Of a DNA stretch of 33,623 nt, positions 1-33,623 are shown piece after piece (the stretch's first letter is position 1; every line of letters starts with the position of its first letter). The position numbers and the translations under genes were made by a program. Where the stretch lies: contig JAQVEB010000005.1 in assembly GCA_028698105.1 (NCBI GenBank), positions 1 to 33,623 on the forward strand, written 5' to 3'. This DNA is from Petrimonas sp. (lineage in GTDB: Bacteria; Bacteroidota; Bacteroidia; Bacteroidales; Dysgonomonadaceae). A model generated the notes under the pieces. The model did no database searches. It was given only the letters and a program-made list of their open reading frames with translations, and was not told where the DNA came from.

Positions 1-2543
1 CTTCGCAGTATTTTCAAAAATCTGACGGCCAAACATGGGTAGGAGTAACAAATATGGCTTCTCTCGGCAGAGCCGTAGCCTATGGTACCGGCAATATTTA
101 CTGGACTACTGATGCGAATGGGAATAAGGTTCCGGCCAACGGATTAATAAATAATCAAGCTGTTTGGAGCCCAATGATTTATTCCGAAGAATTGGCATTC
201 CTGCTCAACGAGGGATGGCAAACAATGACCGATCCGGTTTATGGCGATAAAATTTTATACAAAAACTGGGATATGGCAAAAGCAAACATCAATTCACCCG
301 CGAATTCACAAGATTACAACGTAGGATTCTCAGGGGGTAATGAGAAAGGAACATATTATGCCAATGTGGGATATAACAAAACGGAGGGCATGCCGTTAGA
401 CAATATCTACAACCGCTTCACCTTTACCCTCAATGCCGATTATAAAATAAGAGACTGGCTGACATCTACTACAAATATCTCATTTCAGGATGCCAAATGG
501 AAAGGATTACCCGCAACACAGGGAAGCGAATCAAATTATTTCAGCCGTATGATATCTGCACCTCCCACAATGCGTGGATATAATGCCGATGGTGAACTTT
601 TGCTTGGTCAAAACTCAGGAGACGGAAATCAAGCGGTAAATATCGATAAATTTATTAGAAGAAACAATACCGATAAATTTACTTTTGGACAAACGTTTAA
701 AGTTGACTTCACCAAATATCTGTTTTTGAAGACAAACGTGAACTGGATGTACAATGAAGGTTTTTACGAGTATTTCGAAAAGGACTATATGCGCGGTACA
801 AACAACTGGAGTAGATCACGCTATTCAAGTGCAAGCTTTGATCGCGACCTGAGAATAGTTGCCAACGCGGTATTGAATTATAAAAAAGAATTCGGATTAA
901 ATTCCGTTGACGGAATTTTGGGAACCGAGTATTACGATGATTATATGAAAGGTTTTTCGGCTTCCGGATCGGGGGCGCCGACCGACGATTTCATGGATTT
1001 AGCTTACACTTCCGCTGACAAGGACAAAAGGAGTATTGACTCCTACCATATGCGTGAAAGAATTTTATCGTACTTCGGACGCGCAAACTATGACTATGAT
1101 GCTAAATACTTATTATCCGTTATATTCCGTTACGATGGATATTCCAGACTTTTAGGCGATAACCGGTGGGGATTTTTCCCGGGAATTTCTGCAGGTTGGG
1201 TATTCAGTAAGGAAGCGTTCATGGAAAGCATCATCAATTCAACTGCTCTTTCGTTTGGGAAATTCCGCACCAGCTACGGTGTTAATGGAAACGTTTCGGG
1301 ATTTGGGCCATACTCACTGCAAGGTTCTTATTCTGCACCCAAATATGATGGCTTGGTCGGGAACTTGTTGGGGGCGATCCCTAATCCATATTTGAGATGG
1401 GAACGTTCAAACACGTTTGAAGTTGGTCTCGATTTGAGCTTCTGGCAAAACAAACTTACGACTAACTGGACATATTACAACCGTTTGACTACCGATAAAT
1501 TTGCGAATATTCCTTTACCAACTTCATCTGGTATTAGCAGTATTACCACAAACAACGGTGCACTCCGCAATTATGGTGTTGAAGTGCAAATTGACTATAG
1601 GGCCATCAACACAAAAGACTGGAAATGGAATCTAACACTCAACGGAGCTTACAACAAAAACATGGTAGTTAAATTGCCGGATAACGGATTGGAAAGAAAC
1701 CGCCAGGGTGCTTTCGAAGTATATACAGGAAATGGTTCTGACAAAATGTGGGTCGGAGGATATCAGGAAGGACAGGAACCAGGAGTGTTATATGCCTACA
1801 AAGCCGAAGGCATTTATAAATCTTATGACGAAATCCCGGGAGACCTTGTTGATCAATCCAGCGGAAACAATGGTAGTAACAACATAGTACTGTATGGTCC
1901 CAACAAGTGGAAAGCGTTTACAGACGCAGATAAAGTTGCTGCGAACGGAAACGCGAAAATTTTACCTATTCAACCCGGAGATGTGAAGTGGAAAGATGTG
2001 AACGGAGACGGCGTAATTGACAAATTCGATTTAGTAAAAATAGGAAACACAACCCCAAGAATAACAGGCGGATTCTATTCCGGCTTAACATATAAGAATG
2101 TATCTTTATCCGTAAATATGGACTTTGGATTAGGTTTTTATATTGCTGATGCAAGAACTCCGTGGATTTTAGGAAATATGCAAGGAACTTTCAACACGTT
2201 GGAAGAAGTAAAACAAACGTGGTCAGTTGATAATCCCAATGGAACACTACCTCAATACACGTGGGCGGATCAATTGAACAAGAGAAATTATGCACGTCCA
2301 ACTTCAATGTTTATGTACAAAGGAGATTACGTGTCATTCAGGGAATTATCGCTCACTTATTCAGTGCCAAAATCGTTGGCAGAAAGATTAATGATGCAAC
2401 GGTTGAATTTCACAATCACAGGGCAAAATCTCGGTTACCTGACTCAGGGAAAGAATATATTTTCACCTGAAGCCGGAGCAGGCGATTGGGGAGGATATCC
2501 ACTTCCTCGCACGTTAATATTTGGGCTAAACATAACATTTTAA
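1..2543 (+). CDS. SusC-family TonB-linked outer-membrane transporter, probably NanO-like (5' partial)
   Basis: The reading frame is open from base 3 with no stop before the first internal ATG at 54, so the gene begins outside the window. About 846 C-terminal residues are present; the signal peptide, the carboxypeptidase-like N-domain and the plug are missing. The rest reads as a SusC-type 22-strand barrel, with alternating aromatic strands, the late WKDVNGDGVIDKFD and GNTTPRITGGF segments typical of the family, and a C-terminal strand ending in phenylalanine. SusC proteins import ligands across the outer membrane using TonB energy and pair with a SusD lipoprotein, encoded 13 bp downstream. 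Downstream nanS, nanM, nanT and nanA homologues suggest the substrate is sialic acid, as for NanO of Tannerella and Bacteroides. The family call is secure; the substrate is inferred from context. Confidence 0.92.
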   Translation, partial: SQYFQKSDGQTWVGVTNMASLGRAVAYGTGNIYWTTDANGNKVPANGLINNQAVWSPMIYSEELAFLLNEGWQTMTDPVYGDKILYKNWDMAKANINSPANSQDYNVGFSGGNEKGTYYANVGYNKTEGMPLDNIYNRFTFTLNADYKIRDWLTSTTNISFQDAKWKGLPATQGSESNYFSRMISAPPTMRGYNADGELLLGQNSGDGNQAVNIDKFIRRNNTDKFTFGQTFKVDFTKYLFLKTNVNWMYNEGFYEYFEKDYMRGTNNWSRSRYSSASFDRDLRIVANAVLNYKKEFGLNSVDGILGTEYYDDYMKGFSASGSGAPTDDFMDLAYTSADKDKRSIDSYHMRERILSYFGRANYDYDAKYLLSVIFRYDGYSRLLGDNRWGFFPGISAGWVFSKEAFMESIINSTALSFGKFRTSYGVNGNVSGFGPYSLQGSYSAPKYDGLVGNLLGAIPNPYLRWERSNTFEVGLDLSFWQNKLTTNWTYYNRLTTDKFANIPLPTSSGISSITTNNGALRNYGVEVQIDYRAINTKDWKWNLTLNGAYNKNMVVKLPDNGLERNRQGAFEVYTGNGSDKMWVGGYQEGQEPGVLYAYKAEGIYKSYDEIPGDLVDQSSGNNGSNNIVLYGPNKWKAFTDADKVAANGNAKILPIQPGDVKWKDVNGDGVIDKFDLVKIGNTTPRITGGFYSGLTYKNVSLSVNMDFGLGFYIADARTPWILGNMQGTFNTLEEVKQTWSVDNPNGTLPQYTWADQLNKRNYARPTSMFMYKGDYVSFRELSLTYSVPKSLAERLMMQRLNFTITGQNLGYLTQGKNIFSPEAGAGDWGGYPLPRTLIFGLNITF

Positions 2544-2556
2544 AAACTAAACAATT

Positions 2557-4122
2557 ATGAAACATATAAAAACAATTATCAGCTTCCTCTTCATATCGCT
2601 TTTAGTTTCATCATGCGACCTGTTGGACTTAGGTCCGGAAGATTACTATGCAAGTGGAAACTTTTGGAAAAATGATGCACAGGTAGATGCTTTTGCCCTT
2701 GGATTACATGCCAACCTTAGAGGTTCGTACCAAGGAATGATGTTTACGTTGGGTGAAGCCAGGGGTGGAACCCAAAAAACAGGGACTTCGTCTCAAGGCT
2801 CTAGTTTGGATATGAGCTCTCCTATTAAAAACAACTCTTTTACTAAAGATTTAACCGGTATCGGCAGTTGGATGGGTCTATATTCCAATATTCTTCAAAT
2901 CAATCACTTTATTGACCAACTTGAGAACGGTACCGAGTTTTTAAGCGCCGATAAAAGAAATTATTATTTGGGACAAGCCTATGGTTTACGTGCTTTCTAT
3001 TATTTTTACTTGTACAGAACTTTCGGTGGTGTACCTATCGTTACCGAAGTAAAAGTACTGCAGGGAAAAGTAGAAGCTAAAAACCTTTATACATCAAGAG
3101 CAACTGCAAAACAAACATTTGATTTCATCAAAGAAGATATCAATAAATCGGAAACAGCTTTTGGGACCCAAACGACGATCAAAAACAATAAAGCCCAATG
3201 GTCTTATTACGCAACCAAAATGCTTAAAGCTGAAATCTATTTGTGGTCAGCAAAAGTGAAAACAGGAGATCAATCTCCGGCAACTTCCGACCTGGCAACA
3301 GCCGAAACAGCTTTGCAATTGGTCTTAAACGCATCTCAGTTCAGTCTGTTGGGTAACTATTCCGATGTTTTCGATTACAAAAATAAGGGTAATAAAGAAG
3401 TTATATTTGCCATTAGATATGCCGACGGCGAAGCGTCAAACTTTGTGAATAATTTCTCCTATCAAATTCCGTTGTTCGTGAACACGTTTTATGATCGTGA
3501 TGGGAATTTAATTACAACAGACATTCTTGATATTAAATCAACTGTAGTTCAGAGACATGAGTATAAATTGGGACTTTTCAATTCGTACGACGATTTGGAT
3601 TCGAGAAAAAGAAGCATTTTTCTTGATTATTATCTAAAAGATAAGACCCTTACCGGAACCGTTGTTAAAAAATACAATGGATTGATCAATGCAGAAGGAA
3701 ACCGCTCATGGTCGGACGACTTCGTAGTGTATCGCTATGCAGATGCTATTTTGCTGATGGCCGAAATAAAAAACATGCAGGGTCAACCGGTGGCATCGTA
3801 TATTAATCAAATTCGTCAACGTGCTTACGGAGCAGAGTACGATGCGGTGACGCACGGATATACCGACGGAAGTTTTGCCGAAAACGAATTAGCTATCCTG
3901 CACGAACGTGATAAAGAATTCGTCCTTGAAGGGAAAAGATGGTTTGATATTCGGAGAATGCAACAAACCAAAGACGGACAACCGTTAGCTTTTGCAGCTG
4001 TTGCCAATTACGACGATCCCAGTCCTGTGATTGATCCCGCCAAATCCTATCTTTTATTATGGCCCGTTGATGTAAATACACTCAACAACGATCCAGAACT
4101 CACCCAAACAGAAGGGTATTAA
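2557..4122 (+). CDS. SusD-family surface glycan-binding lipoprotein, probably NanU-like
   Basis: This 521-residue protein begins with a lipoprotein signal, with a basic start, a hydrophobic core and a lipobox LVSSC putting the lipidated Cys at residue 20. The SusD pattern follows: an N-terminal NFWKNDAQVDAFALG stretch, helical TPR-like segments (YYLGQAYGLRAFYYFYLYR), and a C-terminal LAILHERDKEFVLEGKRWFDIRRM block. SusD proteins sit on the cell surface as a lid over the SusC barrel and bind the ligand. The gene starts 13 bp after the SusC stop, so the two are co-transcribed. The neighbouring sialate genes point to free or bound sialic acid as ligand (NanU-like), which is inference. A strong hairpin follows the stop. 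Confidence 0.93.
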   Translation: MKHIKTIISFLFISLLVSSCDLLDLGPEDYYASGNFWKNDAQVDAFALGLHANLRGSYQGMMFTLGEARGGTQKTGTSSQGSSLDMSSPIKNNSFTKDLTGIGSWMGLYSNILQINHFIDQLENGTEFLSADKRNYYLGQAYGLRAFYYFYLYRTFGGVPIVTEVKVLQGKVEAKNLYTSRATAKQTFDFIKEDINKSETAFGTQTTIKNNKAQWSYYATKMLKAEIYLWSAKVKTGDQSPATSDLATAETALQLVLNASQFSLLGNYSDVFDYKNKGNKEVIFAIRYADGEASNFVNNFSYQIPLFVNTFYDRDGNLITTDILDIKSTVVQRHEYKLGLFNSYDDLDSRKRSIFLDYYLKDKTLTGTVVKKYNGLINAEGNRSWSDDFVVYRYADAILLMAEIKNMQGQPVASYINQIRQRAYGAEYDAVTHGYTDGSFAENELAILHERDKEFVLEGKRWFDIRRMQQTKDGQPLAFAAVANYDDPSPVIDPAKSYLLLWPVDVNTLNNDPELTQTEGY

Positions 4123-4152
4123 TTAATTTTCTTTTCAATACTACTCATTTTA

Positions 4153-4197
4153 AATCCAAAGTGGCAAAACTAACCATTTTGCCACTTCTGGATTTTT
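4153..4197 (+). terminator. Strong hairpin after the SusC/SusD pair
   Basis: An 11-bp perfect stem (AAGTGGCAAAA pairing with TTTTGCCACTT) encloses a 7-base loop. It is extended by a second stem, AATCCA with TGGATT, and followed by a short T-run. It lies 30 bases after the SusD stop. It could be a terminator, or a processing/stabilising hairpin that keeps susCD mRNA more abundant than the downstream enzyme genes. Confidence 0.7.
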
Positions 4198-4221
4198 ACA
4201 TTCAATTCTTGATTTCATCCA

Positions 4222-6306
4222 ATGAAGCGGATTTCCATAGCAATAGCTTTCTTGTTTGTTTTTCTTTCAACCACAATGGCGGAAGGAAAAATAAAAGTAG
4301 CTTGCGTGGGTAATTCCGTAACGTTTGGAGCAGGAATAGACGACCGCACAAAAACCTATCCGGCGCAACTGCAAACGATGCTGGGCGACGATTACGAAGT
4401 CCGTAACTTCGGAAACAGTGGTTCAACGTTGCTCAAAAAGGGGCACAAACCTTATTGGAATCAAAAAGAGTTTTCGGATGTCATCGCTTTTGCACCTGAT
4501 GTTGTCATTATCCATCTCGGATTAAACGATACCGACCCGCGAAACTGGGCGCGCTATCGCGACGAGTTCACCCGCGATTATATCGCCTTGATTGATACTT
4601 TCAAATCGGTAAACCCAAAAGCGGAAGTGATGATTTGCCGGATGACACCGATTTTTCATACGCATTCGCGTTTTAAATCGAGTACGCGCGACTGGTTTTG
4701 GCAAATTCAACAAGCCATCGGATTGGTTGCCGAAACGCAACAAGTAAAATTACTCGACTTAAACACCCCCATGCATCGTCGTCCCGATTTGTTTCCCGAC
4801 GCGCTGCACCCCAATGCCGAAGGCGCAAAGATCATCGCCGAAACGGTTTACAAAACCATCACGAAAGATTTCGGCGGATTGAAGTTGGCTCCTGTTTTTA
4901 CCGATAATATGGTATTGCAACGCAACAAACCCATTAAAATTTGGGGAACTGCCAATCCCTGCACGAAAATATCGGTTTGGTTCGGCGGAAAAAAACAAAC
5001 CACTACCGCTCAATCCGACGGTAAATGGCAAATTCTCTTTCCCAAAAAACCGGCAGATGGAAAAAAGTATACCGTAACCATCGAAAATCAAAACAAGAAA
5101 ATTACGCTTCAAAACATCGTTATCGGCGATGTCTGGCTTTGTTCCGGACAATCGAATATGGAGTTTGAGCTCAAAAACGCATCCACCGCCAAACAAGATA
5201 TTCCGATCTCGGCAAACAGCAACCTGCGGTTTTTCGACCGGAAAGCCAAATTCGGTTTTCCCGCCGAAGCTTATTCGCAAGAGCAATTGGAAACATTGAA
5301 CCAGTTACGGTTTTTCAATGAAAACACCGCGTGGCAGGAATCCGGCCCGGCAACTTCGGCAGAATTTTCGGCTGTCGGGTATTACTTTGGAAAGATGTTG
5401 CAGGATTCGCTTAACATACCAATCGGCCTTATTAACAACGCCGTAGGCGGTTCGCCCACCGAAGCGTGGATTGACCGTTTTACGCTCGAACACCATCCCC
5501 GGTTGGTGGATATGCTCTACAATTGGGCGAAAAACGACTACATTCATCCGTGGTGCCGCGAACGCGCCGCGCAAAATCTCGAAAACGCCCCAAATCCCTT
5601 GCAACGGCATCCTTATCACCCGGCTTATCTGTACGAAAGTGGGATGGAAGATTTGGTTGATTTGCCGATTGCAGGCGTTATTTGGTATCAAGGCGAATCG
5701 AACGCGCACAACGTGGAATTGCACGAAATCACCTTCCCCACTCTTGTGGAAAGCTGGCGAAAAGCATTCAATAACAGCGAACTGCCGTTTTATTACGTAC
5801 AACTATCGAGTATGGAAGTTGGGCGCGAAACATGGGGGCATTTTCGTGACAGCCAGCGGCGGTTGTTATCGGTAATTCCCAATTCGGGAATGGCGGTTTC
5901 ATCCGATTTCGGCAATCGCACCGATGTTCATCCCGTTGATAAAAAACCCGTTGGCGAACGATTAGCGCGCTGGGCGTTGGCCGATACATACAACTTCAAG
6001 ATAGTCAAAAGCGGCCCTTTATTCAAAAATGCTACCTTTGTAAACAACAAAGCCATCATTGAATTCACGGAAGCTGACGAACTGAGAACATCGGACGGCG
6101 GAGCCGTAAAAACGGTTGAAGTTGCCGGAGACGACAAGGTATTTTATCCTGCCGATATTGTCCGCACTGTCGGGAATCGGTTAGAAGCAACAAGTTACAA
6201 AGTCCAACATCCTGCATTTGTTCGATATGGTTGGGCATCGTTTTCGGAAGGGAATTTAGTGAACGAGGCAGGTTTACCGGCCTCAACCTTTTCATCGGAA
6301 TTGTAA
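4222..6306 (+). CDS. nanS: Sialate O-acetylesterase with two SGNH-type domains (NanS-like)
   Basis: This 694-residue secreted protein has a signal peptide of about 20 residues (MKRISIAIAF...TTMA). Domain 1 (about 24-215) is a GDSL/SGNH hydrolase, with the nucleophile Ser32 in GNSVTFG, the GLND block at 100-103, and Asp193/His196 in DALHPN. Domain 2 (about 220-690) is the sialate O-acetylesterase family. It has a beta-sandwich start (LAPVFTDNMVLQR), the CSGQSNME nucleophile block at Ser311, NNAVGGSPTEAW, and VIWYQGESN. It should remove O-acetyl groups from sialic acids in the periplasm so that sialidase, lyase and transporter can act. A two-domain NanS is known from Tannerella. The ATG lies 99 bp after susD, past the hairpin. 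The second domain clearly carries esterase motifs; the true substrate of the first is not evident. Confidence 0.88.
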   Translation: MKRISIAIAFLFVFLSTTMAEGKIKVACVGNSVTFGAGIDDRTKTYPAQLQTMLGDDYEVRNFGNSGSTLLKKGHKPYWNQKEFSDVIAFAPDVVIIHLGLNDTDPRNWARYRDEFTRDYIALIDTFKSVNPKAEVMICRMTPIFHTHSRFKSSTRDWFWQIQQAIGLVAETQQVKLLDLNTPMHRRPDLFPDALHPNAEGAKIIAETVYKTITKDFGGLKLAPVFTDNMVLQRNKPIKIWGTANPCTKISVWFGGKKQTTTAQSDGKWQILFPKKPADGKKYTVTIENQNKKITLQNIVIGDVWLCSGQSNMEFELKNASTAKQDIPISANSNLRFFDRKAKFGFPAEAYSQEQLETLNQLRFFNENTAWQESGPATSAEFSAVGYYFGKMLQDSLNIPIGLINNAVGGSPTEAWIDRFTLEHHPRLVDMLYNWAKNDYIHPWCRERAAQNLENAPNPLQRHPYHPAYLYESGMEDLVDLPIAGVIWYQGESNAHNVELHEITFPTLVESWRKAFNNSELPFYYVQLSSMEVGRETWGHFRDSQRRLLSVIPNSGMAVSSDFGNRTDVHPVDKKPVGERLARWALADTYNFKIVKSGPLFKNATFVNNKAIIEFTEADELRTSDGGAVKTVEVAGDDKVFYPADIVRTVGNRLEATSYKVQHPAFVRYGWASFSEGNLVNEAGLPASTFSSEL

Positions 6307-6320
6307 ATTATTCCGGCCCG

Positions 6321-6488
6321 CCCCCGTAGAGACGCATTGAATGCGTCTCATAAAACAAACGATAAAAAAACAATATGGCATTGAATACGTCTCCTAAAAC
6401 AACGATAAAAACCGATATTACATTGAATACATTTCTTTTTCACGAAACGCATCTAAAAAAGACGCATTCAATGCGTCTGTACGGGGGG
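6321..6488. repeat. 168-bp miniature inverted-repeat element over the GH20 start
   Basis: The two ends (6321-6348 and 6460-6487) are inverted copies of 28 bp that differ at one position (CCCCGTAGAG versus CCCCGTACAG). Each end is itself a near-perfect palindrome: GAGACGCATT and AATGCGTCTC around one base at 6329-6349, and GACGCATT with AATGCGTC at 6461-6477. The interior holds two decayed copies of the same half-site (GCATTGAATACGTCTC near 6378, CATTGAATACATTTC near 6420), each followed by an A-rich tail, so it looks built from roughly 45-bp units. There is no ORF of its own and no clear target duplication. Palindromes of this GAGACGCATT type are, from memory, scattered in Bacteroidetes genomes. 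Confidence 0.8.
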
Positions 6489-8048
6489 ATGTTATTAATT
6501 TTCCTGCTATCCCTTGCCTGTTCTCCTCAAACATCGCAACTGCACCTCCTACCACAACCGCAACAAATAACTATCAATCAAAAATCGGCGCACAAACTGA
6601 TAAACGGACAGATCAACCCTGCATTGATAAGCGAAAAGTTGGTTGCCGAAATATCGGAAGCGAAAGTAAATCCCGATGAAGCTTACCGCCTCAAAATCAC
6701 TGCGGACAGCGTTTTGATTGAAGCTACAACGGAAAAAGGGCTCTTTTGGGCGCACCAAACGCTGGCGCAAATCGTAGAGTCGTCCGATGGAAAATCAGTT
6801 CCCACGCTCGAAATCACCGATTATCCCGCTTTCCGCATCCGCGGTTACATGCACGACGTGGGGCGCAGCTTTATCTCGGTGGAAGAACTGAAGAAACACA
6901 TCCGCTTGTTATCGAAATACAAGATCAACGTTTTCCACTGGCACCTCACCGAGAATCAGGGGTGGCGGCTGCAAAGCAAACGGTATCCGCAACTGACCGA
7001 CAGCATCAACTTCACCCGCCTTCCCGGAAAGTATTACACCATTGAAGATGCACACGAAATTTCGGCGTACTGCAAGGCGCACAACATGCTCCTCATTCCC
7101 GAAGTAGATATGCCGGGACACAGTGCGGCGTTTGTCCGTGCCATGGGCGTGGATATGCAATCGGCAAAAGGGATGGAGATTCTGAAGAATCTGATGGACG
7201 AAGTGTGTACCGAGGTCTTTCCCGATGAACCTTATATTCACATCGGAACCGATGAGGTGGAATTTACCAATCCGGCTTTTGTGCCCGAAATGGTTGAATT
7301 TATTCGTTCCAAAGGCAAAAAAGTGATTTCGTGGAATCCCGGATGGAATTATAAGCCGGGCGAAATTGACATGACGCAGCTCTGGAGCTACCGCGGAAAA
7401 GCGCAACCGGGTATTCCCGCTATAGACTCGCGCTTTCACTACACCAACCATTTCGATGCCTTTGCCGATATCATCGCGCTATACAACAGCCGCGTTTTGA
7501 ATGCAAATATTGGAAGCAATGATATTGCAGGCGGCATTATCGCCATTTGGAACGACCGTTTGTTGCCGGATGAGAAGCAAATTATCTTACAGAACTACTT
7601 TTATCCCACCATGCTGGCATTTGGTGAACGTGCCTGGCTTGGTGGTGGAAGCGAATATTTCGATAAAAACGGCACCGATCTGCCGACTGATGAAAACGAT
7701 CCGGTTTTCAAGGATTTTGCCGATTTCGAGATCCGGATGCTTTGGCACAAAAACCATACGTTCGCCGGCGAGCCGTTCGCCTATGTTCGTCAAACGAACG
7801 TCAGGTGGCGCATTACCGATGCGTTTCCCAACGACGGCGATCTGCTGAAATCGTTCCCGCCCGAAACCGAAATTGCAGAAACATACCGTTACAACGACAG
7901 TACATACGCTTCGCGCGATGCCGTGGGTGCCGGAATTTACCTGCGCCACGTGTGGGGAAAACTCGTTCCGACTTTCTATGCCGACCGCAACCCGATCATA
8001 CCGCTTACGCCTATACTTATGTTTATTCACCCAAAAAACAAACCGTAG
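6471..8048 (+). CDS. Beta-N-acetylhexosaminidase, GH20 (main part; frameshift near 7985)
   Basis: This is a GH20 exo-hexosaminidase lipoprotein. The N-terminal GH20b-like domain (LLPQPQQITIN ... TLEITDYPAFRIRGYMHDVGR) leads into the TIM barrel, with INVFHWHLTENQGWR, the catalytic Asp-Glu pair in HIGTDEVEF, and later ISWNPGWNY and LAFGERAWLG. It should remove terminal GlcNAc/GalNAc from glycans after desialylation, which fits its place between nanS and nanM. I chose the ATG at 6471 (MRLYGGMLLIFLLSLACS) because it gives a lipobox LSLAC and one basic residue. The frame also allows 6375 and 6489. Both 6375 and 6471 fall inside an inverted-repeat element. The frame is lost near 7985, so the last 20 or so residues here are out-of-frame sequence. 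Restoring one base would give about 648 residues. Confidence 0.85.
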   Translation: MRLYGGMLLIFLLSLACSPQTSQLHLLPQPQQITINQKSAHKLINGQINPALISEKLVAEISEAKVNPDEAYRLKITADSVLIEATTEKGLFWAHQTLAQIVESSDGKSVPTLEITDYPAFRIRGYMHDVGRSFISVEELKKHIRLLSKYKINVFHWHLTENQGWRLQSKRYPQLTDSINFTRLPGKYYTIEDAHEISAYCKAHNMLLIPEVDMPGHSAAFVRAMGVDMQSAKGMEILKNLMDEVCTEVFPDEPYIHIGTDEVEFTNPAFVPEMVEFIRSKGKKVISWNPGWNYKPGEIDMTQLWSYRGKAQPGIPAIDSRFHYTNHFDAFADIIALYNSRVLNANIGSNDIAGGIIAIWNDRLLPDEKQIILQNYFYPTMLAFGERAWLGGGSEYFDKNGTDLPTDENDPVFKDFADFEIRMLWHKNHTFAGEPFAYVRQTNVRWRITDAFPNDGDLLKSFPPETEIAETYRYNDSTYASRDAVGAGIYLRHVWGKLVPTFYADRNPIIPLTPILMFIHPKNKP

Positions 8049-8416
8049 GTTTATGGGCAAGTACGCAGGATTACAGCCGTTCCGAAGCCGATTTGGCTCC
8101 GCCGCAAGGCAAATGGGATTATCGGGAAAGTCGCATCTTCGTAAACGATACCGAAATTGCGCCGCCCGTTTGGGAAAACACCCACACGGAAAAATCGAAC
8201 GAAATAACGTTGAAAAACGAAAACTTCGCGGCTCGTCCGCCTATTTCGGTGGAACTGAACAAAGGCTGGAACAAAGTGCTGCTGAAACTTCCCGTCGGAA
8301 AATTCAGCACGCCCGAAGTTCGCCTGCAGAAATGGATGTTTACCTTTGTGTTTGTAACGCCGGACGGAAAAAACGCGGTGGAAGGATTGGTGTATAGTCC
8401 GGATAAAAAGAAGTAG
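7983..8416 (+). pseudogene. GH20 C-terminal part, displaced into the -1 frame
   Basis: Downstream of 7985 the GH20 family sequence continues in another frame as PQPDHTAYAYTYVYSPKK, followed by a jelly-roll-like tail (WASTQDYSRSEADLAPPQGK ... WNKVLLKLPVG) up to a stop at 8416. The break is explained by loss of one C from a run that now reads CC at 7985-7986; GAC CCG CAA CCC GAT CAT would join both halves smoothly. No start site of its own is visible, so this is not an independent gene. Both halves are otherwise undecayed, so a very recent mutation or a sequencing/assembly error are both possible. The tail probably helps substrate binding or folding; that is inference. Confidence 0.8.
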
Positions 8417-8446
8417 GGAGACGATGCCTGTGGCTTCGTAAAAGAA

Positions 8447-9646
8447 ATGGAAATGAAAAATATAATCATTTTTGCAACGAAAATAACGCTTTCGATATTT
8501 TTTATCGGAATCTTAATTTCGTGTGACAAAAATAAAGAAAAACAAATGAAAATTACGCTCAGTCAACTACCCACAACCGGCTTAACCGGCGATCTCGCCA
8601 AAGGCGTTTCCGCTTCGTATGCCGCGCATATTGATGGTAAGCTCATCGTTGCCGGCGGTGCCAATTTTCCCGGCAAACTGGGTTTTGAAGGCGGTTCCAA
8701 AGCTTTTTACAACGATATTATGCTGTATGATGCAGCAAAAAGCGAATGGAAACTCGCCGGACATTTGCCCGACTCATCAGCTTACGGCGTATCGGTTCCC
8801 GTCTCGGGCGGCGCGCTGTGGATTGGCGGAAACACGGCATCGAAATCACTTGCCAATTGCTACAAAGTGAGTCTGAAGGAAAATGATTCAGTTAAATTAG
8901 AGAATTTTCCCGCGCTTCCTGCAACAATGGACAATTTCGCCGGATGCGCGTTAGGCAATCTGATTTTCGTTGGCGGCGGTGTTGAAAATGGGAAACCGTC
9001 GAACAGTCTTTATTGCATAAATGCCGAAACAGATTCAGTGTGGACGAAACTTCCCGATTTCCCCGGGATACCGCGTGTACAGCCCGTTTTAGCAGCTATT
9101 GAAAAAGACGGTAAGAAATACGTGTATCTCATGGGTGGGTTTTTCGGTGGCAACGCGGACATGAAGCCTGCAATGGCTACCGAGGTACTTCGTTACGATG
9201 TCTCGGCACAAAAATGGGAAAAAGTCGGCGAACAAATCGCCCCCGAAACGCAAAAACCGTTCTCGTTGGGCGGCGCTGCGGCAATGCCGGTTGATGACCG
9301 ATACATCCTGTGCATGGGCGGCGTGAACTACAATGTTTTTTTGGATGCCGTTACCACGCAATACAACATCGGAAACGATACCACAACCACCGACGAGGAG
9401 AAAAAACAAAAAAATCTCGATTTCTCAAAGAATTATATGACGCAGCCGGTTGAATTTTATGAATTCAACCCCGAATGTCGTATTTTTGACACAGCAACAG
9501 GAGAGTGGAAAACCATTGACGTTACACCCAATGCCGCTCGTGCGGGTGCAACGCTCGTTTTCAACGGCAAAGAGTTTTTTGCCGTTCAAGGCGAATTAAA
9601 GCCCGGTGTACGCTCGGCTGTAACAATGAAAGGCGAAATAAACTAA
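8447..9646 (+). CDS. nanM: N-acetylneuraminate epimerase (mutarotase), Kelch repeat lipoprotein
   Basis: The 399-residue protein has a lipoprotein signal ending in ILISC (Cys26). Kelch beta-propeller repeats follow, with the typical GG doublets: KLIVAGGANFPG, ALWIGGNT, LIFVGGGVENG, YVYLMGGFFGG, YILCMGGVNYN, and a last blade ending FFAVQGELKPGVRS. NanM converts alpha- to beta-anomer sialic acid after release from glycoconjugates, in the periplasm, which speeds uptake. Length and blade pattern match the family; the lipid anchor differs from soluble E. coli NanM. The gene follows the GH20 tail by 30 bp and precedes the transporter by 19 bp, so it is in the operon. An alternative ATG two codons in (8453) would also serve. 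Confidence 0.9.
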   Translation: MEMKNIIIFATKITLSIFFIGILISCDKNKEKQMKITLSQLPTTGLTGDLAKGVSASYAAHIDGKLIVAGGANFPGKLGFEGGSKAFYNDIMLYDAAKSEWKLAGHLPDSSAYGVSVPVSGGALWIGGNTASKSLANCYKVSLKENDSVKLENFPALPATMDNFAGCALGNLIFVGGGVENGKPSNSLYCINAETDSVWTKLPDFPGIPRVQPVLAAIEKDGKKYVYLMGGFFGGNADMKPAMATEVLRYDVSAQKWEKVGEQIAPETQKPFSLGGAAAMPVDDRYILCMGGVNYNVFLDAVTTQYNIGNDTTTTDEEKKQKNLDFSKNYMTQPVEFYEFNPECRIFDTATGEWKTIDVTPNAARAGATLVFNGKEFFAVQGELKPGVRSAVTMKGEIN

Positions 9647-9665
9647 CAACAAAATAAACAATCGT

Positions 9666-10919
9666 ATGAAAAATAGTAAACACTATCCCTGGATTCTGGT
9701 GGGACTTCTCTGGTTTGTAGCGTTGCTCAATTACCTCGACCGGCAAATGCTCTCCACCATGCAATCGTCTATGCAGATAGATATCAAGGAACTGGCCATT
9801 GCCGAAAACTTCGGCCGTATCATGGGTATCTTCCTGTTGATCTACGGCCTGATGAGCCCCGTTGCCGGTATGATCGCCGACAGGATCAACCGTAAATGGC
9901 TCATTGTGGGCAGTTTGTTCGTTTGGTCGGCAGTTACGTACGGAATGGGTTACGCACAAACTTATGAGCAAGTTTATTGGTTGCGCGCCCTGATGGGCGT
10001 GAGTGAAGCTTTGTACCTTCCGACAGGTTTGGCAATGATTGCCGATTTTCATTCCTCGAAGACCCGATCGCTGGCTATCGGCGTGCACATGTCGGGTCTT
10101 TATACCGGACAAGCGCTCGGCGGATTCGGAGCAACCATAGCAGCCAATTACAGTTGGCAAACCGTTTTTCATTGGTTTGGAATCGTTGGGATTATTTATG
10201 CCGTCATCCTCATTTTTGCTTTGCGCGACAAGGAAGGCCATGCCGGAACAAAAGCGGCGAAACTGGTACCCGATTCTCAGAAGATCAAAAAAGAATCCTT
10301 TGGGAAATCCCTTGCGATTCTGTTCGGCACATTTTCGTTCTGGATCATGTTATTCTATTTTATGGCGCCAAGCTTCCCGGGTTGGGCAACCAAAAACTGG
10401 CTTCCGACATTGTTTTCCGAAAATCTGGGCGTTGAAATGGCAAAAGCAGGGCCAATGGCAACCATTTCCATCGCCATTGCATCGTTTATCGGGGTTCTCA
10501 TTGGCGGCCCGTTGTCCGACCGATGGGTGCAGAAAAATATACGCGGAAGAATGTACACCAGCGCTATCGGGCTGTCATTAACCATCCCGTCGCTCATCCT
10601 GCTCGGGTTCGGCCACTCTTATGCCGGGCTGATAGGCGCAGCTATGCTTTTCGGGATCGGATTCGGGATGTTCGATACCAATAACATGCCCATTCTCTGT
10701 CAGATCGTACCCGAAAAATATCGGGCTTCGGCCTACGGGTTTATGAACATGATGGGCGTTTTTGCGGGATATGCCGTAACACTGATACTTGGCAGTTCTA
10801 CCGATGCGGGCAATTTGGGAGCCGATTTCAGCAAATTGGCCATTGTGGTGCTGGCGGCCGTTATCCTGATGCTCGTTTTCCTGAAACCGAAAAAAGAACT
10901 TACATACACAAAAGAGTAG
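9666..10919 (+). CDS. nanT: MFS transporter, sialic acid uptake (NanT-like)
   Basis: This 417-residue inner-membrane protein has about 12 hydrophobic helices and a soluble central loop around 190-220 rich in Lys. Major-facilitator signatures are visible: NYLDRQMLS in TM1, the loop 2-3 motif GMIADRINRKWLIVG, and its second-half equivalent GGPLSDRWVQKNIRGR. Bacteroidetes use an MFS symporter of this kind to carry N-acetylneuraminate across the inner membrane. The position between nanM and nanA makes sialate the likely substrate. By sequence alone it could be another anionic sugar-acid carrier of the same superfamily. Confidence 0.85.
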   Translation: MKNSKHYPWILVGLLWFVALLNYLDRQMLSTMQSSMQIDIKELAIAENFGRIMGIFLLIYGLMSPVAGMIADRINRKWLIVGSLFVWSAVTYGMGYAQTYEQVYWLRALMGVSEALYLPTGLAMIADFHSSKTRSLAIGVHMSGLYTGQALGGFGATIAANYSWQTVFHWFGIVGIIYAVILIFALRDKEGHAGTKAAKLVPDSQKIKKESFGKSLAILFGTFSFWIMLFYFMAPSFPGWATKNWLPTLFSENLGVEMAKAGPMATISIAIASFIGVLIGGPLSDRWVQKNIRGRMYTSAIGLSLTIPSLILLGFGHSYAGLIGAAMLFGIGFGMFDTNNMPILCQIVPEKYRASAYGFMNMMGVFAGYAVTLILGSSTDAGNLGADFSKLAIVVLAAVILMLVFLKPKKELTYTKE

Positions 10920-10983
10920 ACCCATAAATCCTTTAAAGGTGACTTGGCAAAACACGATCTCATTCAATTTAAAATAAAGAAAT

Positions 10984-11901
10984 ATGGAAAAAATTAAAGG
11001 ACTTTTAGTCGCACCGTTTACTCCTTTCGACGACAAAGGAGAAGTTAATTTCTCGCCGATAGCCGATTATGCGAATATGCTGCAAAAAAACGGCCTGATT
11101 GGTGTGTTTATCAACGGTTCATCGGGCGAAGGCTATATGCTGACGGTGGAAGAACGCATGCAGCTTGCCGAAAAATGGATGGAAGTTGCACCAAAAGATT
11201 TCAAGATTATCGTTCATGTGGGCGCGACCTGCATCAAAGACAGTTATAAACTGGCGCAACATGCGCAGGAAATCGGCGCTTACGGTACAGGCGCAATGGC
11301 CTCTCCGTTTCCCAAAGTGGGACGTGTGGAAGAATTGGTGAAATATTGTGAAGAGATTGCCGCCGGAGCGCCCGATCTGCCGTTCTATTTTTATCACATT
11401 CCGGCGCTTAACGGGGTTTTCCTTCCCATGGTGCCGTTTTTGGAGGCTGCCGATGGCAGAATACCGAACCTTGCGGGGATAAAATATACGTTTGAAAGCC
11501 TTTACGAGTACAACCAGTGCATGCTGTACAAAAACGGCAAATTCGATATGCTGCACGGGCAGGACGAAACTATTTTGTCTGCTTTGCCGATGGGTGGCGC
11601 TCAGGGCGGCATCAGCGGCACCGGAAACTACATCGGGAAATCGCTGGTGGCCGTTATTGACGAATACAACAATGGAAACATTGAAAAGGCGCGCGATCAT
11701 CAGAATTTTGCGCAAGCCGTAATTAACGTGATCGCAAAATACAGGGGAAATATCGTAGCGGGAAAACGTATCATGAAGCTTATGGGCTTAGACCTCGGCC
11801 CCAACCGCACGCCCTTCCGCACCATTACCGATGAAGAAGAAACGGTTATCCGTAAAGAACTGGAAGCAATCGGTTTTTTTGAAAAATGCAATAAGATGTA
11901 G
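10984..11901 (+). CDS. nanA: N-acetylneuraminate lyase
   Basis: This 305-residue cytoplasmic TIM-barrel enzyme of the DHDPS/NAL family cleaves N-acetylneuraminate to N-acetylmannosamine and pyruvate. The Schiff-base lysine is Lys167 in LAGIKYT, the catalytic tyrosine is Tyr137 in FYFYHIPALNG, and the pyruvate-binding loop is NGSSGEG (44-50), with Ser in place of the usual Thr. The HIPALNG context is typical of lyases rather than dihydrodipicolinate synthases. The gene is the last of the sialate operon, 64 bp after nanT, and is followed by a large hairpin shared with the convergent acs gene. The next pathway step, the ManNAc epimerase, is not encoded in this window. Confidence 0.93.
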   Translation: MEKIKGLLVAPFTPFDDKGEVNFSPIADYANMLQKNGLIGVFINGSSGEGYMLTVEERMQLAEKWMEVAPKDFKIIVHVGATCIKDSYKLAQHAQEIGAYGTGAMASPFPKVGRVEELVKYCEEIAAGAPDLPFYFYHIPALNGVFLPMVPFLEAADGRIPNLAGIKYTFESLYEYNQCMLYKNGKFDMLHGQDETILSALPMGGAQGGISGTGNYIGKSLVAVIDEYNNGNIEKARDHQNFAQAVINVIAKYRGNIVAGKRIMKLMGLDLGPNRTPFRTITDEEETVIRKELEAIGFFEKCNKM

Positions 11902-11929
11902 AGAAAACAAGGCTTCGCCTTCTCAATTG

Positions 11930-11988
11930 AATCGGGATGCCCTGGCTTTCGTATTTTTCTCACGAAGCCAGGGCATCATCTCCCGATT
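11930..11988. terminator. Large bidirectional hairpin between nanA and acs
   Basis: A long inverted repeat has an outer stem AATCGGGA/TCCCGATT and an inner stem TGCCCTGGCTTTCGT pairing with ACGAAGCCAGGGCA (one bulged base), around a T-rich loop. It fills the space between the converging nanA (stop 11901) and acs (stop 11989) genes, so it probably ends transcripts from both sides. A small AAGGC/GCCTT hairpin lies just before it at 11909-11921. Confidence 0.75.
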
Positions 11989-13896
11989 CTACAATCTTCC
12001 GTTTTTTATTTCCTCCACAATTTCGGGATTCAGCAAAGTGGTAACATCACCGAAGTCATAATCGTCGCCTTCGGCTATCTTTCTTAAAATACGGCGCATG
12101 ATCTTTCCCGAACGGGTTTTCGGTAATCCGCTAACGAACTGAATTTTATCGAGTTTGGCAATTGCCCCGATCTGATCGGAGATCAGTTGATTGATCTCTT
12201 TGATCATATTCTCTTTCACACGCCATTCGCCGGTTTCCTTGATCACCACAAAACCGTATAGCGCATTTCCTTTGATGTCGTGCGTATAGCCCACAATGGC
12301 GCTTTCGGCTACAAACTGGTGCTCGTTGATCACATCTTCGATTGGCGCTGTGCCCAGGTTATGACCGGAGACAATGATCACATCGTCCACACGGCCGGTA
12401 ATGCGGTAATAGCCCACCTCATCGCGAAGCGCGCCATCGCCCGAGAAATATTTTCCGGGGAAAGTGCTGAAATACGTATCAATATAACGCTGATGGTCAC
12501 CCCATATTGTTCGTGCAATGGAAGGCCATGGAAATTCGATGCAAAGATTTCCGATTTTCTGATTTCCTTCAATCTCATTGCGCAATTCGTCCATCAGCAC
12601 CGGTTTAATTCCCGGAAACGGTAACGAAGCGTACGTAGGTTTGGTGGGCGTGACGAACGGAATAGCCGATATCAGAATTCCGCCGGTTTCGGTTTGCCAC
12701 CAGGTATCTACCAACGGGCATTTTTTTCCGCCCACGTGATCGTTGTACCAGTGCCATGCTTCTTCGTTGATGGGTTCTCCTACGGAGCCGATGACTTTTA
12801 ACGAATCCAACTGAAATTTCTGCACATACTCAATCTTCTCTTTTGCCAACGAACGAATGGCTGTGGGCGCGGTATAAAATTGATTCACTTTATGCTTTTC
12901 AATCACTTCCCAGAAACGGCTGTGCGTCGGATAAGAAGGTATCCCTTCAAAAATAATGGTAGTTGCCCCGTTCAGCAACGGGCCGTAGATAATATAGGAA
13001 TGGCCGGTGATCCAGCCGATGTCAGCGGTACACCAATACACATCGTTTGCCTGATAGTTGAAAATATTTTTAAACGTATATCCGGTGTAAACCATGTATC
13101 CCGCCGTGGTGTGGAGCATGCCTTTGGGTTTGCCGGTTGAACCGGAAGTATAAAGGATAAGCAACGGTTCTTCGGCGTCCATTGTTTCGGCGCAACTTGT
13201 TGCCTCGGCGTCATCCAATAACGGTTGTAGCCAAAAATCACGATCCTGCTGCATGTTAATCTCCTGGTTGGTGCGTTTTACGACCAAAACCTTTTCCACG
13301 CTCGGGGAGTTTTTCAGCGCCTCGTCGGCGATATTTTTCAAATCAACCGTCTTGGTTCCCCTGAATCCCCCATCGGCTGTGATGAGCATTTTGGATGTTG
13401 AGTCGTTGATGCGTGTCGAAAGCGCATTTGCCGAAAACCCGCCAAACACTACCGAATGTATCGCGCCGATGCGTGCACAGGCCAGCACGCTAAATGCCAG
13501 TTCCGGGATCATAGGCAAATAAATGCAAACCCTGTCGCCTTTCTGAACTCCCTGCTCCCGCAACACATTTGCCATTTTGGAAACCTCGGCGTACAACTGA
13601 TTATAGGTGTACGATCTGGAAGGTTCGCCGGGATCGTTCGGTTCGAAAATAATGGCATTTTTATCTCCATTATTAGCCAAATGACGATCAATACAATTTT
13701 TGGTAATGTTTAATTTTGCGTTCCTGAACCAGGTAAATTCGGCTTTCTGCATGTCGTATTCCAGCACTTTGTCCCATTTCTGAAACCAGGTGAAATTATT
13801 TTCGGCGATTTTCGCCCAAAATTTTCTCGGCTTTTTGATTGACTTTTTGTAAACTTTGAAATACTGCTCCAAGGATTTAATGGAATAACTACTCAT
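11989..13896 (-). CDS. acs: Acetyl-CoA synthetase (AMP-forming)
   Basis: The 635-residue enzyme makes acetyl-CoA from acetate, ATP and CoA through acetyl-AMP. Visible family features are the P-loop-like YTSGSTGKPKG, the DTWWQTETGG block with the tryptophan that limits the pocket to acetate, the WGDHQRYIDTYF segment, the hinge/CoA motif SGHNLGTAPIEDVINEH, and PKTRSGKIMRR with Lys598, the lysine usually controlled by acetylation. Length is near the family norm of about 650. It is a single gene converging on nanA. It could recapture acetate released by the O-acetylesterase and from N-acetyl sugars, but this link is only inferred from neighbourhood. The upstream 197 bp also hold the dnaJ terminator. 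Confidence 0.95.
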   Translation of the reverse strand: MSSYSIKSLEQYFKVYKKSIKKPRKFWAKIAENNFTWFQKWDKVLEYDMQKAEFTWFRNAKLNITKNCIDRHLANNGDKNAIIFEPNDPGEPSRSYTYNQLYAEVSKMANVLREQGVQKGDRVCIYLPMIPELAFSVLACARIGAIHSVVFGGFSANALSTRINDSTSKMLITADGGFRGTKTVDLKNIADEALKNSPSVEKVLVVKRTNQEINMQQDRDFWLQPLLDDAEATSCAETMDAEEPLLILYTSGSTGKPKGMLHTTAGYMVYTGYTFKNIFNYQANDVYWCTADIGWITGHSYIIYGPLLNGATTIIFEGIPSYPTHSRFWEVIEKHKVNQFYTAPTAIRSLAKEKIEYVQKFQLDSLKVIGSVGEPINEEAWHWYNDHVGGKKCPLVDTWWQTETGGILISAIPFVTPTKPTYASLPFPGIKPVLMDELRNEIEGNQKIGNLCIEFPWPSIARTIWGDHQRYIDTYFSTFPGKYFSGDGALRDEVGYYRITGRVDDVIIVSGHNLGTAPIEDVINEHQFVAESAIVGYTHDIKGNALYGFVVIKETGEWRVKENMIKEINQLISDQIGAIAKLDKIQFVSGLPKTRSGKIMRRILRKIAEGDDYDFGDVTTLLNPEIVEEIKNGRL

Positions 13897-14032
13897 AATC
13901 TTTTACTGTGTTTTGTTAATGCTATAAAAGAATAAAAATAGGGCTGCATGTTTCTTTTTGAAACAAAACAACACCGTTTACTTACACCTTAAAATCATTT
14001 TAACGCATTTCTGTTATCATTGTTCAAATTTT

Positions 14033-14072
14033 TGCAAAAAAATAGCGGCAAACCGGAAAGTTTGCCGCTATT
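14033..14072 (-). terminator. Rho-independent terminator of grpE-dnaJ
   Basis: A perfect 13-bp stem (AATAGCGGCAAAC with GTTTGCCGCTATT) has a 6-base loop at 14041-14072. On the - strand it is followed by a run of T (the A-run at 14034-14040 on the + strand). It lies 21 bp after the dnaJ stop. The remaining part of this gap, 13897-14032, is the acs leader; I see no clear promoter match in it. Confidence 0.88.
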
Positions 14073-14093
14073 GGTATTGAAAACAAATGTGGT

Positions 14094-15239
14094 TTAATCA
14101 AACATCTTTTTAAACTTGTTGAAAACGCTCTTCTTTGTGGTTGGCGAGGGCACAAAATTGGGCGATTTCTCCATATCTTCGATCAGTTTCTTTTCCTTAT
14201 CGTTCAGGTTTTCGGGAACATACACGTTGACGTTAATCAACTCGTCACCTTTGCCGAAACCGTTCACTGACGGTAATCCCTTATTGCGCAAGCGCAATAC
14301 TTTGCCCGGTTGTGTGCCCGGATCAATCTTCACTTTGGCTACGCCGTCAATGGTTGGCACTTCCACTGTTCCGCCCAGGGCAGCCGTGGGGAAACTCAGG
14401 AAAAGGTTGTAAATAACGTCGTTTTGGTCGCGGATCAGGTTCGGATCTTCTTCTTCTTCGATCACGATAAGCAAATCGCCGTTCACACCGCCTCTGCGCG
14501 CCGCATTGCCCCGCCCTTGCATGGAAAGCTGCATTCCTTCGGCTACGCCGGCGGGAATTTTGATGGGAATGACCTCTTCTTCACGCACGATGCCTTCACC
14601 ATTGCAATGCGGGCATTTTTTAGTTATGGTTTTACCTTCGCCGTGGCAAGACGGACATGTTGTGGTGGTCTGCATTTGCCCCAGGATGGTATTCATCACC
14701 TTGGTAACCACACCCGATCCACGGCATGTATCGCACGTTGTGGTGGACGTTCCGTTTTCCGAACCGTTTCCCTGACAATGCGAACAGTTGACATATTTTT
14801 TTACTTTTATCTTTTTCTCAACGCCGTTGAGAATTTCTTTCAGTGTAAGTTTCACTTTTACCCGAAGATCGGAACCACGGTTAACCCGACGCCCGCGGCC
14901 TCCGCCGCCAAAACCGCCGAAACCGCCAAAATGCCCGCCGAAGATATCGCCGAATTGCGAGAAAATATCTTCCATAGACATCCCGCCGCCGAAGCCGCCG
15001 CCGGCTGCGCCGCCCATGCCGGCATGCCCGAACTGGTCGTAACGCGCGCGTTTGTTTTGGTCGCTGAGCACTTCGTAAGCTTCCGCAGCTTCCTTAAATT
15101 TTTCTTCGGCCTGATGGTCGCCGGGATTTTTATCGGGATGATACTGAATGGCTTTTTTGCGATACGCTTTCTTTATCTCTTCCACGGTAGCTGTTCGCGT
15201 AACCTCCAGCACTTCGTAATAGTCTCTTTTTTGTGCCAT
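14094..15239 (-). CDS. dnaJ: Chaperone DnaJ (Hsp40)
   Basis: The 381-residue type I J-protein stimulates the DnaK ATPase and delivers unfolded substrates. In order it shows a J domain with His34-Pro35-Asp36 (YHPDKNPGD), a long Gly/Phe-rich linker ([11 protein letters not shown] and so on), four zinc-binding CxxCxGxG repeats ([32 protein letters not shown]), and the two C-terminal substrate-binding domains ([28 protein letters not shown]). It starts 3 bp after the grpE stop, so the two form one operon. All catalytic and zinc residues are intact. Confidence 0.97.
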
Positions 15240-15242
15240 CTT

Positions 15243-15827
15243 TTATTCGCCTACAATTACTTTTGGGAATCGGATAATCTTGTCATTCAGCATATAACCT
15301 TTTTGAATACAATCAATTACCTTACCCGATTGCGATTTATCCTGAACAGGAACCGTGGTTATCGCCTCAAATTTTTCAGGATCGAACTGTTCGCCGATGG
15401 TCTTAATTTCTTTTACGCCGTTTTGCTGCAGAAAAGTAACGAATTTCGCGTAAATCAGGTCCAAACCTTCCAATATAGCGTCTTTCTCTTCGGCTTCGTG
15501 CAAGGCGCCCAAAGCACGTCCAAAATCGTCCACCAGAGGAATGATATCGGTCAGCACTCTTTCACCGGCGCTTTTTATGATATCGGCCTTCTCTTTCATC
15601 GTGCGTTTGCGATAATTGTCGAATTCGGCATGCAAACGGAGGTGACTGTCGTTTAATTCGTTGTATTTTTCTACCAGTTCATCGCATCCGGCACTTTCAG
15701 CCTCTTCGCCGGCTGACAAAATGTCGTCTGTGTCGTTCACCTCATCCATATCGTCGGGCAAGTTTACCTCATCCGGCTCAGCATTCGCGTTTTCGGTATG
15801 AGGGTATTTTTTATTGTTTTTTTCCAT
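15243..15827 (-). CDS. grpE: Nucleotide exchange factor GrpE
   Basis: GrpE releases ADP from DnaK and so resets the Hsp70 cycle. The protein has a disordered acidic N-terminus (EPDEVNLPDDMDEVNDTDD), a long coiled coil (LVEKYNELNDSHLRLHAEFDNYRKRT with the typical EFDNYRKR), and the C-terminal beta domain ending GYMLNDKIIRFPKVIVG. I chose the ATG at 15827 (194 residues), preceded by an A-rich stretch. The frame extends to 15869 and would add 14 residues that look unlike GrpE. The stop is 3 bp before dnaJ. The 135-bp leader (15828-15962) shows no clear heat-shock element. Confidence 0.95.
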   Translation of the reverse strand: MEKNNKKYPHTENANAEPDEVNLPDDMDEVNDTDDILSAGEEAESAGCDELVEKYNELNDSHLRLHAEFDNYRKRTMKEKADIIKSAGERVLTDIIPLVDDFGRALGALHEAEEKDAILEGLDLIYAKFVTFLQQNGVKEIKTIGEQFDPEKFEAITTVPVQDKSQSGKVIDCIQKGYMLNDKIIRFPKVIVGE

Positions 15828-15962
15828 AAGTCTTGTTTTAATAACGTACAATCCATAAGCTTCCATCAAGGAATCGCCTAAAATGAACTTGCACGCTTCA
15901 TCTATAGCAAATAGCTTGCCAAAAACGTAAAAAAACGAAAAAACAGCAATTAACAGGCAGAA

Positions 15963-16499
15963 TTAAAGGAAAAGCTCGCACCAATAATCAAATTTTTCGA
16001 CCTGATGCCAACCATGCCGCGACAAACTCTGGCGAATTTTTTTTAACGGTTTTTCTTTATTGAGGCTCGATTTGGAATAAAACTTATCGGCAAAACAGAT
16101 GATTTGCTCTTCCATGCTCACCGGCAGCATATCGCGATGCGGGATGGGTAGTTTTCGTTGAATAATGGTATCGAGACTGATGCCTGTTCCTGTATGCCGC
16201 TCGCACACGAGGCCGTGCCGGGGATAACCTTCGTTCGTGAGGATTTCGCGCCCAAGATAACCGTGACAAATATACGGATACTGCCCGTGGCAGGCTATGT
16301 GGGGCGCTCTGGTCATAAAAATGCCGATGTCGTGCAGCAAAGCGGCTTCTTCCAGGAAATGGACATCAATGGCCAGTTCGGGATGTTTTTGGGCAATGGA
16401 GATAGCTTTATTGGTTACATCGGTTACATGCGACCAATAAATATCGTACAGTTTGGTTCCTTCTTTATAATATTTATCAATAATTGTTTTCGGATTCAT
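15963..16499 (-). CDS. HD-domain phosphohydrolase-like protein
   Basis: The 178-residue cytoplasmic protein has an HD-type metal site: His24 (SHVTDV), His56-Asp57 (LLHDIG), His79 (HGYLG), His95/His102, and Asp138 (CFADKFYSK). The HDIG-like LHDIGIF motif and the compact size fit small HD hydrolases of unknown substrate, often nucleotide or phosphate-ester hydrolases. It starts 30 bp downstream of oxyR on the same strand but has its own good -7 box (16533-16540), so it need not depend on oxyR transcription. The exact reaction cannot be told from sequence. Confidence 0.8.
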   Translation of the reverse strand: MNPKTIIDKYYKEGTKLYDIYWSHVTDVTNKAISIAQKHPELAIDVHFLEEAALLHDIGIFMTRAPHIACHGQYPYICHGYLGREILTNEGYPRHGLVCERHTGTGISLDTIIQRKLPIPHRDMLPVSMEEQIICFADKFYSKSSLNKEKPLKKIRQSLSRHGWHQVEKFDYWCELFL

Positions 16500-16529
16500 T
16501 TACAACCGATTTTTTCGCCAAATACTGAT

Positions 16530-17471
16530 TTACAAAGGTATAACATATTTTTTCAGGGCTGTATCGAGCAACGATTTGGGCACAGCCGCCTGAACTTCGC
16601 TTTTGATGATGCCCAACATGCGTTCACGCAAATATTCTTTCCGGGTGATCAGGCTTATTTCGCGTACCGGCGTGCTGTTTCTGAAAGGACGCACTTTCTT
16701 TTTTTGTTCGTCGCTTAAGTGTTCCAGCGCCATTTCGGGTATAACCGTCAATCCCTCATTGGCATCCACAATATTGATCAATGTGTCTATACTACCTGCC
16801 TCGAAAGTGAAAATAGATTGCGAATTTCTTCGCTTTTTCAAATTGCATAAATGCAATATTTGCGTGCGGAAACAGTGTACTTCGTCCAACAGCCAGAGTT
16901 TTGAAGTGTTCAAATCATTCTCGTCGAGCGCTGTTTTGGCATACAGCGCCGTTTCCCGCGGTGATACGTAGGCAAAGAAACGCTCGTAATAGAGCGGATG
17001 TTCCACAATTTGTTCATCGTTGAGCGGCGTAGCCAAAACCCCTCCGTCAAGAGTTCCTCTTGATAGATTGTGAAGGATTTGGGTTGTGGTTAATTCCGAT
17101 ATAACAACCTTAATATCATAGTGATTTGCATTGTGCACTTCCATGAGCCTCGGGAGCAGGTAGGGCGAAATGGTTGGAATGATCCCTAATCTGAAAACGC
17201 CCTTCACCACACCTTTCTGTTCATCAATGATCTCTTTTATCTGATTCACCTGGGCAACAGCGATACGCGCCTGATTGATGATCCGTTCGCCAATCTCCGT
17301 AGGTTGCACGGGCAGTTGCGTTCGATCGAAAATCTTCACGCCAAGTTCATCTTCCAGTTTTTGGATCATCATGCTCAACGTGGGCTGAGTTACGAAAGAG
17401 GCTTCGGCCGCCTTGGAAAAATGACGGTGGTTGTCCACCGCTATAATGTATTCTAATTGCTGAATGTTCAT
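16530..17471 (-). CDS. oxyR: Hydrogen-peroxide sensor OxyR (LysR family)
   Basis: The 313-residue LysR-type regulator has an N-terminal winged helix-turn-helix (MNIQQLEYIIAVDNHRHFSKAAEAS...TQPTLSMMIQKLE) and a C-terminal ligand domain. The redox pair is conserved: Cys200 and Cys209 in HCFRTQILHLC, the same nine-residue spacing as Cys199/Cys208 of E. coli OxyR. Peroxide should oxidise these to a disulphide and switch on catalase, Dps and alkyl hydroperoxide reductase genes. None of those targets is in the window. The call as OxyR rather than a generic LysR protein rests on the cysteine pair. Confidence 0.92.
   Translation of the reverse strand: MNIQQLEYIIAVDNHRHFSKAAEASFVTQPTLSMMIQKLEDELGVKIFDRTQLPVQPTEIGERIINQARIAVAQVNQIKEIIDEQKGVVKGVFRLGIIPTISPYLLPRLMEVHNANHYDIKVVISELTTTQILHNLSRGTLDGGVLATPLNDEQIVEHPLYYERFFAYVSPRETALYAKTALDENDLNTSKLWLLDEVHCFRTQILHLCNLKKRRNSQSIFTFEAGSIDTLINIVDANEGLTVIPEMALEHLSDEQKKKVRPFRNSTPVREISLITRKEYLRERMLGIIKSEVQAAVPKSLLDTALKKYVIPL
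16533..16540 (-). promoter_or_regulatory. -7 box for the HD-domain gene
   Basis: The - strand reads TACCTTTG, a full match to the Bacteroidetes -7 consensus TAnnTTTG. It lies 33 bp before the HD gene start and overlaps the last codons of oxyR. No convincing -33 TTTG is seen at the usual spacing. Confidence 0.5.
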
Positions 17472-17538
17472 AAAATCAGGTATGTGATATGATGTGTGGG
17501 GCTTGAGTATGATAGCAATATTTTTTTGCCAAACTCTC

Positions 17539-17566
17539 AGAACTCAGAACTCGGAACTCAGAACTC
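17539..17566. repeat. Short tandem 7-bp repeat upstream of oxyR
   Basis: Four heptamers in register (AGAACTC, AGAACTC, GGAACTC, AGAACTC) are followed by degenerate copies up to about 17581. They fill the gap between the dihydroorotate-dehydrogenase-like gene's stop and the oxyR start. The array is prone to slippage. A regulatory role is not evident. Confidence 0.75.
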
Positions 17567-17584
17567 GAAACCCGTAACTCGTTT

Positions 17585-18559
17585 CTAACTGTAATTTGAA
17601 AAATATTTCATGAATTGCACACGCTCGTACAACGAAGGACTGGCGATATTTGCGTAATTCAACTTGCCTTTGAATCCCGAAATGGTTTGGTAATTATGTT
17701 GTTCCATCCATTCTTCGATGCACGTGAGCATGTTGCCCACGGTACCTAATCCGTCCTGATACAGAACGCTGCATAACTCAATGGCGCTTGCGCCGGCCAG
17801 AATGCCCTTTACCGCATCTTCCCACGAATGAACGCCATAAGAACAGGCAATGTCAAAATCGGGCACGGTACCCGAAACGATAGCCGTCCAGCGTAGCGTG
17901 TCGCTGAAATCCGAAGGATTACTGAAAACCGGACCGGAGATAATCTCCAGTTTTTCGAGATCGAAATCGAGTTGATAAAACCGGTTAAACAACACAGCAC
18001 CGTTGGTACCCAAAGCTTTCAGCTTTTCGATCACACCCGGCAAGTTGCTGATGTTCTTAGCCATTTTCACCACAACGGGAATGCGGATAACCTTTTTCAA
18101 TTCGCGAACAATTTGCTGATAGGACTGCTCCAGATAGTTATCGCCAAACTCGCCGGCGTTGAGCAGAAAAACGTTGAGCTCGATGGCATCGGCTCCGGCA
18201 TCTTCGATGCTTTTGGCAAAATCCGTCCACCGCGTGAGTTTATAGCAGTTGATACTTGCTATAATGGGAATGTTACACTCCGCTTTGGCGGAACGGATCA
18301 GGTCGAGGTACTTCTCCACGTGGTTCATTTCCACATACGCGTTAATGTAGTCGGCTGCTTCCGGGTAGTCGGAGGTCATTGTCAACTTTTCGGAATGATT
18401 TTCTATCTGTTCTTCAAACAACGATTTCAGTACAACTGCCGCCACTCCTGCTCTTTCCAGTTCTTTAATCTTACTCAGTGAGTTTGTTAAGCCGCTGCTC
18501 GCAGCTACTAACGGATTTTTTAGCGTTAAGCCTGCAAATTTAGTTTGTAAATTGACCAT
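17585..18559 (-). CDS. Dihydroorotate dehydrogenase-like flavoprotein
   Basis: The 324-residue TIM barrel has the FMN-enzyme opening of the DHOD family (LQTKFAGLTLKNPLVAASSGLT), a KSLFEEQ loop, IIASINCYKL, VVVKMAKNISN and a late GASAIELCSVLYQDG phosphate-binding segment. In class 1 DHODs the catalytic base lies in a LNxSCPN-like loop; here the matching loop reads ELNVFLLNAGEFGD (127-140) with no Cys or Ser at the expected site. It may therefore not be a true pyrimidine-pathway DHOD. Such DHOD-like proteins are common in Bacteroidetes and their substrate is unknown to me. I therefore give no pyrD symbol. Confidence 0.85.
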   Translation of the reverse strand: MVNLQTKFAGLTLKNPLVAASSGLTNSLSKIKELERAGVAAVVLKSLFEEQIENHSEKLTMTSDYPEAADYINAYVEMNHVEKYLDLIRSAKAECNIPIIASINCYKLTRWTDFAKSIEDAGADAIELNVFLLNAGEFGDNYLEQSYQQIVRELKKVIRIPVVVKMAKNISNLPGVIEKLKALGTNGAVLFNRFYQLDFDLEKLEIISGPVFSNPSDFSDTLRWTAIVSGTVPDFDIACSYGVHSWEDAVKGILAGASAIELCSVLYQDGLGTVGNMLTCIEEWMEQHNYQTISGFKGKLNYANIASPSLYERVQFMKYFSNYS

Positions 18560-18593
18560 TTTCGGGGTTATTTTTTCGGGTTCAACAACGTGA

Positions 18594-18601
18594 CAAAAAT
18601 A
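18594..18601 (-). promoter_or_regulatory. -7 box for the DHOD-like gene
   Basis: The - strand reads TATTTTTG, matching TAnnTTTG, 34 bp before the ATG at 18559. No -33 element is seen at the usual distance, and the region is A/T-rich, so chance matches are likely. Confidence 0.35.
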
Positions 18602-18682
18602 CTATTTTTTTATCAATAAAAATAATTAAAAACCAAAGAGTATTGAGAAAACTAATATTGATCATCCGTATTACTGTCCTGA

Positions 18683-18973
18683 ATCAATTGCCATGTTCCT
18701 TTAGGACGTGGTTTTGGAGACATAGGCTGACAGGCTTTAGCCGAAATTTATAATAATCTTGGGCTAAAGTCCATATTTCAGACACAATGCATCCACGATT
18801 TAAACAGGCTGTATAAAAATGAAAATTAGGTGTCTTTTTGTCACTCTGAACGCAGCTTTGCGGAGTGAAGAGTATATAATTTATGACAAATAAGATTCCT
18901 CCTATCGTCGGAATGACAAATTGATACTGTTGCGATGTTTTTTACACAGCCTGTAAAAGTCGTGGCATTGGAT
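18683..18973. repeat. Palindromic intergenic repeat, copy A (interrupted by a smaller element)
   Basis: The repeat opens ATCAATTGCCATG and closes GTCGTGGCATTGGAT. Its core has GGCTTTAGCCGAAATTTA facing CTTGGGCTAAAGTCC. A related 141-bp copy lies at 32694-32834, where the core is the reverse complement, so the two copies are inverted relative to each other. Copy A is longer because a 151-bp element sits in its closing stem, between CCACGATTT and AAAAGTCGTGG. It occupies the gap between the yggS stop and the DHOD-like gene (18560-19034), which holds no gene. Confidence 0.75.
18804..18954. mobile_element. Nested miniature inverted-repeat element
   Basis: Terminal inverted repeats of about 17 bp (ACAGGCTGTATAAAAA at the left, TTTTTACACAGCCTGT at the right) enclose roughly 117 bp with no ORF. 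The interior includes a second imperfect inverted pair, TTTTTGTCACTCTGAACG (18835-18852) facing GTCGGAATGACAAATT (18907-18922). Motifs resembling GTCACTCTGAACGCAG and ATTCCTCCTATCGTCGGAAT are, from memory, dispersed in Bacteroidetes genomes. The element interrupts copy A of the larger repeat, so it arrived later. It has no transposase and would need one supplied in trans. Confidence 0.65.
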
Positions 18974-19034
18974 AAAACTATATCGGACGCTTTGCGGATA
19001 AACAAAAATTAATTACACGAACTGACTCCGGATA

Positions 19035-19697
19035 TCATCGCGTTCCGAATATCAACGTTCCCACGCGGATCATAGTACTCCCTTCTTCCACCGCGATGCG
19101 AAAATCGTCTGACATTCCCATGGATATTTCCCTGAAAGCGGGATCGTTGAGGAAATAACGCTCCTTAAATTCGTCGAAAAGCGATTTCAACAACCGAAAT
19201 TCACGACGAATTTTGCCCTCATCGTCCGTAAACGTGGCCATACCCATCACGCCGGCCAGTTGAACATGGGTGTGCTGCCGCCATGTGCCTCCGGCAAGAA
19301 ATTGACGACATTCGTCGGGCGAAAAGCCCGATTTCGTATCTTCGTCGGCGATGTGTATTTGCAGTAAACACGGGATTTTCCGGTTATTCGCCGATGCGTG
19401 TTTTTCTATTTCGCGCATCAGTTTGTCGCTGTCTAAACTGTGTATCAGGCTCACGAACGGCGCAAGATTCTTCACCTTATTTCGTTGCAAATTACCGATA
19501 AAATGCCACTCAATATCTGCCGGCAACATTTCGTATTTTTCGACGAGCTCCTGCACGCGGCTTTCGCCGAAAATGCGTTGTCCGTCATCATACGCTTCGC
19601 GTATCATATCGGCCGGATGAAATTTGGAAACGGCCACAATCTTCACTTCGGCTGGAACCGTTTCGCGCAATTTATCGATTTTTGCTTTTATGCTCAT
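19035..19697 (-). CDS. YggS/PROSC-family PLP homeostasis protein
   Basis: The 220-residue PLP-binding TIM barrel has the cofactor lysine Lys25 in IVAVSKFHP, plus FGESRVQEL, WHFIGNLQRNKVK, SGFSPDEC, GVMGMATF and the phosphate-binding end MGMSDDFRIAVEEGSTMIRVGTLIFG. The family buffers pyridoxal phosphate and affects amino-acid balance rather than catalysing a reaction. It overlaps the upstream DUF4494 gene by 4 bp (ATGA), which indicates translational coupling. Length is close to the family's usual 225-235. Confidence 0.93.
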   Translation of the reverse strand: MSIKAKIDKLRETVPAEVKIVAVSKFHPADMIREAYDDGQRIFGESRVQELVEKYEMLPADIEWHFIGNLQRNKVKNLAPFVSLIHSLDSDKLMREIEKHASANNRKIPCLLQIHIADEDTKSGFSPDECRQFLAGGTWRQHTHVQLAGVMGMATFTDDEGKIRREFRLLKSLFDEFKERYFLNDPAFREISMGMSDDFRIAVEEGSTMIRVGTLIFGTR

Positions 19698-20146
19698 GCC
19701 GCGGATTCTTTTTTGGCATCGGCCGAATAGGGAAAAGTATCCATGATGGGTGTTTCATTTATCGCCGCAATCACGTAATCAATCATGGTTTTCTTCATTT
19801 CTTTTTCCACAATTTCAACCGCTTCCTTCAGTTCCGAGGCCTGTATGAGCATGTTAATAGCCGTTTTCTTTTCCGAACCGCTTTTTTCGTCGAGCGTAAT
19901 GAAATAAAGCTTCGCTTTGTAATAGCGGTCACCGGATTCGTTGAAAAACGTTTCGGTATATTTCACCCGTTTGATATCGGAAATGGTGAACTCGCCCGAG
20001 ATAAACGGTTTTATTTCTTCAATAATCCTGCTTTCGGCTTCGGTAAACGATAAAGCGTCCACCAGATACGGTTCGGTAACTGTTTTCTGCATGCCCGACT
20101 CCAGCATTTTATCGTAACGCACTTTGCATTCAAACCAATTGTACAT
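19694..20146 (-). CDS. DUF4494 domain protein
   Basis: The 150-residue cytoplasmic protein begins MYNWFECKVRYDK and has a conserved-looking core (PYLVDALSFTEAESRIIEE, FTISDIKRVKYTETFF, RYYKAKLYFITLDE, NMLIQASELKEAVEIVE). I recognise it as DUF4494, a Bacteroidetes family of unknown function. There is no signal peptide or membrane segment. It is first in a two-gene unit with yggS, overlapping by 4 bp, and has a good -7 box upstream. The stable link to yggS might hint at PLP or amino-acid metabolism; this is only a guess. Confidence 0.85.
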   Translation of the reverse strand: MYNWFECKVRYDKMLESGMQKTVTEPYLVDALSFTEAESRIIEEIKPFISGEFTISDIKRVKYTETFFNESGDRYYKAKLYFITLDEKSGSEKKTAINMLIQASELKEAVEIVEKEMKKTMIDYVIAAINETPIMDTFPYSADAKKESAA

Positions 20147-20185
20147 TGCTGTTTTCTTTAAATTATCTTATTTTCGATTTTCGTG

Positions 20186-20193
20186 CAAAGGTA
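20186..20193 (-). promoter_or_regulatory. -7 box for the DUF4494-yggS unit
   Basis: The - strand reads TACCTTTGC, the canonical Bacteroidetes -7 form, 39 bp before the DUF4494 start. It lies in a short divergent spacer shared with the DUF554 gene. A clear -33 TTTG is not seen. Confidence 0.55.
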
Positions 20194-20246
20194 CAAAATT
20201 CCTAAATTCTCCGCGGCAGGAAACCGATTAGTTAAGAAAAAAATGA

Positions 20247-20254
20247 TATTTTTG
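20247..20254 (+). promoter_or_regulatory. -7 box for the DUF554 gene
   Basis: TATTTTTG matches TAnnTTTG, 53 bp before the ATG at 20308. It is about 55 bp away from, and divergent to, the DUF4494 -7 box, so the two promoters sit back to back. The -33 element is weak. Confidence 0.4.
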
Positions 20255-20307
20255 TACCTGATACAAAAAACAGGGATCATCATCTTCTTCATTTGCTGAT
20301 AATTATT

Positions 20308-20985
20308 ATGATTGGGACACTGGTAAATACGGTAGCCGTTGCCGCCGGCGGCATGATTGGTTTAGTGCTTAAGAAAAATATGCCCGAAAGAGTGACGACA
20401 ATCTATTTTCAGGCTATAGGCCTTTTTACGCTGGCTATTGGTATGTCCATGGCGGTGAAAATGGAAGATATTCTGATTGTGGTGGCCAGTTTGGCGATTG
20501 GTTCGCTGTTGGGTGAATGGATGAATATCGAAAAAGGAGCCACCGGAATGAGCGTTTACCTGAAGAAAAAATTTCGCGTAGGAAACGAAAAGTTTTCCGA
20601 AGGGTTGATTACGGCGTTCCTGCTGTTCTGCGTGGGTTCCATGACCATCTTAGGCACTATTCAGGAAGGAACGGGCGGTTCTCCCGATTTGCTTTACACG
20701 AAATCGCTGATGGATTTCTTTTCAGCCATTTTATTGGCGTCTGCATTTGGTTTCGGCGTTGTGGTTTCGGCCGTGCCGTTGCTCATTTTTCAGGGAGCGC
20801 TAACACTGCTGGCGATGTATGCCGGTTCGTTTTTCACCGATGAGATCATTCTCGGCCTTACCAGCGTGGGCGGAGTACTTCTCGTAGGACTGGGTATCAA
20901 CATCCTCGAAATAAAAAAACTCCGTATCATGAATATGCTGCCGGCTCTTGTGGTGGTGGTTTTGTTGCTATGGATATTTAAATGA
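20308..20985 (+). CDS. DUF554 family membrane protein
   Basis: The 225-residue inner-membrane protein has about six or seven hydrophobic helices and the DUF554 opening MIGTLVNTVAVAAGGMIGLVL. Further family features are GLFTLAIGMSMA, IGSLLGEW, FCVGSMTILGTIQEG and SVGGVLLVGLGINIL. The family (YdfK/YqgA-like) may transport a small solute, but the substrate is unknown. I chose the ATG at 20308; the frame also opens with TTG at 20293, which would add five residues. The amino-acid permease follows 55 bp later on the same strand and may be co-transcribed. Confidence 0.9.
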   Translation: MIGTLVNTVAVAAGGMIGLVLKKNMPERVTTIYFQAIGLFTLAIGMSMAVKMEDILIVVASLAIGSLLGEWMNIEKGATGMSVYLKKKFRVGNEKFSEGLITAFLLFCVGSMTILGTIQEGTGGSPDLLYTKSLMDFFSAILLASAFGFGVVVSAVPLLIFQGALTLLAMYAGSFFTDEIILGLTSVGGVLLVGLGINILEIKKLRIMNMLPALVVVVLLLWIFK

Positions 20986-21040
20986 TCAGCATGAGTTTAG
21001 CCACCGGAAGTAGAGGAAAAGAACAGCAAAAACAAAAAAA

Positions 21041-22462
21041 GTGAAAAGAAAAGACGAAAAACTCGGATTGTGGTTGCTGGTTTTTGTCGGCCTCGGTTCA
21101 ATGATCGGTTCCGGTATCTTCAATTCACCTAAAGACCTGATTAGCGTTGCCAACCCCAAAGGAGCCATTTTCACCTGGCTTATCGGTGGGTTTGGGGCCC
21201 TTATGCTTGCGTTTGTATTTATTTACCTCAACTTTCGGAAGCCGCACCTTAAAAGCGGCATTTTTGCTTACGCCAAAGATGGTTTTGGCGACTACATGGG
21301 CTTTAACTCGGCGTGGGGATACTGGTCGGTGGGTTGGCTGGGAAACGTAAGCTATTTTGCGCTCTTTTTCAAGACATTAAACGATCTGCTGGGCAAAAAT
21401 GCACTCTCTCCGCTCACTTGTTTTATACTGGCATCCGTTATTTTGTGGATTTTTTATGCCGTTGTAGCAGCGGGTGTGCGCGAGGGCGCAATCACCAACT
21501 TTATCGTAACCGTGGCCAAGCTGCTTCCTATTCTATTGGTTATTTTTGTTGGTTTCTCGCTCGTTAATCCCGATATTTTCAATGTCCCCGACTGGAAAAA
21601 CACCCTTGCCGCAACCGGCGGCGCTACCACGCCCGGACTGCAAATAAAGGATGCGATGGCTGTAGTGCTATGGTGTTTCGTGGGTGTAGAAGCGGCGTCG
21701 GTATTATCGGGCAGGGCAAGAAATCAGCGAACGGTACAGCGGGCAACGCTGATCTCTGTTATCACTGTCTTGGGGATTTACATGTTACTCACGTTCATTT
21801 CCATGGCGGCCGTTCCGGCCGGAGAACTTCGGCAATCGGACACGCCGTTGGCTCTGGTACTCGAAAAAACGTCAATCGGAATGACCGGCGCCATCGTCGT
21901 GAAGCTCGGGATCATGGTTTCCGTTATGGGTGCAAGCCTTTCGTGGATTCTCCTTTCGGTGGAGACCATGTATGCTGCCGCACGAGACGGCGTGATGCCG
22001 AAGCTGCTGGCAAAAGAAAATAAAAACGGAACGCCGGTGAATGCACTGCTCCTCACACAAATTTTCACTCAGCTTTTTCTGGTTTCCATCCTGTCGCCGA
22101 ACATGAACAGGACGTATCTCATGGCTATAACCGCAGCCACGTCGCTGGTGCTTATCCCTTATTTTCTTTCGTCGCTTTATGCCATGAAGGTTGCCACAAA
22201 AAACAAATCGGGAGAAAATCCCCTTTACATCATTGTCGCAGTGTTGGGAACCGTTTACTCGCTCTACGTTATTTATGCCGTCGGCATAAAATACCTCTTT
22301 TTGTCCATTCTATTTTACGCCATTGGCGCTTTTGTTTTCCTGAAAGGAAGACACGAACAAAAACAAAAGCCCAAACACTGGGAGTGGGCTTTTATGTTGG
22401 CATTGATTGCTTCAGCAACTGTTCTTACCGTTTTAGTTCTCAATGGAACTGTTCAATTGTAA
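21041..22462 (+). CDS. APC-superfamily amino-acid permease/antiporter
   Basis: The 473-residue protein has about 12 membrane helices. The APC signature GLGSMIGSGIFNSPKDL is in TM1, and WCFVGVEAASVLSGRARN is the TM6-loop region typical of the basic amino acid/polyamine antiporter group (ArcD/lysine-permease-like). A late AARDGVMPKLLAKENKNGTPVNALL loop is also typical. It likely exchanges or imports a cationic amino acid such as arginine, ornithine or lysine; which one cannot be told. Translation starts at GTG 21041, after a very A-rich stretch that suits Bacteroidetes initiation. No amino-acid-degrading enzyme is adjacent. Confidence 0.85.
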   Translation: MKRKDEKLGLWLLVFVGLGSMIGSGIFNSPKDLISVANPKGAIFTWLIGGFGALMLAFVFIYLNFRKPHLKSGIFAYAKDGFGDYMGFNSAWGYWSVGWLGNVSYFALFFKTLNDLLGKNALSPLTCFILASVILWIFYAVVAAGVREGAITNFIVTVAKLLPILLVIFVGFSLVNPDIFNVPDWKNTLAATGGATTPGLQIKDAMAVVLWCFVGVEAASVLSGRARNQRTVQRATLISVITVLGIYMLLTFISMAAVPAGELRQSDTPLALVLEKTSIGMTGAIVVKLGIMVSVMGASLSWILLSVETMYAAARDGVMPKLLAKENKNGTPVNALLLTQIFTQLFLVSILSPNMNRTYLMAITAATSLVLIPYFLSSLYAMKVATKNKSGENPLYIIVAVLGTVYSLYVIYAVGIKYLFLSILFYAIGAFVFLKGRHEQKQKPKHWEWAFMLALIASATVLTVLVLNGTVQL

Positions 22463-22501
22463 ACAATTGTTATTCTATAGATATTCAGTTGATATTTGAT
22501 G

Positions 22502-22545
22502 GATATTAGTTGTGGCGTTAAATGGTTCAACGCAACAACGAATAT
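22502..22545. terminator. Hairpin between convergent permease and TonB receptor genes
   Basis: An inverted repeat of about 18 bp has GATATTAGTTGTGGCGTT facing AACGCAACAACGAATATC with two mismatches and a 9-base loop. It lies between two converging genes. No T-run follows on either strand, so termination would be by structure alone. Confidence 0.5.
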
Positions 22546-22578
22546 CGCGAAGCAAATTACTATCGAATTACAACCGAA

Positions 22579-24966
22579 TTACCTGTTAATCGTATATCGT
22601 ACCGTTGCTCCCAAACGCACCGGATAGCCTCTTTGCACGTATGCATTCTCTTTTCCCGTCATATCCGATGCCTTGAAATAGAATGAATTGTATTTTTTAT
22701 CGAAGATGTTCTTTCCCCAAATCTCGAAAGCAAAAGAGCCTTTTTCGGCAGTAACACTGGCATTGGTCAACCCGTAAAACGGTTGGTAAACCGAATTATC
22801 TTCCGTCCAGTAAATTTTTCCGGCACCCGTATATTGCATATTGGCAATCAACCGGTTGAGAAATGAACCGTATTTGAAATTATAAACGTAACTCGCGCCG
22901 ATACTCAGCGTATGCTGCGGAGCAAACGGAATATAGTTTCCGGAATAATCCACAGAAACCGTTTTTCCGTTTTCTTTTTTTTCAGTCAGATAATTTTTAA
23001 ACTTGGCATCGGCAAAACCGTATTCGGTAAACAAGGTAAAATTGTCGGTGGGATTGTATCGCATACTCAATTCAACTCCTTTGCTATCCGATTTTCCGGC
23101 ATTGGTAACGATGCGTCCGGCCGTTCCCTGATCCACCAACTGAATAATTTGAATATTATCCACTTGAGTGTAGAACAACGCAAATGTTGTAGAGAGTCTT
23201 CTTCCGAACATTTCGCAACGTCCTCCCAGTTCATAAGTCCAGCTTACTTCGGGGTCATACGAAAGTTGCTCTTCAAGTGTAGGCGTTTGCACGGTAGTTG
23301 TGGGTGCTGCAGGAGCAGTACCTCCTCCGGGACGCGGCGGCATCATCTTCATGGCATTTCGCATCAACGATTCCATTAACGCGTTTTGAAGCAACTTAGA
23401 AAATGCCTGTTCATTGTATCCTCCTGTTTTATACCCTTTTGATGCCGAGAGATAGACAAAAGCAGTTTCAACAGGTTGGTACTTCAACGCTAATTTGGGC
23501 AGTATTTGTCCGAAATCTTTGCTGAAAGCGCCTTGCATAATGGTATCTCCGTTTACGGGTATGCCCGGAACGGTAGGCGGCGCTTGTTTGAAACGAAGCT
23601 CAATGTCGGCACCCTTACTTTCGGTGAAATAATCTATTTCAGCATGTTCGTAATCAAAGCGGATACCGGCAGTTCCCGACAAACCTTTTAATCCAAAAAT
23701 ATCGTTCAATGTAGATTGATGGAACAAAGCCAAACCTCTCGACGGTTTTTTGTAAATTCCGGGAAGATCAATCCGGTCCGTTGTATATTCCATCGCAACA
23801 GGAATATTCGGATTATTGGCAAGTGCATCAAAAACCGATTGCAGTCCGACGATCCCATCCTTTTTAATGGCAACCGGCGTATCAATGGTGCGGTGATCGT
23901 AAAATCCGAAAAGTCCCAATACCCATCGGTATTTATTTTGTGTTTCCGACTTCAGTGTTATTTCCTGACTTACAGAATGCTGCGTTTGCTGTTGGCGGAT
24001 TGAGAAAACCGATAGCGGCGTGTAATCCTGATCCATTTTCATGTCGTCTTTCAAAAACTGATATCCGGTTGTAGAGTTAAGGCTGAAACCGTTGCCCAGG
24101 TACCGAAGCGAAAGTCCGTTCGTCACCAAATGCCGTTTGTACGATGATGGTTCGTTAAAATTCACCGCCGTGGAATCTTCGTGCATATACGGAAACGCTC
24201 CTCCGTTCACGTAATCGTAGTTCCCGAAAAGCAACGCTTTGAAGCTCGGCGTGACCTCCCATTCCATTTTTATTTTACCTCCGGCATTTTCGGAAGCATC
24301 AACGTTTTTTCCGGTATAATTATTGATGAAATATCCATTATCTCGCTGATAATATGCGGCAACCGATAAACCGAAATTATCGGACAACTTACTGTAATTG
24401 GATCCTTTTACGGAAAACTGGCCGTAATTTCCGCCGCTAAGCGTGAACGACGTGCCCTGAAACGACAACGGCGAAAGCGTGTAAATATTCACAATCCCGC
24501 CAATGGCATTCCGGCCGTAAAGCGTTCCCTGCGCTCCGCGCAAAACCTCAACGCGCTGGATGTCCTGAAATTCAAAATCGAATGCCGACGGGTTAAAACT
24601 CGGCACATTATCCACATACAAACTCACGGTTTGAGAACCCAACCTTGCCCCAATACCGCGTATGTAGATGGGTGTGGAAACTTTAGAGCCGTAAGACGGA
24701 ATAAAAAGGTTCGGAATAACGCCGCTTAATTCCGGCAACGAACTTATCTGACTGTTATCAAGCTGTTTGGGAGAAATAACCGAAACTGCCGTAGGCAAAT
24801 TTTTCAACTGATTGGTTTCTTTCACAGAAGAACTTACCACCACCTCATCCAGGTAGTACACCTTTAGGGTATCTTTGGGGTTATCTTTTTTTTCGGGTTT
24901 TATATCGGCGGAGTAAGAAATAAATATTTGGCTGATGGCCCATAAAACAATAATTAATCTTTTCAT
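22579..24966 (-). CDS. TonB-dependent outer-membrane receptor
   Basis: The 795-residue protein has a signal peptide (about 1-19), a TonB-box-like segment (LDEVVVSSS), and a plug domain with IYIRGIGARLGSQTVSLYVD and VEVLRGAQGTLYGRNAIGGIVNI. A 22-strand barrel follows, ending in an aromatic-rich closing strand. Plug and barrel resemble siderophore/vitamin-type receptors rather than SusC: there is no carboxypeptidase-like N-domain and no SusD partner. An unusual Met/Pro/Ala-rich stretch (MMPPRPGGGTAPAAP and flanks) sits in a predicted extracellular loop. It is divergent from the radical SAM/lipoprotein run across a 220-bp spacer. The substrate is unknown, perhaps an iron chelate. Confidence 0.92.
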   Translation of the reverse strand: MKRLIIVLWAISQIFISYSADIKPEKKDNPKDTLKVYYLDEVVVSSSVKETNQLKNLPTAVSVISPKQLDNSQISSLPELSGVIPNLFIPSYGSKVSTPIYIRGIGARLGSQTVSLYVDNVPSFNPSAFDFEFQDIQRVEVLRGAQGTLYGRNAIGGIVNIYTLSPLSFQGTSFTLSGGNYGQFSVKGSNYSKLSDNFGLSVAAYYQRDNGYFINNYTGKNVDASENAGGKIKMEWEVTPSFKALLFGNYDYVNGGAFPYMHEDSTAVNFNEPSSYKRHLVTNGLSLRYLGNGFSLNSTTGYQFLKDDMKMDQDYTPLSVFSIRQQQTQHSVSQEITLKSETQNKYRWVLGLFGFYDHRTIDTPVAIKKDGIVGLQSVFDALANNPNIPVAMEYTTDRIDLPGIYKKPSRGLALFHQSTLNDIFGLKGLSGTAGIRFDYEHAEIDYFTESKGADIELRFKQAPPTVPGIPVNGDTIMQGAFSKDFGQILPKLALKYQPVETAFVYLSASKGYKTGGYNEQAFSKLLQNALMESLMRNAMKMMPPRPGGGTAPAAPTTTVQTPTLEEQLSYDPEVSWTYELGGRCEMFGRRLSTTFALFYTQVDNIQIIQLVDQGTAGRIVTNAGKSDSKGVELSMRYNPTDNFTLFTEYGFADAKFKNYLTEKKENGKTVSVDYSGNYIPFAPQHTLSIGASYVYNFKYGSFLNRLIANMQYTGAGKIYWTEDNSVYQPFYGLTNASVTAEKGSFAFEIWGKNIFDKKYNSFYFKASDMTGKENAYVQRGYPVRLGATVRYTINR

Positions 24967-25186
24967 CGGGTTAAATCTATTTTGTTAAAAGTACATGACA
25001 AAGTAACGCGATATACCAAAGCGAATCAATCACCACAAATAGTGATTTTTTTCGATTTATTTGGACAAAATCACCAAAAAAGGCTGCTTTTTTGAAAATA
25101 GTTGGGTTTTGGTGCAACATTTTTGCGTTTTTTTCATCTATAATAATAAGAAGCTATGTTGTCTTATTTTTAGTCGAAGAACTCGT
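24967..25186. other. 220-bp divergent spacer with a small palindrome
   Basis: This is the shared upstream region of the TonB receptor (-) and the first lipoprotein (+). It contains AATCAC and GTGATT around 8 bases near 25028-25047, then a T-run, and a further AATCACC at about 25069. This could be an operator or a weak hairpin. No convincing -7/-33 pair or riboswitch core was found. An open frame runs from 25061 into the lipoprotein, but its first 42 residues have no signal-peptide character. Confidence 0.35.
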
Positions 25187-25690
25187 ATGAAAAGAATCGT
25201 ATTGAAAACGTACGGAAAATTTATCGCCTTTTTGCTTGGTATTGTAGGCTTTGCCGCAGGATGCGACGAACCGATGGATGAATACGGTGTGCCCTCGGCC
25301 GATTTCCGGGCAAGCGGCGCGGTGATAAGCAGTGAAACCAAAGACCCCGTACCCAATATCCGCATTGTGGGAAAAGAAAAATTCAGTAACATCTCCGATA
25401 CGTCGTTTACCGACGCTCAAGGCAAATACCAGTTGGACATGAAGCGGATAACGGGATTTCCCATTCAACTGTTCGCCGAAGATATTGATGGTGAAAAAAA
25501 CGGAACCTACTCACCGGATTCATTGACGGTGGAATGGTCTGATGTAACGCAGATCGTTCCGAGAGACGGATGGTACGCGGGAACTTTCGAGAAAAAAGAC
25601 GCGAATTTCGCGCTGAAATATCCGAAACCTGAAGCTATGTATGGAACTTTTTCGGCTGAATACAGAAAAATGAACGAAGAGAATAATTGA
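25187..25690 (+). CDS. Lipoprotein of the rSAM/lipoprotein system (likely modified substrate)
   Basis: The 167-residue protein is taken from ATG 25187 (MKRIVLKTYGKFIAFLLGIVGFAAGC), which gives a clean lipoprotein signal with Cys26. After the Cys comes DEPMDEYGVPSADF. A beta-sandwich of the carboxypeptidase-regulatory type follows (about 41-145, ASGAVISSETKDPVPNIRI ... TSFTDAQGKYQLDM), then a tail with PEAMYGTFSAEY. The motif YG-[VT]-x-SA-[DE]-[FY] therefore occurs twice, at 33-40 and 152-159. I recognise this as the putative lipoprotein paired with Bacteroidetes radical SAM/SPASM enzymes (TIGR04133/TIGR04134 families, from memory). Its stop overlaps the start of the next lipoprotein gene by one base. 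It is probably exported and possibly modified by the enzyme before export; the modification is unknown. Confidence 0.85.
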   Translation: MKRIVLKTYGKFIAFLLGIVGFAAGCDEPMDEYGVPSADFRASGAVISSETKDPVPNIRIVGKEKFSNISDTSFTDAQGKYQLDMKRITGFPIQLFAEDIDGEKNGTYSPDSLTVEWSDVTQIVPRDGWYAGTFEKKDANFALKYPKPEAMYGTFSAEYRKMNEENN

Positions 25691-25902
25691 TGAAAAGACG
25701 TATCTTAAAATATTACGACAAAATGATCATTGCAACCTTGTTGAGTATTTTCGCCCTTATCGGTTGCTGCCGCAAAATATACTCCGAAAAAAAAGCGAAC
25801 AAAACGGAACAAGCAACCGACACCATCCGGATCAATAAAAAAATTACCGACCGGGAAGTTATCGCTATGTATGGCGTGAGGCCGACGCAAGAAGTTAAGT
25901 AA
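25690..25902 (+). CDS. Small lipoprotein, second partner of the rSAM system
   Basis: This 70-residue protein starts at ATG 25690, overlapping the previous stop as TGATG, so it is translationally coupled. A lipoprotein signal with FALIGCC puts the lipid Cys at 26, the same residue number as in the larger lipoprotein. The signal peptides follow one pattern: MKRRILKYYDK here versus MKRIVLKTYGK there. The mature part is short, charged (SEKKANKTEQATDTIRINKK) and probably unstructured, and ends REVIAMYGVRPTQEVK. It thus shares AMYG with the tail of the larger protein, as if it were that protein with its beta domain removed. I know no named family for it. Given the adjacent enzyme, it is a strong candidate peptide substrate. 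Confidence 0.8.
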   Translation: MKRRILKYYDKMIIATLLSIFALIGCCRKIYSEKKANKTEQATDTIRINKKITDREVIAMYGVRPTQEVK

Positions 25903-25921
25903 AAAACAATTAATTCACGGT

Positions 25922-27046
25922 ATGGACGTTAAAAAGAAAATCCTTCTTTCGCTGTATCAGGAGCATAAGAAAACGCAAACACAATTGCATGAACTCACCT
26001 ACTTGTTTTGGGAGTGCACGTTGCGTTGCAATTTTAATTGCGTTCATTGCGGCAGCGACTGCACCAAAGAGGCTGTTGTGCCCGACATGCCCATAGAAGA
26101 CTTTTTAAAAGTTCTGGAAGATATTCGCCCGCACGTAAACCCGAATAAAACGATGATCGTACTTTCGGGAGGCGAACCGCTGGTACGGAAGGATCTGGAA
26201 GAATGCGGCAAAGCCATGTACGACATGGGTTACCCGTGGGGATTTGTGACCAACGGCTGGAGATTATCGCAAGAACGGCTGGATAATTTGCTGAAAGCAG
26301 GCTTGCGTTCGGTAACCGTGAGCCTCGACGGATATTCCGAAGAAACGCACGAGTGGTTTCGCGGCAAACAAGGATCGTGGCTCCGAGCCATCAACGCCAT
26401 ATCGCGTGTGGCTTCCACGCCCGATTTGGTGAACGACGTGGTTACCTGTGTAAACAAAAAGAACATTGGGGAATTACCCAAGATCAAAAACCTCTTAATT
26501 ACGCTGGGCGTAAAACAATGGCGGCTTTTCACCGTTTTCCCGAAGGGAAGGGCTAAAGATAACCCGCTGCTGAAACTGTCGGTTGAAGAGTTCTCTGCGA
26601 TGATGGATTTTATTCGCGAAACGCGTCGCGAAGGTAAAATAAACGCCTCCTACGGATGTGAGGGATTTTTGGGCGATTACGAACTGGAAGTGCGCGACGC
26701 GCCGTTCTTTTGTCAGGCCGGCGTGCATATCGCATCGGTGCTGGCCAACGGCGACATTAGCGCGTGCCCAAGCCTGCGCGGCGATTATATTCAGGGAAAT
26801 ATTTACCAGGACGATTTCTGGACGGTTTGGAACACGCGTTACGAGATTATGCGCGACCGCTCATGGACAAAAACCGGCAAATGCGCATCGTGCAAATCCT
26901 ACAAATACTGCCAGGGAAACGGGCTGCACCTTCGCGACGAAAAAACGGGCGAACTGCTGCACTGTCATTTAGAGATGATGGGAAAACAACAACCCGAAAT
27001 CAGAAAGAGAAGCGTTTTATCCAAAGTTGCCGGATTTTTTACTTAA
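25922..27046 (+). CDS. Radical SAM/SPASM enzyme of the rSAM/lipoprotein system
   Basis: The 374-residue cytoplasmic enzyme binds the SAM-cleaving 4Fe-4S cluster at Cys36, Cys40 and Cys43 (CNFNCVHC). The SAM-site SGGEP lies at 82-86. A C-terminal SPASM region for auxiliary clusters has Cys264, Cys282, Cys321, Cys324, Cys330 and Cys348, in the order CQAG, ACPS, CASCKSYKYC, HCH. The usual CxGGC after the last group reads CQGNG, so one typical SPASM ligand position is absent. SPASM enzymes modify ribosomal peptides or proteins. The two lipoproteins immediately upstream, 19 bp away, are the likely targets. I assign it to the TIGR04133-like Bacteroidetes group from memory; the chemistry is unknown. 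Confidence 0.9.
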   Translation: MDVKKKILLSLYQEHKKTQTQLHELTYLFWECTLRCNFNCVHCGSDCTKEAVVPDMPIEDFLKVLEDIRPHVNPNKTMIVLSGGEPLVRKDLEECGKAMYDMGYPWGFVTNGWRLSQERLDNLLKAGLRSVTVSLDGYSEETHEWFRGKQGSWLRAINAISRVASTPDLVNDVVTCVNKKNIGELPKIKNLLITLGVKQWRLFTVFPKGRAKDNPLLKLSVEEFSAMMDFIRETRREGKINASYGCEGFLGDYELEVRDAPFFCQAGVHIASVLANGDISACPSLRGDYIQGNIYQDDFWTVWNTRYEIMRDRSWTKTGKCASCKSYKYCQGNGLHLRDEKTGELLHCHLEMMGKQQPEIRKRSVLSKVAGFFT

Positions 27047-27074
27047 TCGTCAAACCTTGTTTAGAAACACGGAT

Positions 27075-27641
27075 ATGAAAGTCAAATTCATATTATTCAT
27101 ATTAATCCTTATACTCTCAAGTTGTGAAAAGAATGAAACACAAGAGTTCGATTTCGAATATACAGAATTGAACGACATAAAATTGAAATTCTCAAAATCA
27201 AGTTATTTTATTCTAACTGCTGATGAAATTTCCGGTAGAGCGAAAGAGTTAGAGTTATCAAGATCAAAAGAAAAAGGCGAAATCATATCATATTCCTCAC
27301 GCAATAATCTTTCTTTTTATGTCTATGGTAATAAGCGCATTGTAAACAAATCCGATTATTTGTCCGAAATATATTATACTGAAGAAGGATCATCTATCAT
27401 CATTTTACCCCGTTTGATAGTTTTTTTAAAAAACAGTCATCAAATTGATAATATAATTACCGACTATAAAGATTTGCTTACTTCGGAAGAACAAATTAAT
27501 AATCAGAAATATATCTTTAAATGCAATGTGAGCAAATCTGAAGAAATGATTCAAATAGTAAATACCATAAGCAATAAAAATGGTGTTGATTGGTGTGAAC
27601 CTGATATGCTTATGGATCTTAAGACCTTTGATCAATATTAA
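27075..27641 (+). CDS. Lipoprotein resembling a stand-alone S8-protease prodomain
   Basis: The 188-residue lipoprotein (ILILSSC, Cys17) carries features I associate with the propeptide of Bacteroidetes subtilisin-like (S8) proteases. These are a YFILTADEI segment, an SIIILPRLIVFLK strand, KYIFKCNVSKSEE, and the closing VDWCEPDM at 172-178, which in full-length proteases comes just before the catalytic domain. Here the protein stops ten residues later. No Asp, His or Ser catalytic block follows in any frame before the next gene. It may be a truncated relic, or a self-standing protease inhibitor or chaperone. Its coding sequence is visibly richer in A/T than its neighbours, hinting at transfer. 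It starts 28 bp after the radical SAM gene. The ATG at 27075 is preferred over the frame opening at 27027. Confidence 0.65.
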   Translation: MKVKFILFILILILSSCEKNETQEFDFEYTELNDIKLKFSKSSYFILTADEISGRAKELELSRSKEKGEIISYSSRNNLSFYVYGNKRIVNKSDYLSEIYYTEEGSSIIILPRLIVFLKNSHQIDNIITDYKDLLTSEEQINNQKYIFKCNVSKSEEMIQIVNTISNKNGVDWCEPDMLMDLKTFDQY

Positions 27642-27715
27642 ATTCAACTATTTTTCATCGTTACAAAGTCCAAAAACAAAATTTCACTCGGATTTTAATT
27701 CTAAAAATCGAAAAA

Positions 27716-28576
27716 ATGAAAAAAATCATCGTTCTGCTGGCTTTTGCGGTATCGTTTGTTTTCTTTTGGTCCTGTTCAACACTCACTCCGCGCTACATTC
27801 ATTCACCCGCGTCCCATACACCGGCTTATCTGAAGAACAAAGGTGACAGCAAAGTATCGGCCAACCTGGCTTTTTCAGTCGAAGAACATTTAAACAACAG
27901 TTTTTTATTTCCGGATAACAAAACCACAAGCAGCACCATCGGGGTGGATGTAAACACCGCCTATGCTTTCACAGATTGGCTTATGATGACCGCAGGCGGA
28001 TATTATAAGCACGAAACCGACATCAATAACACCAACGATATCTTAGACACGTGGACCGATAGTAAGACAACCTATGCCCGAAAGGCTTTCGATGTAGGCA
28101 TAGGTCTTCTCATCCCTATCACGCAAACGCGCGATATTTTGTTTAATCCGATAATCGGTATAAATTTCGGGAAAACGAGTTCCGAAATGTTTAACATCTC
28201 CGACTCCATATCCGATAACCGACGCTTTTATCTCAACGGAAACACAAAAGAATATTATCTTAGTCCAAATTTTAATTTTGAGTTAAGTAAAAACCAAAAA
28301 ATAAGCATATCGCCCCGCTTTTCTTTATTAAAGTTCGATAACATAGAGAATAGCTACCCGCAGCAAATAATTGACAGGTTAAACCTCAACGCGTTAGAAA
28401 AAAACCACTTCTTTTTCTCGCCGTCGCTCTTCTATCAGATGGGATTCGATAATATTGATTGGCTGAAACTGGATGTGGGCTTGTCTTTTTCCACACGGAT
28501 GAATAACGATGACAACTTCATGTATCTGAAAACGCGAGCGTTCCAACTGTCGTCAGGCATCTCCGTTTATTTTTAA
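27716..28576 (+). CDS. Predicted outer-membrane beta-barrel lipoprotein
   Basis: The 286-residue protein has a lipoprotein signal (VFFWSC, Cys20). After CSTLTPRYIHSPASHTPAYLKNKGD come alternating strands (KVSANLAFSVEEH, GVDVNTAYAFTDWLMMTAGGYYK, AFDVGIGLLIPI, ILFNPIIGINFG, KISISPRFSLLKF, LDVGLSFSTRM). It ends in an aromatic C-terminal strand, LSSGISVYF. This pattern suggests a small 8- to 12-strand barrel or barrel-like sandwich. I recognise no named family. It follows the prodomain-like lipoprotein by 74 bp on the same strand, so it may belong to the same transcript as the radical SAM genes. Its function is unknown. Confidence 0.7.
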   Translation: MKKIIVLLAFAVSFVFFWSCSTLTPRYIHSPASHTPAYLKNKGDSKVSANLAFSVEEHLNNSFLFPDNKTTSSTIGVDVNTAYAFTDWLMMTAGGYYKHETDINNTNDILDTWTDSKTTYARKAFDVGIGLLIPITQTRDILFNPIIGINFGKTSSEMFNISDSISDNRRFYLNGNTKEYYLSPNFNFELSKNQKISISPRFSLLKFDNIENSYPQQIIDRLNLNALEKNHFFFSPSLFYQMGFDNIDWLKLDVGLSFSTRMNNDDNFMYLKTRAFQLSSGISVYF

Positions 28577-28626
28577 ATCGAACACAAGATATTCTTTTGT
28601 TGTTATAGAAAAAACGAAAACTGAGA

Positions 28627-29169
28627 ATGAAAAAAGCATTACTAATTGTAGATGTTCAGAATGATTTTTGTCCGGGAGGCGCGCTGGGAGTAAAAGACGG
28701 CGATAGTGTAGTTCCGGTGATAAACAGCATCATTGATAAATTCGACATCGTGCTGGCTTCGCAAGACTGGCACCCGGCCGATTCCGTCCATTTTGAAAAA
28801 TGGCCTGTGCATTGTGTGAAAAATACATTCGGCGCAGAGATTCACCCGGATATTAACGAAGAGAAAATAGACCAGTTCCTGCTTAAAGGAACCGCCGATA
28901 AAGACGACGGCTATTCGGCATTTGAGGCAACCAATATTTCGTTGGTTGAGTACCTGCACGAACAACACATCCAAAACTTGTTTATCTGCGGGCTAACTAC
29001 CGATTATTGCGTGAAAGCAACAGCGCTGGACGCGTGCAGGGAAGGCTTTCACACCTACGTGATAACCGATGCGATAGCAGCCGTGAACATGAATCCGGGT
29101 GATGATAAAAGGGCTTTGCAGGAAATGTATCAGGCAGGTTGTATTTTGGTGGAATCGGGCGAAATATAA
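28627..29169 (+). CDS. pncA: Nicotinamidase
   Basis: The 180-residue isochorismatase-fold enzyme hydrolyses nicotinamide to nicotinate for NAD salvage. The catalytic triad is Asp9 (VDVQNDF), Lys87 (LLKGTADKDDGYSAF) and Cys128 (TTDYCVKATALDA). The metal site is Asp47, His49 and His55 (SQDWHPADSVHF). The motifs match bacterial nicotinamidases better than isochorismatases. It is a cytoplasmic housekeeping gene 50 bp after the barrel lipoprotein; no functional link to the radical SAM system is evident. Confidence 0.93.
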   Translation: MKKALLIVDVQNDFCPGGALGVKDGDSVVPVINSIIDKFDIVLASQDWHPADSVHFEKWPVHCVKNTFGAEIHPDINEEKIDQFLLKGTADKDDGYSAFEATNISLVEYLHEQHIQNLFICGLTTDYCVKATALDACREGFHTYVITDAIAAVNMNPGDDKRALQEMYQAGCILVESGEI

Positions 29170-29174
29170 TTGGC

Positions 29175-29214
29175 TGTAGAATTAGTCTTCTGTGTAAGCT
29201 TCATCCCAATACCG
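29175..29214 (-). pseudogene. Apparent remnant of a dipeptide-epimerase 3' end
   Basis: The - strand here reads GIGMKLTQKTNS in one frame, against GIGVKLTQKINF at the C-terminus of the intact epimerase (30025-31182, same strand): nine of twelve residues match, with many synonymous codon differences. Upstream the similarity fades and there is no start or full ORF. The toxin-antitoxin genes lie between this remnant and the intact gene. It is short, so chance is not excluded. Confidence 0.5.
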
Positions 29215-29248
29215 ACAAAACAACTAATTTCCAAGTAAGATTATGAAA

Positions 29249-29297
29249 AAAAGTTTCGAGAAAAATGTTGCCCCTTAGTGAAACTTTTGTATATTTG
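29249..29297 (+). promoter_or_regulatory. Toxin-antitoxin promoter with operator-like palindrome
   Basis: A -7 box TATATTTG (29290-29297) lies 19 bp after a TTG (29268-29270) that could serve as the -33 element. A perfect 9-bp inverted pair, AAAAGTTTC (29249-29257) and GAAACTTTT (29280-29288), flanks the -33 position, as expected for an autoregulatory operator. The toxin ATG is only 4 bp past the -7 box, so the mRNA may be leaderless or start inside the gene. Confidence 0.5.
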
Positions 29298-29301
29298 CAG
29301 C

Positions 29302-29666
29302 ATGAGTGAGAAACAGAAATACAGAACCGTAATTTTTTACAAGGAATATTTCCAACGCTTTTTTGACAAACAAACTAAAAAGGTAAAAGCAAAAATTGTT
29401 TGGACATTTACCTTAATTGAAGATATGCAGTCCCTGAAACATATCTCAAGTATCTTGAGAATACGAACGGACTGTATGAAATAAGAGTTCAGGCAGGAAG
29501 AAATATTTTTCGTATTTTCTGTTTTTTCGATAAAGGACAATTAGTGGTTTTAGCAAACGGTTTTCAAAAGAAAACGCAGAAAACGCCGAAAAAAGAAATT
29601 GAACTGACTCTCAAAATAAAAGAAGAATATGAATTGGAAATCGCCAATTCTCCAAAGAAAAAATAA
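29302..29666 (+). pseudogene. RelE/HigB-type toxin gene with a one-base frameshift
   Basis: The first part (MSEKQKYRTVIFYKEYFQRF ... TLIEDMQ) runs to about 29429, and the rest continues in the -1 frame as VPETYLKYLENTNGLYEIRV, then GRNIFRIFCFFDKGQLVVLANGFQKKTQKTPKKEIE, to a stop at 29666. Joined, it is a toxin of about 121 residues of the RelE/ParE superfamily (phage Gp49/HigB-like), an mRNA interferase type. One base lost near 29430 explains the break. In frame 1 translation ends at 29484, leaving 60 residues without the C-terminal catalytic strands, so the product should be inactive. The antitoxin gene starts 5 bp downstream. A sequencing error or a real inactivating mutation are both possible. 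Confidence 0.8.
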
Positions 29667-29671
29667 AAACT

Positions 29672-29980
29672 ATGAGCAAGACAAACAATAAAAACACGAT
29701 GACCCTCGAAGATTTTAAAGAAAAAAACTACGGCAAGCGTGGCACGAAAAAAAGAGACGAATTGGAATCCGGTTACGAGAACTTTAAAATCGGAGTAATG
29801 ATTCAGCAGGCAAGGCTTGAAAAAGGATTAACGCAAGAAGAACTCGCCGAAAAAGTGGGGACTACCAAATCTTATATTTCCAAAATTGAGAACAACATTA
29901 AAGAAGTCCGAATCTCCACACTTCAAAAAATAGTTGAACTCGGCTTCGGCGGACATTTGGACTTATCTATTAAATTATAA
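29672..29980 (+). CDS. HigA-like XRE-family antitoxin
   Basis: The 102-residue protein has a basic N-terminal region (about 1-35) and a helix-turn-helix of the XRE/Cro type at about 38-95 (IGVMIQQARLEKGLTQEELAEKVGTTKSYISKIENN). In toxin-first modules of this kind the second gene is the antitoxin, which binds the toxin and represses the promoter; the inverted repeat at 29249-29288 is the probable operator. It is intact although the toxin gene is frameshifted, which fits loss of the toxin before loss of the antitoxin. Confidence 0.88.
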   Translation: MSKTNNKNTMTLEDFKEKNYGKRGTKKRDELESGYENFKIGVMIQQARLEKGLTQEELAEKVGTTKSYISKIENNIKEVRISTLQKIVELGFGGHLDLSIKL

Positions 29981-30024
29981 CTGTTTTTCCTTTTTGTATC
30001 TGTCCCATGGAAAGGACAAACGCT

Positions 30025-31182
30025 CTATCTTCCGAAATTAATTTTCTGCGTCAGTTTCACTCCGATTCCCGGTAAATCGGAAGCGATAATTTTGCCGTTT
30101 TCGAGTTTGGCGCCGTCAAAACAATCGTTGCCGATAAGCAACGCACCGTCAAGGTCGGCAAAATCCAATCCCGATGAGAGCTGCGAAGCAGCTGATATGG
30201 CGCACGATGTTTCCGTCATGCAGCCGATCATCACTTTCATGCCGAGCGCGCGCGCAAGAGTGCGCATTTTGTATGCCTCACGCATGCCGGTACATTTCAT
30301 CAGCTTGATGTTGATGCCCGAAAATACGCCTTTCAGGCGTTCCACATCGTGGAGGCGCTGCACGGATTCATCGGCAAAGATGGGCAGCGGACTTTCTTCC
30401 GTGAGCCATGCGATGTTGTCCAGATCATATTTCGGCATGGGTTGTTCCACCATCACGATGCCTTTTTCCTTGAGCCATTGGATCATTTCCAACGCGTGGC
30501 GGCGGTCTTTCCATCCCTGATTGGCGTCCACGGCCAACGGCAAATCCGTTACGGAGCGAATGGCTTCGATCATCCGCTTATCGTCCGCACCGCCCACTTT
30601 TACTTTCAGGATGTTAAAACGCCCAAGCGCTTCGCGCGTTTTCTCACGAATGACCTCGTCGTCGGGATCAATGCCAATGGTGAACGTGGTGTCGGGGACA
30701 TCCAGCTTGTCCAGCCCGTACATTTTGTACCACGGCGCGCCGATGATCTTTCCCGCCAGATCGTGCAACGCAATATCCACCGCCGCTTTCGCCGCCGTGT
30801 TATTTATGGCGATACCATCCACGTATTCCAAAATTTCTTCCAACTGCGTAGGATCGGAAAAACCGGACAAATCTATTTTTTTCAAAAACTCGATCACCGA
30901 CGCCTGCGTTTCGCCCAAATACGGCGGCAACGAAGCTTCTCCGTAGCCTTCCAATCCGTCGTATTCGATCTTCGTGAGAACCACGGGCGTAGTTTTGCGT
31001 GAAAAACCGGAAATGGTAAATGTATGGTTAAGCTGCAGGTCGTATGGTGTCCAGGATAATTTCATTTTGCCGGAATATTTTTGTTTGATAAACGATGTTG
31101 CACGAGCCGAAACCGATGGAGCAGCTATTGCTGCTGCTACCATAGCCGATGATTTGAGAAATTGTCGTCTGTTTTGTTTCAT
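30025..31182 (-). CDS. Dipeptide epimerase (L-Ala-D/L-Glu type), enolase superfamily
   Basis: The 385-residue protein starts with a twin-arginine-like leader (MKQNRRQFLKSSAMVAAAIAAP), so it is probably exported. The fold is the muconate-lactonising subgroup of enolases. The first acid-base lysine is in ILKVKVGG. Metal ligands are Asp in LAVDANQGW, Glu in VMVEQPM and Asp in IFADESV. The second lysine is in INIKLMKC, with a later GCMTETS and a closing DLDGALLIGND. Such enzymes convert L-Ala-D-Glu from peptidoglycan into L-Ala-L-Glu. The upstream NlpC/P60 gene, which would release that dipeptide, supports the role. A Tat leader is unusual for a recycling enzyme usually thought of as cytoplasmic. 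Confidence 0.88.
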   Translation of the reverse strand: MKQNRRQFLKSSAMVAAAIAAPSVSARATSFIKQKYSGKMKLSWTPYDLQLNHTFTISGFSRKTTPVVLTKIEYDGLEGYGEASLPPYLGETQASVIEFLKKIDLSGFSDPTQLEEILEYVDGIAINNTAAKAAVDIALHDLAGKIIGAPWYKMYGLDKLDVPDTTFTIGIDPDDEVIREKTREALGRFNILKVKVGGADDKRMIEAIRSVTDLPLAVDANQGWKDRRHALEMIQWLKEKGIVMVEQPMPKYDLDNIAWLTEESPLPIFADESVQRLHDVERLKGVFSGINIKLMKCTGMREAYKMRTLARALGMKVMIGCMTETSCAISAASQLSSGLDFADLDGALLIGNDCFDGAKLENGKIIASDLPGIGVKLTQKINFGR

Positions 31183-31190
31183 TTATGTTC

Positions 31191-31295
31191 AAGATTGAAA
31201 CAGATTGACAGAGATTGATAAAGATTGATGAGAAATTCGGGCATGGACGTTGTTTTCAATCCCATTCAATCTTACTTGATCTTTTTCAATCCAAA
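31191..31295. repeat. Inverted clusters of 10-bp-phased repeats
   Basis: The left cluster, 31191-31230, is four decamers in exact register, each with AGATTGA at positions 2-8 (AAGATTGAAA, CAGATTGACA, GAGATTGATA, AAGATTGATG). In the right cluster TCAAT recurs at exact 10-bp spacing (31256, 31266, 31286), with a fourth, inverted TTGAT at 31276. The clusters are complementary and could form a long interrupted hairpin over a 25-base loop. They occupy the whole spacer between the NlpC/P60 stop-side gap and the epimerase start. Confidence 0.75.
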
Positions 31296-32474
31296 TTATT
31301 TATAAAACTCGTTCTTAAAAATTTCGTCAATACCTTTAGTGTTCACCTCACCGATAATTCGTTTGGTGCGTAAATAACGGTTGGTATTGTATTCGTCATA
31401 AAACGGATCATTGGGATCGAAACTGGCGATGCGGATATAATCCGAAGCGTGGATAAACTTCTTGTTTCCCAGCGCAATGCCGACATGCACCACGCGTTCC
31501 TTCGGATTTTCATCATCGGCTTTCCGACCGAAAAACACCAGATCGCCGGGCTGCAAGGTGTCAAAATCGCCCTTTTCATCAATCAATTTACCGTAAAGCG
31601 CTTGTTGCGATGCATCGCGCGCCAGGATAATGCCGTGCAGGAAATACACCGATTTGGTGAACCCGCTGCAATCCACGCCTTTGGTGCAGGTTCCTCCCCA
31701 AACATACGGAACACCCATAAACCGCTTCGCGGTTTTCACAATGCTTTCACCGGAGAGTTCTATGTCCTTCAGCCAATCGTTGACGTTTGCTGCGTCGGAT
31801 TTCTGAACATACGCTTCGCGTCCATCGGCATAAACCACGTGATAAAATTTACCTTTCGTGCCCTTTAGCGCGATCATGTCCCCAGCCACCAAATCGGAAA
31901 CGGGTTGCGATTTCGCATCGGCTCGTTCAAACGATTGAGCATACATGGAGGTAACCACAATTTTAGGCTGATTAACGTATTGTTGCAGTGACGATTTAGT
32001 CATCGGTTGCACGGAACCGCTTATCCATCCGATGTATTTATCGGGGGTTTGCACACGTCGCCAGCCGCCTTTTTTGTCCAGTATGCGAACCGGCATTCCC
32101 ATCAACGCTTGCGAAACCATTTCGGCGCTGTAAGTCGGAGCGTACCGAATAATTCCGGCGGAATTATAAACAACACCCCACGTTTCCTCGCCCAGCTTTT
32201 TATCGGGAAGCAGACGAATGCTGTCCTTCACATGCGTCGTTACGGTTTTTACCTGCGCAAGCAACTCGTCGCGGGCGCTCTCGCTCGTGGTTTCGCCTCT
32301 CAAAACGAGGGTGTCGCCCCTGTTTGTCGCTTTTATGTCGAAAACTTCCACGCGTTTGTCTGGAGCGTACTGCTCTCCGATGGATTGAATAATTTGCTGT
32401 ATGTCTTTATTTTGAGCCATAGAAAAAGGCATTATCAAAAATGATACATGAAAAAGTAAAAAGAATTTTCGCAT
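31296..32474 (-). CDS. NlpC/P60 peptidoglycan endopeptidase with SH3-like domains
   Basis: The 392-residue secreted protein has a signal peptide (MRKFFLLFHVSFLIMPFSMA). It has an N-terminal domain of about 70 residues, two bacterial SH3-like regions (about 95-155, GIIRYAPTYSAEMVSQALMG ... GGWRRVQTPDKYIGWI, and about 165-225), and a C-terminal NlpC/P60 cysteine peptidase. The peptidase has PYVWGG, the nucleophile in VDCSGF, His in VVHVGIAL and a third polar residue in FIHAS. Enzymes of this layout cut the gamma-D-Glu-diamino acid bond of murein peptides and release L-Ala-D-Glu. The epimerase gene lies 113 bp downstream on the same strand, matching the YkfB/YkfC pairing in Bacillus. Confidence 0.9.
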   Translation of the reverse strand: MRKFFLLFHVSFLIMPFSMAQNKDIQQIIQSIGEQYAPDKRVEVFDIKATNRGDTLVLRGETTSESARDELLAQVKTVTTHVKDSIRLLPDKKLGEETWGVVYNSAGIIRYAPTYSAEMVSQALMGMPVRILDKKGGWRRVQTPDKYIGWISGSVQPMTKSSLQQYVNQPKIVVTSMYAQSFERADAKSQPVSDLVAGDMIALKGTKGKFYHVVYADGREAYVQKSDAANVNDWLKDIELSGESIVKTAKRFMGVPYVWGGTCTKGVDCSGFTKSVYFLHGIILARDASQQALYGKLIDEKGDFDTLQPGDLVFFGRKADDENPKERVVHVGIALGNKKFIHASDYIRIASFDPNDPFYDEYNTNRYLRTKRIIGEVNTKGIDEIFKNEFYK

Positions 32475-32563
32475 TTTCTTCTTGTTTAAATCAAAAACGA
32501 TGCGAAAGATACGTTTTTTTTTCGAAAAAATGGGTCAAGGAGGCTATACAATTGATCTTAGCG

Positions 32564-32597
32564 CAAAAAAACTGCCGTTGAATTGCTCCGACGGCAG
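32564..32597 (-). terminator. Terminator downstream of the edge gene (- strand)
   Basis: CTGCCGT and ACGGCAG form a 7-bp stem (32572-32597). On the - strand they are followed by seven T (the A-run on the + strand at 32565-32571). It would end transcripts coming from the barrel gene at 32860 after they cross the repeat at 32694-32834. A smaller TTTACCG/CGGTAAA hairpin lies at 32623-32639. Confidence 0.6.
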
Positions 32598-32693
32598 CAT
32601 CAATTGAGCCAAACAGGGAAAATTTACCGAAACGGTAAAACAACTCAATTGTATTATTTTTAATGATTATAGTATTTCCTACCTAAGATCGTT

Positions 32694-32834
32694 ATCAATT
32701 GCCATGCCATTTATGGCGTGGTTACCTGAGATGCGGTTTTATGGGCTTTAGCCCAAGTTTAGGTAAATTTCGGCTAAAGCCTTTGTTAACTCTCCTAATC
32801 AGTTATCCACGGCTTGAAAGCCATGGCAATTGAT
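32694..32834. repeat. Palindromic intergenic repeat, copy B
   Basis: The ends ATCAATTGCCATG and CATGGCAATTGAT are perfect 13-bp inverted repeats, and outer ACCTAA (32681) and TTAGGT (32835) extend the pairing. Internal arms are ATGCCATTTATGGCGTGG and CCACGGCTTGAAAGCCATGG. The core GGGCTTTAGCCCAAGTTTA faces AAATTTCGGCTAAAGCC. It matches copy A (18683-18973) with the core inverted and without the 151-bp insertion. The gap 32475-32859 holds this repeat, a hairpin and the NlpC/P60 leader, but no gene. Confidence 0.75.
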
Positions 32835-32859
32835 TTAGGTAAACAATACGATAGTCATA

Positions 32860-33623
32860 TTATTTTTTATCGTCCGGTTTCCCGAAACTGATGCGTATTC
32901 CCGCATTCAAATTGAAAGTCAGCGGATTTTCGGTGCGCGCGCTTATCGGCTGATTGTTATTGAAATAATAGACCACATTCGGTTCACCGAATACCCGGAT
33001 ATTATCGGTTATTTTATAATCGGCTCCCAATGCTACGTTTGTAGAAAATTGCACTCCGTCAATGGACGAACGCACTTCGTTATCGGACGTTGCGCCGGTA
33101 GCATTCGTGATGGTCTGTTTGTAAACCGACCAAAGCCCTTTCTCCAACGCTCCGCCCCCCAACGCGTAAACGCGCAACCGCTCGTTCTGCCACAGGTTCG
33201 CTTTTATGTTCACCGGTATTCCCAGATAATGCAAATGCTGCACGCCGCGGTAAGTTGCTATGTCGTCTTTCTTGAATGTTGATAACAAAAAGGTGTACAT
33301 CAAACCTGTCTGTAAACTCCATGTATTGTTTAACGGAAACTCGGCCATCACACTGAACGAAACCGGAATTGCATGGTTTATCTCCGTGAAATCCGCGGCT
33401 TTTAGCGATGACGATACATTATTATTCAACTCCGCCGCATCGCTGTAATACCCTAATGGGTTGGCATTGTAATACTTTGCGCCTCCCGTGAATTGAAATC
33501 CGCTGTTTCCGGCGCCGCCGCCCAATCGGGCAATCAGAAGCGGTTTTTGGCTTCGTGGGGGTTTTTTAGCCGGAGAGACAGGCGTTTCTTCCATTCTTTC
33601 CGAATCACTTTTCTTAATTTGTT
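32860..33623 (-). CDS. Outer-membrane beta-barrel protein (5' partial at window edge)
   Basis: The frame is open to the window edge (33623): upstream of the Met at 33594 it reads QIKKSDSER with no stop, so the N-terminus is missing. A Pro/Lys-rich linker (PVSPAKKPPRSQKP) is followed by a barrel of about 210 residues: LIARLGGGAGNSGFQFTGG, FSVMAEFPLNNTWSLQTGLMYTFLL, LHYLGIPVNIKANLWQNERLRVYALGGG, ALGADYKITDNIRVFGEPNVVYYF and LTFNLNAGIRISFG. This matches the PF13568-like porin family of Bacteroidetes. The linker ahead of the barrel suggests an additional N-terminal domain outside the window. Function unknown. Confidence 0.8.
   Translation of the reverse strand, partial: QIKKSDSERMEETPVSPAKKPPRSQKPLLIARLGGGAGNSGFQFTGGAKYYNANPLGYYSDAAELNNNVSSSLKAADFTEINHAIPVSFSVMAEFPLNNTWSLQTGLMYTFLLSTFKKDDIATYRGVQHLHYLGIPVNIKANLWQNERLRVYALGGGALEKGLWSVYKQTITNATGATSDNEVRSSIDGVQFSTNVALGADYKITDNIRVFGEPNVVYYFNNNQPISARTENPLTFNLNAGIRISFGKPDDKK

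Follow-up and report, generated by a model that had tools for sequence, protein, structure and literature searches.

The window, by which we mean the whole 33,623-nucleotide stretch of Petrimonas sp. DNA that was analysed, contains three tightly packed + strand genes encoding two lipoproteins and a radical SAM/SPASM enzyme. The first gene (ORF1, 25187..25690) encodes lipoprotein 1 of 167 aa, with a signal peptide at residues 1-25, lipid Cys26, a domain at about residues 37-143 and a flexible tail. It overlaps as TGATG with the second gene (ORF2, + strand, 25690..25902), which encodes lipoprotein 2, 70 aa long from its ATG, where a signal peptide and lipid Cys26 are followed by a spacer and then AMYGVRPTQEVK, without a folded domain. 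The third gene (ORF3, + strand, 25922..27046) encodes the enzyme of 374 aa, which begins with an N-terminal helix (residues 3-22) and carries the radical SAM motif CNFNCVHCGS at 36-45, SPASM cysteines at 264, 282, 321, 324, 330 and 348 and an extra invariant Cys246. The TIGR04133 HMM matched the enzyme with 551.2 bits over residues 4-351 (curated cut-off 425), and lipoprotein 1 scored 88.1 bits with the TIGR04134 HMM (cut-off 39.8), by which the adjacent lipoprotein expected for TIGR04133 was also present. The operon belongs to the TIGR04133/TIGR04134 radical SAM/lipoprotein system of Bacteroidota, with which it shares adjacent genes in the same order and whose family names give neither function nor target. 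No family match was obtained for lipoprotein 2, which failed the TIGR04134 cut-off and resembled that family in its signal peptide only (12.7 bits, E 0.16). The enzyme was present as a single copy in the assembly, where no second large lipoprotein of the lipoprotein 1 kind was found.

Candidate splice sites were located on the + strand in both lipoproteins: E32-Y33-G34-V-P-S-A-D-F (25280..25306) in the linker that connects lipid Cys26 with the folded domain of lipoprotein 1, M151-Y152-G153-T-F-S-A-E-Y (25637..25663) in its C-terminal tail, and M60-Y61-G62-V-R (25867..25881) in lipoprotein 2. Among homologues, the first of these sites mostly takes the form EYGxP. The AF2 model of lipoprotein 1 (pLDDT 87.5) places YG33-34 ahead of the first strand of the domain (residue 37) and YG152-153 in tail blocks of pLDDT 64-67; the domain itself weakly resembles a CnaB/transthyretin-like beta-sandwich (Foldseek: CnaB2, carboxypeptidase D transthyretin-like domain). 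The AF2 model of the enzyme (pLDDT 86.9) was nearest to the solved structures of SuiB, SkfB, BlsE, PqqE and anSME, and a PDB sequence search with the enzyme gave no splicease-family match. A preliminary description of the locus, made from sequence alone, had pointed out the TGATG overlap, a shared signal-peptide pattern (MKRxxLKxY, with the lipobox Cys at residue 26 in both), AMYG near both C-termini and a second such motif in the larger lipoprotein, and had named TIGR04133/TIGR04134. All of these claims held: the AMYG sites have YG at residues 152-153 and 61-62, the second motif reads EYGVPSADF (YG 33-34), so that YGVPSADF and YGTFSAEY form a real pair, and both curated cut-offs were passed. 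On the same strand after the operon, 27075-28576 encodes a lipoprotein of 188 aa and a beta-barrel-like protein of 286 aa, neither of which emerged as widely conserved beside the enzyme.

To gain a wider view of the YG motif, relatives of the enzyme were collected from genome contigs and genomes and reduced at 92% identity to 145, among which the only widely conserved neighbour was a lipoprotein (118 of 145 loci). The upstream test was confined to 139 non-redundant loci with at least 700 bases upstream of the enzyme, and the lipobox rule was relaxed to take in the FQAC class. A lipobox ORF ended directly upstream of the enzyme at 113 of the 139 loci; YG was found in the mature part of 109 of these 113, against 21 of 117 lipobox ORFs lying more than 3 kb from the enzyme, and YGxP in 96 of the 113 against none of the 117 distant ORFs of the same stretches. 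The comparison is not circular because the lipobox test ignores the motif, and although the loci are related and cannot be regarded as independent draws, the contrast is nonetheless extreme. Upon inspection, most of the loci outside the 113 were found to have a YG protein, namely lipoproteins escaping the lipobox rule, AQYG proteins that are secreted, or an ORF in which ECIYGPPPGF is repeated three times; for a minority no YG protein was in reach. L184-L186, which gave the three lowest enzyme scores (225-251 bits), may belong to another family.

At the 109 sites chosen by YG, Pro occupied position +3 in 96, position +2 varied (T, V, S, P, A, M) and so did the residue X before Tyr (C34, E32, M19, K8, L5). 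When 93 larger upstream lipoproteins were aligned without choosing by YG, the lipid Cys ranked first in conservation, followed by Tyr (89/93) and Gly (90/93), with Pro fifth; the preliminary description had proposed conservation outside the signal peptide as a check on the motif, and this check was passed. Most sites lie in a linker, 1 to 16 residues past the Cys, or in tails as far as 80 residues from it, and a few partners (L178, L183) have YA instead of YG. The motif recurs on unrelated scaffolds, including CnaB-like lipoproteins, lipoproteins of 51-102 aa, coiled-coil-like lipoproteins with AVYGSPE-type repeats, the secreted AQYG proteins and the protein with three ECIYGPPPGF repeats; the common element is the motif and not the protein scaffold.

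The small partners form a recurrent type. Among the 109 directly upstream YG lipoproteins, 16 were of 110 aa or less and combined a signal peptide and a spacer with at least one YG site, lipoprotein 2 being of this group; the TIGR04134 family covers neither the 70-aa protein of this operon nor similar minimal partners. The AMYGVRP tail of lipoprotein 2 resembles the large-lipoprotein tails of two relatives (MYGVRP in L039, MYGVRS in L040), and we therefore infer that it reads as a large lipoprotein minus its domain. Its gene was not seen beside the closest enzyme relatives and therefore looks recent, the minimal type itself being recurrent. Minimal substrates of the kind proposed earlier for the 70-residue protein do recur, although this exact ORF did not turn up among the closest relatives.

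The enzyme was detected in 97 of 393 genomes of the order Bacteroidales, and TIGR04134 above its cut-off in 58 of the 393. The co-occurrence predicted in the preliminary description also held, as 55 of these 58 genomes have the enzyme. Two of the three that lack it (G339, G401, G261) carry homologues that have lost the Tyr but retain its flanks: AGNGSPYAKFKIKG (GNGSPYAKF) in G339, against EYGTPYAKF-like sequences in relatives, and NKTPHADYIF in G401, against YGxPHADY in relatives. G261 runs counter to this: two YG homologues are present in this MAG, which is 94% complete, but the enzyme was not found. In enzyme-positive genomes nearly all unlinked close homologues keep YG, and one paralogue of the enzyme-positive G164 also has the NK form. 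Loss of Tyr without the enzyme is suggestive of a link between the two, the numbers being small (two cases, one counterexample). Beside the Tyr-less homologue of G401, at about 3670-4800 of locus L239, long simple protein repeats (ILAKRKMTLAKRK and complementary frames) were observed.

In order to place the enzyme among SPASM families, trees were examined in which TIGR04133 grouped, with support of 99/99 and 100/99, with the PlpX family (TIGR04103), DUF1843-associated enzymes and others associated with YG, the latter tree having haem-type, MftC, PqqE and TIGR04053 enzymes outside the clade. NCBIfam scores of the enzyme to TIGR04053 and to haem enzymes were as high as that to TIGR04103; adding haem-type enzymes to the tree left the clade unchanged. 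Topologies joining TIGR04133 to haem-type enzymes (p 0.031) or to TIGR04053 (p 0.008) were rejected; that joining it to MftC was 33.6 log units worse and was not rejected (p 0.133). G44, S45, T175, W200, G248 and R258 are common to TIGR04133 and the splicease-like group and rarer outside. The TIGR04133 enzyme descends within the splicease clade, with the reservation that the MftC alternative is not formally rejected. The SPASM cysteines differ within this clade: the seventh (the CX3C Cys) is G, S, A or P in 71 of 71 diverse TIGR04133 rows and Cys in 11 of 11 splicease-like rows, and Cys246 is present in all 71 TIGR04133 rows and absent from most others. For TIGR04103 in cyanobacteria we relied on one plasmid locus of Nostoc, whose PlpX homologue scored 853 bits to TIGR04103 and whose Nif11 precursor ends in ALYGLPPELF, an xYGxPxxxF pattern. 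Other clade members adjoin LYGTPPVPLY, six KYGYP repeats or PYGxxxRE peptides. The KYGYP(C) repeats belong to a 214-aa protein beside a splicease-clade enzyme of the same order (L227, about 2950-3600, G199); this protein may be a multi-site precursor, and a chagasin-type inhibitor identity considered for it was dropped in the absence of a Pfam match.

PlpX is reported to cut tyramine out of Xaa-Tyr-Gly, leaving an alpha-keto amide (PMC11002830); the natural sites of PlpXY include MYG and LYG, the loss is C8H9NO and the reaction works without a leader (PMC10533398). The TIGR04133 system resembles that of PlpX/PlpY (TIGR04103, IPR026482; Pleurocapsa) in its well-supported clade, in HCGS, T175, W200, G248 and R258, and in substrate sites of the xYGxPxxxF type (MYG and LYG among them), where X is variable, YG is fixed and several sites per substrate are possible. 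Of the features that define PlpX, an X-Tyr-Gly in the cognate substrate is met by EYG, MYG and MYG of this operon, and common ancestry to the exclusion of other SPASM families is met at 100/99, MftC again excepted. On the other hand, the enzyme scored only 116.8 bits with TIGR04103, below the cut-off of 725, and TIGR04133 shares only ~27% identity with the Nostoc PlpX homologue. No gene for the PlpY (RRE) partner was found upon clustering all ORFs within 3 kb of the 145 enzymes. The TIGR04133 partners are full lipoproteins with signal peptides, in place of precursors with a Nif11/nitrile-hydratase leader, and the seven-Cys SPASM pattern (CX2CX5CX3C) is not met, Cys246 having been gained. The enzyme is not a TIGR04103 PlpX, since the score, partner and Cys-pattern tests fail; by analogy, it probably works like one. 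Other relatives are less alike. The rad_SAM_trio system (TIGR03913) with DUF1843 GDL-motif peptides lies in the same clade and some of its adjacent peptides have YG towards the N-terminus (PYGAGIREAI, LYGVGIREAI), but these are small peptides of helical type, often with YA and without a lipoprotein signal. The mycofactocin maturase MftC (TIGR03962) is likewise a SPASM enzyme acting on a peptide Tyr; however, it falls outside the clade in the free trees, uses the dedicated chaperone MftB and targets a C-terminal Val-Tyr.

The preliminary description had put forward Tyr-Gly as the site of modification without giving a likely chemistry. The motif tests support the first point, and we consider it very likely that YG is the target of the enzyme in some form, with Tyr as the modified residue remaining an inference; to this the present analysis adds PlpX-type spliceases as the sister clade. 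Our favoured reading is that TIGR04133 is probably a splicease removing tyramine from lipoproteins, a chemistry inferred without any biochemistry. Tyramine splicing was judged the best explanation because the clade, the motif and the combination of free X with fixed YG are the same. According to this reading, the enzyme would bind the precursors of both lipoproteins while they are still cytoplasmic, ahead of Sec export, a timing that is likewise inferred, and would act on flexible X-Tyr-Gly(-x-Pro) segments, of which lipoprotein 1 has E-Y-G past its lipid Cys and M-Y-G in its tail, and lipoprotein 2 has M-Y-G; the modified protein would then be exported, lipidated and shown at the envelope. 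Excision of tyramine is predicted to shift the mass by -135.068 Da per site, which would take the tryptic peptides YPKPEAMYGTFSAEYR from 1908.872 to 1773.803 and EVIAMYGVRPTQEVK from 1718.903 to 1583.834 (computed monoisotopic neutral masses). Against the splicease reading stand the lack of biochemistry and of a PlpY gene, the altered SPASM cysteines, the ~27% identity, the G261 genome, the YA partners and the MftC tree that was not rejected; with the seventh SPASM Cys gone and Cys246 invariant, it is possible that the chemistry has changed.

Among the rivals, the one that survives best accepts YG as the target and supposes another chemistry: a Tyr crosslink (a three-residue cyclophane or a link to X), Tyr oxidation/decarboxylation as in MftC, or cleavage of Tyr between C-alpha and C-beta, which would leave a shortened residue. 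It can draw on the distinct SPASM Cys set with Cys246, on the MftC tree, on the equal NCBIfam scores to TIGR04053, haem enzymes and TIGR04103, and on the Pro after YGx, which suggests a constrained turn. However, the free trees join the enzyme to the splicease-like group at 99-100 with shared signature residues, cyclophane enzymes need a suitable third residue whereas here +2 varies and G is invariant, and the combination of G at +1 with an unconstrained X at -1 typifies spliceases; we hold this rival to be unlikely. A still weaker rival takes YGxP as a recognition, sorting or lipidation-related signal, with the enzyme acting elsewhere on the lipoprotein or signal peptide. In its favour, the signal peptides resemble one another too (39 of 113 upstream ORFs have GF in the five residues preceding the Cys, against 4 of 117 distant ones) and the motif of the CYG class abuts the lipid Cys. 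But the motif also occurs up to 80 residues from the Cys, in C-terminal tails and in secreted or repeat-containing non-lipoproteins, and the other conserved positions make up the domain core of the large lipoproteins, which the small partners lack, leaving this rival with very little plausibility. That the lipoproteins are not substrates and merely form a functional couple with the enzyme, which for example makes a small molecule that they sense or carry, finds some support in their CnaB/transthyretin-like fold and in the formally unknown function of TIGR04133, but is made highly improbable by unrelated scaffolds that keep only the YG site, by tiny lipoproteins without any domain for binding and by the loss of Tyr in two homologues without the enzyme. 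Sactipeptide or thioether chemistry was rejected, as the substrates have no conserved Cys besides the one that is lipidated.

Returning to tyramine splicing, splicease products have been reported to be widespread and protease-inhibiting (PMC10373908). Because splicease ketoamides inhibit proteases, the simplest guess at a role, and no more than a possibility, is a surface-tethered reversible protease inhibitor. A bolder version, which we can neither prefer nor set aside, is that about a quarter of the sampled Bacteroidales genomes (the 97 of 393) have a splicease that needs no partner and excises tyramine from envelope lipoprotein backbones, the CYG subclass included, as general surface-protein maturation and not for a peptide natural product. 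In the CYG subclass the lipidated Cys itself would then become a beta-amino acid; to our knowledge, no splicease substrate is known in which X is a lipidated Cys, as that subclass would require.

The pairing of enzyme and lipoprotein was already known, with its function unknown. New here are the near-universal YG site, the minimal partners, the loss of Tyr where the enzyme is lacking and the position of the enzyme within the splicease clade. No prior statement of these points was found in the literature searched, which left out Scott et al. 2022 (10.1016/j.chempr.2022.09.017), possibly covering TIGR04133; a 2023 RiPP survey of Bacteroidales mentions neither lipoproteins nor splicing in its main text. 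The TIGR04133 enzyme is common in gut-type Bacteroidales, and if the splicease reading is true, many of them, including the human gut species Parabacteroides distasonis and Bacteroides faecis, would display lipoproteins with a reactive backbone alpha-ketoamide. This would amount to a hidden protein modification missed by ordinary proteomics searches and a possible protease-inhibiting surface coat, and the enzyme would be a PlpY-independent splicease useful for site-specific protein labelling.

Several further arrangements were observed among the loci. In scans of viral contigs TIGR04133 was not found, and for PlpX only distant radical SAM fragments were obtained. At L139 an ORF 869-1346 downstream of the aligned enzyme start, with the TIGR04133 enzyme upstream, holds three near-identical DDVECIYGPPPGFDDDYREI repeats and no obvious lipoprotein signal. 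At loci L249-L254, L117 and L126 of enzyme-positive genomes, secreted proteins encoded downstream of the enzyme or unlinked to it share a conserved signal-peptidase-I-like end and, when mature, the N-terminus AQYGxxx; that of L254 also contains a stretch resembling a type IX sorting domain. At L142 and L152 (G331, G394) two TIGR04133 enzymes were seen in tandem, with CYG lipoproteins alongside. Finally, plasmid pTS1 of Treponema saccharophilum carries a TIGR04133 enzyme and a CYGMPENYY lipoprotein (L198, 5613-7089) adjoining an Mpi-type invertase, which represents spread of the system beyond Bacteroidota.
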